Assembly: GCF_025860405.1 (NCBI RefSeq) | Contig: NZ_CP063785.1 | Coordinates: 8,805,390 to 8,869,389 of the forward strand | Source of the DNA: Tolypothrix sp. PCC 7712 | GTDB lineage: Bacteria > Cyanobacteriota > Cyanobacteriia > Cyanobacteriales > Nostocaceae | Reading direction: 5' to 3' | Length of the DNA: 64,000 nt | Shown here: positions 1 to 64,000 of the stretch, one piece after another | Position numbering within the stretch: position 1 is the stretch's first letter | Layout of the letters: every line of letters starts with the position of its first letter | Notes under the pieces: generated by a model | Databases searched by the model: none | What the model was told of the DNA's origin: nothing | Seen by the model: the letters and a program-made list of their open reading frames with translations, nothing else | Translations under genes and position numbers: made by a program

Positions 1-785
1 GATAGAGAATAAAAGATAAATTTTCCGGTAGTTTTATTCTCGATATGTAAAGTTTGAGATTTTCTCCGCACCCAATATACTGTTAAGCCTTGGTTTTGTA
101 GTTCATTGCATAGGTGGGTTAAAATACCATCTCCTGAACAAACAAATATTGCTTTAACTGTGGGATAACAATTTAATAGACTAGCACCAACAGCAATCAT
201 TTTCGCATCAGCGCTGTCTTTACCTCCAGGGACATGAAAAAGTTGATAGCCACGTTCATATAATTCTGTATCTTGCTTTCCATTACTGGGAGTTTTCCAG
301 TTAGCAAATGCAATTTTTACTTGTAGCGGATAATTGCAGATACTAGCTAAAAACTCTTCAGCCGCAATATCTATTTTTAAGTTTTCTGCATCTAATAGCA
401 ATAGAGAAATTCCTGTATCTTGCAGTGTTTGACTCTCAACTTGAGGTTTGATTTTTTGAATAAATTGGTCTAATGCAGGAGATTCTAAAAATTCTGGTGA
501 TAATAGAGTTTGCAACAGTTCTTGCGCTAAAGTTAAACCTCGAGCTTCAGAATTTTTCTCTTGTTCTATCTCTGTTGGCAAATTTTCTATTAAAGAAAGT
601 TCTTTGACATCAACTAAAGGTATTTGAGAATGTCCATTGCTATCCCCAATCCACTCATTTTCTACAGAATGCAGTAATACAGGCTCAATGAATTGTTTAC
701 GGCAATTTTTGCACAAATAATACTGCTTACCATTCCTATGGCCGTTTTTACGATATGAAGTAGAGGCGCATCGGGGACATTTCAT
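1..785 (-). CDS. Zinc-ribbon + NYN (PIN-like) domain protein, C-terminus cut by window edge
   Basis: I translated this frame directly; it is open from an ATG at the right end to the window edge, so the C-terminus is missing. The first ~35 residues hold a small zinc ribbon (CPRC near residue 3, then CKNC about 23 residues on) like those at the N-terminus of IS1-type InsA proteins. From about residue 125 the sequence LLLLDAENLKID, then SADAKMIAVGA and VCSGDGILTHL, fits a NYN/LabA-like PIN-fold nuclease domain with its spaced acidic residues. NYN domains are usually metal-dependent RNases or RNA-processing factors; the ribbon suggests nucleic-acid binding. The RNA target is unknown. It is co-oriented with the downstream pstB-like gene's strand but separated by 156 bp. 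Confidence 0.75.
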   Translation of the reverse strand, partial: MKCPRCASTSYRKNGHRNGKQYYLCKNCRKQFIEPVLLHSVENEWIGDSNGHSQIPLVDVKELSLIENLPTEIEQEKNSEARGLTLAQELLQTLLSPEFLESPALDQFIQKIKPQVESQTLQDTGISLLLLDAENLKIDIAAEEFLASICNYPLQVKIAFANWKTPSNGKQDTELYERGYQLFHVPGGKDSADAKMIAVGASLLNCYPTVKAIFVCSGDGILTHLCNELQNQGLTVYWVRRKSQTLHIENKTTGKFIFYSL

Positions 786-941
786 CTTGTTATTTAGCTT
801 GTCTTGTGCTGATATTTACCTCTAATTTTGCAATCTGAAAAGTCAAGTTTACAAAGTTTAATAAATTTACTAGTCCCTGCTTGAGAATGTTTTCTAGCTC
901 AGATTAGTCATGAACTTTGCATGATCAATGTAGGAAATGCT

Positions 942-1721
942 TTAGTTTATCCGTGGTAAAACATATTCGCGGGTGCGGTAATCGGAAGGATTAGTAAAGA
1001 TTTTCGTAGTGGAGCCAAATTCAACTACGCTGCAAACCCGATTTTCGTTGGTTTGAAAGAAAGCAGTAAAATCTGATACACGAGTGACTTGCCGCATATT
1101 ATGGCTGACAATCACAATCGTTAACTCAGAGCGTAAACTTTGGATTAATTCTTCAATTTTGCCGCTAGCGATGGGGTCTAGTCCAAAACAAGGCTCATCC
1201 ATTAAAATAACTCTGGGCTTAACGGCTAAAGCACGAGCAATACAGAGCCGTTGTTGTTGACCTCCAGAAAGTTCCAAAGCAGATTTATGCAGCTTATTTT
1301 TCACTTCATCCCAGAGGTCAGCAGCTTTAATGGCAGATTCGATAATAGCGTCTAATTCTGATTTCGGATACCAGCCGACGAGTTTGACCCCATAGGCGAC
1401 ATTATCATAAACGCTCATGGGAAAGAGATTTGGTTTAGGTAAAACCATACTAATTTGGCGACGCACCCGATTTAAATTCACGCGCCGCTCATAGATATTT
1501 TGACCAAAAAATTCTACTCTCCCTTCAACTTTTATTTCTCCTTCTAATTCACTCATGCGATTGAGCGATTTGAGAAAAGTAGATTTACCACAACCGCTAG
1601 GGCCAATAATGGCAGTAACTTTGTCTTGGTAAAAATCTAATGATATATCTTCAAGGATCTTCTTATTTTCGTAATAAAAGCTAAAATTGCTGACTTTTAT
1701 AGCCGTAACTAATTTACTCAT
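942..1721 (-). CDS. Divergent PstB-like phosphate ABC transporter ATPase
   Basis: 259-residue ABC ATPase of the phosphate-import (PstB) family, transcribed away from pstSCAB. Visible motifs: Walker A GPSGCGKST (40-48), signature LSGGQQQRL (from 151), Walker B VILMDEP (171-177) and a switch His in IVSHNM. Unlike the PstB at the end of the neighbouring operon, the Q-loop reads MVLPKPNLFPMS, with Pro95 where ABC ATPases normally have Gln, and the D-loop region reads MDEPCFGLDP rather than [10 protein letters not shown]. From memory, a PstB subgroup with this signature recurs in cyanobacteria. It probably serves the same permease, either as an alternative subunit or as part of a heterodimer with canonical PstB; that is inference. 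It lies divergent from pstS, with the Pho box between them. Confidence 0.88.
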   Translation of the reverse strand: MSKLVTAIKVSNFSFYYENKKILEDISLDFYQDKVTAIIGPSGCGKSTFLKSLNRMSELEGEIKVEGRVEFFGQNIYERRVNLNRVRRQISMVLPKPNLFPMSVYDNVAYGVKLVGWYPKSELDAIIESAIKAADLWDEVKNKLHKSALELSGGQQQRLCIARALAVKPRVILMDEPCFGLDPIASGKIEELIQSLRSELTIVIVSHNMRQVTRVSDFTAFFQTNENRVCSVVEFGSTTKIFTNPSDYRTREYVLPRIN

Positions 1722-1980
1722 GGTCGCAAAATATTTGATATCAAGACCGAGTTATCAGAACGCTGAAACTCCTATTCCGTAGTACGTTATTTCTCTAACC
1801 TGATTTATGAAGTATTTGTGAATTTTTACTATACCTAAAGGTTGGAGAAAAGTGATTATACAAGTAAAAATCTCCAAAAAACACCAATTAATATGCTTAA
1901 TTAATGACATTTGATGACATTTGAGCTTTGCATCAAGCATGAAGAGCTTGACAAAAAGACATTACTTGCATGTGTTACAA

Positions 1981-2021
1981 ATTAGCCTTCATATAACCAG
2001 GAGTTAACTTTTATATTACCT
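1981..2021 (+). promoter_or_regulatory. Pho box (four direct repeats) upstream of pstS
   Basis: Four 8-bp units sit at an exact 11-bp period with 3-bp spacers: ATTAGCCT, TATAACCA, GTTAACTT, TATTACCT. Each resembles the cyanobacterial Pho-box unit (Y)TTAACC(W). Position between the divergent pstB-like gene and pstS fits binding by the SphR/PhoB-type response regulator under phosphate starvation. The rest of this 427-bp intergenic region shows no convincing gene. Confidence 0.75.
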
Positions 2022-2148
2022 GAGCCAGTCAAATTTCAGGTAGTGAACAGTTAACTGATATGTTCACTAACTCTGAACTTCAGAAGAACAGTCTGTTTTT
2101 ACACTGATTGGGCGACAATTGTACGCCCGACAAATTAGGAGTATCCTG

Positions 2149-3162
2149 GTGAACAAGATGAACTTTAAGCTTAACAGCTTGACGGTATTAGGTGTAACTT
2201 CATTTGTAGCTGCTACTTTTGGGTTAACAATGTCTGCGGTTCAGTCCCAAAGTGTCAGCACAATCACAGTAGATGGTTCTAGTACTGTATTTCCCATTAC
2301 GGAAGCAGCAGCGGAGGATTTTCAAAAGGCTCAAGGCGGTAGAGTAAGAGTTACCGTAGGTGTTTCCGGTACTGGCGGCGGCTTTAAAAAGTTCTGTCGC
2401 GGTGAAACAGATATTTCTAATGCTTCCCGTCCGATTCTGCAAAAAGAAATCAGCGATTGTAAAGCTAATGGTGTTCGTTATGTAGAATTACCAATAGCTT
2501 ATGATGCTTTAACAGTTGTAGTTAATCCACAAAATAACTGGGCAAAAAGCCTTACAGTAGCTGAACTCAAGAAAATTTGGGAACCAGGGGCGCAAGGTAA
2601 GGTTAGTAACTGGAGTCAAGTCCGTTCTGGGTTCCCCAATGCACCATTGAAGTTATTTGGCCCTGGGACTAATTCTGGAACCTTTGACTACTTTACCGAA
2701 GCTGTAGTTGGTAAAGCTAAATCTAGCCGGGGTGATTTTACCGCTAGTGAAGATGATAACGTTTTGGTACAGGGTATTTCCCGTGATAAAAATGCCTTGG
2801 GCTACTTTGGTTATGCTTATTATGCAGAAAATAGCAAAAAGCTGAAAGCTGTAGCAGTTAATGGGGTATCACCTTCAGAAGCTACTGTCAAAAATGGCAG
2901 TTATACTCCTCTATCTAGACCACTGTTTATTTATGTCAGTTCAAAATCAATTGATAAACCAGAAGTAAAGCAATTTGTGAAATTTTACTTGCAAAATGCT
3001 GCTAAATTCTCCAAAGAAGTCAGATATGTAGCGCTGCCAAGTTCAGCTTACACTACAGCTCAAAGCCACTTCAACAAAAAGAGATTTGGCAGTGTATTTG
3101 GTGGTCAAGAAGCAGTTGGTTTAAAGATTGACGAATTAATGCGCCGCGACGCTAAAGAATAA
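2149..3162 (+). CDS. pstS: Phosphate-binding periplasmic protein PstS
   Basis: Substrate-binding protein of the Pst phosphate importer. An N-terminal signal segment (hydrophobic run ending near SAVQSQS) is followed by the mature start [16 protein letters not shown], the typical PstS DGSSTV phosphate-binding loop; further ligand-loop matches are [11 protein letters not shown] and [13 protein letters not shown] chose the GTG start because AGGAGT lies 6 bp upstream; an ATG three codons later has poorer spacing, and a TTG further upstream precedes the Shine-Dalgarno. First gene of pstS-pstC-pstA-pstB and directly downstream of the Pho box, so phosphate-starvation induction is likely. Confidence 0.94.
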
Positions 3163-3199
3163 ACTCATTTCTAAAGTTTGAATTGGGTTTAATTGAGTT

Positions 3200-3280
3200 T
3201 GCGAAACATCAATATATTCTAGAGGGCACGGCGTGTCGTGCCCCTACAATCTGTCGCCTTCTTTTTTCAAATTGGTATTA
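3200..3280. repeat. Family C interspersed repeat (GGGCACGGC hairpin element)
   Basis: Intergenic copy of a recurring element recognised by TCTAGAGGGCACGGC, CTACAATCTGTCGCCTTC and an end TTCAAATTGGTATTA. Related copies lie near 11.2, 12.4, 34.1, 50.9, 51.3 and 58.35 kb. GGGCACGGCGTGTCGTGCCC forms a hairpin. It lies between pstS and pstC and could affect their relative expression. Confidence 0.7.
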
Positions 3281-3419
3281 GATTCTAAGTTTTGGATTGT
3301 ATTTGTCAATCTAAAATCTCAAATCAAAACTTATTTGATGATTTATCCAAGGGAGGTTTTTACCTCTCTTTATCTTAATTGAAGTAAATTTTTTCAAGAG
3401 CGATCGCTATTCAGTTAAT

Positions 3420-4334
3420 ATGATTGGTGCTAAACCAACTCGACTTTCTCCCAAACTATTGCGTAATCTGCGTGAACGGGCCATTGAGTTTGTCTTGTTT
3501 CTCGCAGCATTGTCTTCTGTGGCGACTACCATAGCGATTGTCGCCATTTTGGTCTATGAATCCATACTATTTTTTCAGAAAGTATCTATTTGGGAATTTC
3601 TCACAGATACCCAATGGACACCTTTATTTGACGACAAACACTATGGTATTTGGCCTTTGGTGTCAGGAACTTTAGTAACTACTGTAGTTGCTTTATTAGT
3701 AGCAATTCCACTCGGGACAATTATTGCTATTTACCTCAGTGAATTTGCACCACCGATAGTCCGAGAGGTAATCAAACCGATTTTAGAATTATTGGCAGGG
3801 ATTCCTACAGTAGTTTACGGATATTTTGCCTTACTGTTTGTTACGCCTTTATTGCAGGTAATATTGCCAGAATTACCTGGTTTTAATATGTTGAGTGCGG
3901 GTTTAGTCATTGGAATTATGATTATTCCCTATGTAAGTTCCCTGAGTGAAGATGCAATGCGCGCCGTACCTGCACATCTGCGCGAAGGTTCTTATGCAAC
4001 TGGTGCGACTCGCTTGCAAACAGCCTTACGAGTTGTAGTCCCAGCATCGATTTCTGGGATATCAGCCGCTTACATTTTGGGAATTTCCCGTGCAGTTGGT
4101 GAAACGATGATAGTCGCGATCGCAGCTGGCGGTCAACCTAACCTTACTTGGAACCCGATGGAACCAGCCGCAACTATGACAGCTTACATTGTTGCAGTCA
4201 GTCTTGGCGATTTACCACATGGCACTTTGGAATACGAAACTATCTTTGCTGTAGGGCTAACTCTAGTATTAATGACTTTGGTATTTAATATCATTGGTCA
4301 TTTTCTAACTAAGCGCTATCGAGAGATTTATTAG
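3420..4334 (+). CDS. pstC: Phosphate ABC transporter permease PstC
   Basis: 304-residue inner-membrane permease. Hydrophobic segments start at about residues 24, 75, 115, 155, 205 and 275, matching the six-helix PstC/PstA fold. The cytoplasmic coupling loop that contacts PstB is visible as [24 protein letters not shown], with the EAA-type Gly, and [16 protein letters not shown] follows. It pairs with PstA to form the channel. A 257-bp gap carrying a repeat separates it from pstS, but order and strand indicate the same operon. Confidence 0.93.
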
Positions 4335-4385
4335 TTTGGTATTGGTCATTTGTCAGTTAATTACGAATTAGAAATTACGAATTCC

Positions 4386-5312
4386 ATGACCACCACTCGT
4401 AGTATGCGGCAAATCCGCGCTATTATTAACCGCAACAAGCTTTCTGAATATATTTTTAGTATTGTTGGTTTGTTGTCAATGTTGATTGGAATTGTGACTT
4501 TACTAGCACTAATATTTGACTTAGTTAGTGATGGTGCGCCACGTCTTTCTTGGGATTTTTTTACATCCTTTCCTAGCCGTAGAGCAGCAAATGCAGGTAT
4601 TCTTTCGGCTTGGGTAGGTTCTCTTTTAGTCATGCTAGTAACGGCATCGGTTGCAATTCCGATTGGTATAGCATCAGGAATTTACTTAGAAGAATATGCC
4701 CAGAAAAATTGGCTAGCTGATTTGATTGAGATTAATGTCACTAATTTGGCTGGTGTTCCATCCATTATTTATGGACTGTTAGCCTTGGGTTTATTTGTCT
4801 ATGGCTTCAATTTAGGCCCTAGCGTGGTAACAGCAGGATTGACATTAGCCCTATTAGTTTTACCTGTGGTAATTGTCACCACTCGGGAAGCTTTGCGCGC
4901 TATTCCTAATAGTATTCGCGAAGCTGCTTACGCTACTGGTGCGTCTAAATGGCAAATGATTTGGGATCATGTTTTACCTTATGCAACTGGTAGCATTCTC
5001 ACAGGAATTATTGTGGCTTTAGCACGCGCTATTGGCGAAACTGCACCTTTAATTACCATAGGCGCGCTGACATTTATTGCCTTTCTTCCAGATTCTCCAA
5101 TTAAAGGAGAATTTCCTTTTATATCCTTTTCCTGGCTATTAGCACCTTTCACAGTTATACCCATTCAAATGTTTGATTGGGTGTCTCGTCCTCAAGAAGC
5201 ATTTCAAGTGAACGCCGCCGCCGCAGGTATTGTACTAATTGCCATGACTTTGGCTATGAATGCTATAGCTATTTATCTCCGTTATCGTTTACGTAAAACA
5301 ATCAAATGGTAG
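4386..5312 (+). CDS. pstA: Phosphate ABC transporter permease PstA
   Basis: Second permease of the Pst system, about 308 residues from the chosen ATG. The coupling loop [20 protein letters not shown] and the following [16 protein letters not shown] are characteristic of PstA. Several hydrophobic helices alternate with short loops. A TTG 36 bp upstream is in frame, but the intervening codons come from an ACGAATTA-type repeat, so ATG ([11 protein letters not shown]) is preferred although no strong Shine-Dalgarno is seen. The end overlaps the start of pstB by 7 bp, indicating translational coupling. Confidence 0.92.
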
Positions 5313-6100
5313 AAAAAAAATCTTCAATTTTAGAAAGACCGATTAAAGCTGCGGTTAATTATCTCAATTTTTACTATGGTGGCAAAGTCCACGCTTTAAA
5401 AGATATTAATATGCCCATTGGTGATCAACAGGTAACAGCACTGATTGGGCCTTCTGGATGTGGCAAAACTACTCTCTTGCGTTGTTTCAACCGAATGCAT
5501 GACCTTTATCCGGGGAATCGTTATCGCGGAGAAATTAGTTTAGAACCAGATGGAATTAATTTGTTGAGTAATAAGGTTGACCCCATTGAAGTCCGGATGC
5601 GGATTAGTATGGTGTTTCAAAGACCTAATCCTTTTCCTAAGTCTATTTACGAAAATGTAGCTTATGGTTTGAGAGTGCGAGGTGAAACAAAACGCGCAGT
5701 TATTGATGAGAAAGTAGAGAAAGCTTTGCGTGGTGCAGCATTGTGGGATGAAGTTAAAGATAGATTGCGTGATTTAGCTTCTAACCTTTCTGGTGGTCAA
5801 CAACAACGGCTTTGTATTGCCCGTGCTTTAGCAACTGACCCAGAAATTGTACTATTTGATGAGCCGACATCTGCTTTAGATCCCATCGCTACTTCTAGTA
5901 TTGAAGAGTTAATTACTCAACTCAAGGAAACAGTCACAATTTTGATTGTTACTCACAATATGCAGCAAGCAGCCCGTGTTTCTGACTATACGGCGTTTAT
6001 GTATTTGGGTGAATTGGTGGAGTTTGACAAGACACAAACGATTTTTAATCATCCTGCGAATAAAAGAACGGCTGATTATGTAAGTGGGTTGTTTGGGTAA
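5306..6100 (+). CDS. pstB: Phosphate ABC transporter ATP-binding protein PstB
   Basis: 264-residue canonical PstB that energises phosphate import through PstC/PstA. Walker [10 protein letters not shown] (48-56), Q-loop [12 protein letters not shown] with Gln105, signature LSGGQQQRL (from 161), Walker B IVLFDEP (181-187) and a switch His in IVTHNM are all intact. The ATG lies inside the last codons of pstA (ATGGTAG overlap). It contrasts with the divergent PstB-like gene upstream, which lacks the Q-loop Gln. Confidence 0.95.
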
Positions 6101-6180
6101 TAGGGAATGGGGAACTCGGGGCCCCCTCTGGGGATAAGGGGCAATGGGGAAGGGGGAAGGGGTAATGGGGAATTGCTTGT

Positions 6181-6216
6181 GATTAAAAATTCCTGTCCTC
6201 AAAAATGAAGACAGGA
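6181..6216 (-). terminator. Intrinsic terminator downstream of raf1
   Basis: On the minus strand TCCTGTC and GACAGGA form a 7-bp stem followed by ATTTTTAATC. It lies about 140 bp beyond the raf1 stop codon; a MITE occupies the space between. Confidence 0.6.
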
Positions 6217-6232
6217 TGAGGGAATTCAATTA

Positions 6233-6348
6233 TTAGGGAACTCTAAAAAATAAATTATTCCGTTCAAGTCATTGACTGTTGACCGTTAACTGTGAACCGT
6301 CAACAGTCAACAATAGCAATGGAATGTTTTTTACTTGGAAGTCCCTAA
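6233..6348. mobile_element. MITE, TTAGGGACTTCC-ended family, GTTGACNGTTAAC core
   Basis: About 116 bp, bounded by TTAGGGAACTC on the left and GAAGTCCCTAA on the right, with inner TIR sequence resembling AAATAAATTATTCC. The interior is a hairpin of GTTGACCGTTAACTG and its complement. It lies 4 bp from the raf1 stop and between that stop and the terminator. Sisters are near 34.3 and 53.0 kb. Confidence 0.7.
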
Positions 6349-6352
6349 TTGA

Positions 6353-7438
6353 TTATTCGTCAATTTGCCAAGAATCTTTGGTGATTTCTTCATCAAGGAT
6401 TTTCTTGGGACGCAGGATGATAATAATTTTTCCTAACAGGGGAATTTCTGGGTCATTCTCAAACCACTGGATGTCTAATTCACCGGAATTTTCTAATATA
6501 AAATAGCTGGAAGCATCCCATTGCCGTTGGGCACGATCTACTACTACTAAAACTTGTCCTGGTTGATTTTGGCTTTGGTTTGGCAGGCGATCGCTATTCG
6601 CTATAATCACTACTGGGTCTTCGGCACTCAATAGTACTTGCCAACCTGGTAATGGTACCCAAGCTTGTTCGCCAGTAAATTTAACCATACGAAATGGTTG
6701 AATTTCTGTCACTAATGGCACCGCTTTTAAGTCATTTGGTGTCAATGGCAACTCACCAGCTACAGGGATAATTCTCGGTAACTCTTCTTCAGACTCTAGG
6801 CGATAAAAGGGTAAAAGTGGAGCCGGACGTTTAGGAACGACAGTAAAATCTGTGAGTAATTGTTCAATTTGTTTCCTAGCCGATGCTGTGTGTGCAAACC
6901 GTAAGCCTTTAGCAATTAAACGCGATCGCTCTTGAAAATCGCTGTTTTGCCGTGCTAATTTCCAGGCAGTATAAGCTACAGCATCTCCGGGATGATTGGA
7001 AAATCCTTCTGGAAAGATGCGGAAGCGGCAAAACTCTTTATAGGCTTTGGCTACTTCCCTGGCTTCATCCATGTCGAGTTTGTGCTGGAAAGTCAATTCA
7101 GCAGCTGCGGCGCGTTCTTCATGGGTGAGTAAACGTAACTCATATAAAATATCACTACCACGTGAGGCGTAATGCGATCGCGTTGCCTCCGATGCACCGC
7201 CTTTTTCTAAAGAATTATAAACTTGAGAACCAACAACTACCTGATTTTGTTGAATTGGCTCAAATCCAGTAGCCTCAAAAATCTCTTGAGGATTGTAACC
7301 ATTTTTTTGCAAATAAGCGATCGCTTGACCCCATTCCACCCAGTTACCTTGCTTTTGCCGTAACTTTATTAGCAACTCCTGGGCGGTATCTGAATCAGCG
7401 TTGTCAGGATTTTGAGGGTTGGGTGGTAGGTCAGTCAT
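6353..7438 (-). CDS. raf1: RuBisCO accumulation factor 1 (Raf1)
   Basis: 361-residue assembly chaperone that clamps RbcL dimers during Rubisco biogenesis in cyanobacteria and plants. The N-terminal part (about 20-200) carries the recognisable helical alpha-domain (LLIKLRQKQGNWVEWGQAI, then RLLTHEERAAAAEL and AREVAKAYKEFCRF); the C-terminal beta-domain (about 220-355) includes PFRMVKFTGEQAWVPLPGW. Length matches the family. An intrinsic terminator lies downstream with a MITE inserted just after the stop codon. Confidence 0.92.
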   Translation of the reverse strand: MTDLPPNPQNPDNADSDTAQELLIKLRQKQGNWVEWGQAIAYLQKNGYNPQEIFEATGFEPIQQNQVVVGSQVYNSLEKGGASEATRSHYASRGSDILYELRLLTHEERAAAAELTFQHKLDMDEAREVAKAYKEFCRFRIFPEGFSNHPGDAVAYTAWKLARQNSDFQERSRLIAKGLRFAHTASARKQIEQLLTDFTVVPKRPAPLLPFYRLESEEELPRIIPVAGELPLTPNDLKAVPLVTEIQPFRMVKFTGEQAWVPLPGWQVLLSAEDPVVIIANSDRLPNQSQNQPGQVLVVVDRAQRQWDASSYFILENSGELDIQWFENDPEIPLLGKIIIILRPKKILDEEITKDSWQIDE

Positions 7439-7523
7439 ACGTTAATAATTAATACCGGCTCGGCAAATCTTATTCTATAGGAAAAAAGCCGGAAAACCCT
7501 GTACTCAAATGCAGGTGTAAAAG

Positions 7524-7800
7524 ATGGGGATGAGGGAGATGAGGGAGATGAGGGGGATGAGGAGGATGAGGGGGATGAGGGGGATGAGGAAGATGAGGGA
7601 GAAATTTCCATTACTCATTACTCATTACTCATTACCCATTACTCATTACCCATTACCCATTACCCATTACCCATTACTCATTACTCATTACCCATTACCC
7701 ATTACCCATTACCCATTACCCATTACTCATTACCCATTACCCATTACTCATTACTCATTACTCATTCCCCAATCCCCAATCCCCAATCCCTAGTTCCCTA
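7524..7800. repeat. Short tandem repeat block (GATGAGGGG 9-mers, CATTACC/CATTACT 7-mers)
   Basis: The block begins with 9-bp GATGAGGGx units, continues as more than 20 CATTACC/CATTACT heptamers and ends with CCCCAAT heptamers. An open frame across it encodes only low-complexity repeats and is not a gene. The other bases between raf1 and the next gene show nothing gene-like. Confidence 0.9.
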
Positions 7801-7900
7801 TTATTTAACGACATCCGCAATTCTTCGCAAGGCTGGGTAATGTATTATCAACTAGACTTGGTATGGAATATAACAAGATAGTAAATATTTTAAGGCATTT

Positions 7901-8857
7901 ATGGATAATCTCAGTTTGGAAACTAATACAGATCGTCGTCAATTAAGAACTTTAGATAGGCCGAAAAAACTCAAAATCCTGGTGGTTGATGATGAACCAG
8001 ATAATCTAGATCTGTTGTATCGCACCTTTCGCCGGGATTTTCAAGTTCTCAAGGCTGATAGCGGGATGAACGCCTTACAAATGCTGGCAGCAGAGGGAGA
8101 GGTGGCGGTAATTATCTCTGATCAACGAATGCCAGAAATGAAGGGAACTGAGTTTCTCAGTAAGACTGTACCTCAGTTTCCAGATACCGTGAGAATTATC
8201 CTTACAGGTTTTACTGATATTGAAGATTTGGTGGAAGCAATTAATGCTGGGCAAGTCTACAAATATATTACTAAGCCTTGGGACCCAGGGGAATTGAAGG
8301 CGGTAGTCCAACGGGCAGCCGAAACCTACGATTTACTGAAGCAACGTACAGAAGAATTACGCTGTGCTAATGCTCAAATGGCACTGTTAACTGTTTTAGT
8401 GGAAGTAACACAAGCAGCTAATAGTTTAGAAGAAATACTGAAACCAATTGCTACTGCATTTAGTCAAAGTTTTGGCTCAGATGCCTGCATTTTGCAACTG
8501 ATTGAAGATCATAGTTTAATTGCAACTCAAGGGTCTTACTGTGAAGGCGGTACTGTAGAAAACTGGCTAACCCAAGACCCCTTAACCAGCGAGGCGATCG
8601 CTACTGGCAATATTCAAGTTTCACTAAATATACTTAAAGATCCAAAATTATCCAGTGTTGCTCATTACCAAAATTCTGGTGTACAAGCACACTTAATTAT
8701 CCCCATTAACTACCGCAACAAAGTTATGGGGGTATTATCGCTACAGTGGAAACAACCACACACTTTGCGAGATGATGAGTTAAAGCTAATCAATTTATCA
8801 GCACAATTGGTGGCGATCGCTCTCACGAGCAGTTTTTATCACCAAACACAAATTTAG
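7901..8857 (+). CDS. Response regulator with REC and GAF domains
   Basis: 318 residues. Residues ~24-145 form a receiver domain: acidic pair Asp30-Asp31, phosphoacceptor Asp74 in IISDQRMP, and Lys in YITKPWDP. A short coiled helix (about 140-160) leads to a GAF domain (about 165-310) ending in LKLINLSAQLVAIAL. REC domains of this type (RTFRRDFQVLKADSG, IILTGFTD) are common in RpfG-like or hybrid regulators, but no HD-GYP, GGDEF or DNA-binding domain follows. The output is therefore unclear; it may act through protein contacts or ligand binding by GAF. No partner kinase is adjacent. Confidence 0.85.
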   Translation: MDNLSLETNTDRRQLRTLDRPKKLKILVVDDEPDNLDLLYRTFRRDFQVLKADSGMNALQMLAAEGEVAVIISDQRMPEMKGTEFLSKTVPQFPDTVRIILTGFTDIEDLVEAINAGQVYKYITKPWDPGELKAVVQRAAETYDLLKQRTEELRCANAQMALLTVLVEVTQAANSLEEILKPIATAFSQSFGSDACILQLIEDHSLIATQGSYCEGGTVENWLTQDPLTSEAIATGNIQVSLNILKDPKLSSVAHYQNSGVQAHLIIPINYRNKVMGVLSLQWKQPHTLRDDELKLINLSAQLVAIALTSSFYHQTQI

Positions 8858-8915
8858 TCAAGTGTCAATAGTCTAGGGTCTAAACTTCAACTCGCGACTT
8901 TTGGCCCTTGACTAC

Positions 8916-8935
8916 AGACGCGAGGAATCGCGTCT
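8916..8935. repeat. AGACGCGA...TCGCGTCT palindrome
   Basis: Eight-base arms AGACGCGA and TCGCGTCT around GGAA. It is one of three related hairpins here (also near 24.79 and 35.52 kb) and lies between the response regulator and menG. Confidence 0.7.
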
Positions 8936-8959
8936 CTCCTACTCTTGACACTTTGACTA

Positions 8960-9652
8960 ATGACTCAGGAAATTCGCGTTATTTTTGATCGTATTGCTCC
9001 TATTTATGACCAACTGAATAATTGGTTAAGTTTGGGACAACACCGAATTTGGAAGGAAATGACCATCAAATGGAGTAACCCGCAACCGGGAGATACTTGT
9101 TTAGATTTGTGTTGCGGGAGTGGGGATATCGCTTTTGGTTTAGCCAGGCGTGTAGGCGCTACAGGTCATGTATATGCAGTAGATTTTTCCCATAACCTGC
9201 TAGCAATGGCTCAAGAACGCTCGCAAAATCAGTATACCCAACCTCCAATTACCTGGGTTGAAGCGGATGTCCTAGATTTACCCTTTGAGGACAACAAATT
9301 TGATGCCGCCACAATGGGCTATGGTTTAAGAAATGTTAAAGATATTCCCCGCAGCCTTAAAGAGTTGTACCGCGTTCTCAAACCTGGTGCAAAAGCTGCC
9401 ATATTAGATTTTCATCGCCCAGATAATCCGCAGCTGCGATCGTTCCAGCAATGGTATTTGGATAATCTTGTTGTCCCTATAGCGACCCAGTTAGGTGTTA
9501 AGGAAGAATACGCCTACATCAGTCCCAGCCTAGATCGCTTTCCTATTGGCAAAGAACAGGTAGAATTAGCTTATCAAGTTGGTTTTGCTGAAGTCACACA
9601 CTACCCCATTGTGAACGGTATGATGGGAGTGCTGGTAGTCAGTAAACTTTAG
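8960..9652 (+). CDS. menG: 2-phytyl-1,4-naphthoquinone (demethylmenaquinone) methyltransferase
   Basis: 230-residue class I SAM methyltransferase of the UbiE/MenG family, catalysing the last C-methylation in phylloquinone synthesis; phylloquinone is the A1 cofactor of photosystem I. N-terminal FDRIAPIYDQLNNWLSLGQHRIWK is the UbiE signature; the SAM-binding motif I is CLDLCCGSGDIAF (47-59), followed by ATMGYGLRNVKD and LKELYRVLKPG. The C-terminal YPIVNGMMGVLVVSK is also family-typical. Confidence 0.92.
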   Translation: MTQEIRVIFDRIAPIYDQLNNWLSLGQHRIWKEMTIKWSNPQPGDTCLDLCCGSGDIAFGLARRVGATGHVYAVDFSHNLLAMAQERSQNQYTQPPITWVEADVLDLPFEDNKFDAATMGYGLRNVKDIPRSLKELYRVLKPGAKAAILDFHRPDNPQLRSFQQWYLDNLVVPIATQLGVKEEYAYISPSLDRFPIGKEQVELAYQVGFAEVTHYPIVNGMMGVLVVSKL

Positions 9653-9776
9653 ATTTTGTATTGCATATTTTGCCTTAAGGTCTACTGGGAAAAACACAGA
9701 GACTCTTAAATGCAAAAGTCAATATTTAATCTAAAAACCAATATCTAATACCCAAAATTGCTAATTCCAAAATCCT

Positions 9777-11015
9777 GTGGATTGGTCTCATTTGTGGCTT
9801 TATGTATCACCACCGATATTAGGTGGAATTATCGGCTATTTCACGAATGATATAGCCATCAAAATGTTATTTCGCCCCTACCGAGCAATTTATATCGGTA
9901 AGCAAAGATTGCCATTCACACCTGGCTTAATTCCCCGTAACCAGGAAAGGCTAGCTCTGAAGATTTCTAATACAATCATGGGGTCACTTTTGACACCAGA
10001 GGAGTTGCAAAATCTCGCTCGCCGTCTGTTACAAACAGAAAGAGTAGAAGGAGCAATTCTGTGGTTGTTAAAACTAGCACTTGACCAAATCAATTCCGAG
10101 GATAAAAATCAAAAAAGTGCTAAAATTGTCGGCGGAATTTTGCGTGATTTATTAGGTGAATCTTTGCCACGTCTCCTCAAAGTTTTAGCGCGGCGAGAAG
10201 ACTTCTTGGAAGTACAAATCAATCAGATTTTTGACCAAATACTCCTAGAATTTCAACTGAGTGAAGAACAGTCAACTAGGCTGGCTGATTGGCTTTTGCA
10301 AGTAGTTGTGCCGCCAGATGTGCTGCGACAAACAATAGTTGATTTTTTAACCGATCGCACAATTCAAACCATTGACGAAACCTTTCGGGAAAAGACCAGC
10401 GGTACCTATTGGGTAGTAGCGAATTTGTTTGGTTTACGCAATACTCTTACTAGACTGAGAGCTTTTTGCTTAGATGAAAAAGAGGCTACTAACGATCGGT
10501 TGAAAGAATTAATTCAAGAATTGCAAATCCGCGATCGCATCAGAAAACTCTTGCAAAATTTATCATTGCAAAACTTACCCATAGGGACAGTACGCCAACT
10601 GCGTAAAACTACCAGAGAAAGCGTCCGTCATTACTTGCAAACTAGCGGTAGCGATTTACTACAAGGTTTAACTGACTCCGTAGATTGGGAGAATATCGCT
10701 TCTTTGTTGCTCAATCGTCTGAGTACATCACCCGTAGTTAGTAGTTCTCTAGAAGTTGTCAGCCAAGAATTGGCTTTAATTTTGGAACGCTATTTAGAGA
10801 AAGATTTGGAAGCAATTGTCGCGCAAGTAATTCCAATTCTATCTATCGATCAGGTAATTGTTGACCGCGTCAAATCAACTTCTCCTGCTGATTTAGAAGC
10901 TGCAATTGAAGGAATTGTTAAAAGTGAATTGCAGGCAATTGTAACCTTGGGTGGTGTCTTAGGTGTAATTGTGGGTTTAGGTCAAACGGTGTTTTTACTG
11001 TTGAATCAACAATAA
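9777..11015 (+). CDS. DUF445 family membrane-associated protein
   Basis: 412 residues beginning at GTG. An N-terminal hydrophobic segment with [22 protein letters not shown] is the hallmark of DUF445 (YheB/YjiN-like), followed by a long charged helical region and a hydrophobic C-terminal helix ([21 protein letters not shown]). Both ends are probably membrane-embedded, with the central part outside the bilayer. Function of the family is not established. It stands alone behind menG. Confidence 0.85.
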
Positions 11016-11189
11016 TGGGTAATTGGTAATTGGTAATTGATGATTTTTCAGGGCTGCTTTGTGCTTTGGGAATACAACTAAAGCAAACATTAAAACTAGC
11101 GATTCAAGAAGCGTGACGCGCCAGCCCCTGTTTTCTAAACATGGGGATAAGCGTCTACGCTATTTTAATTGCCGTCATCCAATTTTGGA

Positions 11190-11520
11190 TTATACCAATT
11201 TAAAAAAATAATGCGACAGATTGTAGGGGCAAGGCAGTGCCCATTGGTGTCAACTGAAGCTAAATGCTCTATAGGGCGGGCGTTGTACAAATACCTCGCG
11301 CCCTCATCCCCTAACCCCTTCTCCCGCAGGAGAAGGGGAACTAAATCTCTGGCTCCCTTCTCCCTGTGGGAGAGGGGCTGGGGGTGAGGGCAAAAACCTT
11401 GCTACAAAGCAGGTTTCACGTTAAGTTGACACAGGTGGGCAGTGCCTTGTCCTCTAGAGTATATTGATGTGTCGCAAACATTATTTGATTTGGTATGAGA
11501 TTTTAGATTCTGGATGCGGA
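11190..11520. mobile_element. Family C element carrying a nested ~187-bp insert
   Basis: Outer ends match family C: TATACCAATTT, GCGACAGATTGTAGGGGC and AAGGCAGTGCCC on the left, and GGGCAGTGCCTTGTCC, TCTAGAGTATATTGATGT and TTTGGTAT on the right. Inside lies an insert bounded by GGTGTCAAC (11246) and GTTGACAC (ending 11432), containing a large hairpin built on CCCTCATCCCC and GGGGGTGAGGG. The same insert occurs at 51.34-51.53 kb. Confidence 0.7.
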
Positions 11521-11856
11521 ATAGCCTTTCTCAGTCGTGAATAAATTCTTGATCAGGCTTCACCTGAATTGTTTAGCACTTTAGTGCTGTCTATGAAGTT
11601 ATAAAAATTTTGGTAATTCACCACTAGTACAAATCGACGCAAATAAACAGACTATCTGTAATTGCTAAAAGGCTTGTGGTATAAGTATTCTTTCTTTTGA
11701 CTTTTGACTCCTGCGGAGTTCGCCAGTTGCTTTATGCCGACGGCACTTCCTTCAAGTCGGCAAAGCCGCCCAACTGAGTGCCTTGGGAACCCGTCCACCG
11801 CACTGGCTCACTTTTTACTTTTGCCGTGCTAGCCTATTCACTAACAGGAGAGTCGG

Positions 11857-12387
11857 ATGAAAAAAGTAGCAGTATTTGGCAACGCTGGAGGTGGTAAATC
11901 TACTCTCAGCAAGAAATTATCCCAAATCACGGGTTTACCGCTTCATGTCTTGGACAAAATTAAATATCAATCAGGCGGTGTTGAGCTTTCAGATGAAGAT
12001 TATAAACGCGCCCATGAGCAAATTTTAGTTAGTGAACAATGGATTATTGATGGGTTTGGTTCTATGGAAACCCTTTGGCCTAGACTAGATGAGGCAGATA
12101 GCTTAGTTTTTATCGATTTACCGCTATATGTACATTTCTGGTGGGTAACTAAACGACTAATCACAGGTTACTTTAACCCACCAGACGGCTGGCCAAAAAA
12201 CAGTCCTATATTTAAAAGTTCGCTAAATAGCTACCGCGTGCTTTTTTTATGCGACAAATATTTGACTCCTAGATATCGTGAGTATATCAAGCAGGCAAAA
12301 AGCCAGAAAAATGTTTATCATCTTCAATCGACTCAAGATATTTCGCAATTTTGGGAATCAATTGAAAATAATGGGCATAGGGCATAG
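11857..12387 (+). CDS. Small P-loop kinase (adenylate-kinase-like / FlaR-like)
   Basis: 176 residues with a good Shine-Dalgarno (AGGAG) and ATG. Walker A is GNAGGGKST at residues 8-16; the next segment TGLPLHVLDKIKYQ and WIIDGFGSMETLWPRLDEAD fit the adenylate kinase and related kinases group sometimes called DNA topology modulation protein FlaR. The substrate cannot be told from sequence. The gene is flanked by repeat-rich DNA (about 840 bp before, 1 kb after), so it is monocistronic. Confidence 0.75.
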   Translation: MKKVAVFGNAGGGKSTLSKKLSQITGLPLHVLDKIKYQSGGVELSDEDYKRAHEQILVSEQWIIDGFGSMETLWPRLDEADSLVFIDLPLYVHFWWVTKRLITGYFNPPDGWPKNSPIFKSSLNSYRVLFLCDKYLTPRYREYIKQAKSQKNVYHLQSTQDISQFWESIENNGHRA

Positions 12388-12403
12388 GGCATGGGGCAAA
12401 TAA

Positions 12404-12499
12404 ATAGGCACGGCAGTAGTAAGATAATTTGATATACAACAAGATTGTGGATGTTCCCTACCTACAATTTGTCGCCTTCTCTTTTCAAATTGGTATCAG
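12404..12499. repeat. Family C interspersed repeat
   Basis: Shares GGCACGGCAGTAGTAAGATA, CTACAATTTGTCGCCTTC and TTTTCAAATTGGTATCAG with the other family C copies. It directly follows the kinase gene and a short GGGCATA repeat. Confidence 0.6.
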
Positions 12500-12515
12500 C
12501 AATAAAGATGAGAAA

Positions 12516-12545
12516 AAAGGAGGTACGCTTGGTTGTACCTCCTTT
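12516..12545. terminator. Hairpin terminator, 11-bp stem
   Basis: AAAGGAGGTAC and GTACCTCCTTT form an 11-bp stem with an 8-base loop. On the minus strand the stem is followed by a run of T; on the plus strand by TTATTATT. It could end transcription from either side. Around 12.56-12.92 kb nothing gene-like is seen. Confidence 0.6.
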
Positions 12546-12924
12546 ATTATTAGGAGCTAATATCTGATTTAAGGTGCGTTGAAGTTAAACCAATTGTTTA
12601 GCAGGTTTCACCCTATCTTAATCTGCTGAAAATCAAAAAGTACTCAAGCTAGAGATAGATAACTTTATAAGTTCTTATCTATTTTATTTGTAGTATCTGA
12701 TACGCTTATTCTTTACATTATCAAGTATTGATCAAAAAAGAGCATTCTTGAGATAAATGAAGTATAGAAAAATCAGTTTTAATTACTGAAATTATTGGCG
12801 TAGAGAGCGAACAGGTAACGGTGAAGAGTCAGAAGAAATAAAATTTGTATTTCTTAATCACTTTATGTAGGATGGAATGTCACTTACTTTAGCGATAGCG
12901 TAACGCATCAATGACCGACCATTA

Positions 12925-13085
12925 AAAATTTTAGGTGCGTTAGCCTCCGGCATAACACACCCTACTGGACTGACACGCCTAAAATAGTGCATAAAAAAAC
13001 TCTTGTGGGATGGGTGTCTCACCCGTCCAGGGCGGACAAGATGTCCACCCCACAAGAAAAATTATTGCAACATTTTAGCCTTGCC
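12925..13085. mobile_element. MITE-like hairpin element (GTGCGTTAGCC / GGGCGGACAAGATG)
   Basis: The segment contains GGTGCGTTAGCCTCCGG, ACACACCCTACTGGACTGAC and a strong hairpin whose right arm is GGGCGGACAAGATGTCCACC. The reverse-complement organisation recurs at 44.02-44.17 kb with the same block order, so this is a dispersed non-coding element. Confidence 0.6.
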
Positions 13086-13116
13086 ACGCTACTACCTCAA
13101 AAATGCGATCGCAAAT

Positions 13117-13246
13117 GATATCATGTCCGTTCAAATGCCCGTCATTGCGAACGAAGTGAAGCAATCGCAGAGTCCTTGTGATTGCTTCGCTCCACTTCGT
13201 TCTGCTCGCAATGACATATTAAGGGTAATTTGCCGGACATGATATG
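13117..13246. mobile_element. MITE-like palindrome with ATCATGTCCG ends
   Basis: Ends are GATATCATGTCCG and CGGACATGATATG. The interior pairs GTCATTGCGAACGAAGTGAA with GTTCTGCTCGCAATGAC, a hairpin type seen in many bacteria. No coding capacity. Confidence 0.65.
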
Positions 13247-13403
13247 AATTAATAATTCGTAGTACCCTACGGGAAGCGTAAAGCGCTACGTAATTAAATC
13301 GAGGTTGGGATTAGCATTTATCTTCATTGCGATTTGGCAAAAAGGAAAAGTTTTAAATTTCCCCTTTCCCCTTTCACCTTTACCCTTTCTCCTTTCACCC
13401 AAG

Positions 13404-14345
13404 TTAAATATGAATTTGCGTTGCCTTGAGCATATGGTAAGTAATAATCAACTGAGTCAGCGCTAAGGGATAACTTTGTAGTACCTCGCCAGTTGTACCA
13501 GCGATTTTGCCAAGTTCTGGGTTACTTTCGCGATCGCAAATATTTTTTAAATGTGGCATATCCGAACAGATAATCTGCTCTAATTTATTCACTTGTTCTA
13601 AAGTTGCGTGACCATCAACTGCTAGCACATCTACAGGTTTACTCATATCCCTGTCTAATCCCAAACGAATTGCTGAATCGGAACTACTATCAGTTAAGTG
13701 CAGAAGTGAAGTAAAATCTGGATGCGGAATTGTGGGACGTAGTACCAACCTCACATTCAGATGTCCATTAGTTTCTTCTTTGGCATCTTCAGGTGGGTAG
13801 AAACTAACAACTATATCAGACCATTGTCGTTGCGGACGGATAAATTGCTCTGAATCTGGTTCGCGCTTTTCTAATTCTGATAGTACTTGTTCGGGAGTAT
13901 AACCGCGTTTTTGAGTATCTCGTTTAACTTTCCACTGGGCGCGTATCTCTTCGGGAGGTGCAAGATAAACTTTCACATCATAAGCTTCACGGGCAGCGCG
14001 TGTAGAATAACCCAGTAATCCTTCAATAATGACGAATTTATTCGGTTTAATATACTGTGGTGGTTCAAAAGTCCCAGTTTTATGACTGTAAACTGGTTTG
14101 AGAATTGACTGTCCCGTGCGAAGCAGCGATAAATGCTGCTGCATAATATCTAGATAGTTGCAATCTGGGTGGAGGGCAGTGATCCCAATTTCTGCACGTT
14201 GTTTGCGATCATAACGGTGATAATCATCTGTGCAGATGATCGTGACATTTTCGGGCCCGAGTACCTGAGCAATCCCTCTAGTTAGTGTTGTTTTGCCAGC
14301 AGCACTGTCACCGACAATACCAAGAATAATTGGACGGCTCATCAT
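13404..14345 (-). CDS. Phosphoribulokinase/uridine kinase family protein (PRK paralog)
   Basis: About 313 residues. Walker A GIVGDSAAGKTT near the N-terminus, then the PRK-like TDDYHRYDR, ALHPDCNYLDIM, PVYSHKTGTF, and FVIIEGLLGYSTRAAREAYDVKVYL. These are PRK-family landmarks (Asp of the DDYHR motif, the KPVYxH segment, and IEGL as Walker B). It differs from the canonical cyanobacterial PRK, whose start reads roughly GVAGDSGCGKSTF, so I take it as the second PRK-like paralog rather than the main Calvin-cycle enzyme. An in-frame TTG upstream lies in a poly-G stretch; ATG is preferred. Substrate unproven. Confidence 0.75.
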   Translation of the reverse strand: MMSRPIILGIVGDSAAGKTTLTRGIAQVLGPENVTIICTDDYHRYDRKQRAEIGITALHPDCNYLDIMQQHLSLLRTGQSILKPVYSHKTGTFEPPQYIKPNKFVIIEGLLGYSTRAAREAYDVKVYLAPPEEIRAQWKVKRDTQKRGYTPEQVLSELEKREPDSEQFIRPQRQWSDIVVSFYPPEDAKEETNGHLNVRLVLRPTIPHPDFTSLLHLTDSSSDSAIRLGLDRDMSKPVDVLAVDGHATLEQVNKLEQIICSDMPHLKNICDRESNPELGKIAGTTGEVLQSYPLALTQLIITYHMLKATQIHI

Positions 14346-14577
14346 ACCCCCCCACAAAGAGTTTAGTAAGTCTGTTAATGATTAATTGAGAATATTCCTA
14401 ATTTTAAAGGGGATTTTGTTCAGTAACTTAAGTTACTGCTTCTATGCAACATCTCTACACAATATAGCAATTCAATTTTTGATTTTTGAATTAATTTATG
14501 CAGAGAGGGTAATGGGTAATTGGTCATTGGTCATAAGTAAAGTTATTTCCCCTTGTCCCCTTGTCCCCTTCCAGTTC

Positions 14578-15009
14578 CTAACCTCTGGCTGCATCTATAC
14601 CCAAACGCAAATACTCGATTTTGATACAAGCATCCATAATTACATTCAGCCCACCACTTAAAGCAGTTTGGGCGGCTGCTTGATTCCAGATACCTTGTTG
14701 TGCCCACACCGTTGGGGCTTTAATTGCGATCGCCTCTTCGATAATTTCTGGCAAATACTCAGCACGCCGAAAGATATTCACTATATCTACACTCGCAGGA
14801 ATTTCTCTCAAGGAAGGATAACAAGGCTGCCCATCAATTTCTGTAACTAATGGGTTGACGGGATAGACTGTGTAACCTGCACGCTGCAAAAACTGAGCAA
14901 TTTGATAACTGATACGATTGGGTTTATCCGAATGACCAACAACTGCGATCGCTTTTGCTTGAATTAACACATCACGCAGAGCGTTATCATCATCTTTCAG
15001 GTTTGGCAT
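14578..15009 (-). CDS. CoA-binding domain protein (YccU-like)
   Basis: 143 residues with a Rossmann-type CoA-binding fold: IAVVGHSDKPNRISYQIAQFL near the N-terminus, YPVNPLVTEIDGQPCYPSL, and VDIVNIFRRAEYLPEI. These match small stand-alone CoA-binding proteins related to the N-terminal domain of succinyl-CoA synthetase alpha. The frame is open further upstream, but that part is only translated tandem repeat (GGGTAATGGGGAAT), so the ATG at MPNLKDDD is the real start. Function unknown. Confidence 0.85.
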   Translation of the reverse strand: MPNLKDDDNALRDVLIQAKAIAVVGHSDKPNRISYQIAQFLQRAGYTVYPVNPLVTEIDGQPCYPSLREIPASVDIVNIFRRAEYLPEIIEEAIAIKAPTVWAQQGIWNQAAAQTALSGGLNVIMDACIKIEYLRLGIDAARG

Positions 15010-15041
15010 AGTCCGTGAATAGTTAACTACAAGGTAAATGG

Positions 15042-15110
15042 TAGAGGGGAATGGGTAATGGGGAATGGGTAATGGGGAATGGGTAATGGGGAATGGGTAA
15101 TGGAAGGGGA
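15042..15110. repeat. Heptamer repeat block (GGGTAATGGGGAAT)
   Basis: Several 14-bp units of two heptamers (AATGGGT, AATGGGG) fill the gap between the divergently transcribed CoA-binding protein and O-methyltransferase genes. Confidence 0.85.
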
Positions 15111-15147
15111 GAAATCCCATTACCAAACACCAAATGACGAATGACCA

Positions 15148-15816
15148 ATGACAAATCAAACACAGGGACTTGAACCAAATCTTTATAATTATTTACTCTC
15201 TGTTTCTTTGCGAGAACCAGAAATATTAGCTCAGTTACGGCAAGAAACAGCCCAGCATCCAATGGCGAGAATGCAAATTGCACCTGAACAAGGGCAATTT
15301 ATGGCATTGTTGGTACAGCTAATAGGTGCTAAAAAAACTTTAGAATTAGGTGTATTTACGGGATACAGTACGTTAGTAGTAGCTTTAGCCTTACCAAGCG
15401 ACGGAAAAATAGTAGCCTGTGATGTTAGTGAAGAGTTTACAGCGATCGCGCGTCATTATTGGCAGCAAGCTGGGGTGGCAGAGAAAATAGACCTGCACAT
15501 TGCCCCAGCGTTAGAAACTTTAGATAAGTTGCTGCAAGCAGGGGAAGCCGAAACCTTTGATTTTGCGTTCATTGATGCTGATAAAAGCAACTATGATGCC
15601 TATTATGAGCGATCGCTACAATTAATCCGTCCAGGTGGCGTGATTGCGATCGATAATGTCCTGTGGTCAGGAAGAGTTGCAGATCCCCAAGTACAAGACA
15701 ATAGAACCAAAAGAATTCGCGCTTTTAATCAAAAACTGCATCAAGATCAGCGCATAAATCTTAGTTTATTACCCATTGCGGATGGTTTAACCTTGGTGCG
15801 GAAGAATGGGGATTAG
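15148..15816 (+). CDS. Class I SAM-dependent O-methyltransferase
   Basis: 222 residues resembling the caffeoyl-CoA/catechol O-methyltransferase family (Methyltransf_3). SAM-binding motif I is TLELGVFTGYSTLVVALAL; FDFAFIDADKSNYDAYYERS carries the metal-binding Asp of the family, followed by PGGVIAIDNVLWSGRVAD. Likely substrate is a catechol-type phenolic, with Mg2+ dependence inferred from the family. The start ATG follows a run of short repeats without a clear Shine-Dalgarno. Confidence 0.88.
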   Translation: MTNQTQGLEPNLYNYLLSVSLREPEILAQLRQETAQHPMARMQIAPEQGQFMALLVQLIGAKKTLELGVFTGYSTLVVALALPSDGKIVACDVSEEFTAIARHYWQQAGVAEKIDLHIAPALETLDKLLQAGEAETFDFAFIDADKSNYDAYYERSLQLIRPGGVIAIDNVLWSGRVADPQVQDNRTKRIRAFNQKLHQDQRINLSLLPIADGLTLVRKNGD

Positions 15817-16025
15817 GGATTGGGGATTAGGGACTGGGGATTAGGGACTGGGGACTGGGAGATGAGGAAGCAGAGAAAGCAGAGGAAGCAGGGGTGCAGG
15901 GGAGAATAGCCATTACTCATTACTCATTACCCATTACTCATTACTCATTACCCATTACTCATTACTCATTACCCATTACCAAACACCAATGCCCAATGCC
16001 CAATGCCCCATGCCCCATTCCCTAA
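15817..16025. repeat. Composite short-repeat block, left arm of a 4-kb inverted pair
   Basis: Order of blocks: GGGATTGGGGATTA units, GCAGAGGAAGCAGGGGTGCA, GGGGAGAATAGCCATTAC, CATTACT/CATTACC heptamers, CCAAACACCAATGCCC, CCCATGCCCC. The same blocks occur in reverse complement at 20.01-20.26 kb. Confidence 0.85.
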
Positions 16026-16038
16026 AAGTTGTCATTAT

Positions 16039-16941
16039 TCATGATTTACAGTTACCCTTGAAAAGAAACTGTCGCCTTTTTTCTTGCTGACGTACTCTTT
16101 TTTCCTCGGTGAGGTCATCAAAACAGTAGGGGCAAGTAACACCTTCCTCGTACTTAGGTGAAGCCTTATCTGCTTCAGAAATTGGGCGACCACAACTTTG
16201 ACACATATCATAAGTGCCTTCTTCCAGTCCATGACGGACGGCGATGCGTTCGTCAAAAACGAAGCATTCTCCTTGCCATAAGCTTTCTTCGGCGGGAACT
16301 TCTTCTAAATATTTGAGAATGCCACCTTTGAGATGATAGACTTCTGCAAAACCTTGGGACAGCATGAAGGATGAGGCTTTTTCACACCGAATCCCGCCAG
16401 TACAAAACAAAGCGACTTTTTTATGTTTTTCGGGGTCGAGGTTTTGGCGTACATACTCAGGAAACTCTCGGAATATATGAGTTTGAGGATTTTGCGCCCT
16501 TGTGAAAGTGCCAATATTCACCTCGTAATCGTTACGGGTATCAATCACGGTAACTTCCGGATCGGAAATTAGTTGATTCCATTCTTGAGGCTCGACATAA
16601 ATTCCTACCTGTTGATTAGGATCGACTTCTGGCAATCCTAAAGTCACAATTTCGGACTTTAAACGCACCTTCATCCGCTCAAATGGTAGTGTACTAGCGT
16701 AGGATTCTTTGGATTCGATGTCTGCTAACCGCGAATCGGAACGCAGAAATTCTAAAACTGCGTCAATAGCTTGGCGTGAACCTGCGATGGTGCCGTTAAT
16801 ACCTTCTTGTGCTAACAGGATGGTTCCCTTGATACCTTGCTGCTGGCAGTAAGATAATAAAGGTTCTCGCTTCTCGGCAAAATCCGGCAAACTCACGAAT
16901 TTATAAAGTGCTACAACAACTTGAAGATTTTCTTGCTTCAT
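16039..16941 (-). CDS. trhO: tRNA uridine(34) hydroxylase TrhO (rhodanese-domain, UPF0176)
   Basis: 300 residues. The N-terminal ~110 residues form the UPF0176 domain ([33 protein letters not shown]), followed by a rhodanese domain with catalytic Cys in [19 protein letters not shown]. The C-terminal tail has CQSC and CPYC pairs, probably zinc-binding, and a basic end. TrhO uses molecular oxygen to hydroxylate U34 of certain tRNAs. The gene is adjacent to, and divergent from, a tRNA-Ala gene. Confidence 0.9.
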
Positions 16942-17014
16942 CCCTTTAGAAATGAACCGGTTTCAGGTACAATAACAAAGACAGCTTTAAATAAGCTACC
17001 TAATCTCATTCTAT

Positions 17015-17087
17015 GGGGGTTTAGCTCAGTTGGTAGAGCGCCTGCTTTGCAAGCAGGATGTCAGCGGTTCGAGTCCGCTAACCTCCA
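17015..17087 (+). tRNA. tRNA-Ala (anticodon TGC)
   Basis: 73-nt cloverleaf: acceptor GGGGGTT/AACCTCC with one G-U pair, D-arm GCTC...GAGC, anticodon stem CCTGC/GCAGG with loop TTTGCAA (anticodon TGC), T-arm AGCGG-TTCGAGT-CCGCT, discriminator A. CCA is not encoded. Confidence 0.97.
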
Positions 17088-17585
17088 TTCAGTAGTTAAA
17101 TCAATCAAAAATGGTAGCTTTTCTTTAATGGTGGCGTAGACGTGAAGCGGCTTGTCGTAGACATCGCTTGCAACAAGTCATTTCTATCTGATTGCTTGAG
17201 TGTGGCACTAATTGGGCTTGTGGACATGGAAATTAGTCTCCGGTATGTTTCGTACAGCAGTTTTCACCCCTTGGAACCACGCTGTCACGGCACAGTATTG
17301 CTGTGCGCTGTAGGCAAATTTGGTCTATTTCCCAGAAAATAGCTGTAATTTTAGATTGCCCACAGATACAATCAGAATTTCCATGCCATTTAAGGCCTTT
17401 TAAATAAAAAATATCCTTATTGTAAGGGCACGGCTGCCATAGACTTTCGCTCAAGCAGAGATTTGATCGGTGCCGTGTCCCTACTTGGTGGATAATTTAT
17501 TTCTGAGACTCCGACAAACGACTTGAGAAAAATTGCACATCGCGCTAGTCTTCATTAGCGTAACCGCACGCTGTATAATCAGGCG
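17088..17585. other. Intergenic region between tRNA-Ala and GH116 gene
   Basis: Short open frames exist on both strands but none has a Shine-Dalgarno, family resemblance or stable codon use. A GGGCACGGC...GCCGTGTCCC inverted pair (17427-17480) resembles the family C hairpin. I see no gene. Confidence 0.5.
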
Positions 17586-20006
17586 ATGACAAATCCGCTC
17601 TCTTCCGTAATTCCCTCCTACAGTTGGAATCGTCCCATTGGTCTTGGTTGGGATCAGCCCTACACTGTCCGCTACGCTAGCAACATTGATGATGGCCCTT
17701 GGCATGGTATGCCTTTAGGTGGCTTTGGTGCTGGTTGTATTGGTCGTTCTTCTCGGGGAGACTTTAATTTATGGCATATTGACGGGGGAGAGCATACATT
17801 TCAGAATATCCCCGCCTGTCAATTCAGTGTGTTTGAGTCTCACGGCTCATCTTCCCAAGCTTATGCTTTATGCACCCAAGCACCAGAGGATAAGAGTTTA
17901 GCTGCTTGGCGCTGGTATCCAGAAAGCAGGGGAGCAGGGGAGAAGTTTAACACGGGGAATTATCATGCGCTCTATCCCCGTAGTTGGTTTGTTTACGAAA
18001 ATGTCTTTAAAGCACAGCTAAGTTGTGAGCAGTTTTCCCCCATTTGGGCAAATAACTACAAAGAAACTAGTTATCCGGTGGCGATATTCCTTTGGAAAGC
18101 CCATAATCCCACGAATGCACCTATTACTCTCAGCATTATGCTCACCTGGCAAAATATGGTGGGTTGGTTTACCAATGCTTTGAAGTCGCCGGAAGTGAAG
18201 ATTCGGGATGATGGTAGCCCAGTTTATGAATATCAGCCGCGTTTGGGCGAGAGTCAAGGTAATTACAATCAATTAGTGGAAAATGAGCAGCACTTTGGTT
18301 GCTTTTTATCCCGGGTTGCTGGTAATGCACCTGTGCAAGAAGGTGATGGTAGCTGGTGTATTGCAACTGTGAAGCATCCCCAGGTGGAAATGTTTGATCA
18401 CACGCGCTGGAATCCAAGCGGTACAGGTGATGAGTTGTGGCAAAGCTTTGCAATAGATGGTTCTTTGCCCAATCATGTTGATGATACGCCAGCAGCAGAT
18501 AATACACAAATCGGGGCTGCGATCGCACTGCGTTTTACGCTGCAACCAGGACAATCTCTAGAACTCCCCTTTGTTTTAACTTGGGATTTCCCAGTAACAG
18601 AATTTGCTGCAGGAATTAACTATTACCGCAGATATACAGATTTTTTTGGCAGAGATGGTCAAAATGCTTGGGCGATCGCATCTACTGCCTTAACAGAATA
18701 TCAGAATTGGCGATCGCAGATTCAAAGTTGGCAACAACCCATCCTTGACCGGGAAGATTTACCAGCTTGGTTGAAAATGGCTCTATTTAATGAGCTTTAT
18801 GACCTTACTAGTGGTGGTACTCTCTGGAGTACAGCTTCAGAAAACGATCCTATCGGTCAGTTTGCGGTGCTGGAGTGCTTAGATTATCGCTGGTATGAAA
18901 GTTTAGATGTGCGCTTGTATGGTTCTTTCGCCCTATTAATATTATTCCCCGAACTGGAAAAGTCAGTAATGCGGGCTTTTGCCAGGGCGATTCCCCACAG
19001 TGACGACCACCAACGTATAATTGGCTATTACTATACAATTGGCGCAGACACGACAACTGCAACCCGCAAAATCGCAGGCGCAACACCCCACGATTTAGGC
19101 GCACCTAATGAGCACGTTTGGGAGAAAACTAACTACACCTGTTACCAAGACTGCAATTTATGGAAAGATTTAGGCAGTGATTTTGTGTTGCAAGTATACC
19201 GAGATTTTCTACTCACAGGTGCTGATGATGTGCAGTTCCTTGCAGATTGTTGGGATGCAATTGTGCAAACTCTCGACTATCTGAAAACTTTTGATTTAGA
19301 TGGTGATGGCATTCCCGAGAACTCCAGTGCGCCAGATCAGACTTTTGATGATTGGCGACTGCAAGGTGTGAGTGCATATTGCGGGGGTTTATGGTTAGCG
19401 GCGTTAGAAGCTGCGATCGCCATTAGTGATATCTTATTAACGAACCGCAGAGGCGCAGAGAACACAGAGGAGTTAGCAGCGCAAAAATCTATCTATGAAA
19501 CTTGGTTAAACCAATCTCGTCCCATCTACGAAGAAAAACTTTGGAATGGGCAATATTACCGCCTGGATAGCGAGAGTGGTTCGGAAGTAGTGATGGCGGA
19601 TCAACTATGCGGACAATTCTACGCCCGATTGTTGAGATTACCGGATATTGTAGCGAGCGATCGCGCCTTATCTGCACTCAAAACTGTATATGATGCTTGC
19701 TTCCTCAAATTCCAAAATGGTCAATTCGGTGCTGCAAACGGTGTGCTCATTGATGGTTCCCCAGAAAATCCCAAAGCCACCCATCCTCTAGAAGTCTGGA
19801 CAGGTATCAACTTTGGGCTAGCAGCTTTCCTCGTACAGATGGGAATGAAAGATGAAGCATTGCGCTTAACACAAGCCGTAGTCCAGCAAATTTACGACAA
19901 CGGACTACAATTCCGCACACCCGAAGCCATCACCGCATCTGGTACCTTCCGCGCCAGCACCTACCTACGCGCAATGGCTATCTGGGCAATTTACTTAGTT
20001 TATTAG
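17586..20006 (+). CDS. GH116 beta-glucosidase/glucosylceramidase-like (GBA2 family)
   Basis: 806 residues with both GH116 domains: an N-terminal beta-rich domain (LGGFGAGCIGRSSRGDFNLW, residues ~40-60) and a C-terminal (alpha/alpha)6 barrel from about 390. Landmarks of the GBA2 family are the region around Glu430 in VLECLDYRW, likely nucleophile, DVRLYGSFALLILFP, PHDLGAP, and Asp584 in PDQTFDDW, likely acid/base; their spacing (154) is close to that of the characterised bacterial enzyme. AYCGGLWLAALEAA follows. It should hydrolyse beta-glucosides or glucosylated lipids; substrate here is unknown. No signal peptide is seen. Residues ~619-632 (NRRGAENTEE) come from a dispersed repeat inserted in frame. 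Confidence 0.88.
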   Translation: MTNPLSSVIPSYSWNRPIGLGWDQPYTVRYASNIDDGPWHGMPLGGFGAGCIGRSSRGDFNLWHIDGGEHTFQNIPACQFSVFESHGSSSQAYALCTQAPEDKSLAAWRWYPESRGAGEKFNTGNYHALYPRSWFVYENVFKAQLSCEQFSPIWANNYKETSYPVAIFLWKAHNPTNAPITLSIMLTWQNMVGWFTNALKSPEVKIRDDGSPVYEYQPRLGESQGNYNQLVENEQHFGCFLSRVAGNAPVQEGDGSWCIATVKHPQVEMFDHTRWNPSGTGDELWQSFAIDGSLPNHVDDTPAADNTQIGAAIALRFTLQPGQSLELPFVLTWDFPVTEFAAGINYYRRYTDFFGRDGQNAWAIASTALTEYQNWRSQIQSWQQPILDREDLPAWLKMALFNELYDLTSGGTLWSTASENDPIGQFAVLECLDYRWYESLDVRLYGSFALLILFPELEKSVMRAFARAIPHSDDHQRIIGYYYTIGADTTTATRKIAGATPHDLGAPNEHVWEKTNYTCYQDCNLWKDLGSDFVLQVYRDFLLTGADDVQFLADCWDAIVQTLDYLKTFDLDGDGIPENSSAPDQTFDDWRLQGVSAYCGGLWLAALEAAIAISDILLTNRRGAENTEELAAQKSIYETWLNQSRPIYEEKLWNGQYYRLDSESGSEVVMADQLCGQFYARLLRLPDIVASDRALSALKTVYDACFLKFQNGQFGAANGVLIDGSPENPKATHPLEVWTGINFGLAAFLVQMGMKDEALRLTQAVVQQIYDNGLQFRTPEAITASGTFRASTYLRAMAIWAIYLVY

Positions 20007-20262
20007 GGCATGGGGCATTGGGCATTGGGCATTGGGCATTGGTGTTTGGTAATGAGTAATGAGTAATGAGTAATGAGTAATGAGTAATGAGTAATGGGTA
20101 ATGAGTAATGGGTAATGGCTATTCTCCCCTGCACCCCTGCTTCCTCTGCTTCCCCTGCTACCTCATCCCCCTCATCTCCCTCATCCTCCTAGTCCCCAGC
20201 CCCCAATCCCTAATCCCTAATCCCCAATCCCCAATGCCCCATGCCCCATGCCCAATCTTTAT
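20007..20262. repeat. Composite short-repeat block, right arm of a 4-kb inverted pair
   Basis: GGGCATT heptamers, CATTGGTGTTTGG, TAATGAG/TAATGGG heptamers, GGCTATTCTCCCCTGCACCC, TGCTTCCTCTGCTTCC, then CCCCAATCCCTAAT units. It is the reverse complement of the block at 15.82-16.03 kb in the same order. Confidence 0.85.
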
Positions 20263-21951
20263 TTTTGATTAACTAATTTCAATTTTGCAATCAAATATAC
20301 ATACAGAAAAATATCTACGTTTTATTATTTACGTTTTCAAACCTACTTCGTTTGTAGCTGATTTCGTAAGTATTTTTATCTGTTGTTTTATTTTCCGGGT
20401 GTTTCTTAAACCAATAGAAAAGAGTAAGTAATAGTAACAGGGTTGTAACTTCTTGAAGACTCAGGAGTGTTGCTTTCAATGGATTCTAGATTTTCAGCTT
20501 AAATTATTGAGGATATTAATCTCTAAAAATTTATGTTCATGGTTAACATTTTTTACCGGAAAATAAATTTATTATTAATTATTTTTTGTAGCAAAAGCTA
20601 CTATGAATTTAACTGCCTGTTGTAAAAAATCTCTACAGATAAGGTAAAATAAATTTTTTACATTCATTCTACGTATTCTTATATACAGTAATAAGGCAAT
20701 TAAATCAATGAATATTGATTAAAGAGTAGTTAAAATTTTGATAAAGTAGGGAGTATATATTGGCGATCGCAGCCAAAACCTCAGAAGCAAACATTAGCCA
20801 TTGATTTAGACTTGACTCAAAATCTCACAGTCATAAATCATTTGTAAATCTTTCCTATTCCCCGTTCTAAACCTCCAGAAGTAATTTCACAACTCCCAGA
20901 GGAATTACTATACATCAGTATTTGTAAGTACTTTTTGAAACTTTCTCTTAGGATAAGCCACTGAAAAATGATAGCTCTGCAATTGGTGATTGATAACACA
21001 AATAATTGCGTTTTCCAGAGGCTGTTGGAATGAAGCAATCCAAACAGTGAAAAATTTCACGTCTTTTTTTGTACTGAAGGTACTCGTCTATTTAAAGTTA
21101 ACAAGCTTACCCAAAACCCAAAATTTAGCCATGAACTTCTATTTGTCGTTTAGAGTTCAGGGAGATGGAGAATTTCAAACTAACCAGCAGTCTCCCACTC
21201 CAAAAGCGTCTATTCTCAGTTTTTTGGGGGTAATTGTCAATTAATTAGAAACTGAGCAAGAGAGATTGGAGACTACTTAATTCTCTATCTTCTCTGATTT
21301 TCCCAAGCTTGCTGCATATATCTGTATCTTGCTTTGAAACAGAAGTATCATTTTGAGAAACCACACTGATGAAAAACTGATAGTAATTATAGGTTTTTAT
21401 CGCTACTAGTAATAATTACATTTTCTCATGTAACCATACTTAACTACATCAGTTAGATATTAATTCTACAGTCAGGCTATTTAGAACTATTACTATCATC
21501 TGCTGTAGATAATATACCTATATACTGCTTATTTTACTAGCATTTTATAGGCTAATTCTGATACATTATAGTTGACTTAGATATGAATCGGTGGTGAATT
21601 TGCCAGAGTCATTTGACACTGGTTACCAAAGTTTATATATCATATCATATTCTAAAATTTTTTGCATATTATCTGCAGCAAAGTATGGTTTATCTTGATG
21701 CAATATTATCAACAAACATATTCTAATTGCTCAGGTATGAAAACGCTAAAATCTTTGTATAGCAAGAAATAGCAAAAAAATAAACAAAGATAAAAGTCAG
21801 ATAAATTCTAAAAAACTTTTTCAATAATTATGGCTTTTTTAGATTTTTTTAAAATGTCTATATTCCTTGTTACTTGGCTGTTAAACCACATATCTAGTGC
21901 TAAAATTTCTTAGTAATGCGAGGTAAATAAAATTTCGATATGTATCTTATA
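20263..21951. other. AT-rich gene-free stretch upstream of the hetP-like locus
   Basis: About 1.7 kb with no convincing open frame; the longest (about 20990-21244) is low quality. A single HIP1 octamer occurs near 20.76 kb, against dense HIP1 elsewhere. It may be regulatory or decayed sequence. Confidence 0.5.
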
Positions 21952-21970
21952 TGAGGGGTTTAACCCCTCA
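21952..21970. promoter_or_regulatory. HetR-type binding palindrome
   Basis: TGAGGGGTTTAACCCCTCA is a perfect 19-bp palindrome around a central T. Its core GAGGGGTTTAACCCCTC differs by one base from the HetR-bound inverted repeat described upstream of hetP in Anabaena PCC 7120 (GAGGGGTCTAACCCCTC, from memory). It lies about 1.0 kb before the hetP-like start, which implies a long leader transcript. Confidence 0.75.
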
Positions 21971-22071
21971 GTGTTTATAAAAAAGCTGACAAAATGCTAA
22001 GTTACACAATACATAGGTAGATATCATGTGAAAATCACTAAATTTAACTTATAAAGACATCAATTTAGGAG

Positions 22072-22185
22072 ATGACATTAGCGCAAAAAAATAGTATAAA
22101 TAGAAATGTTGTTCTTGAACTTCAAGAAAATAGAACTTTGAGTTCCCACCCTAAAACTTATGAAGTTTTACTGAGTAACTCCTAA
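22072..22185 (+). CDS. Possible small ORF in the hetP leader (37 residues)
   Basis: ATG directly after AGGAG (spacing probably too short for strong initiation), about 100 bp downstream of the HetR-type palindrome. The peptide ends HPKTYEVLLSNS and contains none of the known heterocyst-pattern motifs (RGSGR, HRGTGR). I recognise no family. It may be chance. Confidence 0.25.
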   Translation: MTLAQKNSINRNVVLELQENRTLSSHPKTYEVLLSNS

Positions 22186-22515
22186 TCTCGTAGCAATATA
22201 TAATACGCCAGCTATATCAGGGACAAGTAATTAAATTAGGAGTTGGGAAATTTAAAGAGGACGAAACTGCATCTACCAAGAGCCAAACCGAGACTTTTTT
22301 CTGCCATTCGTCTGAACATAACAAAAGGTAAATTTTTACCAAGTGTTAATTACTCAGCAAGAGCGATAGCCGAACACTAACTAACGGCCGAGTTCAGTTC
22401 TTCAGTACTTCTTACCACTAAGTAAAGGCTGTAGAACTTGGCAGAGGATGTAAATCATGACGATAAATCCACAGGCTTGATTTTAAACAGTCAAGTTTCC
22501 CAAACAGGTAAGCTC

Positions 22516-22755
22516 ATGGAAAGAATCATCAAGTTAAATGCAGTGGAAACCGCAAGTCAAAGGAGTAGTTATAGGATGAAGGTTGATTATTTGCATCCTT
22601 ACTACGATCCAACTCCTGAGAAAATATCGATTTATAACAGTGCGCTCAGTATAACTAGAGCGACTGTACCAGAAACATCTACCTGCGATCGCTACATAAA
22701 ATGCCAAGAATGGAGCCAGCAGTCTCAATTCAGCGGCTTTGGTCTTCAGGAATAG
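22516..22755 (+). CDS. Possible small protein in the hetP leader (79 residues)
   Basis: ATG preceded by AGGT at 8-bp spacing. The sequence (VDYLHPYYDPTPEKIS in the middle) is soluble and not low-complexity, but I recognise no domain. The frame is open for 26 more codons upstream from a TTG. It lies 210 bp before the hetP-like gene, on the same strand and within its presumed leader. Confidence 0.35.
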   Translation: MERIIKLNAVETASQRSSYRMKVDYLHPYYDPTPEKISIYNSALSITRATVPETSTCDRYIKCQEWSQQSQFSGFGLQE

Positions 22756-22965
22756 CAAAATTAACTCAGAACTTTTGGTATTTCTGCTTGTACCTGTCAA
22801 GAGGGTAGTGTTCTACCTAAATAGTCGTTAATACCGCATTGCTGATTTTTGTTTTGGAAGCTAATTCAGCAAATGTAAATAGGCTAGAGCAGTTTGTTAA
22901 CTTCAATTTAAATCCCAACAACCGCAGAACCAGACTGGTTTACTTAAATTAAGACAACTAACACT

Positions 22966-23304
22966 ATGAACCACGATATTTCTGACATTAGTAGCAAGTT
23001 AAAGAACTCTATTCCTCCTGAACAGTTTGATCAAGTCGTGGAAGCGATTCTTTCTGGAAAATATTCCTGGGCCTGTGTATTAATGTTACGTTTTGCTGGT
23101 TACAATCCTTTACATTACATTCCTTATCGGACTTACAATCGATTGCTCAAAGAAAACTCCCTGATGAATCGGTCTAACAACCAGCAAAATCCCACTCTGA
23201 ATATAGCCAAACCATCCTCTGAGAAAAGGTCTGATACAAATGTCTCACCAACTAACTTAAGCAAGATTAAGGAATTTCCTTATCTTGAGGTCGTTGGAAA
23301 GTAA
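22966..23304 (+). CDS. hetP: HetP-family heterocyst differentiation protein, C-terminally truncated
   Basis: 112 residues. The core [20 protein letters not shown] and [14 protein letters not shown] (residues 31-64) is the HetP-family signature, with Cys37 corresponding to the cysteine reported as important in HetP (position 36 there). The C-terminal piece [15 protein letters not shown] also matches. HetP acts downstream of HetR in commitment to heterocyst formation. Anabaena HetP is about 159 residues, so this protein lacks roughly the last 45; the codons after the stop still resemble the missing part. It could be the hetP ortholog or a paralog; the HetR-type site upstream favours hetP. hetC is not adjacent, unlike in Anabaena. 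Confidence 0.85.
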
Positions 23305-23361
23305 AAAGTAGAAATTTGTGGTGCTAGTTAGGATATGTGGCTGACAGAGTAAGTTCGATAA
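23305..23361 (+). pseudogene. Decayed C-terminal extension of the hetP-like gene
   Basis: In the same frame after the TAA stop the codons read KVEICGAS, stop, DMWLTE, stop, VR, stop. As I remember the HetP C-terminus, it has a matching E-I-x-G segment followed by D-x-W-L-T-E-x-V. The stops fall where Gln, Leu, Gln and Glu codons would be, each explicable by one base change. Confidence 0.5.
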
Positions 23362-23610
23362 CATAAATCAAATACTAATTCAGGCCAGAAAGTACTCAAG
23401 ATACTTCTGGAAAATTCTGTTGATTAATTAATGTATCCATCAATTAACTACAGATTTCCAGTCATTGAGTAACTATCTAATTGCCATGCAGATTAAAGAT
23501 TTATAGCATGACTGCTTTGTAATGGTATTTGTTGCTTAAATAGACTGCTTGTAAAAATCCAGCCAACAAATTCGCTTTGTGATTGCGACCTCCAAAACTC
23601 TTACCTTATA

Positions 23611-23635
23611 TAGTCCTCCTCCTTTAGGGGGACTA
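23611..23635 (+). terminator. Possible terminator hairpin downstream of hetP-like gene
   Basis: TAGTCCTCC and GGGGGACTA pair over nine positions with one G-U, followed by CCCTTTATTT. It is about 300 bp after the stop codon. Confidence 0.35.
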
Positions 23636-24129
23636 CCCTTTATTTATGAGGTGATTGTTTTCCAGGCTAAACTTGCAATCTCTAGCAATCGAGTTTGATT
23701 GCTGAAATTGCTTGCCTAAAAAGGTAAGAATAATCAGACAGAATTAATCAGTATATACCAAGTTCGTTTTAATTAAAGAGGAGTTTTATATGTGTTGATT
23801 ATCCTAGTAGTAGGACTAACAATAATAACGGATCGAAAAATATAATCAAACCGTATATAGTCTATCAAAAGCAATATAAAATGCGACATATTTGCATTAA
23901 TTGCTGAGGAGATAATTCGGAAAATCCTCTTATAGTTAAGTTTTTTTAAAATCGACACAACATTATTGATACAATCTGCCAATTTGGCAAATATTAGCAG
24001 AAAAAATTTTATAAATTATAGATGCCAACTGAAACATCAAAGCTTGACTCGCAGATTTCATGGTGCGGTACGAAATCAATGATCAGTGCCAAACATGAAA
24101 TGCATCAACTCGATTGGTGAAGTAGTCAA

Positions 24130-24510
24130 CATCTTATAGAGTAGATAAATCCAAGACCAAAATAGACAATTCAACTGTTGCTACTGGTGGTTCTGTTTCC
24201 CAGGAAGTTGGAAACAATCAAATTGGGAGTGGTAAATTTTTCCATGCCAAATTTGAATTGTTCCCACCTAGTTTAGAGATGGTGGTAACAATAGTGAGAT
24301 AACTTCCTTGACTGTGGTGAATGTGAATTTAGCCCAAAAAGTTCACATTTCATATTATTAACAGCAGTGGAAATAGAAAAAGCGACAGTTAAATTAAAGT
24401 CAAGGCTGGTGGAATACATAACTCTTACGCTTCTATAAACGACTATCGTAATCCTTGTCCTCCCAAACAGGATTATGGCTGTTTTAGAAATTAGCAATTT
24501 ATACAGGAAA
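24130..24510 (+). pseudogene. Possible frameshifted remnant of a protein gene
   Basis: Protein-like stretches appear in successive frames: STVATGGSVSQEVGNNQIGS and KFFHAKFELFPP, then RDGGNNSEITSLTVVNVNLA, then IKVKAGGIHNSYASINDYRN. Two frameshifts and several stops interrupt them. I do not recognise the parent family. The surrounding 23.65-24.78 kb is otherwise AT-rich and gene-free. Confidence 0.3.
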
Positions 24511-24780
24511 TTTTGGAAGCTACAAACTTGAATAGCTTCCAATTTTTTATGTTTCCAAGAGAGGAAACAGGGAAGAGAAAATAAAAATGTAGGCGGTTTG
24601 ATTCACAAATCCAAGAGGAATATTCTGCCCTAAAATGAACAATTTAATGGTAAATTTCGGAATCTGTATCAGTTGTCCTGGTCTTGCAGAGATTATCAGG
24701 GTCTGATTTTGTATATATGAGTAACTTTTCTTCTCAGGGACTTTTACGACAGAGAATATTTTTTCTCTCCTTGCTTGTAA

Positions 24781-24800
24781 AGACGCGATCAATCGCGTCT
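24781..24800. repeat. AGACGCGATCAATCGCGTCT palindrome
   Basis: Nine-base arms around CA; same family as the hairpins near 8.92 and 35.52 kb. Confidence 0.7.
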
Positions 24801-24947
24801 CTACCCTGCCCCCCTGCCAAGAAAGCGATAGTATATTTTTTAAGTTGAAAATTCCTAAAACTTAGTTGCTGACTGATAGTAGCGCTAGCCGAGAATGTAT
24901 ATTGGGCTTAATAGCCTATTATTTTTGAAACATGAAAATGCTAGCAA

Positions 24948-25097
24948 ATGGATAAAGAAGACGTAAGCGACGAACAAAGCAATTATGACCAACGCCTAGA
25001 TAACTGCTATGCAGAAAAACGCTATGGTGCGAACATAGAACTGATATCAGTATTTGGGCTATTTGTCAATCTAGCCGTAAATTCTCCTGTTAACTAG
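24948..25097 (+). CDS. Possible small protein (49 residues) upstream of the histidine kinase
   Basis: The peptide begins MDKEDVSDEQSNYDQRLDNC and has a hydrophobic second half (ELISVFGLFVNLAVN). Codon use looks protein-like and two acidic/polar then hydrophobic halves are distinct. No Shine-Dalgarno and no recognised family. It ends about 150 bp before the kinase start. Confidence 0.35.
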   Translation: MDKEDVSDEQSNYDQRLDNCYAEKRYGANIELISVFGLFVNLAVNSPVN

Positions 25098-25244
25098 CAG
25101 CAAAGTACTGCATCTGCTGCTAAACTTCATTTTTTATGATTCTTTACATATTGCAACTGTCAACTCGATTTTAGAGTTCATTGTAATTTGTACAATGCAG
25201 CTGTGACGTGGATTTTTCCAGATTGGGCTTCCTTAACGATATTC

Positions 25245-27251
25245 ATGAGCATTTCGACTTCCGTGCTGAGTGATCTGCTACAGTTCCTCCCCTACCTGCG
25301 CCCCCAGCTATATTTCAAGGCTTCACTAACGGCGCTCTCCCATGCGATGGAAGACCAGGTTTTGGCGGCGACTTTAGTTGAGCCTTTGGTAATTGCTAGC
25401 TTCCAACGCGAGCGGTTCTACCGCCAAGAAGCTCATCGCTACCAACGGCTATCCGAGCGTAGTAGTCATGTATACGTGCTATCTGCACCAGAAACTGATT
25501 TTACTAATAGCTCGCAATACTACGAAAAAATAGCTTTTGAACCAGATGACGCTTTAAGCCAAGAATGGCATTTAGTGGTAATTGCAGATAATTATGCTAC
25601 TTGCTTGGTGTGCCGAGAAAACTTAGGCTCCATTGCCAAAAATAAGCAGGTTCCCGATCTAGTACCTAGTCTGGATATGGATACAGCACGTAGGTTTGAA
25701 GGCGTTTGGACATCAGAAAGGGGAGTCAGCCTAAAAGCAGCCCAATTGCTATTAGAAAGGATTGTAGTTTACAGACCAGATTTGCTAGATAAAGTCGAGG
25801 AAGCACGCCAGAGGTTTGGTATAGGGAAACCGCGCAGCGCCTCTGGAATAGCGCAGACTAACGAGTATGCTTGTGACATAGATACTGATCCTTTTGTGCA
25901 ACGCTTAGTAACTTATCTCCAAGCAAGTCAGTATAAATTACATAAAGCCTATCGTTCGATTACAGCCCAAGCACGCAAAGAACGCTTAATTAACTCCATC
26001 AGCACCGCCATTAGGCGATCGCTCGACCCTCATGAAGTCCTGCAAATAGCTGCACAAGAATTAGGGCAACACATGGGTGCTGGTCGTTGTTTAATTTACC
26101 GCGTGCAAGCTACAGAAGCCAAAGCCATCATTGAACATGAATTTTTAACTCCAGGGGTGACATCTGTGAAGGGGCAAACCTGGGAGTTAGATAAAAATCC
26201 TCTATTTCGGGAAATTATTCAACGGGGTGAGGGAGTTTGTGTCAGCGACACCTTAACCGAACCTTGGGTGAATAGTTCCACCATGTTGTCTGCGATCGCC
26301 AAAAAGTTTGCTATCCGTTCTTGGCTGATGGAACCAGTGTTTTATCAAGGCCGATTGTTAGGTGTCGTAGAGTTACACTATTGCACCATGCCCGTTCATG
26401 AGTGCCAACCTGCAGAATTGGATTTAGTAAAAGCGATCGCTATCCAAGTAGGAGCCGCTTTAATTCAAGCAGAAGCCTACGCTAACCTCGAAGTTCTCAA
26501 TCAGCAGTTAGAAGCCCTTGATCGCACCCGCAGCAACCTGATAGCCATTACTGGACACGAACTCCGCACGCCCCTATCTACCATCCAAGTTTGCCTGGAA
26601 AGTCTCGCCAGCGAACCAGATATGCCGCAAGATTTACAGCAAGTCATGCTAAGTACAGCGCTATCTGATTCCGAACGGATGCGGAAATTAGTGCAAGATT
26701 TCTTAACACTTTCTAACCTAGAAAGTGGGCGTGTAGAATGGCACCCAGAATCTTTAACTGTACAAGAGTGTGTCGATTTAGCCCTCAGCCGGATGCGGAC
26801 ACGCTCAGTCACTGAAAAACTTCCCCAAATTACCACTGAAATACCCCAACAACTGCCTTTAGTCAAAGCTGATGGTGATTGGCTAGTGGAGGTGATAGCA
26901 AAACTGGTAGATAACGCCTATAAATTTACCCCTGTACAAGGAGAAATCAGCATTAGTGCCACTAGTAATGGACAAAAGATGGTTGAGGTCACCGTGGCTG
27001 ATACAGGCAGGGGTATCGAGCCAAATCGCCTAGAAATAGTTTTTGACAGGTTTTATCAAGAAGAAGGCGCACTACGACGCAGCGCCGGCGGCACAGGTCT
27101 GGGATTAGCAATTTGTCGTCTCATTGTCAATGGTTGGGGCGGTGAAATTTGGGCAGAATCCAAAGGAAAAGACCAGGGCAGTCAATTTCGTTTTACGATC
27201 CCTATTGTTCAGGTTATCCAAGAGGAGAAGCGGACGAGGAAGGGGAGGTGA
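25245..27251 (+). CDS. Sensor histidine kinase with DICT and GAF domains
   Basis: About 668 residues from the chosen ATG (MSISTSVLSDLLQFLPYLRP, a typical start of DICT-domain proteins); an in-frame TTG 57 bp upstream and a GTG between them are alternatives. Domain order: DICT sensory domain (~1-205), GAF (~240-410, SISTAIRRSLDPHEVLQIAAQELG), HisKA with phosphorylated His at about 438 in ITGHELRTPLS, and HATPase with N-box LVDNAYKFTP, G1 DTGRGIEP and G2 GGTGLGLAI. DICT is linked with cyanobacterial light or nucleotide signalling. No response regulator is adjacent, so it is an orphan kinase. Confidence 0.9.
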   Translation: MSISTSVLSDLLQFLPYLRPQLYFKASLTALSHAMEDQVLAATLVEPLVIASFQRERFYRQEAHRYQRLSERSSHVYVLSAPETDFTNSSQYYEKIAFEPDDALSQEWHLVVIADNYATCLVCRENLGSIAKNKQVPDLVPSLDMDTARRFEGVWTSERGVSLKAAQLLLERIVVYRPDLLDKVEEARQRFGIGKPRSASGIAQTNEYACDIDTDPFVQRLVTYLQASQYKLHKAYRSITAQARKERLINSISTAIRRSLDPHEVLQIAAQELGQHMGAGRCLIYRVQATEAKAIIEHEFLTPGVTSVKGQTWELDKNPLFREIIQRGEGVCVSDTLTEPWVNSSTMLSAIAKKFAIRSWLMEPVFYQGRLLGVVELHYCTMPVHECQPAELDLVKAIAIQVGAALIQAEAYANLEVLNQQLEALDRTRSNLIAITGHELRTPLSTIQVCLESLASEPDMPQDLQQVMLSTALSDSERMRKLVQDFLTLSNLESGRVEWHPESLTVQECVDLALSRMRTRSVTEKLPQITTEIPQQLPLVKADGDWLVEVIAKLVDNAYKFTPVQGEISISATSNGQKMVEVTVADTGRGIEPNRLEIVFDRFYQEEGALRRSAGGTGLGLAICRLIVNGWGGEIWAESKGKDQGSQFRFTIPIVQVIQEEKRTRKGR

Positions 27252-27395
27252 GGGATTGGGGATTGGGGACTGGGGATTGGGGATTGGGGACTGGGGATGA
27301 GAGGGATGAGGGGGATGAGGGGATGAGGGGGAACAAACACCCAATGCCCAATGCCCAATGCCCCATGCCCAATGCCCAATGCCCCATTCCCAATT
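27252..27395. repeat. Heptamer repeat block (GGGGATT, GGGGATGAG, ATGCCCA)
   Basis: GGGGATTGGGGACT units, then 9-bp GGGATGAGG units, then CCCAATG/CCCCATG heptamers. It separates the kinase from psaD. Confidence 0.85.
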
Positions 27396-27480
27396 AAAAA
27401 CTGTTACAGTCTATAACGCGATCGCAATATGATCCGGTCGGCGGTGTTAGGATGCCCTAAAAACGTTGAGAGACTACTTT

Positions 27481-27900
27481 ATGGCAGAAACACTTTCTGG
27501 ACAAACTCCACTGTTTGCTGGCAGCACTGGCGGCCTCCTCAAAAAAGCAGAAGTGGAAGAAAAGTACGCTATCACCTGGACTAGCCCTAAGGCGCAAGTT
27601 TTTGAACTACCAACAGGTGGTGCAGCCACTATGCAACAAGGTCAAAACCTGCTGTACTTGGCTCGGAAAGAATATGGTATAGCTTTGGGTGGTCAACTCC
27701 GGAAATTTAAAATCACAGACTACAAAATTTACCGGATTTTACCCGGCGGAGAAACCACTTTGATTCACCCAGCTGATGGCGTATTCCCTGAAAAGGTGAA
27801 TGCAGGTCGTGAAAAAGTACGTTTTGTACCACGCAGAATTGGCGAAAATCCCAATCCATCAGCGATCAAGTTCAGTGGTAAATATACCTATGATGCATAG
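27481..27900 (+). CDS. psaD: Photosystem I reaction centre subunit II (PsaD)
   Basis: 139-residue stromal-side PSI subunit that docks ferredoxin and stabilises PsaC. Typical sequence: [78 protein letters not shown]. Length matches cyanobacterial PsaD. ATG is chosen over an in-frame TTG five codons upstream. TGTTACA about 85 bp upstream resembles half of the RpaB-bound HLR1 element, but this is weak. Confidence 0.97.
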
Positions 27901-27912
27901 GTACTAGTAGTA

Positions 27913-27930
27913 CGCCAAGGTAACTTGGCG
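27913..27930 (+). terminator. Hairpin after psaD
   Basis: CGCCAAG and CTTGGCG form a 7-bp stem with GTAA loop 12 bp after the stop. There is no clear T tract, so it may serve as a 3' stabiliser rather than a terminator. Confidence 0.4.
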
Positions 27931-28029
27931 GGGAAAAGGGGAAAGGAAAAAGGGGAAAGGTTTTTGTCCCTTACCCTTTTCCCTTTAACCTTTACCCAAC
28001 CTCCACCTAACATTTTTGGGTTGGCAGAC

Positions 28030-28190
28030 TACTAGGTACTAGGTATTGGGGACTGGGAATTAGGGAATAGGGATTAGGGACTAGGGACTAGGGAATGGAG
28101 AAGAGAAAAACTTTGATCCAATCTCAATACCTGATACCCTATGCCCTATGCTCTATAACCCAATCCCCAATACCCTATACCCAATCCCTT
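28030..28190. repeat. Short repeat block upstream of trpE
   Basis: GGGGACTGGGAATTAGG units, then TACCCTAT and CCCAATC units, continuing almost to the trpE start. Confidence 0.75.
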
Positions 28191-28199
28191 ACTGTGTTT

Positions 28200-29717
28200 A
28201 TGATTTTTCCCGATTTTTCTGATTTTTCTCAATTAGCTTCACAAGGTAACTTCGTTCCCGTTTATCAGGAATGGGTGGCAGATCTGGATACGCCTGTATC
28301 AGCTTGGTATAAGGTCTGTGCTGGTCAACCCTACAGCTTTTTGTTGGAATCTGTGGAAGGCGGGGAAAAGCTAGGTCGTTATAGTTTATTGGGTTGCGAT
28401 CCTCTGTGGATATTAGAAGCTAGGGGTGATAGTACAACCCAAACACACCGTGATGGTTCGCAAGTGGTGTTTGCTGGTGACCCTTTTACGGCTTTAGCCA
28501 ATTGTTTAGCACCTTATAAACCAGTTAAGTTACCACAACTGCCACCAGGAATCGGTGGGTTGTTTGGCTTTTGGGGCTATGAATTAATTAATTGGATAGA
28601 ACCCCGGGTGCCAATTTATCCCCAGGATGAAAGAAATATTCCTGATGGGTTGTGGATGCAGGTAGACCACCTGTTAATTTTTGATCAAGTCAAGCGGAAA
28701 ATTTGGGCGATCGCTTATGCTGATTTACGCGATCCAAATGTGGATTTACAAGGAGCTTATCAACAAGCCTGCGATCGCGTCTCCCAAATGGTCAGTAAGT
28801 TATCTTTGCCGTTGTCACCAGAGAAAACTATCTTTGAATGGACACCCCCAGCGAGTAGAAGTAAAGTTTCCTCTATAGAAGAATATACGAGTAACTTTAC
28901 GCGCAAAGACTTCTGCGCCAGTGTCGAAAAAGCTAAACAATACATCAAAGCTGGAGATATTTTTCAAGTCGTTATTTCTCAGAGGTTATCAACAGAATAT
29001 ACAGGCGATCCTTTTGCCCTTTACCGTTCGCTGCGGCAAATTAATCCCTCGCCTTACATGGCGTATTTTAACTTTCAGGATTGGCAAATTATTGGCTCTA
29101 GCCCCGAAGTGATGGTGAAAGCAGAACGCGATCGCGATGGTGATATTATCGCCACAGTCCGTCCGATTGCGGGAACGCGCCCTAGGGGTAAAACTAGCAA
29201 GGAAGATGCAGCCTATGCCGAAGATTTGCTGCAAGACCCCAAAGAAATTGCCGAACACGTGATGTTGGTAGATTTGGGAAGAAATGATTTAGGACGCGTT
29301 TGTCAAAGCGGTAGCGTCAGAGTTGATGAATTAATGGTGGTGGAACGTTACTCTCATGTGATGCACATTGTGAGTAATGTTGTGGGTAAGTTAGCAGATG
29401 ATAAAACCGCATGGGATTTACTCAAAGCTTGCTTCCCGGCTGGTACAGTTAGCGGCGCACCCAAAATTCGGGCGATGGAAATTATTCACGAATTAGAACC
29501 CAGTCGTCGCGGTGTTTATTCTGGTGTTTATGGTTATTACGATTTTGAAGGGCAATTAAATAGTGCGATCGCAATTCGCACTATGGTATTTAATAACCAT
29601 CAAGTTACTGTGCAAGCTGGTGCTGGCTTAGTAGCTGATTCTGAACCAGAAAAAGAATATGAAGAAACACTGAATAAAGCCAGAGGTTTGTTAGAAGCAA
29701 TTCGTTGTTTAAGATAA
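28200..29717 (+). CDS. trpE: Anthranilate synthase component I (TrpE)
   Basis: About 505 residues from the chosen ATG; converts chorismate plus ammonia/glutamine to anthranilate, the first committed step of tryptophan synthesis. The N-terminal LLESVEGGEKLGRYSLLG carries the LLES motif involved in tryptophan feedback. Catalytic half: INPSPYMAYF, VRPIAGTRPRGK, LVDLGRNDLGRV, SHVMHIVSNV, FPAGTVSGAPKIRAMEII and a C-terminal IRTMVF/QAGAGLVADS. The frame is open 35 codons further upstream, but that part is translated tandem repeat. Confidence 0.93.
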   Translation: MIFPDFSDFSQLASQGNFVPVYQEWVADLDTPVSAWYKVCAGQPYSFLLESVEGGEKLGRYSLLGCDPLWILEARGDSTTQTHRDGSQVVFAGDPFTALANCLAPYKPVKLPQLPPGIGGLFGFWGYELINWIEPRVPIYPQDERNIPDGLWMQVDHLLIFDQVKRKIWAIAYADLRDPNVDLQGAYQQACDRVSQMVSKLSLPLSPEKTIFEWTPPASRSKVSSIEEYTSNFTRKDFCASVEKAKQYIKAGDIFQVVISQRLSTEYTGDPFALYRSLRQINPSPYMAYFNFQDWQIIGSSPEVMVKAERDRDGDIIATVRPIAGTRPRGKTSKEDAAYAEDLLQDPKEIAEHVMLVDLGRNDLGRVCQSGSVRVDELMVVERYSHVMHIVSNVVGKLADDKTAWDLLKACFPAGTVSGAPKIRAMEIIHELEPSRRGVYSGVYGYYDFEGQLNSAIAIRTMVFNNHQVTVQAGAGLVADSEPEKEYEETLNKARGLLEAIRCLR

Positions 29718-29776
29718 ATCAATTAACACCAAGGCGCAAACTTCTAGTAGGATGCGTTAGCGGCGAGAGTACGGCA

Positions 29777-30070
29777 TCAAATTTCAACTTCTTCAAAATG
29801 TTCAACGGTGGGAAAAGGCTCATAAAAATGATGTAGTAACTTTTTCCACTCTTGATAATCAGCAGAACTTCTAAATTCTACAGTATGAGATTCTAAGGTT
29901 TCCCATCTGACGAGTAAGAGATATTTACCCTTAACTTCAATGCAGCGATGGAGTTCATGAGATAAATATCCCTTAATGGAAGAGATAATCTTGGAAGCTG
30001 TTTTGAATGCAGATTCAAATTCTGATTCCATCCCTGGTTTGACATGAAGCATAACTGCCTCAAGAATCAT
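29777..30070 (-). CDS. Antibiotic biosynthesis monooxygenase (ABM) domain protein
   Basis: 97 residues spanning a single ABM ferredoxin-like fold: ILEAVMLHVKPGMESEFE, ISSIKGYLSHELHRC, YLLLVRWETLESHT and FRSSADYQEWKKLLHHF. Members include quinol monooxygenases and stress-related small proteins; substrate unknown. It is convergent with trpE and followed upstream by the Septu-like pair on the same strand. Confidence 0.85.
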   Translation of the reverse strand: MILEAVMLHVKPGMESEFESAFKTASKIISSIKGYLSHELHRCIEVKGKYLLLVRWETLESHTVEFRSSADYQEWKKLLHHFYEPFPTVEHFEEVEI

Positions 30071-30152
30071 AAAATATGACCTGAAAACTGAAGATGATGC
30101 CGTTTAGTATAATGCGATCGCATACATATAAAGCTAGATATTTTCAAATATA

Positions 30153-30788
30153 TTACTGGAGTATATAAGTTATCGCAGCACAAAACTCTTCATTTTCTCC
30201 ATTTTCATTGGGTTGACAGAAGCTTTGAAACAATATTTGTCTTTCGTTTTCAGTGAGATCTTCAAGACCTTCCAATATAGCTTCTATTGCTCCAATACGC
30301 ATTTTTTGTAGCTTATCAATATTCAGACCTAGTTTATCAATTGTGGTGTCGGCAGCATACTTTTTATTTAGATCTGATGTTATTGATAGAATCTGTCCAT
30401 CTTCTGTATATCTAAAAAAATCAGCACAGTTAATATTTAAAGGTGAAACCATTAGGTTATCATCATACCATTTATCTTTTTTCTTACCACAATGTAGAGG
30501 TTCATTTGGTACCGTATCTTTTTGGCATGATGCCAGTAAATTTGTGTATTCTAGTGCTAATTCAGGATAAGTTGTTCTTGGTTTTAAATGTTCAATATGA
30601 CTGTTAGCAATAGTAATCCGACTTCCACAATAACAGCAAATAAAATATTGTTCTTGTAGCAATGAGTGATGTACATCAGTTTTCTGCGGCTTACTGAAGT
30701 TGCTCCAGCTTGGTGTCCAGTCATCATTTGCTAGTTCCTTCCAATTTGAAAAACTCTGTGGCTCCTCACTCTTTCTAATGTACTTCAC
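30153..30788 (-). CDS. ptuB: PtuB-like HNH endonuclease of a Septu-type defence pair
   Basis: 211 residues of the TIGR02646-type HNH family. Zinc and catalytic landmarks: C51-C52-Y-C54, SHIEHLKP with His64 and His67, YPELALEYTNLLASC with Asn83 and Cys88, and HCGKKKDKW with Cys100. Such proteins are the nuclease of Septu (PtuA-PtuB) and of retron Ec78-like systems. Its ATG overlaps the ptuA stop (ATGA), showing translational coupling. No reverse transcriptase or retron RNA is visible nearby, so the stand-alone Septu assignment is favoured. Confidence 0.82.
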   Translation of the reverse strand: MKYIRKSEEPQSFSNWKELANDDWTPSWSNFSKPQKTDVHHSLLQEQYFICCYCGSRITIANSHIEHLKPRTTYPELALEYTNLLASCQKDTVPNEPLHCGKKKDKWYDDNLMVSPLNINCADFFRYTEDGQILSITSDLNKKYAADTTIDKLGLNIDKLQKMRIGAIEAILEGLEDLTENERQILFQSFCQPNENGENEEFCAAITYILQ

Positions 30789-32041
30789 CGCTTCAAAATC
30801 TCTTTTCGTCTAATAGATACACGTGCTTTTATTAATTCTGGATCATCTTCTCCGATATCATCGCTAATTTGTTGACACAATTGCCTTGCACTATCAAGAT
30901 TACCTTCGTCAATGAGTTGAAACAAGTCGTGTAAACTCTTTTTAAACTCTTCTGGACGTTTTATATCATCCATAACATCTTCTAAAATTTGATTACTATC
31001 TCTACCATACGAACTTTGCGGACGATTAGCAACAATACCTTGATCTGTATTTTTTAAAATATAAATATTATCAGGTTTAACATAACTAATTACCTGAGGT
31101 GAATGAGTAGTAACAATAAATTGACAATTTGGAAAAGTTTTTATTAAAGATGTAATAATTCTCCTCTGCCAATTTGGGTGTAGATGCAGTTCAATTTCAT
31201 CAATAAGAACTACACCGCTACCTTGAAGCGGATTTTGTAACCCAGGGTTAGCGATTGCTAAACGTCTTGCCAAATCTCCTACCATTGCCAACAGGCATTT
31301 TTCGCCATCAGATAGCTGATTCACAATGAGTTCTTCACCTTGTTTTTGTAACGTCATTTTTAAAGGAGAACGACGAACCCTTAAGTTAGAAAAACTGGGT
31401 ATCAATGAAGATATAGCTTGCCTCACTGCTTGTAATTGCTTGTCCCGATAAGCGGCATTATCTTCTAGACGTAATTCATTCTCTAAATCTTCTTGCTTTC
31501 TAAACCATTCAAAAAATATCCTGAATTCACTACCTACTCCTGTAAGCGAATTTTCATAAGCATCTATTTGTTCAAATGAGTGCTTTGTGCGAATCTTCAA
31601 GGGAATATCCAATACAGCACGATTCGTAGAATAATAAACTGCTAGAGGAATATTGAATTGATGAGATGTATATAAATTTTGTTTGATATGTTCGACAATT
31701 TTTGACAGTGTAGATAAGTTACTGCTAGTATCTTTCTTGCGTCCTTTCTTAACTTTTGTTAAAGACCATATTGCTTCTTCATAATCAAATGAAATGACAA
31801 TCTCGTTATGAGTCTCCTTTTTTCCATTAGAAATATCTTCTTCTGTAAATAGCCTTCCAGAAGGTGTCGAGTGTTGAATTGAGCTAGTAAAACGCGACAG
31901 AAGAATAGCGAGACAATCCAGAATACTCGATTTACCTACACCATTAATACCAATCAGTACTGTTGGCTCGGTTTCATCGAAATCTAGTGTCAAATCACCG
32001 ATTCCACGGAATGATTGCATTATCAAGCGTTTGACTTTCAT
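30785..32041 (-). CDS. ptuA: PtuA-like AAA/ABC-type ATPase of a Septu-type defence pair
   Basis: 418 residues. Walker A GINGVGKSS (31-39), ABC-like signature LSDGEKCLLAMVGDLARRLA, Walker B VVLIDEIELHLHPNWQRR and the switch His in FIVTTHSPQVISY define an OLD/RecF-like SMC-type ATPase of the PtuA family. A helical middle region (~170-240) fits the coiled insertion. In Septu the ATPase senses infection or nucleotide state and controls the HNH partner; the signal here is unknown. It is the first gene of the pair. Confidence 0.82.
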   Translation of the reverse strand: MKVKRLIMQSFRGIGDLTLDFDETEPTVLIGINGVGKSSILDCLAILLSRFTSSIQHSTPSGRLFTEEDISNGKKETHNEIVISFDYEEAIWSLTKVKKGRKKDTSSNLSTLSKIVEHIKQNLYTSHQFNIPLAVYYSTNRAVLDIPLKIRTKHSFEQIDAYENSLTGVGSEFRIFFEWFRKQEDLENELRLEDNAAYRDKQLQAVRQAISSLIPSFSNLRVRRSPLKMTLQKQGEELIVNQLSDGEKCLLAMVGDLARRLAIANPGLQNPLQGSGVVLIDEIELHLHPNWQRRIITSLIKTFPNCQFIVTTHSPQVISYVKPDNIYILKNTDQGIVANRPQSSYGRDSNQILEDVMDDIKRPEEFKKSLHDLFQLIDEGNLDSARQLCQQISDDIGEDDPELIKARVSIRRKEILKR

Positions 32042-32067
32042 AGTTTTAAGTACGATGTATGTAATTC

Positions 32068-32092
32068 ATTGGGTGAGAAACGCCCACCCAAT
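32068..32092. repeat. ATTGGGTG...CACCCAAT hairpin
   Basis: 8-bp perfect stem between the metallophosphatase stop and the ptuA start, on the minus-strand path from one to the other. No T tract; possible weak terminator. Confidence 0.4.
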
Positions 32093-32112
32093 ATTTCTTA
32101 TAAAGCCAGGTA

Positions 32113-33027
32113 TTAGGCTGATTTTAACTTAATTACTCCTCTATCAAACACTTGGTTATCAGTACCAATACCACTGATTTCTATTCTATCGGCATAGACT
32201 TCATAGGCAGCAAAACTTAAATTGCTAGTCGAGTATTCTGTCCATTCATTTTTCCCGACAGGACGATTACCTGCACCTGCGCCACATATTAAATAAGTTG
32301 TGCCATTAATTGAGCGGGTACGTTCATAATGGTGTTCATGACCATTGATATAAAGTTGTACGCCGTATTTTTGAAATAGCGGAGTAAAAGTCTTAATAAA
32401 ATCGGGATTACTTCCATAGGCTCCCGATGCATAAATAGGATGATGTCCAAATACTACTTTCCAAGTAGCTTTGCTGAGGCTTAATTCTTTTTCTAACCAA
32501 GTTAGCTGATTTTTCCAGTCAGCATTACCGTTAGTATCTAGCGCAAAAAATTGTACATTTCCTTGGCTAAATGTATAGTAGCGTCCCTTCATATTAAAGC
32601 CGGGATATTTAACTTGTGGATCGCCGTTAGCAGTGCGGATATCATGATTGCCTAAACAAGCTTGAAATTTCACACCTTGCTTGAGTAAATCTTTATAAGG
32701 ACGCTCAAATACATCTGCAATCTTTTCAATTTCACCGTTGTTATAAATATTATCTCCGGCTAAAACGACTAAATTATAAGGATTTTTTTTGTGATAATTA
32801 GTCATTGCCCTAGCTACAGCATACTGTCCTTTTGCACCTGTACCTGTATCTGCAACTGAGACAAAACGGAGTAGCAAGTCTTTTGTGGGTGGATTAGCTG
32901 CGATCGCAGTATCTTTTTGAGCTAAATCAGCACTTTGACTATTTTGCCGAGTTAATATCCAAGTTAATCCTGTACCAACAAAACCAAGGCTACTTAAAAA
33001 TAAAAATTGGCGGCGTTTTAGGTTCAT
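32113..33027 (-). CDS. Tat-exported metallophosphatase (purple-acid-phosphatase-like)
   Basis: 304 residues from the ATG before LKRRQFLFLSS; the twin-arginine and following hydrophobic run (FVGTGLTWI) indicate Tat export. Calcineurin-like metal ligands: SVADTGTGAKGQYAV, VLAGDNIY, LGNHD, FGHHPIYASG and INGHEHHYER. It probably releases phosphate from organic esters outside the cytoplasm, but the substrate is not determined. No Pho-box repeats were found upstream. An in-frame start 48 bp upstream would bury the Tat motif, so the internal ATG is preferred. Confidence 0.88.
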   Translation of the reverse strand: MNLKRRQFLFLSSLGFVGTGLTWILTRQNSQSADLAQKDTAIAANPPTKDLLLRFVSVADTGTGAKGQYAVARAMTNYHKKNPYNLVVLAGDNIYNNGEIEKIADVFERPYKDLLKQGVKFQACLGNHDIRTANGDPQVKYPGFNMKGRYYTFSQGNVQFFALDTNGNADWKNQLTWLEKELSLSKATWKVVFGHHPIYASGAYGSNPDFIKTFTPLFQKYGVQLYINGHEHHYERTRSINGTTYLICGAGAGNRPVGKNEWTEYSTSNLSFAAYEVYADRIEISGIGTDNQVFDRGVIKLKSA

Positions 33028-33162
33028 AAATGATTCAATTCCACAACTAGTCAGTTTAGCCAGAGCAATGGACAATGAAGTGATACATTAAGGCAGAAGA
33101 AGCTGCATTGCTCAATAATGTATTTGATTTTTATTTGATTCGTTGCTCTTGGTGAAAGTTCC

Positions 33163-34074
33163 ATGTCGCAAGACAATCCGAAATCACAACGTCCCCAAAG
33201 ACCTTATCAGAGAAACCAGCCATTTTGGAAGTCTGCTATTATCCAATTTCTCAGGGGGACAATTAGGCTGTTAGAGTCGGCGGTGGTGAAGCTAGAAACA
33301 GCACCGCCACCGGGAACTGCGGAAACTCCTGGTTTTTGGGGTGGATTGCTGGCTAAAGTCCGCAATTTTTTACCAGCGAATTTGTCTGCAAAGTTGTCTG
33401 ATACGGCTTTGAGCGGGATTATTGCTAGTATTGCTGTGGTTTTAGTGTGGACAACTAGTAGCTTGTTTACGAATAAACCTGCTGAAGTTGCGATCGCACC
33501 TCCTGCTGAAGAAGTTCCAACACCAACGCCAACGATAACTACTCCGCCTTCCCCAGAGTCTACCACCCCAGAAACTCCAGCACCGGAAGAAGTAACACCG
33601 TCGCCATCAGCAGAAGTTTCGCCACCGGAACTAGAAATAGAACCAACACCGACACCGGAAGCCACACCAACACCAGAAGTAACTCCAACACCGGAAGCAA
33701 CATCAACACCGGAACCGACACCAACGCCAACGCCAGCTGTGCAATTAACACCAGAACAGATTTTAATTGCAGCTATCGAAAATCAAGTAGCCCAAATTAG
33801 CGATCGCGTTGCTTCTGGACTCATCAAATCAATTCAAGCCAATTTTCGGACTAGTAATTTAACTGTCAAAATTAGTGATGATTGGTATACTCTCAGCGAA
33901 ACTCAACAGGATCAACTTGCAGCTGATATTTTACAACGCTCTCAAGAACTCGATTTCACTCATTTAGAGGTGGTTGATTTTCAAGATAGGCTGATAGCGC
34001 GGAATCCAGTGGTGGGAAATGAGATGATTATTTTTAAACGGCGTGTGAGCGAGCATAAAATCAGCGCAAAATAA
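33163..34074 (+). CDS. Membrane-anchored protein with Pro/Thr-rich linker
   Basis: 303 residues. A positively charged N-terminus (about 1-60), one hydrophobic helix near 85-105 (LSGIIASIAVVLVWTTSSLF), a low-complexity P-T-P/E linker (about 115-195, repeating TPTPE), and a folded C-terminal domain (about 198-300) with LTPEQILIAAIENQVAQISD and LTVKISDDWYTLSETQQDQL. This organisation looks like a cyanobacterial conserved protein of unknown function with the C-terminal domain displayed beyond the membrane. The function is unknown. Confidence 0.75.
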   Translation: MSQDNPKSQRPQRPYQRNQPFWKSAIIQFLRGTIRLLESAVVKLETAPPPGTAETPGFWGGLLAKVRNFLPANLSAKLSDTALSGIIASIAVVLVWTTSSLFTNKPAEVAIAPPAEEVPTPTPTITTPPSPESTTPETPAPEEVTPSPSAEVSPPELEIEPTPTPEATPTPEVTPTPEATSTPEPTPTPTPAVQLTPEQILIAAIENQVAQISDRVASGLIKSIQANFRTSNLTVKISDDWYTLSETQQDQLAADILQRSQELDFTHLEVVDFQDRLIARNPVVGNEMIIFKRRVSEHKISAK

Positions 34075-34126
34075 AGCATTCGTCAGCTTTGATGGTTGAT
34101 TCCCTATATTTCATTAATTTGCTGAT

Positions 34127-34240
34127 TACCAATTTAAATAATGTTTGGGACAGATAAATGCTTTGTAGGGGCAAGGCATCCACAATCTTTTGGTATATTC
34201 AATTATCTTACTGGTGCCGTGCCCTACTTATCTGTCTACA
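34127..34240. repeat. Family C interspersed repeat
   Basis: TACCAATTTAAATAATGTTT, TAGGGGCAAGGCATCCAC and AATCTTTTGGTATATTCAAT, then GGTGCCGTGCCC. It is nearly collinear with the copy at 58.35 kb. Confidence 0.65.
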
Positions 34241-34249
34241 CAATTAACG

Positions 34250-34277
34250 AAAAACCCGGCTTTTTTAAACCGGGTTT
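34250..34277 (-). terminator. Intrinsic terminator of transaldolase gene
   Basis: On the minus strand AAACCCGG and CCGGGTTT form an 8-bp stem followed by TTTTTCG. It lies about 160 bp beyond the tal stop codon, with a MITE in between. Confidence 0.75.
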
Positions 34278-34324
34278 GAGAGTCAACTATTAAGTTTCAA
34301 AGTGCTAATCAATGGGTGAATCTC

Positions 34325-34441
34325 TAAGCAACTTCCAAGTAAAAGAATATTCCATTGCTATTATTGACGATTGACTGTTAACTGTGAACCGTCAACCGTC
34401 AACGACTTGAACGGAATAATTTATTTTTTGGAATACCCTAA
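34325..34441. mobile_element. MITE, TTAGGGACTTCC-ended family, GTTGACNGTTAAC core
   Basis: Left end TAAGCAACTTCCAAG, right end TTTTGGAATACCCTAAG, interior GATTGACTGTTAACTGTG and GTCAACCGTCAACG. It abuts the tal stop codon: the TAG lies inside the right terminal sequence. Sisters near 6.24 and 52.93 kb. Confidence 0.7.
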
Positions 34442-35445
34442 GCTACAGGAGTTGCAGATTTAGCTTCTAGAGTAGCCAGTCTGTCAGCTAACAGTTTTTC
34501 TAGGTCTTCTAAGGCTTTGGTGAAACCTTGAATACCTTCTGCTAGTTTGTCAGTAGCCATGCGATCGCTAGCGTGCATTTTGTCAAAGGTGGCTTTGTCG
34601 ATGGAGATTTTTTCAATTTCCAAGCTGGCTGCATTAGCGGGGTCGAGTTTGCGTGGTAGTTCGCCAATGGTTGCTTGCAGTTCAGCTAGCAATGATGGGG
34701 AAATGGTGAGCAAATCGCTACCAGCTAATTCAGTGATTTCGCCAATGTTACGGAAGCTAGCTCCCATAACTTCAGTTTTGTAGCCGAATTTCTTGTAGTA
34801 GTTGTAAATCTTGGTTACTGATAATACACCTGGATCTTCTGCTGGTGCATAGCTATCCCGTCCAGAATCTTTCTTGTACCAGTCGAGGATGCGACCGACG
34901 AAGGGAGAAATGAGGGTAACGCCAGCTTCCGCACAGGCGATCGCTTGGTGCAATCCAAACAATAGTGTTAAGTTACAATGAATGCCTTCTTTTTCCAGGA
35001 TTTCCGCAGCCCGGATACCTTCCCAGGTGGTAGCAATTTTAATCAATACGCGATCGCGAGAAACACCCGCAGCTTTGTATTGAGCAATTAATTCTCTGGC
35101 TTTGGTAAGAGTAGCTTCGGTATCGAAGGACAAGCGCGCATCTACTTCTGTAGACACCCGACCAGGGATAATTTGTAAAATCTTCAGCCCAAAAGCTACC
35201 GCCAAACGGTCAAAAGCAATGGTGACAATTTGCGCTTGGCTAGCATCAGCGCCCGCATCTTTCTTAGCTTGGAGTAGAGTTTGATCGACAATTTCCTGAT
35301 ACTCAGGCATTTTCGCCGCAGCAGTAATCAGCGAAGGATTGGTAGTTGCGTCTTGGGGTGTAAACTTTTCAATTGCTTGGATATCACCTGTATCCGCAAC
35401 CACTACAGTCATAGTGCGTAACTGTTCGAGTAGGTTTTTAGACAT
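34438..35445 (-). CDS. tal: Transaldolase
   Basis: 335-residue TalB-type transaldolase of the pentose phosphate pathway, moving a dihydroxyacetone unit between sedoheptulose-7-P and glyceraldehyde-3-P. Visible: [12 protein letters not shown], Schiff-base Lys in [47 protein letters not shown] and [11 protein letters not shown]. The stop codon lies at the edge of a MITE and the intrinsic terminator follows it. It is in the same orientation as pyk, gap and the phosphoketolase gene upstream. Confidence 0.95.
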
Positions 35446-35505
35446 AAATTGCTCCGTTTTGTTTGCTTGTTTAGGATTTACTGCATAAAGGCATCAAGTG
35501 CTGAG

Positions 35506-35537
35506 TTGTACAGACGCGATTAATCGCGTCTGTACAA
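35506..35537. repeat. 32-bp perfect palindrome (TTGTACAGACGCGATT and complement)
   Basis: Sixteen-base arms with no loop. It contains CGCGAT/ATCGCG and is the longest of three related hairpins. Located between the pyk stop and the tal start; could act as a terminator-like structure or be a mobile repeat. The rest of this intergenic region is short tandem repeat. Confidence 0.8.
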
Positions 35538-35753
35538 GAGTGCTGAGTCAAAATACTAGTCCCTAATCCCCAGTCCCTAGTCCCCATTCCCCATTCCCTA
35601 TTCCCTCGTTCATGCATAGTATCGGGATTACCTTTATTGATTACCCTCTTATTTACACTTGTTGCTGTTCCTTCTATTCTGATTCTGGCAACTTTTCTTA
35701 ATTGTTGCCCAAGTATACTGATCACCTTCAGCTTCAGCCCCATTTTAGAGACC

Positions 35754-37184
35754 CTATGCCAAGATTGGCTGTCCAATAGAATGCACTTTAATTAAGCTAG
35801 TTGTTCCTGATTTACCAATTGGTACGCCGGAGGTAATCACGACTTTATCGCCATCTTTGGCTAAACCCATATCTACGACGCTGTTGACTACGTTCAAAAA
35901 CATTTCTTCGGCGCTGTGGACTGGGGGAACTAGTAAAGCCTCTACACCCCAGGAAAGTGCTAACTGGCGGTAGGAGACTTCTTCAGAGGTGAGGGCAATA
36001 ATTGGCGTTGATGGACGATATTTAGAAACTAGCTGTGCTGTACTCCCCGAAGAAGTATTACAAAGAATTGCCCTTGCGCCTGTTTCATAGGCAATTCGAC
36101 ATACTGCTTCAGCTACAGATTCGGTGACACTCAAAGTCCCGGCTTCACGACACCAAGAATGTTTGCTACCTTCTTGTAAAGACTGTTCTGTGCGAATGGC
36201 AATATTGTGCATCATTTCCACCGTGGCTATAGGATATTGACCTACAGCAGTTTCCCCAGAAAGCATGACAGCATCTGTACCATCCCAGATTGAGTTAGCA
36301 ACGTCTGTGGCTTCGGCGCGGGTGGGATCGGGCGAACTAATCATCGATTCCAGCATTTGGGTGGCAGTAATCACAGGTTTACCTGCCTGATTACAACGGC
36401 GAATGATATCTTTTTGAATCAGGGGAACTTCGTGAATGGGCATTTCCACCCCTAAGTCACCACGGGCAATCATAATCCCGTCAGCAGCTTCGAGAATGCT
36501 GTCAAAATCTTTAACGGCTTCTGGGCGTTCAATTTTGGCAATTACCCGAATTTTGCCCCCAGCAGATTCAATCATTCGTTGTGCTGGTTCTAAATCGCGG
36601 GGTGATTGTACAAAAGAAACTGCTACCCAATCAACACCTAACTGGATGCCAAACCGTAAATCCTGCAAGTCCTTTTCGGTGATGGAACTCATTGGTAAAC
36701 GAGTTTGTGGCAGGTTTACCCCTTTATGAGTAGAAATTAAACCGCCAATTTTCACATAAGCCCGAATGTGATCAGCATCGCGATCGCTCACCACTAATTT
36801 GACACGACCGTCATTAATCGAAATCGGTTCGCCTTGTCTTACCATTGCAAACAAAGTTGGCAACGGCAAAGGCAGTTCATCAACACTCTCGCCCTTTTCT
36901 TGTAAAACAAAAGTGACTTCGGTACCAGCTTCCACCATTAGCCCTTCTGGTGGTAAAGTCCCCAAGCGGATTTTCGGGCCACACAAGTCTTGCATAATTG
37001 CTATTGACTTGTGCTTTTTGCTACTAATTTGTCTAATGTAGTGGGCAGTTTGACCGTGGGCTTCATAAGCACCATGAGAGAAATTCAACCGCGCCACATT
37101 CATCCCCGCATCAATCAAAGCTTCTAGCCGTTCAGGAGAAGATGTAGCAGGCCCTACAGTACAGATAATTTTGGTTCGACGCAT
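35754..37184 (-). CDS. pyk: Pyruvate kinase
   Basis: 476 residues from the ATG at MRRTKIICTVGPA. Catalyses PEP + ADP to pyruvate + ATP. Motifs: TVGPATSS, RLNFSHGAYEAHG, ISINDGRVKLV, VKIGGLISTHKGVNLP, IAKIERPEAV, GIMIARGDLGVEMP and the signature TATQMLESMISSPDPTRAEATDVANSIWDGTDAVMLSGETA region. The C-terminal domain is complete but lacks the extra PEP-utiliser extension seen in the longer cyanobacterial isozyme. An upstream in-frame extension is unlike the family. Confidence 0.95.
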   Translation of the reverse strand: MRRTKIICTVGPATSSPERLEALIDAGMNVARLNFSHGAYEAHGQTAHYIRQISSKKHKSIAIMQDLCGPKIRLGTLPPEGLMVEAGTEVTFVLQEKGESVDELPLPLPTLFAMVRQGEPISINDGRVKLVVSDRDADHIRAYVKIGGLISTHKGVNLPQTRLPMSSITEKDLQDLRFGIQLGVDWVAVSFVQSPRDLEPAQRMIESAGGKIRVIAKIERPEAVKDFDSILEAADGIMIARGDLGVEMPIHEVPLIQKDIIRRCNQAGKPVITATQMLESMISSPDPTRAEATDVANSIWDGTDAVMLSGETAVGQYPIATVEMMHNIAIRTEQSLQEGSKHSWCREAGTLSVTESVAEAVCRIAYETGARAILCNTSSGSTAQLVSKYRPSTPIIALTSEEVSYRQLALSWGVEALLVPPVHSAEEMFLNVVNSVVDMGLAKDGDKVVITSGVPIGKSGTTSLIKVHSIGQPILA

Positions 37185-37324
37185 AAAAATTGGGTGTTTA
37201 GGAATATCCTGGGATGAAATCCCAGAACCTACAACATAGATAGCTAAACTATCCAAAATTGCAAGTGCTTCATATAACTTTTATGCCCGTAAAAGTACTT
37301 TTTATTTTCTTTTGTTGTCAAGGT

Positions 37325-37494
37325 ATGGATGGGGGATTGGGGATTGGGGACTGGGGACTGGGGATGAGGGGGAAAAGGGGAAAGGGGAAAGGGGAAAAGG
37401 AAAAAAGGGAAATTATTATTACCCATTACTCATTACTCATTACCCATTACCCATTACCCAATGCCCCATGCCCCATGCCCCATGCCCCATGCCC
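37325..37494. repeat. Short repeat block between gap and pyk
   Basis: GGGGATT/GGGGACT heptamers, GGGGAAA units, CATTACC/CATTACT heptamers, then CCCATGC heptamers, ending at the gap stop codon. Confidence 0.85.
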
Positions 37495-38556
<1,062 letters not shown>

Positions 38557-38679
38557 TTAGGGCTATTACCCTATCTTCAACGCTGCATTCAGCTTGCATG
38601 ATTTGGGTCTGACTTAGCTGATCGTTACAGTCAAAAGTTGTGAAGAGTGTATTTTCTTGGCATATTTTAAGGTTTTGGG

Positions 38680-38765
38680 CATGGGGCATGGGGCATGGGT
38701 AAGGGGGAATGGGGATTGGGGAAGGGGGAAGGGGGAAGGGAGAATGGGGAAGGGGGAATGGGAAG
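38680..38765. repeat. Heptamer repeat block (GGGCATG, GGGGAAG, GGGAAGG)
   Basis: GGGCATGGGGCATGG then GGGGGAAGGGGGAA units. It directly precedes the 21-bp tandem array. Confidence 0.85.
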
Positions 38766-38791
38766 ATAAAGGATTCTTGAGGCTTGTTATA

Positions 38792-38986
38792 ACCAATGGG
38801 ATGGTGTTGGTCACCAACGGGATGGTGTTGGTCACCAACGGGATGATGTTGGTCACCAAGGTGATGGTGTTGGTCACCAATGGGATGATGTTGGTCACCA
38901 ACGGGATGGTGTTGGTCACCAATGGGATGGTGTTGGTCACCAACGGGATGATGTTGGTGACCAACGGGATGATGTTGGTCACCAAC
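38792..38986. repeat. 21-bp tandem array, nine units (ACCAACGGGATGGTGTTGGTC)
   Basis: Nine full 21-bp units plus a partial ACCAAC. Each junction reads GTTGGTCACCAAC, a self-complementary core with one odd base. Variation is mostly at two positions (AACGGG/AATGGG and ATGGTG/ATGATG), with one diverged unit (AAGGTGATG). Because 21 is 7 codons, frames on both strands stay open, but the resulting heptapeptides are not a gene. Confidence 0.9.
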
Positions 38987-39000
38987 ATCACGATTTTTGT

Positions 39001-39129
39001 TAAGGGACTTCCAAATAAAAAAATATACCAGTATTTATTGTGGGGTGGACATCTTGTCCGCCCAGTTTATGTGGCGGGCAAGATGCCCGCCCCACAAGAT
39101 GGAATAATTTATTTCTTGGAAGTCCTTAA
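39001..39129. mobile_element. MITE, TTAGGGACTTCC-ended family, GTGGGGTGGACATCTTG core
   Basis: Left end TAAGGGACTTCCAAATAAAA, right end TTTCTTGGAAGTCCTTAA, interior hairpin of GTGGGGTGGACATCTTGTCC and GGGCAAGATGCCCGCCCC. The copy at 54.29-54.41 kb is its reverse complement with high identity. Confidence 0.85.
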
Positions 39130-39139
39130 GTTATGGAAT

Positions 39140-39234
39140 TTTCCTCCCCTCATCCCCCTGCCCCCTTGCCCCTTACCCCTTGCCCCTTACCCCTTCCCTT
39201 GCCCCTTGCCCCTTGCCCTTTGCCTATTAGAACT
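39140..39234. repeat. CCCCTTGCCCCTTACC short repeats after phosphoketolase gene
   Basis: Repeated CCCCTTG/CCCCTTA heptamers run up to the stop codon of the phosphoketolase gene. Confidence 0.8.
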
Positions 39235-41616
39235 TTAGTAAGGCCATTGCCAATCGCGAATTTCTGGCATATCTTCGCCGTAGCGTCGAATGTAGTGTTT
39301 ATGCTCAATCAGCTTATCTTGCACCATTTGCTTGACGTAAGCTGCTTTGTATCCTAATTGGGGTACGCGATCGCATACGTCCATGACTAAGTGGAAGCGA
39401 TCGAGATCGTTGAGAACAACCATATCAAAGGGTGTGGTGGTGGTTCCTTCTTCTTTGTAGCCCCGGACGTGGATGTTGTTATGGTTTGTATGGCGATAGG
39501 TTAAGCGATGGATTAGCCAAGGATAGCCATGAAATGCAAAGATTACTGGTTTGTTAGTAGTGAAAATGGTGTCGAAATCTTTGGGGCTTAAACCGTGGGG
39601 ATGTTCGCTGTTTGGCTGTAGTGTCATTAAATCGACTACGTTGACTACCCGGACTTTTAAGTCTGGGAAATGCTGACGCAAAATATCCACTGCCGCTAAG
39701 GTTTCTAAGGTGGGAATATCCCCAGCACAAGCCATAACTACATCAGGTTCGCTGTTTTGATCGTTGCTAGCCCATTCCCAAATGCCAATACCTTTGGTGC
39801 AGTGTTTGATAGCAGCATCCATATCTAGATATTGTAGGGCTGGTTGCTTACCAGCCACAATCACGTTGACATAGTTGCGGCTTCTCAAACAATGGTCTGT
39901 TACCGATAACAAAGTATTGGCATCGGGGGGAAGATAAACGCGGATGATTTCTGATTTTTTATTAACTACATGGTCGATAAAACCAGGGTCTTGGTGAGAG
40001 AAACCGTTATGGTCTTGTCGCCAAACGTGGGAGGTTAGCAGGTAGTTCAAGGATGCAACAGGTCTGCGCCAAGGGATGTGACGAGTAGTTTTCAGCCACT
40101 TGGCGTGTTGGTTGAACATGGAATCAATAATGTGGATGAACGCCTCATAGCAGGAGAAGAATCCATGACGACCTGTGAGTAGGTAGCCTTCTAACCATCC
40201 TTGGCAAGTAGTTTCACTGAGAATCTCCATCACCCGCCCATCAGGGGAGAGGTGTTCGTCTTCTGGGAGAGTTTTAGCAACCCATGTCCGGTCTGTAACT
40301 TCAAATACCGCATCTAAGCGATTTGATTGGGTTTCATCTGGGCCGACGATGCGGAAATTGCGGCTTTCCTGGTTCAGTTTGAGGACATCACGTAGAAACT
40401 GTCCGGAAACTTTGGTAGCTTCAGCAATTACCTTTCCTGGTTGGGGAACATTAACAGCATAGTTTTCAAAATCGGGTAGCTTCAGGTCACGCAATAAAAT
40501 ACCGCCGTTAGCGTGGGGATTATCACCCATGCGCCGATGTCCCTTTGGTGCGAGTTCTGCAAGTTCGGGAATTAAGCTACCGTTAGCGTCGAAGAGTTCT
40601 TCAGGTTTGTAACTCTTCATCCAGTCTTCGAGTAATCTCAAGTGTTCTGGCTTGTTGGCGATTTCTCCAAAGGGAACTTGATGCGATCGCCAAAAATCTT
40701 CAGTCTTTTTCCCGTCTACCTCTTTCGGCCCTGTCCAGCCTTTAGGCGTTCTTAAAATAATCATCGGCCACTGCGGACGGTCTTTAAAACCATGCACGCG
40801 GGCTTCTCGTTGAATACTTTGAATTTCCGTGACTATTGTATCCAGTGTAGCGGCAAATAACTGATGCACGGTTGCTGGGTCGGAACCTTCGACAAAGTAA
40901 GGCTTATAGCCATAGCCCAAAAACAGGTTCTCGATTTCTTCGTTGCTTAACCGTGATAGTAACGTGGGGTTAGCAATTTTATAACCATTGAGGTGCAGAA
41001 TTGGTAATACAGCACCATCATTTACAGGATTAAGAAACTTATTTGAGTGCCAACTAGCGGCTAAGGCTGCGGTTTCCGCTTCCCCATCCCCAATTACACA
41101 AGCAACTAGCAAATCGGGGTTATCAAAAGCAGCACCATATGCGTGAGATAAAGCATAGCCTAATTCCCCGCCTTCGTGAATTGAACCTGGGGTTTCTGGT
41201 GCAACGTGGCTAGGAATCCCACCAGGAAAAGAGAATTGTTTAAACAGGCGCTTCATCCCCTCTGCATCTTGGGAGATGTTCGGGTAGAACTTGCTGTATG
41301 TGCCTTCTAGGTAAGTATTAGCCACCAATCCAGGGCCACCATGACCGGGGCCAGCAATGTAGATGGTGTTGAGGTCGTATTTTGCGATCGCGCGATTGAG
41401 ATGAACGTAAATAAAGTTCAGTCCCGGCGTTGTTCCCCAGTGACCCAAAAGTCTGGGTTTGACATGTTCTAGCTTCAGTGGTTCTCGTAGCAGCGGATTG
41501 TCCAGAAGATATATTTGTCCTACTGAAAGATAATTAGCGGCGCGCCAGTAGGCGTTAATCTTCCGCAATTCTTCATCCGTTAAAGGCTTGGATTGAGTCG
41601 GACTTGCTAAAGTCAT
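39235..41616 (-). CDS. xfp: Xylulose-5-phosphate/fructose-6-phosphate phosphoketolase
   Basis: 793 residues from the ATG preceded by GGAG at 6 bp. Thiamine-diphosphate enzyme that cleaves xylulose-5-P or fructose-6-P to acetyl-phosphate plus glyceraldehyde-3-P or erythrose-4-P. Visible: [59 protein letters not shown] (ThDP-binding GDGx), [20 protein letters not shown] and [14 protein letters not shown]. Length matches the family. It heads a minus-strand group with gap1, pyk and tal and would give acetyl-phosphate as a route around glycolysis. Confidence 0.95.
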
Positions 41617-42032
41617 ATCAAACTCCATTTCTATGAGGATTTTGACGAATTCATTCAGTCAGTATGCAAGTTTACTGATCTAGAGGCTGTGTGTCATCCT
41701 ACCCATGACAAAGTTTTCCAGTATTTATCTGGAAATGTGGCAAGTAATCCTTGTCACATAAAGTTATTTGCTCAAATCTAAAATAAATCTGAAGAAATAC
41801 AAACGAATAATCCTTTGTCAGAGTAACAAATTTAGCAGGTTATCTAAGCATTTTTAAGCTTAATTTAAAATTAAATTAATGTTTTATTTAAAAGCTTAAA
41901 ACATCATGAATTAGTGTTTTCAGAGACATTTATTACTGTTTTGATGGTCTTAATAGATAAAAAAGCCAAATATTAACAGGGATCAAAAATATTACCTCTG
42001 TTCAATTGCCTAGCCGCAAATTTTGATGTTTA
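41617..42032. other. AT-rich upstream region of the phosphoketolase gene
   Basis: No gene is seen. A GTGTCATCC...GGCAAGTAATCC stretch and long A/T runs may hold the promoter, but no reliable motif stands out. Confidence 0.4.
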
Positions 42033-42226
42033 TATAGGACTCATATTTGATTTCTGAGATACACGTAGGGGAGCCAGTGCGTTGCGGAGGTTCCCTCCGT
42101 TATAGCAACTGGCGTTGTGTTGTCGCCAAGCGCCGCACCAAAGCCCAGAATACGGTGCGTTACACTTCGTGATAACGCACCCTACACATACTTAGATTTT
42201 TTCAATAATCAAATCGGATTCCTATA
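42033..42226. mobile_element. MITE with TATAGGA ends (family D)
   Basis: Left TATAGGACTCATATTTGATT, right AATCAAATCGGATTCCTATA. Interior has GGTGCGTTAC...GTAACGCACC-type hairpins and CGTTGTGTTGTCGCC. A second copy with the same ends lies at 63.54-63.67 kb but with different interior. Confidence 0.65.
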
Positions 42227-42296
42227 GTGAAATACAGTTCAGTTAAGAAAATTAATTTATAACAAAACCAAAAAACTAGTTACTCAACAAAAAACC

Positions 42297-42380
42297 GAAC
42301 AATCATTTTGGAGGGGGTTTGGGGGACGCAACCGTCCCCCAATCGGGGGTTTGGGGGAGAATCCCCCAATTGATGGCTTT
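42297..42380. repeat. GGGGGTTTGGGGGA / TCCCCCAA repeat
   Basis: GGAGGGGGTTTGGGGGACG, then CCGTCCCCCAATCGGGGG and GGGGGAGAATCCCCCAATT. Imperfect inverted repeats, non-coding. Confidence 0.6.
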
Positions 42381-42502
42381 TTTAATAAGTGACAAATCAA
42401 TTACTAATGAGCTTAACCCAAGCCTATTGGTTTATAGTGCTGAAAAATGCGATATAAAGTCCTGAGTAAAAATTATTCTGCTTCAGAACTATGGCGTAAT
42501 TT

Positions 42503-43222
42503 TTAAATAAAGTCTTCTGGGTTAACACCCATTTGTCGCAACCTTTCGGCTAAAATTTGCGATCGCCTTTTTTCTGCTTCTAATGCTGCTTCTGCTTGTT
42601 CAGCACGTTGTCGTTCTTGTTCAGTGCGTTGTTGTTCTTGTTCTAGTAATTGGCAAATTTCTATATAAGAGAAAAACTTTGTATCATCAGGACGATAAAT
42701 CTGTAACTCATCGCCAGAAAAATCAAAGCGGATTCCTAACCTAGGACTCAGCCAATTTGCGATCGCAGGAATCACATCTAACCCAACTTCACCCCGCAGC
42801 CAACCCCTTAACTGATTTTTCTCAGGATTGTAAATGTAATACTCCTCAACACCGTAGCGATCGTAAAAGAGGAGTTTTCGATCCATCTCATCTTGGGAAT
42901 TACTAGGAGAAAGAATTTCAAACACCACCTGTGGCGCAACTCCTGATTCATTCCATTGCTGATAAGAACCGCGTTTACCTTTTGGTCTACCAAACACCAC
43001 CATCACATCTGGTGCGTTAACAATATTATTGCGTCCTTCAACGGGATACCAAAATAAATCTCCCGCCACAAATATATTTGCATCATCAGCGTATAACCAA
43101 TCCAAATTTTGCTGGATCACCAAAATCCAGCGAAACTGTTCAGTATTATTTGCCATTGGCTGTCCGTCACTATCTGGGTAGATGACTTCTGTTGGGGTTA
43201 ATGATTCGGCGTGAGAAACCAT
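42503..43222 (-). CDS. Uma2-family (DUF820) putative PD-(D/E)XK nuclease with coiled-coil tail
   Basis: 239 residues. Uma2 core: residues around NAPDVMVVFGRPKG, then APQVVFEILSPSNSQDEM and YDRYGVEEYYIYNPEKNQLR, giving the Asp and Glu-x-Leu expected for PD-(D/E)XK folds. The C-terminal ~45 residues are a charged coiled coil (EQEQQRTEQERQRAEQAEAA), common on cyanobacterial Uma2 proteins. Biological role of this very abundant cyanobacterial family is not established. Confidence 0.85.
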   Translation of the reverse strand: MVSHAESLTPTEVIYPDSDGQPMANNTEQFRWILVIQQNLDWLYADDANIFVAGDLFWYPVEGRNNIVNAPDVMVVFGRPKGKRGSYQQWNESGVAPQVVFEILSPSNSQDEMDRKLLFYDRYGVEEYYIYNPEKNQLRGWLRGEVGLDVIPAIANWLSPRLGIRFDFSGDELQIYRPDDTKFFSYIEICQLLEQEQQRTEQERQRAEQAEAALEAEKRRSQILAERLRQMGVNPEDFI

Positions 43223-43264
43223 AAGCAGAAGGAAGCCATATCTAACGCTGCTTGGATTCTAGCA

Positions 43265-43350
43265 CCGCACCGCTACGCGGAATTCAAAATTCAAAATTCA
43301 AAATTCAAAATTTTGAACAATTACGAATTACGAATTACGAATTACGAATT
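43265..43350. repeat. AAAATTC and ACGAATT heptamer repeats
   Basis: TTCAAAATTCAAAATTC followed by ATTACGAATTACGAATT units, between the Uma2 gene start and the rimM stop. Confidence 0.85.
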
Positions 43351-43355
43351 CACCA

Positions 43356-43982
43356 TTAGATTTCCAATAGCCCAGGTGGTGGTGTCACTTCAATGCGACG
43401 GGCTGGTAAATCTACAACAGGTGCGATCGCTTCCACAAAGGGAATTAAAACAGTCTTTTGTTTTTTATCTGGTGCAAATGTGGGATCTAACTCCACTTCT
43501 AATAAATCATTACCAGCAGGAATAATATCTACAACTTTACCCACCAATTCACCCGATGCTTGCAAAAATACTTCCAAGCCCAGCAAATCGGGAACATAAA
43601 ATTCATCTTCAGCCAATTGCGGGCGATCGCTTTCTGGCACCATAATCTTACAACCACGTAATTCCTCTACTTGGTTGCGATTTTCCACACCAGCTAATTT
43701 AATTACATACAAATTTTTGCCTTCGATGTAACGCCCAGCCACTAATTCTATTGGTTGCGGTTCCATATCACCAGGACGCAATAACCAGCGTTTCCCCGGT
43801 ACCTCAAACCGTTCGGGAAAGTCGGTATTCGGATACACCCGCATCTCTCCCGCCAAACCTTGAGGTGCAACAATCTTCCCAATCTCTAGCCAATCATCCA
43901 ATTTTGGATTTGGGATTTTGGATTTGGGATTATTCTCTTTTTTCCTTTCTGGCTTCGTGTTCTTTGCGCCTTCTCGGTTCAT
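43356..43982 (-). CDS. rimM: Ribosome maturation factor RimM
   Basis: About 208 residues from the ATG chosen. RimM aids 30S maturation at the 16S rRNA 3' domain and binds ribosomal protein S19. Family features: [29 protein letters not shown] near the start and, after the linker, [37 protein letters not shown] and [20 protein letters not shown] (PRC-barrel). The first ~30 residues ([19 protein letters not shown] and on) are repeat-derived, so translation may instead begin at a TTG just before DDWLEIG. A stand-alone gene here. Confidence 0.93.
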
Positions 43983-44024
43983 TCTCACTATTTAATTTAA
44001 AAAACCAAAAATCTTGGATGGTGC

Positions 44025-44175
44025 GTTAGCCTGCGGCATAAAACACCCTACCGGACTGACAAGGCTAAAATGTGGCAATATAATTTTCTTGTGGGGTGGA
44101 CATCTTGTCCGCCCAGGACGGGCAAGATGCCCATCCCACAAGAGTTTGAATAATGCATATTTTAGTCTAGACACA
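44025..44175. mobile_element. MITE-like hairpin element (GTGCGTTAGCC / GGGCAAGATG)
   Basis: GGTGCGTTAGCCTGCGGC, AACACCCTACCGGACTGAC, a hairpin of GGGGTGGACATCTTGTCCGC with its partner, and an end ATAATGCATATTTTAGTC. Same block order as the copy at 12.93-13.09 kb. Confidence 0.65.
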
Positions 44176-44189
44176 CCCTACCGAATATA

Positions 44190-45473
44190 CTAAGCACTTA
44201 CAACCGCGCCTTGATAGGCTTGTTCTGCAACCTTCGCCAGTCGCCGCATTCCGGTAACTAATTCCTCATCGCTACCGGTGAGGCTGATGCGGAGACATTG
44301 CTGCTTGTGAGGCCATTCTTCTTTTAAGCCGGGGAAGAAAGTACTACCAGGGACAACAATTACACCTACTTTCTTCAACTCTTGGTAGAATTCCCAATCG
44401 CTAATAGGTAAATCTTTTAACCACAACCAAGCAAAGATAGCACCTTCACCACGATGCAAGAACCAAGGTAAATCCTTGGGCATTGATGCATCTAATGTAT
44501 TTTCTAATACGCTGAACTTGTTTTGATAGAACGGGCGGATCACTTGTTCGGCAATTTCAGCTAACGCACCTGAATTAATAGCACGGGCTGCGATCGCTTG
44601 TCCATAGCGCGAAGAATGCAGCAGCGCATTTGTTTGGAATGACTCTAAAACTTGAATAGTCCTTTCATTCCCAATTGCAATTCCAATTCTTTCCCCAGGT
44701 AAACCCGCCTTGGATAAGCTGGTGCAATGAATGATATTTTCCTCAAATATCAAGGACATATCCGTAAAATTCAGCGCTGGGAAAGGAGGCGCGTAAGCCG
44801 AGTCAATTAATACTGGCACATCATAAGGCGCAGCGAGGGCGGCAATTTTTCTCACTTCCTCATCGGTAAGCACATTCCCTGTCGGATTACAAGGACGAGA
44901 GAAAATCACGCAGCCCGTACTTTCAGAAATTGATAGCTGGCTAAAATCGGGACGATATTTAAATCTGTGGGCAGACTCATCAATATCTAAAGCTGGTTTA
45001 TAAGCAATTAAAGCTTCTGGAACCAAGCAAATTCCACCGTAACCTGTGTAGTCGGGGCTGAGAGGTAAGACAATTTGCTTCAGTTCACCAGTAGTAGTGT
45101 AACCACCGAAAGCATTAGCAGCGTAAAAATAGAGAGTTTGGCTACCGGGAGTAATTAAAATATTGCGATCGCTTAACTTTAACCCATAGCGGCGATTAAA
45201 ATCATTGGCGATCGCTTCAATTAATGGTGCATAACCTTGGCTGGAACCATATCGGCAAACCACCTCACCATATTCTGAACTAGCGAGTAAATCTGCTGTA
45301 CAATCCCGCCATAATCGTTCTACTGCAGGCAAAATCAACGGATTACCCGCACTCAAATTAATTAATTCCTGCCCTGCATTAGCTTTTAACGTTTCCACAA
45401 TATCTTTCATAATTGCGCGAACGCCAGTCAGGTTGGACATTTGAGCGCCAATTTTAGTAAGGGCAGGATTCAT
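44190..45473 (-). CDS. PLP-dependent aminotransferase (valine-pyruvate type)
   Basis: 427 residues of the fold-type I class I/II aminotransferases. PLP Lys is in CTSLSKAGLPGERIG; other landmarks are the Asn/Gly-rich LSAGNPLILPA, CNPTGNVLTDEE, PVLIDSAYAPPFP and ISLTGSDEELVTGMRRL. Overall it resembles AvtA (valine-pyruvate aminotransferase), which makes valine or alanine from the keto acid. Assignment to substrate is by resemblance only. Confidence 0.82.
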   Translation of the reverse strand: MNPALTKIGAQMSNLTGVRAIMKDIVETLKANAGQELINLSAGNPLILPAVERLWRDCTADLLASSEYGEVVCRYGSSQGYAPLIEAIANDFNRRYGLKLSDRNILITPGSQTLYFYAANAFGGYTTTGELKQIVLPLSPDYTGYGGICLVPEALIAYKPALDIDESAHRFKYRPDFSQLSISESTGCVIFSRPCNPTGNVLTDEEVRKIAALAAPYDVPVLIDSAYAPPFPALNFTDMSLIFEENIIHCTSLSKAGLPGERIGIAIGNERTIQVLESFQTNALLHSSRYGQAIAARAINSGALAEIAEQVIRPFYQNKFSVLENTLDASMPKDLPWFLHRGEGAIFAWLWLKDLPISDWEFYQELKKVGVIVVPGSTFFPGLKEEWPHKQQCLRISLTGSDEELVTGMRRLAKVAEQAYQGAVVSA

Positions 45474-45644
45474 AGGCTGTAAAGAAAATAGATTTATTGA
45501 GAAAGTGACAAAATTCTTATGAGGGGATCGCTGCTAGCACAAATTTTACGCTGTTGCTCCAACAGCTATTTCCACCTTTAATTAATCTAACTAGAGAATG
45601 ACATTTTAACAAAGTCACAATATTTTTATAATTTTTTTGTGTTT

Positions 45645-45770
45645 GTCATTGGTCATTAGTCATTTGTCATTCGTCATTTGTCATTCGTCATTAGTTATCC
45701 CCCTTATCTCCCTCATCCCCCTCATCCCCCTCATCCCCCTCATCTCCCAATCCCCATTCCCCATTCCCCC
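45645..45770. repeat. GTCATTN and CCCCTCATC repeat block
   Basis: GGTCATTAGTCATTTGTCATTC heptamer-like units then 9-bp CCCCCTCAT units and CCCCATTC units, upstream of the formaldehyde dehydrogenase gene. Confidence 0.85.
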
Positions 45771-45810
45771 AAACTTTCTGTAAACTCAGATCAGCATACA
45801 GGAGGGCTGA

Positions 45811-46923
<1,113 letters not shown>

Positions 46924-46969
46924 TTGTTAGCTTTTAATTAAGGTGTGTATTGATTTTATATCAAGCATA

Positions 46970-47130
46970 TTCGTAGGGTGTGTTATGCCGTAGGCTAACG
47001 CACCTTATACCAATTTCAAACAAGAACGCGACAGATACACATCCCCAAACCCTCGTCATATTTGGATTGTGAATGGTATGAGATTGTTGGCGGTGCGTTG
47101 CGCTACGCGACAACACACCCTACAAAAATA
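46970..47130. repeat. Dispersed hairpin (GTAGGGTGTGTTATGCC / GTGCGTTGCGCTACGC)
   Basis: Contains GTGTGTTATGCCGTAGGCTA, TATACCAATTTC (family C end) and GGTGCGTTGCGCTACGCGAC. Non-coding. Confidence 0.5.
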
Positions 47131-47201
47131 TTATTTATGTAGAGATTAAGAACGATTTTCATAATTACCAATTACCACTCAAACCAAGTTAGGAGAGTTA
47201 C

Positions 47202-47864
47202 ATGGTTACTACCAATGAAGCGATAAACATTACTCCTAAAGAAAAACCACTTGCAGAAAAGCGTGTGACCTTGAATAATATCAGTTGGGATGCTTATGAG
47301 CAGATTCTTGAGGCTTTAGGTAATAATCGAGCCGCCAGACTTACATATTACCAGGGTATGTTGGAGATTATGACTCCTTTAGAAGAACATGAAAGTGCTA
47401 ACAGTTTAATAGGGCAATTGATTGAATTATTAGCAGAAGAACTCTATTTGAATCTTAAGAGTATGGGTTCAACTACCCTCAAGATTCCCATTCTCAAATC
47501 TAGCCCAGAACCTGATAGATGTTATTACATTCAAAATGAACCTACTGTTAGAGGTAAAACAGTAGATTTAGCAGTAGATCCACCTCCCGATTTGATTTTA
47601 GAAGTTGATATAACTCATACAGATATCAATAAAAAGCAACTTTATCAGGAAATGAAGGTTCCTGAATTTTGGCGTTATAACGGTAGCAGATTAACTATTT
47701 ATTTGTTGACGCAAGGTGAATATCAAGAATCAGCGACTAGCGCCACATTCCCGATATTAACTAAGTCAATGGTGTATGATTTCCTAGCACAATGCAAAAC
47801 TCAGGGTGAAACCCAAACTAAGCGAGCTTTCCGTAAAATGTTGCGCGAACAAATCCAGCAGTAA
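47202..47864 (+). CDS. Uma2-family (DUF820) protein
   Basis: 220 residues. Begins in a typical ribosome-binding context (TTAGGAG, ATG). Uma2 core: LTYYQGMLEIMTPLEEHE, then TVDLAVDPPPDLILEVDITH with the Asp and Glu residues expected of a PD-(D/E)XK fold, and PEFWRYNGSRLTIYLL. The C-terminus is basic with no coiled coil. Convergent with the DUF5009 gene, 6 bp apart. Confidence 0.85.
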   Translation: MVTTNEAINITPKEKPLAEKRVTLNNISWDAYEQILEALGNNRAARLTYYQGMLEIMTPLEEHESANSLIGQLIELLAEELYLNLKSMGSTTLKIPILKSSPEPDRCYYIQNEPTVRGKTVDLAVDPPPDLILEVDITHTDINKKQLYQEMKVPEFWRYNGSRLTIYLLTQGEYQESATSATFPILTKSMVYDFLAQCKTQGETQTKRAFRKMLREQIQQ

Positions 47865-47870
47865 TTGTTT

Positions 47871-49352
47871 TTAAGTTTTCCAAAATAGCTTTAGACGAGT
47901 GCATAGACTTGTCAACAAAGCAATTGGTAGAGTGTAGACTACTCCTTTAATTACTCCCATCACAGGCGTTGTAGTATTGGCAATAATCCAATCTTCTATT
48001 CCTGTAAGTTGTAATATTGGCCAGAGAAGATTTGCAAAAGCTACATAAGCAATCATGGGATTTTGCCCATTATCAATTAAAAATTGCAGCCATTTCTTCT
48101 GCCCAAAGATATTAATTATTATAGTAAAAACTATCAATAAAAAAATTGCGATCGCACTGGTGACAAAATAATAGCTATAGGTAGAAGGATCTTTATGAAT
48201 CCCTCCCTGGAAAGGCTCGAAAAATAAGCCTAGTAACAACCAGTAAACTCCCCATTGATAAAATTGCTTGAGTAAATAGTCTATCTCTGTTTCTGGCTGC
48301 TTAAATAATAGCCAGCTTGCGCCATAAATCGCAGCGCTTACTAGAGTGGTTTGCCAAATCCAACGCGCTTGCAAGCCTACCAATAATACTAAGCAAATCA
48401 TCAGCATAGATACAATAATCAACCATAAACGCTGACTATAGCGAGAGCCTAAACTCTGCTGATTAGCTGATATTTCTTGAGATTGAGTATTTTTTTGTAT
48501 CCAGTTTAATATCAAATCACCAACAATAGTTCCAGGAATGATGATGAACAAGTACTTCAAATAATAAAACTGAAAAATCCAAGAAAACTTTAAATCATTC
48601 CCTAGAATTGATATAGATGATGCTGTCCATAAGTTTTTTACCCAACCATCAGCACTAGCAGATAATTGCAAAGCAATCAAATATCCCAGTAATCCCAAAC
48701 GTAAAAGCAAATTAGAGCTTGTAAATAACCAAGCTAGCGAACCAAAAACTGCCATATTTGCTAGTACCATTAATATTGGATCGCTACGTTCCAGTAAAAA
48801 GCCTTTACCACCATATTGTAATTGAGAAATAATAGCGATCGCAGCGATAAAGCCTGCTATATTTAGCCACAAACCATATTTACTCCACCTCCCTAAAATC
48901 GACCAACTCCCAAACATTAAAAACAGCAATACGAAACCCAGCATTGCTAAATACCATGTTTCATCAGTTGGGTTGTTATTGATGGTAAAGGGACGGAGAT
49001 GTTGCAGAATAATTGCAAAGGCTCCTAGCATGAAGCCTCGCTTCAAAATATATAAAATAATTCTAGAAATACTCACTCCTTGAGCAATACGGCGAGATAG
49101 TGCTAAGGGGATGGCAGCACCCATTGCAAACAAAAATAAGGGGAAAACGACATCTACCCAAGTTAAGCCAGCAATCTGAGAATTAAAGGCATGAGTTGGG
49201 GGTGGCTCTTGAGCATGATACATCCAAGCTGGCAAAATTTTATATCGAATTGTGCCAGAAAAGACCATTGCTAAGATTGCCAATCCCCGCAGTGCATCTA
49301 ACGCATCGGCGCGTTTTATATTTTTGGTAGTAATGTTACTTTCCTGAGTCAA
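47871..49352 (-). CDS. DUF5009 family membrane acyltransferase (heparan-alpha-glucosaminide N-acetyltransferase-like)
   Basis: 493 residues with about eleven hydrophobic helices. N-terminal RADALDALRGLAILAMVFSG and WVDVVFPLFLFAMGAAIPLAL, and the later IAYVAFANLLWPIL, match DUF5009/COG4299 proteins related to the eukaryotic lysosomal N-acetyltransferase and to bacterial acyltransferase-3 membrane enzymes. Probably transfers acyl groups to a sugar or polymer at the membrane; exact substrate unknown. Confidence 0.82.
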   Translation of the reverse strand: MTQESNITTKNIKRADALDALRGLAILAMVFSGTIRYKILPAWMYHAQEPPPTHAFNSQIAGLTWVDVVFPLFLFAMGAAIPLALSRRIAQGVSISRIILYILKRGFMLGAFAIILQHLRPFTINNNPTDETWYLAMLGFVLLFLMFGSWSILGRWSKYGLWLNIAGFIAAIAIISQLQYGGKGFLLERSDPILMVLANMAVFGSLAWLFTSSNLLLRLGLLGYLIALQLSASADGWVKNLWTASSISILGNDLKFSWIFQFYYLKYLFIIIPGTIVGDLILNWIQKNTQSQEISANQQSLGSRYSQRLWLIIVSMLMICLVLLVGLQARWIWQTTLVSAAIYGASWLLFKQPETEIDYLLKQFYQWGVYWLLLGLFFEPFQGGIHKDPSTYSYYFVTSAIAIFLLIVFTIIINIFGQKKWLQFLIDNGQNPMIAYVAFANLLWPILQLTGIEDWIIANTTTPVMGVIKGVVYTLPIALLTSLCTRLKLFWKT

Positions 49353-49576
49353 TGGGATTACCTGAATTCAGGAAATTTAGTATAGCAGTCTTAAATTATT
49401 TGTGAAAGTAATTTACCTGAAAAGTAAACTATATTTTGCTCTCATCAAAATGAATGCTTAAGGGTTGAGCAGTGCTAAACCCCTACAATAAATGTATATG
49501 TAAGAGTTTGCATAAATTTTGCTGGAGTCTAACATACTCTAATTTAAGCAAATAACAAATGACAAATGACAAATAA

Positions 49577-50479
49577 CTATTTAGAGATAATAAAAGACCG
49601 AGTAGCCATTTGAATCAATCGTTCAGGTGATTTTGCTCGATTTACTGTGAGGCGCGAAATCCGATATTTATCCTGTAACCAACGGAAGCGTAAAATAGTG
49701 CTGTTATACAGATAGCCTGATTGATAATACTTCGCAGCGTAGGTTTCTACCTGGTGATTCATAGAACCATAAGGATATGCAATGTGCCTAGCAATCTCTT
49801 GCGGTGCTGCTAATCCAGTCAGACATTCTCTAAGTTCAATTTGAGCTTGAGCTAGTTCCTGATTTAAATCAGAAACAGTAATTTTAGCTAAATCTTTGTG
49901 GTTTTCTCCATGAGATTGAATATCATAAAATCCCTTAGCAAATCCTGTTCTCAAATCCTCACAACTCAGGTATGTGGTTGAGGGATGATGAATTTTAGCT
50001 AACGTACCAGGATTCACAAATAAAACTATTTTGATTTTTTGCTTAAATTCTTTTTCTAACCTTTCCAAAACTGGGACAATGTTAGTATATACAGTTTTAT
50101 AACTATCATCAAAGCTTAACATTATGGGCTTTTTACCAACATATTCTTGCGGAATATCTCGGTTGCGATCAATAAAGTAATCATATAATTCTTGAGTTGA
50201 TAAAAACCAATAATTATTATGAGCTAAGTATTCTAGAAACTTTTCTAAATCTTGCATTGCATAAGACATTTTTGCAGCTATTGGATTCTGAATAAGTCCG
50301 AAATTAGGATTATTCAGATCAACAATGCCGTGAAATCCCAAAAGAGGAATTCTGGGAGCGTTTATATAAGAAAGAAGTAGTGTAATTGTCAAAAAGAATA
50401 CAATAATATATAAAGAAATAAACTGTAAATTAAATTTATTTTTTAGCTTGAATTTATGCCTTCTAGATATCAAAGCCAT
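49577..50479 (-). CDS. Polysaccharide deacetylase family (NodB) protein, membrane-anchored
   Basis: 300 residues: an N-terminal transmembrane helix (about 20-40, FISLYIIVFFLTITLLLSYI) then a NodB-type domain with the SFDD motif in IMLSFDDSYKTVY and the metal His in QSHGENHKDL. IAYPYGSMNHQVE is the usual motif 3. It should deacetylate a surface polysaccharide or peptidoglycan; exact target unknown. Confidence 0.85.
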   Translation of the reverse strand: MALISRRHKFKLKNKFNLQFISLYIIVFFLTITLLLSYINAPRIPLLGFHGIVDLNNPNFGLIQNPIAAKMSYAMQDLEKFLEYLAHNNYWFLSTQELYDYFIDRNRDIPQEYVGKKPIMLSFDDSYKTVYTNIVPVLERLEKEFKQKIKIVLFVNPGTLAKIHHPSTTYLSCEDLRTGFAKGFYDIQSHGENHKDLAKITVSDLNQELAQAQIELRECLTGLAAPQEIARHIAYPYGSMNHQVETYAAKYYQSGYLYNSTILRFRWLQDKYRISRLTVNRAKSPERLIQMATRSFIISK

Positions 50480-50894
50480 TGTTCTGTAATGTAAGTAATA
50501 ATAGATTCGCTGTACTCAAGTAATGATGTGTAAACTGAGTAGTGGAATTGAGGGTATTACCCCTACCACTAGTAAGTGAGTTTTTAGATTATGCAAATAG
50601 AATGTCTTAGAGTTTACTTATCTGTCTGATTACCAATTTCTGTATATCTCATGGCATTCAGAACTCTTGGGTTTCCATCCAAGACCAAACTATTTAGACA
50701 TTTTTTGCAGGTTATTTAGTCTGCTATCCAACTAAAGACTAAACTGGTGCAAATGGTATTTGGCAAACCTAGCAAGGATTCTGGCTCAAGAAATCCATTT
50801 TGTCAAATTCATAGGACTTACGCAAAAATGCTTTAGTGCATTACACTAGCCTAAGACATACTCAAAAGATAATTGAACAAGCTATTTTTACTAT

Positions 50895-50972
50895 TAATAC
50901 TAATTCAAATAATTTTGGCGACATATCAATATATTCTAGAGGGCAAGGCAATTCCCAACTGTGTCAACTTAA
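50895..50972. mobile_element. Family C element, left part
   Basis: ATTCAAATAATTTTGGCGAC, ATATTCTAGAGGGCAAGGC and ACTGTGTCAACTTAA. The sequence then runs directly into the 21-bp tandem array, so the element appears split by the array. About 400 bp between the deacetylase start and this point show no gene. Confidence 0.55.
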
Positions 50973-50982
50973 TTTCTTACAA

Positions 50983-51248
50983 CATTAAGCCTTAAACCTT
51001 GACCATTAAGGGTTAAACCTTGAGCATTAAGCCTTAAACCTTGAGCATTAAGCCTTAAACCTTGAGCATTAAGCCTTAAACCTTGAGCATTAAGCCTTAA
51101 ACCTTGAGCATTAAGCCTTAAACCTTGAGCATTAAGCCTTAAACCTTGAGCATTAAGGGTTAAACCTTGACCATTAAGGGTTAAACCTTGAGCATTAAGG
51201 GTTAAACCTTGAGCATTAAGGGTTAAACCTTGAGCATTAAGGGTTAAT
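50983..51248. repeat. 21-bp tandem array, twelve units (CATTAAGCCTTAAACCTTGAG)
   Basis: Twelve full 21-bp units plus a partial. Each unit is three heptamers beginning with TT or CA. Two variants, AAGCCTTAA and AAGGGTTAA, alternate in blocks; either variant leaves a self-complementary core (TTAAGCCTTAA or GGTTAAACC). Not a CRISPR: no spacers. It lies next to family C element parts. Confidence 0.93.
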
Positions 51249-51309
51249 TTTTAAGCGATCGCCTATGCAGGCAGTGTTATTGTATGCAGCAGATTGCAAG
51301 TTGGTACAG

Positions 51310-51568
51310 ATAATTCTAAGGGCAAGGCAATGCCCATTGGTGTCAACGTAAGCTAAAAGCTATATAGGGTGGGCGTTGTACAAATACCTTGTGCCCTCAT
51401 CCCCTAACCCCTTCTCCCGCAGGAGAAGGGGAACTAAATCTCTTGCTCCCCTCTCCCTGTGGGAGAGGGGCTGGGGGTGAGGGCAAAACCTTGCACAAGA
51501 GCGGGTTTCACGTTAAGTTGACACCAATACCTCTACAATCTGTCGCATTCTTTTTCAAATTGGTATAA
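51310..51568. mobile_element. Family C element with nested ~187-bp insert, right part
   Basis: AGGGCAAGGCAATGCCC, then GGTGTCAAC (51339) to GTTGACACC (51525) enclosing the same CCCTCATCCCC/GGGGGTGAGGG hairpin as at 11.25-11.43 kb, then CTACAATCTGTCGCATTC and TTTTTCAAATTGGTATAA. Confidence 0.7.
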
Positions 51569-51648
51569 CTTATTGCGGGGAATGTATCTTTTATTAACTC
51601 TAAAAATGCAGACAACAAAGAGAAAGAAGTTCCATTTTAAAATTAGGT

Positions 51649-52077
51649 TTAATCTGTTTCTTTATTAAATACTTCTAAGATTTGACGACAAATTTGTTTG
51701 AGCTTGTCTTCAATGTGAGGGGAAGGGATAGAAGCACCTACAATACTCCATTTGTCTATTGTTGAAAGTCGCCATGCTTCTCCTCGATGATCGAATGCAG
51801 CAATTTCTACACCGATCGCACGCCGCAAATTACTTACTGGGTCTTGATAAAATCGGATTTGAATTAAGACGCTGCGACTGCGCCAAGATTTGCTGATTCC
51901 AGGAAAGTGAAAACCTATGTCTATAGAGTCTGGATCGACTAACTCCCGTGTCTCTGGATCGTTTTTCCAAGGTTTAAGATCCGATTTGGCATCAGGGAAC
52001 TCAAATTTAAACAAATTGACTACTGTAGCAATCTTGCTGGCGAGTTCAAGGTTAGTTGCTTGTTCAGATGCGTTCAC
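51649..52077 (-). CDS. Conserved-looking hypothetical protein
   Basis: 142 residues starting at GTG, with AGGAG at 9-bp spacing. The sequence is soluble and non-repetitive (SIDIGFHFPGISKSWRSRSV, VLIQIRFYQDPVSNLRR and WRLSTIDKWSIVGASIPSP). I recognise no domain. It probably is a real cyanobacterial protein of unknown function. Confidence 0.65.
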   Translation of the reverse strand: MNASEQATNLELASKIATVVNLFKFEFPDAKSDLKPWKNDPETRELVDPDSIDIGFHFPGISKSWRSRSVLIQIRFYQDPVSNLRRAIGVEIAAFDHRGEAWRLSTIDKWSIVGASIPSPHIEDKLKQICRQILEVFNKETD

Positions 52078-52451
52078 AAAAAAACACTCCTATATTGCAT
52101 CGGCTTAAGGGAAATCTGAAGTTAAAAAAACCGCCAGAAGGTTTATGTTATTAGTGTTTCAGCTTATCAATGTCTTTTGGTATTTCGCAACTCTAAATTA
52201 TGTTTTCCTAACAATCATTGTGAATAAAAGCTGTCAAAAAGTGCTGATTGAAGTTTAGAGCTAAATCAAGATACATTGGGTAATTATACTTAAGTTTCCC
52301 AAAAATTACCCAGTCAAACGGTGATTTTTAGAAAATAAAAGCTGGGATAAAAAATTTTGCCAAAATCCTTTTATGGTAAGAACTATAACTGACACTTGCG
52401 ATCTAAAATTACACTGTTAGTCGGCAAACAAACAGCAAATTATTTCAGTAT
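52078..52451. other. Intergenic region upstream of psbQ
   Basis: Mostly AT-rich. It includes a hairpin with stem TTGGGTAATT/AATTACCCA (near 52.28-52.31 kb). No gene is seen; the psbQ promoter is likely here. Confidence 0.4.
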
Positions 52452-52916
52452 ATGTCGCGTCAACGCTCTCTTTTGTCATTGGTTTTCGTATTATTGGCAA
52501 CCCTACTGATCAGTTGTGGCAGTCCTACTGTCGCCAAAGCACCACCTACTTATACAACAGCACAACTGACGAAAATTCAGACATATGTGCCAGAGATTCA
52601 GGCTGTGCGCGATCGCTTAGACGAACTAAAAGACCTCATCCAACGCAAAGATTGGATATTTGTGGGTAATTTTATACATGGGCCTCTGGCAGAAGCTCGG
52701 TTAGACATGACTTATGTAATTCCTAACCTCTTACCCCAGGATGAAGCTGTAGCACGTCAAACAGCACGTGATTTGTTTAACCACTTGGTGAAAATCGACC
52801 AAGCTGCAACATCTGGCAATAGTATACTTGCTTTAAATAATACTCAAGCAGTGGTTGCAGATCTAGATAAATTCCTCAATCTGCTTCCCAAGACAAGCGC
52901 TGAAGCTGAGTCATAA
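52452..52916 (+). CDS. psbQ: Photosystem II protein PsbQ (CyanoQ lipoprotein)
   Basis: 154 residues. Lipoprotein signal with lipobox LLISC at Cys22, then a helical domain with PSII-assembly features: LDELKDLIQRKDWIFVGNFI, PLAEARLDMTYVIPNLLPQD and FNHLVKIDQAATSGN. CyanoQ binds at the lumenal side of photosystem II, supporting oxygen evolution. A MITE and then a strong terminator hairpin follow the stop codon. Confidence 0.9.
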   Translation: MSRQRSLLSLVFVLLATLLISCGSPTVAKAPPTYTTAQLTKIQTYVPEIQAVRDRLDELKDLIQRKDWIFVGNFIHGPLAEARLDMTYVIPNLLPQDEAVARQTARDLFNHLVKIDQAATSGNSILALNNTQAVVADLDKFLNLLPKTSAEAES

Positions 52917-52928
52917 GTAAGGAGTTGT

Positions 52929-53036
52929 GGGCAGTTCCAAATAAAAATATTCCCCTATGATTGTTGACGGTTGATGGTTGACTGTGAACCGTCAACAACC
53001 TTAAGGGGGATAATTGATTTTTTGGAGTTCCTTTAA
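52929..53036. mobile_element. MITE, TTAGGGACTTCC-ended family, GTTGACNGTTGAC core
   Basis: Left GGGCAGTTCCAAATAAAAAT, right TTTTTTGGAGTTCCTTTAAG, interior GTTGACGGTTGATGGTTGAC and GAACCGTCAAC. Diverged ends. It lies between the psbQ stop and the terminator. Confidence 0.65.
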
Positions 53037-53042
53037 GCTATG

Positions 53043-53085
53043 AGTTAGGAGTTAGGAACCAAAAATTTCTAACTCCTAACTTTTT
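53043..53085 (+). terminator. Intrinsic terminator after psbQ
   Basis: AGTTAGGAGTTAG and CTAACTCCTAACT form a 13-bp perfect stem followed by TTTTT. The start of the next gene lies just behind it, so it separates psbQ from that gene's transcription. Confidence 0.8.
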
Positions 53086-53095
53086 GGATCAAGTC

Positions 53096-54217
53096 ATGAG
53101 TCATGTAGTTATTATCGGTTGCGGTGTAGTTGGCGCAGCGATCGCCTATGAACTAAGTCAAGTTAAAGGTCTGAGTATCACTGTTTTAGATAGCCAGCCA
53201 CCCGCACAAGCATCCACTGGCGCTGCACTTGGCGTTTTAATGGGTATCATTAGCCAAAAACTCAAAGGAAAAGCTTGGCAGTTACGACAAACTAGCGTCC
53301 AACGCTATGAAACTCTGATTCCCGAATTAGAAGCAATCACAGGGCGAAAAATCCCTTTTAACCGTCAGGGAATCGTCAGCCTTTGCTTAGAAGGGGAAGA
53401 TTTAGCAGATAAACAAAAATTACTAGAAATTCGCCAATCCCAAGGCTGGAATTTAGAAATTTGGGACAAGGCGAAACTGCAAAATCTCTGTCCGCAGATA
53501 GTTAACGAACAAGTTACAGGTGCTGTCTATTCTCCGCAAGACCGCCAACTTGACCCCACAGCTTTAACATTAGCTTTAGTTGCAGCTGCTCAACACAACG
53601 GCGTTAGCTGTAAATTTGGCGTGACGGTGTTAAATGCCCAATCTTCACCGCAATTAACACCAAGCGAAAACTCTCCCCAAGTTTGTCACCAGCTAGAAAC
53701 CACAGCTGGAACAATTACGGCTGACTGGGTTGTTGTTGCTGCTGGGTTGGGTTCCACACCCTTAACATCGCAACTCAATCAAAAAATTGATATTCGTCCT
53801 GTGCTAGGACAAGCAATACAAGTTAGTTTAGGGCATCCATTAGGAAATCCTGATTTCCAGCCAGCAATTACGGGGAATGATGTGCATATTGTTCCCGTTG
53901 GCGGTGGCGATTATTGGATTGGTGCAACTGTCGAATTTCCTAGCGATCGCAATGAAATTCCCCCCAATCAAGAACTACTCGAATCTGTCAGACAACAAGC
54001 GATCGCATTTTGTCCAGAATTAGCCAGCGCAACTATTGTCCGTACTTGGTCAGGTTTACGCCCCCGCCCCGAAGGTCGCCCAGCCCCAATTATCGGTAAC
54101 TTACCAGGGTTTAGTAATGTCCTCTTAGCCACCGGACATTATCGCAACGGCGTTTTACTCGCACCTGCCACAGCTTATGCAATTCGTGAGATGATTATTC
54201 CTAGTAATTCTCAATAA
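53096..54217 (+). CDS. FAD-dependent DAO-family oxidoreductase (glycine-oxidase-like)
   Basis: 373 residues from the ATG (SHVVIIGCGVVGAAIAYELS, dinucleotide-binding GxGxxG). The frame is open 12 bp upstream to a TTG inside the terminator T tract. Later motifs of the DAO family are visible: VVVAAGLGSTPLTS, DVHIVPVGGGDYWIGATVE and TWSGLRPRPEGRPAPIIG, and the C-terminal LLATGHYRNGVLLAPATA. It most resembles ThiO-type glycine/D-amino-acid oxidases; substrate is inferred only. Role may be in thiamine synthesis but no thi gene is adjacent. Confidence 0.82.
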   Translation: MSHVVIIGCGVVGAAIAYELSQVKGLSITVLDSQPPAQASTGAALGVLMGIISQKLKGKAWQLRQTSVQRYETLIPELEAITGRKIPFNRQGIVSLCLEGEDLADKQKLLEIRQSQGWNLEIWDKAKLQNLCPQIVNEQVTGAVYSPQDRQLDPTALTLALVAAAQHNGVSCKFGVTVLNAQSSPQLTPSENSPQVCHQLETTAGTITADWVVVAAGLGSTPLTSQLNQKIDIRPVLGQAIQVSLGHPLGNPDFQPAITGNDVHIVPVGGGDYWIGATVEFPSDRNEIPPNQELLESVRQQAIAFCPELASATIVRTWSGLRPRPEGRPAPIIGNLPGFSNVLLATGHYRNGVLLAPATAYAIREMIIPSNSQ

Positions 54218-54284
54218 AAACTGATTTTTTTATCATTTTGCTTTGGCATTTCATACCAAGGGTTTTTGCATCAAAAATTGATAC

Positions 54285-54413
54285 TTAGGGATTTCCAAGA
54301 AATAAATTATTCCATCTTGTGGGGCGGGCATCTTGCCCGCCACATAAGCTGGGCGGACAAGATGTCCACCCCACAATAAATACTGGGATATTTTTTTATT
54401 TGGAAGTCCCTTA
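54285..54413. mobile_element. MITE, TTAGGGACTTCC-ended family, reverse copy of the 39.0-kb element
   Basis: Left TTAGGGATTTCCAAGAAAT, right TTATTTGGAAGTCCCTTA, interior GTGGGGCGGGCATCTTGCCC and GGCGGACAAGATGTCCACCC. It is the reverse complement of the 39.0-kb copy with only scattered differences, so both are recent. Confidence 0.85.
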
Positions 54414-54532
54414 GTTATTAGTCATTAAACAACAAATGACTAATGACAAAGCGCAAAGTCTGAGCGGAGGAAACCTCCGCTCAGAACTTTGTAAGAATAA
54501 CAAATGACAAATTGATTTAATAGGAACCTAGC

Positions 54533-55384
54533 GTGTCAATATCAGAAAATAAAATCACCGTAAATTCATTAGATTGGTTCTATCGCGAAGCTGCACCAAT
54601 CGGTAGAACTGACTTAATACCTGTAGTATTACTACACGGTATAGTTTCACAAAGTTACAGTTGGCGCAATATTTTACCAGCTTTAGCCAGCCAAGGAACA
54701 AGAGCGATCGCCCCCGATTGGATCGGTTATGGCTTTTCCGCAACTCCCGAAAAAAGAGATTTTGCCTACACTCCAGAAGCTTTTATTACAGCTTTAGCAG
54801 GATTTATTCAAGCCTTAGAAATTGAAAAATTTTCTTTAGTTGTCCAGGGTTTTTTAGGTTCTGTGGGATTACAATATGCCTTGCGTCACCCAGAACAAAT
54901 AGCTAACTTAGCTATTTTAAATGCCCCCATTTCCACTGCTGCCAAATTGCCTTGGAAAATTAAACAAATGGGCTTACCTTTAGCAGGTGAAATGATGACA
55001 CAAGACCCCCTTTTAGTTGATAGAACCCTAGAAGGAGGGAGTCGTTATCGCATAGGAGATAAAGATTTAGATGTTTATCGCCGTCCATTTTTGAAAAGTT
55101 CTGCACCAGGGCGGAGTTTGCTTGCAACTATTCGTAATTCGCAACTAGATTCAGCCATGCAAGAAGTTGAATCTGGTTTTAAACAATGGCAACAACCAAT
55201 TTTAATTCAATGGGGAATGATTGACCCTTGGTTACCTGTAGAAATAGCACAAAGTTTTGTCGATGCTGTACCCAATGCAGAATTAGTCAAACTAAATAAC
55301 GTTGGTCATTACCCACAAGAACATTATCACGAAACGATTCTCGAAGACCTTTTGCCCTTCATGCGGCGTGCAGAATCAAAGTAA
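54533..55384 (+). CDS. Alpha/beta hydrolase-fold protein lacking the usual nucleophile
   Basis: 283 residues starting at GTG, AGGA at 7-bp spacing. The fold is clear: PVVLLHGIVSQSYSWRNILP, RAIAPDWIGYGFS and a late acid Asp in GMIDPWLPVE plus His in NNVGHYPQEHYHE. But the nucleophile elbow reads VVQGFLGSVGL (103-113): related haloalkane-dehalogenase-like proteins have VVQDWGGSVGL. Neither Ser, Asp nor Cys is at the expected site, so the triad is incomplete. It may be inactive as a hydrolase or use another residue. Confidence 0.82.
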   Translation: MSISENKITVNSLDWFYREAAPIGRTDLIPVVLLHGIVSQSYSWRNILPALASQGTRAIAPDWIGYGFSATPEKRDFAYTPEAFITALAGFIQALEIEKFSLVVQGFLGSVGLQYALRHPEQIANLAILNAPISTAAKLPWKIKQMGLPLAGEMMTQDPLLVDRTLEGGSRYRIGDKDLDVYRRPFLKSSAPGRSLLATIRNSQLDSAMQEVESGFKQWQQPILIQWGMIDPWLPVEIAQSFVDAVPNAELVKLNNVGHYPQEHYHETILEDLLPFMRRAESK

Positions 55385-55645
55385 TTGGGGTTTGGGGTTT
55401 GGTGTTTGGCGTTGAGTGCTTGGTATTTGTTCCGCTTACTTCTTCCCTCTGTGCTTTTCCCCACTACCCCTAATCCGCAATCCGTTACACTTCTTAATTG
55501 ATTATGCTCATGAGCAATCAGCCTTCGCATAGGGTTTTACCGTAACCTGATAAAGGGAGTACTTGCGGCCATTCAGGCGATGGCTTTGCCAACACCTTTG
55601 GCGATCGCTACTCTACAACAACTTGAGAAAGGCAGGTTATAATTC

Positions 55646-56230
55646 ATGGCTTATTCTTGGTTTAAAGCTTTTCATATTATTGGCTTCGTAGTTTGGTTTG
55701 CTGGGTTATTTTACCTAGTGCGTCTTTTTATCTATCACGTTGAAGCGAACCAAGAACCAGAACCAGCACGCACGATACTGAAAAATCAGTATCAAATTAT
55801 GGAAAAACGCCTCTACAATATCATCACTACCCCAGGAATGTTAGTGACGGTAGCAATGGCAATTGGTTTAATCTCAACTGAACCAGATGTATTAAAAGAG
55901 GGTTGGTTACATATCAAACTGTTGTTTGTTACTCTCTTAATTGGCTATCATCATTACTGCTCTCGCCTCATGAAAAAATTAGCAGTAGATGAATGCCGTT
56001 GGAATAGTCAACAGTTACGTGCTTTAAATGAAGCGCCTACAGTGATGTTGATGGTGATTGTATTACTGGCTGTGTTCAAAAATAATCTGCCTACTGATAT
56101 CACCGCTTGGGTTATTTTTGCATCGATTATTTTAATGGCAGTGACTATTCAGCTTTACGCTAAAAAACGCAAACGCGATAAAGAAAAGCTAGAAGCACAA
56201 ATAGGCCAGGTTGTACAAGAACAAAGCTAA
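55646..56230 (+). CDS. hemJ: HemJ protoporphyrinogen oxidase
   Basis: 194 residues, four to five membrane helices. Start AFHIIGFVVWFAGLFYLVRL carries the conserved His near the N-terminus; MEKRLYNIITTPGMLVTVAM and LLIGYHHYCSRLMKKLAVDE also fit HemJ. It oxidises protoporphyrinogen IX to protoporphyrin IX in heme and chlorophyll synthesis in most cyanobacteria. An HIP1 site and an AGGC/AGGT stretch precede the ATG. Confidence 0.92.
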   Translation: MAYSWFKAFHIIGFVVWFAGLFYLVRLFIYHVEANQEPEPARTILKNQYQIMEKRLYNIITTPGMLVTVAMAIGLISTEPDVLKEGWLHIKLLFVTLLIGYHHYCSRLMKKLAVDECRWNSQQLRALNEAPTVMLMVIVLLAVFKNNLPTDITAWVIFASIILMAVTIQLYAKKRKRDKEKLEAQIGQVVQEQS

Positions 56231-56244
56231 TACCGCCCAGCATA

Positions 56245-56300
56245 TAATCCCAATCCCTAATCCCCAATCCCTAATCCCCAATCCCCAATCCCCAATCCCT
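56245..56300. repeat. CCCCAATCCCTAAT heptamer repeats
   Basis: Several CCCCAAT/CCCTAAT units between hemJ and the DUF6671 gene. Confidence 0.85.
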
Positions 56301-56374
56301 TTTATCATTGGCAGGTTTAGTTTGTTAGATAAAATAAACTAAACTTGCCAAAATTTATAGGAAGTAAACCCCCG

Positions 56375-57235
56375 ATGAATTATCAGCAATTTTTTCATAA
56401 TCGTGTGGCAATACTAGCAACCATGCATCAAAAAGAGCAAGCTATTGCCCCTATATTGGAAGAATTAAACATTCAAATTATCGTACCGCAGGATTTTAAT
56501 ACTGATATTTTTGGCACATTTACAAGAGAGATAGAACGCCCAGGAAACCAAATTGCAGCAGCTAGATTAAAAGCAGAAAAAGCACTAGAATTAACAGGTA
56601 AAAATTTAGCGATCGCTAGTGAAGGTAGCTTTGCACCTCATCCTTATATACCTTATCTTTACTCTAATCGGGAAATCGTCATTTTATTAGATCAAGAAAA
56701 AGACTTAGAAATTATTGGCGAAGAATTATCATTAGAAACTAATTTTAATCATCAGATAGCAGAGAATTTTACCGCAGCCTATGATTTTGCCTTAAAAGTT
56801 GGGTTTCCTGAACATGGTTTAGTTGTTAGTTATCAGGAATCACCCAAAGATAGCAATGAGATAATTAAAGGTATTACTACTAAAGAAAAACTTACTGAAG
56901 CGGTGAATTGGGCATTAAATAATTCTCCCGATGGAAAAGTGCATCTGGAAACCGATATGCGCGCACTTTATAACCCCACCCGCATGAAAAATATTGCCAA
57001 AGCCACCCAGAACTTATTAAACAAGATAAAAAGCCAATGTCCACAATGTTATACGCCTGGATTTGAGATTACAGAACGCATCCAAGGCTTACCCTGTGAA
57101 ATGTGCGCTACACCCACAAATTTATTGCTTGCAGTTGTTTATCAATGCAAAAAATGTGGTTTCAGCCAAGAAAAATTGTTCCCTGAAGATAGAGAATTTG
57201 CCGATCCGGCGCAATGTATGTATTGCAACCCCTAG
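56375..57235 (+). CDS. DUF6671 family protein with C-terminal zinc ribbon
   Basis: 286 residues from the ATG after AGGAAG. The N-terminal half (HNRVAILATMHQKEQAIAPIL, ILEELNIQIIVPQDFNTDIF) and LAIASEGSFAPHPYIPYLYS look like DUF6671. The C-terminal ~50 residues hold four Cys pairs (CPQC, CEMC, CKKC, CMYC), i.e. two zinc ribbons. Function of the family is not known to me. A TTG 30 bp upstream is in frame, but ATG has the better site. Confidence 0.75.
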   Translation: MNYQQFFHNRVAILATMHQKEQAIAPILEELNIQIIVPQDFNTDIFGTFTREIERPGNQIAAARLKAEKALELTGKNLAIASEGSFAPHPYIPYLYSNREIVILLDQEKDLEIIGEELSLETNFNHQIAENFTAAYDFALKVGFPEHGLVVSYQESPKDSNEIIKGITTKEKLTEAVNWALNNSPDGKVHLETDMRALYNPTRMKNIAKATQNLLNKIKSQCPQCYTPGFEITERIQGLPCEMCATPTNLLLAVVYQCKKCGFSQEKLFPEDREFADPAQCMYCNP

Positions 57236-57354
57236 CTGAGATTTCACCTCATAATTTTACCAATGGAAAGATTAAAGGTCTTGTTCCCTTTCCCCCTTCC
57301 CCTTTTTCCCCTTAACCCACAAATATTGGTATATTTCTTCCCCACGATAACAAG

Positions 57355-57424
57355 AAAAAACCCCCTTGCCATTGACAAACAAGAGGGTAACGGTATGGTG
57401 TGAGGAGCAAACTCAATGTTTGCT
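57355..57424 (-). ncRNA. yfr1: Yfr1-like small RNA
   Basis: On the minus strand: a 5' hairpin AGCAAAC-ATTGA-GTTTGCT, the single-stranded CTCCTCACACC characteristic of Yfr1, then a CCCTCTTG/CAAGGGGG stem (one G-U) followed by TTTTTT as intrinsic terminator. That is the Yfr1 order and length. Yfr1 targets outer-membrane and other mRNAs in cyanobacteria through the CU-rich core. A TAAACT lies suitably upstream as a -10. No ORF is on this strand. Confidence 0.8.
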
Positions 57425-57623
57425 TAAAACTAGTTTAACAACTATCTAGGGAAATTACATAAACATCGTATGAAAATCATGCGAACTATGTATGAAGATA
57501 GGTAAATTTCATGAGTTTTTACTTAATGTACTTTTACTAAATTTCATAGATAAGTAAGTAACAAAATTGGCAGTACTTTTTCTATATAATTCAGGTTTAC
57601 TTACTTAAATCTAGGCAAAAATT

Positions 57624-58304
57624 GTGACGCACATCAGATTGTCACCCTCTTGGCAAACAGTACTAGCTGAAGAGTTTGATAAACCATATTTCAGTAAGCT
57701 ACAAAATTTTTTATTAGCGGAACGCCAATCTTATACTATCTACCCACCAGAAGAGCAGATTTTTTCAGCTTTTGAATTGACACCTTATGAGAACGTGAAT
57801 GTTTTTTTACTAGGTCAAGATCCTTACCATGACCAAAACCAGGCACATGGATTATGCTTTTCTGTACAACCTGGTATCAAGCCGCCACCATCACTAATTA
57901 ATATATTTAAAGAACTCAAAGATGATGTAGGGTTTGAAATTCCCAATCATGGGTATTTAGTATCATGGGCGAAACAAGGTATTTTGATGCTAAATGCAGT
58001 ACTAACAGTCAGGGCGCATACACCAAATTCTCATAAAAATCAGGGTTGGGAAACTTTCACAGATGCAGTAATTAGCAAAGTTAACCAAAAGCTAGATCCG
58101 GTTGTGTTTGTGTTGTGGGGAGGATACGCCCAAAAAAAGCTGAAATTAATAGATACAAAGCGACATACAGTGATTCAATCTGCCCACCCTTCACCTCTTT
58201 CTGCGCGTAATGGCTTTTTTGGTAGCAAACCTTTTTCAGCTATTAATTCAGCTTTGCGTTCCTTTGGTAAGCCAGAGATTGATTGGCAAATTCCAGATTT
58301 ATAG
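57624..58304 (+). CDS. ung: Uracil-DNA glycosylase
   Basis: 226 residues. Family I UDG: catalytic Asp66 in GQDPYHD (64-70), uracil-stacking Phe in LCFSV, and HPSPLSA with His188. PPPSLINIFKEL is the DNA Pro-rich loop. It removes uracil from DNA for base-excision repair. The start is GTG at the best position after TAGG; a TTG one base earlier is out of frame. About 390 bp upstream lie Yfr1 and AT-rich DNA. Confidence 0.95.
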   Translation: MTHIRLSPSWQTVLAEEFDKPYFSKLQNFLLAERQSYTIYPPEEQIFSAFELTPYENVNVFLLGQDPYHDQNQAHGLCFSVQPGIKPPPSLINIFKELKDDVGFEIPNHGYLVSWAKQGILMLNAVLTVRAHTPNSHKNQGWETFTDAVISKVNQKLDPVVFVLWGGYAQKKLKLIDTKRHTVIQSAHPSPLSARNGFFGSKPFSAINSALRSFGKPEIDWQIPDL

Positions 58305-58346
58305 ATTAGGGTCTAGAGGCTAGAGACTTTTTTTAAGCCCAAACTA

Positions 58347-58483
58347 TACTAATTCAAATAATGTTTGCAACAGATAAATTACCTATAAGGGCACGGCATA
58401 CACAATCTTTTGGTATATTCAATTATCCTACTGGTGCCGTGCCCCTACTCATCTGTGGCATTCTTTTTTCAAAATGGTATTAG
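58347..58483. mobile_element. Family C element
   Basis: TACTAATTCAAATAATGTTT, AAGGGCACGGCATACACAA, AATCTTTTGGTATATTCAAT, GGTGCCGTGCCCCTACTC and TTTTTTCAAAATGGTATTAG. Complete-looking copy, abutting a TTAGGGACTTCC MITE end. Confidence 0.75.
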
Positions 58484-58497
58484 TTGGAAGTCCCTTA
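58484..58497. mobile_element. Single MITE end (TTGGAAGTCCCTTA) at the 3' end of the next gene
   Basis: Perfect 14-bp match to the TTAGGGACTTCC-family terminus, with no partner end; family C sequence follows at once. The gene's TAA stop is inside it. Confidence 0.6.
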
Positions 58498-58923
58498 GCC
58501 GCCTTCGCTAAATTCACCAGTAACTAATAGCCAAATTCTTGAGGGAAAATAGCCCTGCACAGGATTTTTTTGCAATGATTTCGCCAAAATTGCACCTAAT
58601 AATCCCCTGCGTACTTCTGAATCTGTTACCCCTGATATTGCTTGCGCCCTAGAAAAATTGATAAATGCTGTATCGAAATCATCTTTATTAGCCGCCGCTT
58701 TGATAGCGATACGCATTAACCGTGCATATTCTGTACCATAGCTGGGGTTGATCCAAAGTCCATTAGGTATGCATTCTCCTGAGAAGAGATTACCTGCTTT
58801 CCCGGTAATTTGGCTGATGCATTTGGGCTTATCCTGGGCAGATACACCTGGTATGTTGATTGCTGTAATAGTAGTCATAGCAATTACTACTCCCAGCAAA
58901 CCCTGATTAACTACTTGTCTCAC
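58495..58923 (-). CDS. Secreted hypothetical protein
   Basis: 142 residues with a signal peptide (VVNQGLLGVVIAMTTITAIN, cleavage about GVSAQ). The mature part has two cysteines (KPKCISQI and GECIPNG) that could pair, and ends in a helix-rich segment (AAANKDDFDTAFINFSRAQA). I recognise no family. The TAA stop is within a MITE terminus, so its natural C-terminus may have been changed. Confidence 0.65.
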   Translation of the reverse strand: MRQVVNQGLLGVVIAMTTITAINIPGVSAQDKPKCISQITGKAGNLFSGECIPNGLWINPSYGTEYARLMRIAIKAAANKDDFDTAFINFSRAQAISGVTDSEVRRGLLGAILAKSLQKNPVQGYFPSRIWLLVTGEFSEGG

Positions 58924-59236
58924 TGACGTTTATCGAAGATAGATTTACTATTTTTAATTTTTATTAGTCGTTTTACTGTTATTTTCTAGCTTTTAGAGCG
59001 TATTTTTTATTTTCAAGGCAATTTGTCACAAAAAGCAAGTGAATACTTGTCGGTTAAGGGCAAAAGGGGAAAGGAAAAAGGGCAAGAAAAACCTTTAACC
59101 CTTACCCTTTCACCTTTTCCCCAAACCAAATTCCGAGTTGAAAATCCTTAACTGAGCAGTATAGGGACAAATGACAGCCCTAACTAGTGAGTCGGTGCGT
59201 TGCGCTTGGCGACAACACACCCTAAATCTCAAATAA
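58924..59236. other. Intergenic region with purine-rich inverted repeat
   Basis: GGGCAAAAGGGGAAAGG and CCTTTCACCTTTTCCCC pair as a long stem; GGTGCGTTGCGCTTGG with CACACACCC resembles the dispersed hairpin near 47.1 kb. I see no gene. Confidence 0.45.
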
Positions 59237-62020
59237 TTAGTCACCTTTAGATACAGTAGGCGGTGAACCAGCTGTGACAATGACTACATTTTCTGGTTTA
59301 ATTAGCTCCTGAATTACCTCCTGCACATCTGACATTTTGACTGACTCAATGCGCTGAGGATATTCGCGAATTTCTTTTGGTGAAAGTCCAAAGACGGAAT
59401 TGCTCAAAATTGTAGATACTAAATCGCCGGGATTAGCTAACTCTACAGGGTAGCTGTTGGTAAGAGAACGTTTGGCGGTGTTAAATTCTGCTTCAGTTAC
59501 GCCTTGTTCGCGTACCTGTTTAAGTAACGCCAAAGTGCTGGCGATCGCTTTGTCAGCATCTTGGGGCGCTGTCTGCATCTGGATAAAGAAGGGGCCCGGA
59601 TTAATTCCCGCAGTGAAGTAGCTATAAATCCCGTAGGTGAAACCTTGGCGATCGCGCACTTCTGTACCCAAGCGGCTAGATAAGGTATCGCCACCTAAAA
59701 TTTGATTCAGCACCATTGCTGCGTAAAAACGCGGGTCTTTGCGCGAGATGCTGTTGTAACCAATATAAGTAATGGCTTCGGCTTTGCCGGGAATTGCCTT
59801 GTTCAAGCGTGTCAAAGTCGTAGGTAAATCTACTTTGGGTAGATTGAGAGTTGGCGGCTTACCTTTGACTTGCCATTTGCCAAAAGTCTGATTGAGTAAA
59901 GCTTTTACTTGAGTGGGGTTAAAATCACCCACGAGTGCGATCGTGGTGGTGTCCGGTCGGTAATGTTCTTGGTAGAAGCGAACCAAATCATCACGAGTAA
60001 TACTCTTGAAAGTATCAGCTGTGGGAAAGCTGTGGAAGGGATGATTTTTTGGGTAAATTGTTTGCTGGAATACTCTTCTAGCGAGAGTTTGAGGGTCATC
60101 AAGTTGCACTTTCAAACTCGTCAGCGCCCGTTGTCTTGTCAGTTCTAACTGGTCGGCGGGGAAGGTAGCATTTTGTACTACATCACCCAAAGTTTGAATT
60201 AATACGGGCAGATTTGTTGAGATTCCTTGACCGCTAATAATAACTCCTTCACGACTGGCACTAAAATCTAAATCGGCTCCTCTATCTTCTAAGGTTTTCG
60301 CCAAAGCCAGAGCATTTTGAGTTTTTGTGCCATTCATTAAGTTTCTAGCAGTTAAATTCGCTAGTCCAGATTTTTGATTACCATCAAATTCCGTACCAGC
60401 ATCAATTTGTCCATTGAGATTAATTGTGGGGACACTATGGTCAGGTAACAGCAGCACCCGCAAGCCATTTGCCAAGGTAAACTGTTCTGGTAAAGCTTGT
60501 TTGCTGGAACTGGTAGCTGAGGTAGCAGGAGGTAAGTATTTCGCCAGTTCTGCTGGATCTACAGGTTTACCAGGGCTAAAGTTTTCCACAGTACGTCCAG
60601 AACCTCCACCAGCAGAGGCTTGTTGACCATCTGGTTGAGTTGGTTCAAAGAAACCAATAGTTTGTTTTGCCGGACTGAGGTAAGTTTTCGCCACTCGTTG
60701 CACATCTTGTGGCGTAACTTTAGCGATCGCAGCTAAATACTTTTCAACAAAATGGTAATCTCCGGCAATAGTTTGGTTATATCCCAGTTGGTTGGCTTGA
60801 CTGGTGATGTCTTGGTTACTGAGAATAAATGAAGCTTGTAGTTGAGTTTTGGCGCGATTTAGTTCTTCAGTAGTAACTGGCTGTTGTTGCAGTTTTGCCA
60901 AAGATTGTTGCAATACTTGGTAAATTTTCGTTAACTCTTTACCAGGAGCCGCAGTAGCATTAATTTCATACCATCCCGGTTCGAGCAGTTCGGCGGCGCT
61001 ACCATTAACTGAACTAGCAAGTCCAGATTCTACTAAAGCCTGATAAAGCCGAGAACTACGTCCACCTGTGAGGATAGCATCCATGACATCAATTGCTGGC
61101 ACATCAGGATGCTTGATATCTGGTAAAGGATACACAACTTGTAGTAATGCTGTACTTCCAGGTTGTTTCAAAACAATCGGTGCTTTGTTCGCCACTGGAG
61201 TATTAGCAGGATTCGCTACCTGCTTTGGTTCTGGTAAACTTGTAGCTTGTTTTGGTCGTGGCGTAACCTTGCCAAAAGTTTCTTTTACAGCCTTAAGCGT
61301 CGGTTCTGTGGCAAAATCTCCTGTAATTACCAAGGTGGCATTTTCTGGGCTGTAATATCTTTGGTAATAATTTCGTACCTGATCTACAGTAAATTGCTCC
61401 ACATCAGCTTTTGTTCCTCCCACAGATAAACCATAAGCACGATTGGGAAATGCAGCTTGCATCACTGCTTTACTCAAACGATAGCTGGGGGAATTTTCAT
61501 ATCCTTGCAACTCGGATATTACTACCCGCTTCTCACTCGTTAGTTGCTCAGGCCCAACTAACGAATTTTCCATGCGATCGGCTTCTAAAGTCAGCAGTGC
61601 TTCCAGCTTGTCTCGCTGCACCGTGCCAAAATACACTGTTTCGTCATAGCTAGTATAAGCATTAAACTGACTACCTAAAGCACTAAATAACCGCCCAAAC
61701 TGCACAGGACGTTCTTTAGTACCTTTAAACATTAAATGCTCTAATTGGTGGGAGATACCATTTTCGCCTTTACCTTCATTGCGAGAGCCGACTTTATACC
61801 ATACCTGCACGCTGACCACAGGTGCAGTATGCACTTCTTTAGTAAGTACTGTTAAACCATTGTCCAATACAGTTTTTTGCACACCCTGGGAAAGTGCAAG
61901 ACTGGATACAGGCGTGACAGTTGTGGGTGTTGCTGCATTAGTCAGATTGCCAGAAATCGGCGCAGTACTAAGCAGCAAACTCAGTAATAAACCTATAAGC
62001 ATGTATGAGCGTAGCTTCAT
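59237..62020 (-). CDS. M16-family metallopeptidase with two domains
   Basis: 927 residues from the ATG before KLRSYMLIGLL, a signal-peptide-like start. The first M16 domain has the inverted zinc motif HxxEH in HQLEHLMFKG, with the downstream Glu in LEADRMEN. The second half (from about 495) repeats the fold (LRVLLLPDHSVPTINLNGQI, FDGNQKSGLANLTARNLMNG) without the zinc motif, as usual for processing-type M16 proteins. Probably a periplasmic or membrane-associated protease or peptidase; substrate unknown. Confidence 0.9.
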   Translation of the reverse strand: MKLRSYMLIGLLLSLLLSTAPISGNLTNAATPTTVTPVSSLALSQGVQKTVLDNGLTVLTKEVHTAPVVSVQVWYKVGSRNEGKGENGISHQLEHLMFKGTKERPVQFGRLFSALGSQFNAYTSYDETVYFGTVQRDKLEALLTLEADRMENSLVGPEQLTSEKRVVISELQGYENSPSYRLSKAVMQAAFPNRAYGLSVGGTKADVEQFTVDQVRNYYQRYYSPENATLVITGDFATEPTLKAVKETFGKVTPRPKQATSLPEPKQVANPANTPVANKAPIVLKQPGSTALLQVVYPLPDIKHPDVPAIDVMDAILTGGRSSRLYQALVESGLASSVNGSAAELLEPGWYEINATAAPGKELTKIYQVLQQSLAKLQQQPVTTEELNRAKTQLQASFILSNQDITSQANQLGYNQTIAGDYHFVEKYLAAIAKVTPQDVQRVAKTYLSPAKQTIGFFEPTQPDGQQASAGGGSGRTVENFSPGKPVDPAELAKYLPPATSATSSSKQALPEQFTLANGLRVLLLPDHSVPTINLNGQIDAGTEFDGNQKSGLANLTARNLMNGTKTQNALALAKTLEDRGADLDFSASREGVIISGQGISTNLPVLIQTLGDVVQNATFPADQLELTRQRALTSLKVQLDDPQTLARRVFQQTIYPKNHPFHSFPTADTFKSITRDDLVRFYQEHYRPDTTTIALVGDFNPTQVKALLNQTFGKWQVKGKPPTLNLPKVDLPTTLTRLNKAIPGKAEAITYIGYNSISRKDPRFYAAMVLNQILGGDTLSSRLGTEVRDRQGFTYGIYSYFTAGINPGPFFIQMQTAPQDADKAIASTLALLKQVREQGVTEAEFNTAKRSLTNSYPVELANPGDLVSTILSNSVFGLSPKEIREYPQRIESVKMSDVQEVIQELIKPENVVIVTAGSPPTVSKGD

Positions 62021-62237
62021 AAACAAGTCAAAATGGAAATTCTTAATTTAACTGAGAGTAAAAATAAATGGTAGCAATCTTGAGATAGGAGTTTGGGGAT
62101 TGGAGAAAAAAGGCGATCGCGAGAATAATGCTTTTTCTTCCTAGTGTAATGAGCGATCGCTTTTTTCGAGACCTCACCACTAAATCTATGACAGAATAAT
62201 TTTGTTGTCCTACAAGTAATGCGATCGCCTACGACTT

Positions 62238-62777
62238 ATGATTTCTACCGAGCGCCGCTACACTTTGGATGAATATCACGCCATCGAAGAAAAAGCAGAA
62301 GGACGCAGCGAATATCGAGATGGAGAAATTGTAGACATTCCCGGACGAACGCTCAAACACAGCCGCATTGGCCGGAATATCTTAGCTTATCTTACCTTTT
62401 TGCTACGAGATACTCAATTTGAGCCAATAAACAGCGATTTGCGGCTGTGGATTCCAGAATATAGACGTGGGGTATATCCAGACGTAATGGTTTTTGATGG
62501 TGAACCGCAATTAAATGATGGTCGCTTAAATGAAGTCTTGAATCCTTTGCTGATTGTTGAAGTACTCTCTCCTTCCACCGCAGATTACAACCACCAAAAC
62601 AAATTCCGTATATATCGCTCAATTGTGAGTTTTAGCGAATATTTATTAGTCGAGCAAGATGAACCATTTGTTGAACTTTATAGTAAGCAAACTCAAGGTT
62701 GGTTGCTCAGTGAATTTAAAGGTTTAGAAGTAGCTATTTCCCTAGATTCAGTTGGTCTTAAATTACCAATGTCATAA
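62238..62777 (+). CDS. Uma2-family (DUF820) protein
   Basis: 179 residues, core Uma2 only. Landmarks: EKAEGRSEYRDGEIVDIPG, YPDVMVFDGEPQLN, LLIVEVLSPSTADYNHQNKF and YRSIVSFSEYLLVEQDEPF, with the Asp, Glu-x-Leu and Lys pattern of PD-(D/E)XK folds. HIP1 sites flank the gene. Function unknown. Confidence 0.85.
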   Translation: MISTERRYTLDEYHAIEEKAEGRSEYRDGEIVDIPGRTLKHSRIGRNILAYLTFLLRDTQFEPINSDLRLWIPEYRRGVYPDVMVFDGEPQLNDGRLNEVLNPLLIVEVLSPSTADYNHQNKFRIYRSIVSFSEYLLVEQDEPFVELYSKQTQGWLLSEFKGLEVAISLDSVGLKLPMS

Positions 62778-62871
62778 ATTTATCGTGGTGTTACTTTTGA
62801 ATAAAATGGATTTGCTGGAAAAAGGCGATCGCTGCTAATTTAAAAAGTGGTAATCTCTCAATTCTCGGTTT

Positions 62872-63342
62872 ATGAAAATACGATTATTTCAACAGCAAGA
62901 TGCTGAACAAATAGCACAATTATTTCACGAAACAGTACGTGAAGTTAATATTGGTGACTATTCAGAAAATCAAGTTCAAGCTTGGGCACCAGATAATATT
63001 AATTTTAGAAACTGGGCAACAATCTGTGCAGAAAGATTCACTTACGTTGCTGATGACCGAGGTGTAATTGCAGGTTTTGGCGAATTAGAAACCAACGGAC
63101 ATATAGACTGCTTTTACTGCCATAAAAATTATCAGCGCATGGGTGTGGGTAGTAAAATTTATGCGGCAATTGAAGCCAAAACTTATGAATTAGGAATTAA
63201 TCGCTTATACGTTGAAGCTAGTATTACTGCCAAACGTTTTTTCTTAAGTATGGGGTTTTCCACCATCGCTGAACAACAGGTAGAACGTCGGGGAGAAATT
63301 TTTGTAAATTATGCAATGCAGAAGTTTTTAATTTCTCGCTGA
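62872..63342 (+). CDS. GNAT family N-acetyltransferase
   Basis: 156 residues. GNAT motif A is visible as CHKNYQRMGVGSKIYAAIEA; ADDRGVIAGFGELETNGHI precedes it and YVEASITAKRFFLSMGF follows. Resembles YafP/ElaA-like acetyltransferases; acceptor unknown. It may share a direction with the Uma2 gene 94 bp upstream. Confidence 0.85.
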   Translation: MKIRLFQQQDAEQIAQLFHETVREVNIGDYSENQVQAWAPDNINFRNWATICAERFTYVADDRGVIAGFGELETNGHIDCFYCHKNYQRMGVGSKIYAAIEAKTYELGINRLYVEASITAKRFFLSMGFSTIAEQQVERRGEIFVNYAMQKFLISR

Positions 63343-63542
63343 TTGATTGGCAATGATATAACGCTAATAGGAGCCTGATGATTCTGTCTTGATAATAAGC
63401 AAATTGCTATCATCAAACTGAAGGTTGCTGCAATTTGGTGCTCACTTTATATAAAAATAAAAATATCTGCTGGAAGCGTAAGTTCTCAGTTTGCTAAAAT
63501 AAAGATTCTGCTAGACTTATTTCATACATAACTTTGTCAAAG

Positions 63543-63672
63543 CTATAGGACTCATATTTGATTTTTGAAAAAACCTAAGTACACTTTTATTTCTTCTTCC
63601 CTGTTCCCCGTTCCCTGTTCCCTGTTCCCTCCCTACGCAAATAATTTCAGGAATCAAAGCGGATTCCTATAG
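63543..63672. mobile_element. MITE with TATAGGA ends (family D)
   Basis: CTATAGGACTCATATTTGAT on the left and TCAAAGCGGATTCCTATAG on the right; interior has a CCCTGTTCCCTGTTCCC heptamer-like repeat. Same ends as the element at 42.03-42.23 kb. Confidence 0.65.
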
Positions 63673-63720
63673 TACAACTGTATATTATTAAATAATTGAA
63701 CGAACTAGGAAGATTTACTA

Positions 63721-64000
63721 ATGCAGTTAGTCAGTCGGGAGCATATTGAGATCGCTTCTGATGTGCGGAGTGGAAAGCCTCGTATTGTTGGTACCCGCAT
63801 TGCTGTAGAAGATGTGGCAGTAATGCATTTAAAGTTAGGATATTCCTTAGTAGAGATTGCTGGTAAGTATGACTTGTCACTGGCATCTGTTTATGCAGCA
63901 ATGGCTTATTACTTCGATCACCGCGAGGAAATTGATCGCCGCACAGACCAAGAAGATGAGTTAGTTGAGGTGATGAAGCAAAATCATCCCTCACGGCTTC
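63721..64000 (+). CDS. DUF433 antitoxin-like HTH protein, cut by window edge
   Basis: I translated this frame directly: ATG, then 92 codons without a stop, running past the right edge. KPRIVGTRIAVEDVAVMHLK followed by YSLVEIAGKYDLSLASVYAA is the DUF433 (VapB45-like) HTH signature. These proteins usually act as antitoxins in front of a PIN-like (DUF5615) toxin; the expected partner would lie outside the window. Role is by family resemblance. Confidence 0.8.
   Translation, partial: MQLVSREHIEIASDVRSGKPRIVGTRIAVEDVAVMHLKLGYSLVEIAGKYDLSLASVYAAMAYYFDHREEIDRRTDQEDELVEVMKQNHPSRL

Follow-up and report, generated by a model that had tools for sequence, protein, structure and literature searches.

HetP as a candidate substrate of the HetC exporter: a truncated hetP gene beside a hetC remnant in Tolypothrix sp. 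PCC 7712

The window analysed here, a 64,000-nucleotide stretch of Tolypothrix sp. PCC 7712 (contig NZ_CP063785.1, positions 8,805,390 to 8,869,389), carries a hetP gene whose frame stops at the first codon past a conserved block. Comparison of hetP loci within the family indicated that a double-glycine (GG) site of HetP depends on HetC, a conclusion that is well supported. HetC probably processes HetP at this GG site, and the window would then hold what remained after the loss of HetC.

Truncated hetP gene in the window

The hetP reading frame, recognised by its translation and its family match, occupies 22966..23304 on the forward strand (112 codons plus the stop), and is the sole HetP-family gene seen in this genome by protein search and family-model search. 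Residues 3-64, counted from the ATG (22972..23157, forward strand), match the NCBIfam family NF037966 HetP_family (E 2.9e-35, 119.7 bits, family cut-off 45), as in HetP/Alr2818 of Anabaena PCC 7120; no Pfam family matched the protein. Unlike HetP/Alr2818, it ends at residue 112 instead of near residue 156, and the adjoining hetC is a remnant. Residues 98-112 (23257..23301, forward strand) form a conserved block that is retained up to the truncation point, with L98, K100, K102, Y106, V109 and K112 invariant among 33 aligned HetP sequences. A structure model of full-length HetP (33 sequences, alignment A1) was set aside as too poor to use (mean pLDDT 53, pTM 0.20); in this poor model one helix spans 104-117 and another 122-137, and the two are interrupted at GG.

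Codon 113 is the stop TAA (23302..23304, forward strand), as placed by a codon table across relatives. The DNA from this stop onward is an untranslated relic of the HetP tail (23302..23361, forward strand), in which the post-stop frame reads K V E I C G A S * D M W L T E * V R *, the in-frame stops being 23302 TAA, 23329 TAG, 23350 TAA and 23359 TAA. By the same codon table, the GG pair (residues 119-120; 23320..23325, forward strand) is now represented by Gly-Ala codons past the stop, and a translated GG site is absent from the window's HetP. Since a terminator-like hairpin with a T-rich tail (23611..23635, forward strand), present in all five aligned genomes, lies 3' of the relic, the relic is in the likely 3' untranslated region of hetP. 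This 3' region also includes an imperfect inverted repeat, CCAGAA...TTCTGG, at about 23384-23411, with arms identical by eye in five aligned genomes. A conserved RNA element in the post-stop DNA was considered and rejected, its divergence (about 0.025-0.09 per 40 bases) being similar to that of other stretches before the terminator.

Age of the tail loss and state of heterocyst control

For comparison, 80 of the 96 named relatives were used. In most of the 80 the frame is open past codon 113 and ends between about codon 123 and codon 157, the usual continuation being K Q K x E I R G G ... W L x x Q. A stop at codon 113 closes the frame in L003, L004 and L005 (identity to the window 93-98%) as well as in L019, L023, L027, L031 and L032. 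In the near relative G017 the frame is open to codon 131, and 46 of the 57 aligned post-stop bases are identical to those of the window (hand count, one codon gap). The preliminary description had read the post-stop codons as a HetP C-terminus interrupted by stops, and the alignment with the HetP family bears this out, showing a nonsense change behind what appears to be a functional core.

Codon 113 is CAA, one base from a stop, in G012, G016, G017 and G095, while the five truncated genomes have TAA (three genomes) or TAG (G015 and G018). The stop at codon 122 stands opposite AAG, CAG, CAA and ATG in the same four relatives. G012 and G095 already have a stop at codon 129, and G012, G016 and G017 have one at codon 132; these two stops are therefore not damage of this strain and look like older C-termini. 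The HetP tail seems, from these codons, to have been shortened stepwise.

Within the window's genus, HetP ends directly after residue 112 in five of eight genomes and runs on for 15 or 18 residues in the remaining three; in a separate group, g31, codon 113 is a stop in all five genomes. A tail loss that is recent and confined to this strain, as first described, is ruled out by these shared stops, codon 113 being a stop in four other genomes of the genus. The best explanation is that a lineage which had lost hetC, ancestral to five or more species, acquired the nonsense change at codon 113.

The core and the relic differ in selection: across the five truncated genomes the core has a dN/dS of 0.13, and residues 1-64 are free of nonsynonymous differences, against 0.73 in the 20 post-stop codons, where changes are few (6 synonymous and 16 nonsynonymous, summed over 10 pairs). 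The core is thus constrained and the tail relic much less so, and we infer that the truncated HetP protein works. Little has changed in the post-stop frame, and it can still be recognised, as it would after a sequencing error or if the stop were read through and the tail still made. Such an account has next to no probability: the stops at codons 113, 122 and 129 are common to five genomes, and the separately assembled L003, L004, L005 and G018 carry them, which makes sequencing error unlikely; there are four stops in 20 codons, and the post-stop dN/dS is far above that of the core.

The HetR frame is open (307 aa) in all eight genomes of the genus, and the window's own genome gave four matches to nifH above the family cut-off. 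With HetR and nifH intact and the HetP core conserved, heterocyst control is not visibly decayed. Its decay in this strain, as suggested earlier, is very improbable on the strength of these same observations, although hetC, reported in PMC10986499 to be essential if Nostoc PCC 7120 is to make functional heterocysts, with both its peptidase and its ATPase activity needed, is a remnant in the window, and only one HetP-family gene was found in the genome. hetC can be missing elsewhere: for Nodularia spumigena CCY9414, PMC3610870 gives hetP and the heterocyst regulators as present and hetC as absent. In G102 nothing recognisable as hetC lies upstream of hetP, and HetP ends 9 residues past K112, so the window's case is not isolated.

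Decay of hetC at the hetP locus

A remnant of hetC, 37 codons of the HetC N-terminus (21131..21241, forward strand), was detected by tblastn with the HetC protein P0001 (E 3.8e-6). Upstream lies a glycosyl-hydrolase family 116 gene (17586..20006, forward strand; Pfam PF04685 and PF12215), which stands upstream of hetP in 130 of the 160 fetched loci. In relatives the glycoside hydrolase 116 gene is followed by hetC and then by hetP, often with a small ORF between these two, and hetP is likewise located behind hetC in Anabaena according to PMC4133259. The upstream neighbour and the hetC remnant between the two genes mark the window's gene as orthologous to the hetC-linked hetP.

The hetC genes of relatives are open over about 1010-1100 codons. 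P0001 (from G072) contains a C39 peptidase domain (PF03412), an ABC membrane domain (PF00664) and an ABC ATPase domain (PF00005), with a weak cNMP match; it is called HetC here by these domains and by its place beside hetP. The order C39, ABC-membrane, ABC and cNMP is the one reported for HetC (PMC10986499), and with C39, membrane and ABC domains the HetC proteins of relatives are like peptidase-containing exporters (PCATs). No intact HetC was found in the window's own genome, where the best match reached 798 bits (50% identity over residues 301-1056); this match, at the level of the paralogues found across the genus, is by its score a paralogue. Intact HetC copies linked to hetP are far above this level, for example 1200-2366 bits in many genomes.

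Further hetC remnants with in-frame internal deletions, 258-355 codons in length, were observed in L119 and L120 (G016 and G017), L210 (G011) and L141 (G039). Those of G016 and G017 are open over 345 compared codons with a dN/dS of 0.49, and perhaps represent a shortened HetC that is still in use. Elsewhere in the window's own genome (G000:C1:5919880-5920614, reverse strand) there is a 255-codon fragment, 57% identical to HetC residues 808-1053 with one in-frame stop, which is possibly a relic of the HetC paralogue gene hetC2.

Between the hetC remnant and hetP the window includes a small ORF of 79 codons (22516-22755, forward strand) starting MERIIKLNAVET; it matched no family in Pfam or NCBIfam, and a related ORF is located upstream of hetP in 38 of the 80 named loci. 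Other neighbours of hetP were a PPIC-type isomerase gene (e.g. L008:4915-5652), near hetP in 30 of the 80 named loci, and a further HetC-like exporter a few kilobases downstream of hetP in G157, G161, G162, G163 and others. In Nostoc carneum NIES-2107 (L003, AP018181.1; G013:C2) the hetP locus, with its stop at codon 113, lies on a replicon of 553,734 bases titled plasmid1, not on the chromosome, and G013 gave no intact hetC.

Loss of the HetP tail in relation to loss of hetC

After a search of 217 genomes of the family, loci were fetched for 160, of which 150 came from the HetP matches listed and 10 from the HetC list for intact hetC; five of the other 57 genomes had no match at E 1e-10. The state of hetC was set by hand as intact in G026, G092 and G188, where a contig end cuts the gene, in G198, whose hetC sits on a separate contig, and in G084, where its frame is broken into two parts; it was set as lost in G028, which has an internal deletion, and in G093 and G094. 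In G052, G103 and G112, with 847-2441 bases of upstream DNA, hetC was taken as lost, matching the genome-wide HetC list. Losses were placed on a locus tree of the HetP core and the neighbouring glycoside hydrolase (130 loci), which is not a species tree.

Among the 62 loci with intact hetC, 56 encode tails of at least 36 residues past K112 and 6 encode shorter ones; for the 98 loci where hetC is not intact the numbers are 33 and 65, and 23 of these 33 belong to a single genus, g37. When no regain is assumed, the tree carries about 11 losses of the tail and about 11 losses of hetC. Eight of the 11 tail losses fall in lineages that lack intact hetC: five are strictly nested within an earlier loss of hetC, and three share their branch with the hetC loss. 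The three with hetC present are G194 and G036, each with intact hetC and a tail of 26-27 residues, and the g36/g56 group, in which four genomes have intact hetC and the tail is short. The earlier suggestion that the tail is dispensable can thus be kept conditionally, for lineages without intact hetC.

The rate of tail loss was estimated as 4.47 without hetC versus 0.35 with hetC, about 13 times faster (LRT 14.24, p 1.6e-4), and a difference as large was obtained in none of 200 parametric bootstrap simulations. The difference was stable when the tail was defined by 25 aa (p 6.8e-6), when G084 and G028 were recoded, and when the 10 genomes from the HetC list were removed (p 4.1e-4). A test with independent pairs gave the same direction without significance (about 3 pairs the same, 0 opposite and 6 undecided, median p 0.25).

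If the tail were only weakly constrained, it could have been lost by chance irrespective of HetC, as might be guessed from the scatter of tail ends, 0 to 48 residues past K112, and from the genomes that lost theirs with hetC present. This explanation is disfavoured, and we regard it as decidedly unlikely in view of the rate difference, reached by no simulation, and of the selection on residues 113-120, for which dN/dS is 0-0.49 in five groups with hetC versus 0.60 and 0.77 in two groups without it.

A short tail of a different kind, mostly ending REKKSA or similar, was observed in the g4/g17/g54 clade (L124, L127, L135, L137, L138 and others), 33 genomes from ten related genera with no hetC trace at hetP.

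Dependence of the GG site on HetC

Association with hetC loss was determined by a tree-based test for 35 positions from residue 64 on, each conserved in at least 70% of the long-tailed HetP proteins of genomes with hetC, with absent residues treated as missing. The association was strongest at G119 (p 2.3e-6), and its p value stayed at or below 3e-4 when the ADA clade, g37, g1+g34 or g36+g56 was dropped singly. Other associated positions were L104 (5.5e-5), G120 (0.0011), S96 (0.0015) and I117 (0.011); W125, L126, Q129, E116 and K114 showed no association in the same test. Together with the dN/dS of residues 113-120, the G119 signal indicates that the loss of hetC first frees the stretch up to GG, not the whole tail. 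The segment past GG evolves similarly in both classes (dN/dS 0.14-0.33 in groups with hetC, 0.19 and 0.35 in those without). Because this segment is constrained and 33 of the 98 loci without intact hetC retain a long tail, the tail must have some role also without HetC. L104 and S96, on the core side, are associated as well, and the signal is therefore wider than GG alone.

The pattern YLE-x10-GG was found in 53 of 62 loci with hetC and in 24 of 98 without it; GG itself is present in 52 of the 56 loci that combine hetC with a long tail, and RGR replaces RGG in four genomes with hetC and full tails. A chance estimate for the GG spacing was set aside because it depended on an assumed frequency of glycine. 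The W-L motif past GG was tried as a second hetC-dependent element and rejected: raw counts of 46/56 versus 9/33 gave a tree-based p of 0.34 with the truncated rows as missing, and 0.037 when truncation was counted as loss.

The YLE-x10-GG pattern resembles a C39 cleavage site. In the leaders of PCAT substrates, hydrophobic residues are usual at -4, -7, -12 and -15. With G120 taken as -1, HetP has I117, V109 and Y106 at -4, -12 and -15, and K114 at -7. The HetP proteins of genomes with hetC are like double-glycine substrates in having a GG pair at a fixed distance past a conserved block, and unlike PCAT substrates in that the part before GG is no short leader but the whole regulatory protein of about 120 residues, with Lys at -7.

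A second pair, hetC2-hetP2

Several genomes encode the HetC paralogue named hetC2, 50-56% identical to HetC (e.g. L303 and L304, from G072 and G012). A HetP paralogue gene, hetP2, follows hetC2 in 13 of 16 hetC2 loci, and none stands beside it in three genomes. In 9 of the 13 linked hetP2 genes GG is located exactly ten residues past Y-(L/V)-E, although the residues between differ from those of HetP; the others have GA (one), GI or GM (two) or are cut short (one). A further 30 loci of the hetP2 type were fetched, 25 of them from genomes without intact hetC2 among the matches listed. The status of hetC2 was read from the HetC matches listed, three candidates per genome and at least about 802 bits, where absence from the list is no proof of loss, and on this basis GG occurs in 0 of the 25, GA in one, and several end at or before the block. 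The contrast of 9/13 with 0/25 gives a raw p of 4.4e-6, which ignores kinship (G059, G060 and G065 are from one genus, as are G026 and G028). By these residues the hetC2-hetP2 pair repeats the GG pattern of hetC-hetP.

Proposed processing of HetP by HetC

From the sequence patterns we infer binding, cleavage and export of HetP by HetC. We propose that the block of residues 98-112 is the portion of the signal that HetC recognises. Its C39 peptidase domain would recognise the block around DLxYLE (residues 103-108) and cut HetP past the two glycines, 119-120, ten residues beyond the block. After this cut a HetP core of about 120 residues would stay in the cell, and the C-terminal peptide of about 36 residues would be passed to the HetC exporter. 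In a lineage that has lost hetC, constraint would be relaxed first at the cleavage site, and the tail may subsequently shorten as far as the edge of the conserved block, the very end of the window's protein. In the window, hetC would have decayed and the site become useless, a stop would have arisen at the first codon past the block, and the core would have been left under strong selection.

We lean slightly toward a wider reading, in which HetP is the long-sought substrate of HetC and its 'leader' is the developmental regulator itself. The cut at G119-G120 would free the core for commitment and release the C-terminal peptide as a possible signal to neighbours; lineages that lost HetC would have substituted a stop codon close by for the cut, as in the window, and hetC2-hetP2 would be a second system of this type.

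Published observations on HetC and HetP bear on this proposal in both directions. PCATs are reported to cut past GG, GS or GA, and in PMC10986499 the substrate of HetC is given as unknown and none of the genes near hetC was found to have a typical leader. When HetC lacks its peptidase domain, differentiation is restored by hetP-sf-gfp, with 3-4 fold more hetP expression (PMC4133259), which fits HetP acting after HetC. An alternative without cleavage is docking of the HetP tail on HetC, or a contribution of the tail to placing HetP at the heterocyst poles, with the glycines shaping the docking site. In favour of it, HetC-GFP and HetP-GFP are both concentrated near the poles (PMC4133259), and L104 and S96 also lose constraint along with hetC. 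We nevertheless consider docking unlikely: the GG spacing is conserved in two gene pairs despite diverged flanks, the expected look of a C39 cleavage site, and C-terminal GFP fusions of HetP, described in PMC4133259 as cytoplasmic, are localised alike with and without the HetC peptidase domain. This last observation lends no support to export of the tail under the processing model either.

Shorter proteins of the HetP family occur in several genomes with hetC, and these are similar in kind to the HetP homologues Asl1930, Alr2902 and Alr3234 named for Nostoc PCC 7120 (PMC9045159). Unlike these three, the window's gene is by position the hetC-linked orthologue, and its shortness is secondary. 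No report of the YLE-x10-GG motif was found among the open-licence papers searched; one of them asks whether HetC could export HetP-derived peptides.

The comparison names one candidate substrate of HetC, predicts one site at which it is cut and offers a second gene pair as a replicate. It also suggests why several lineages manage without HetC.
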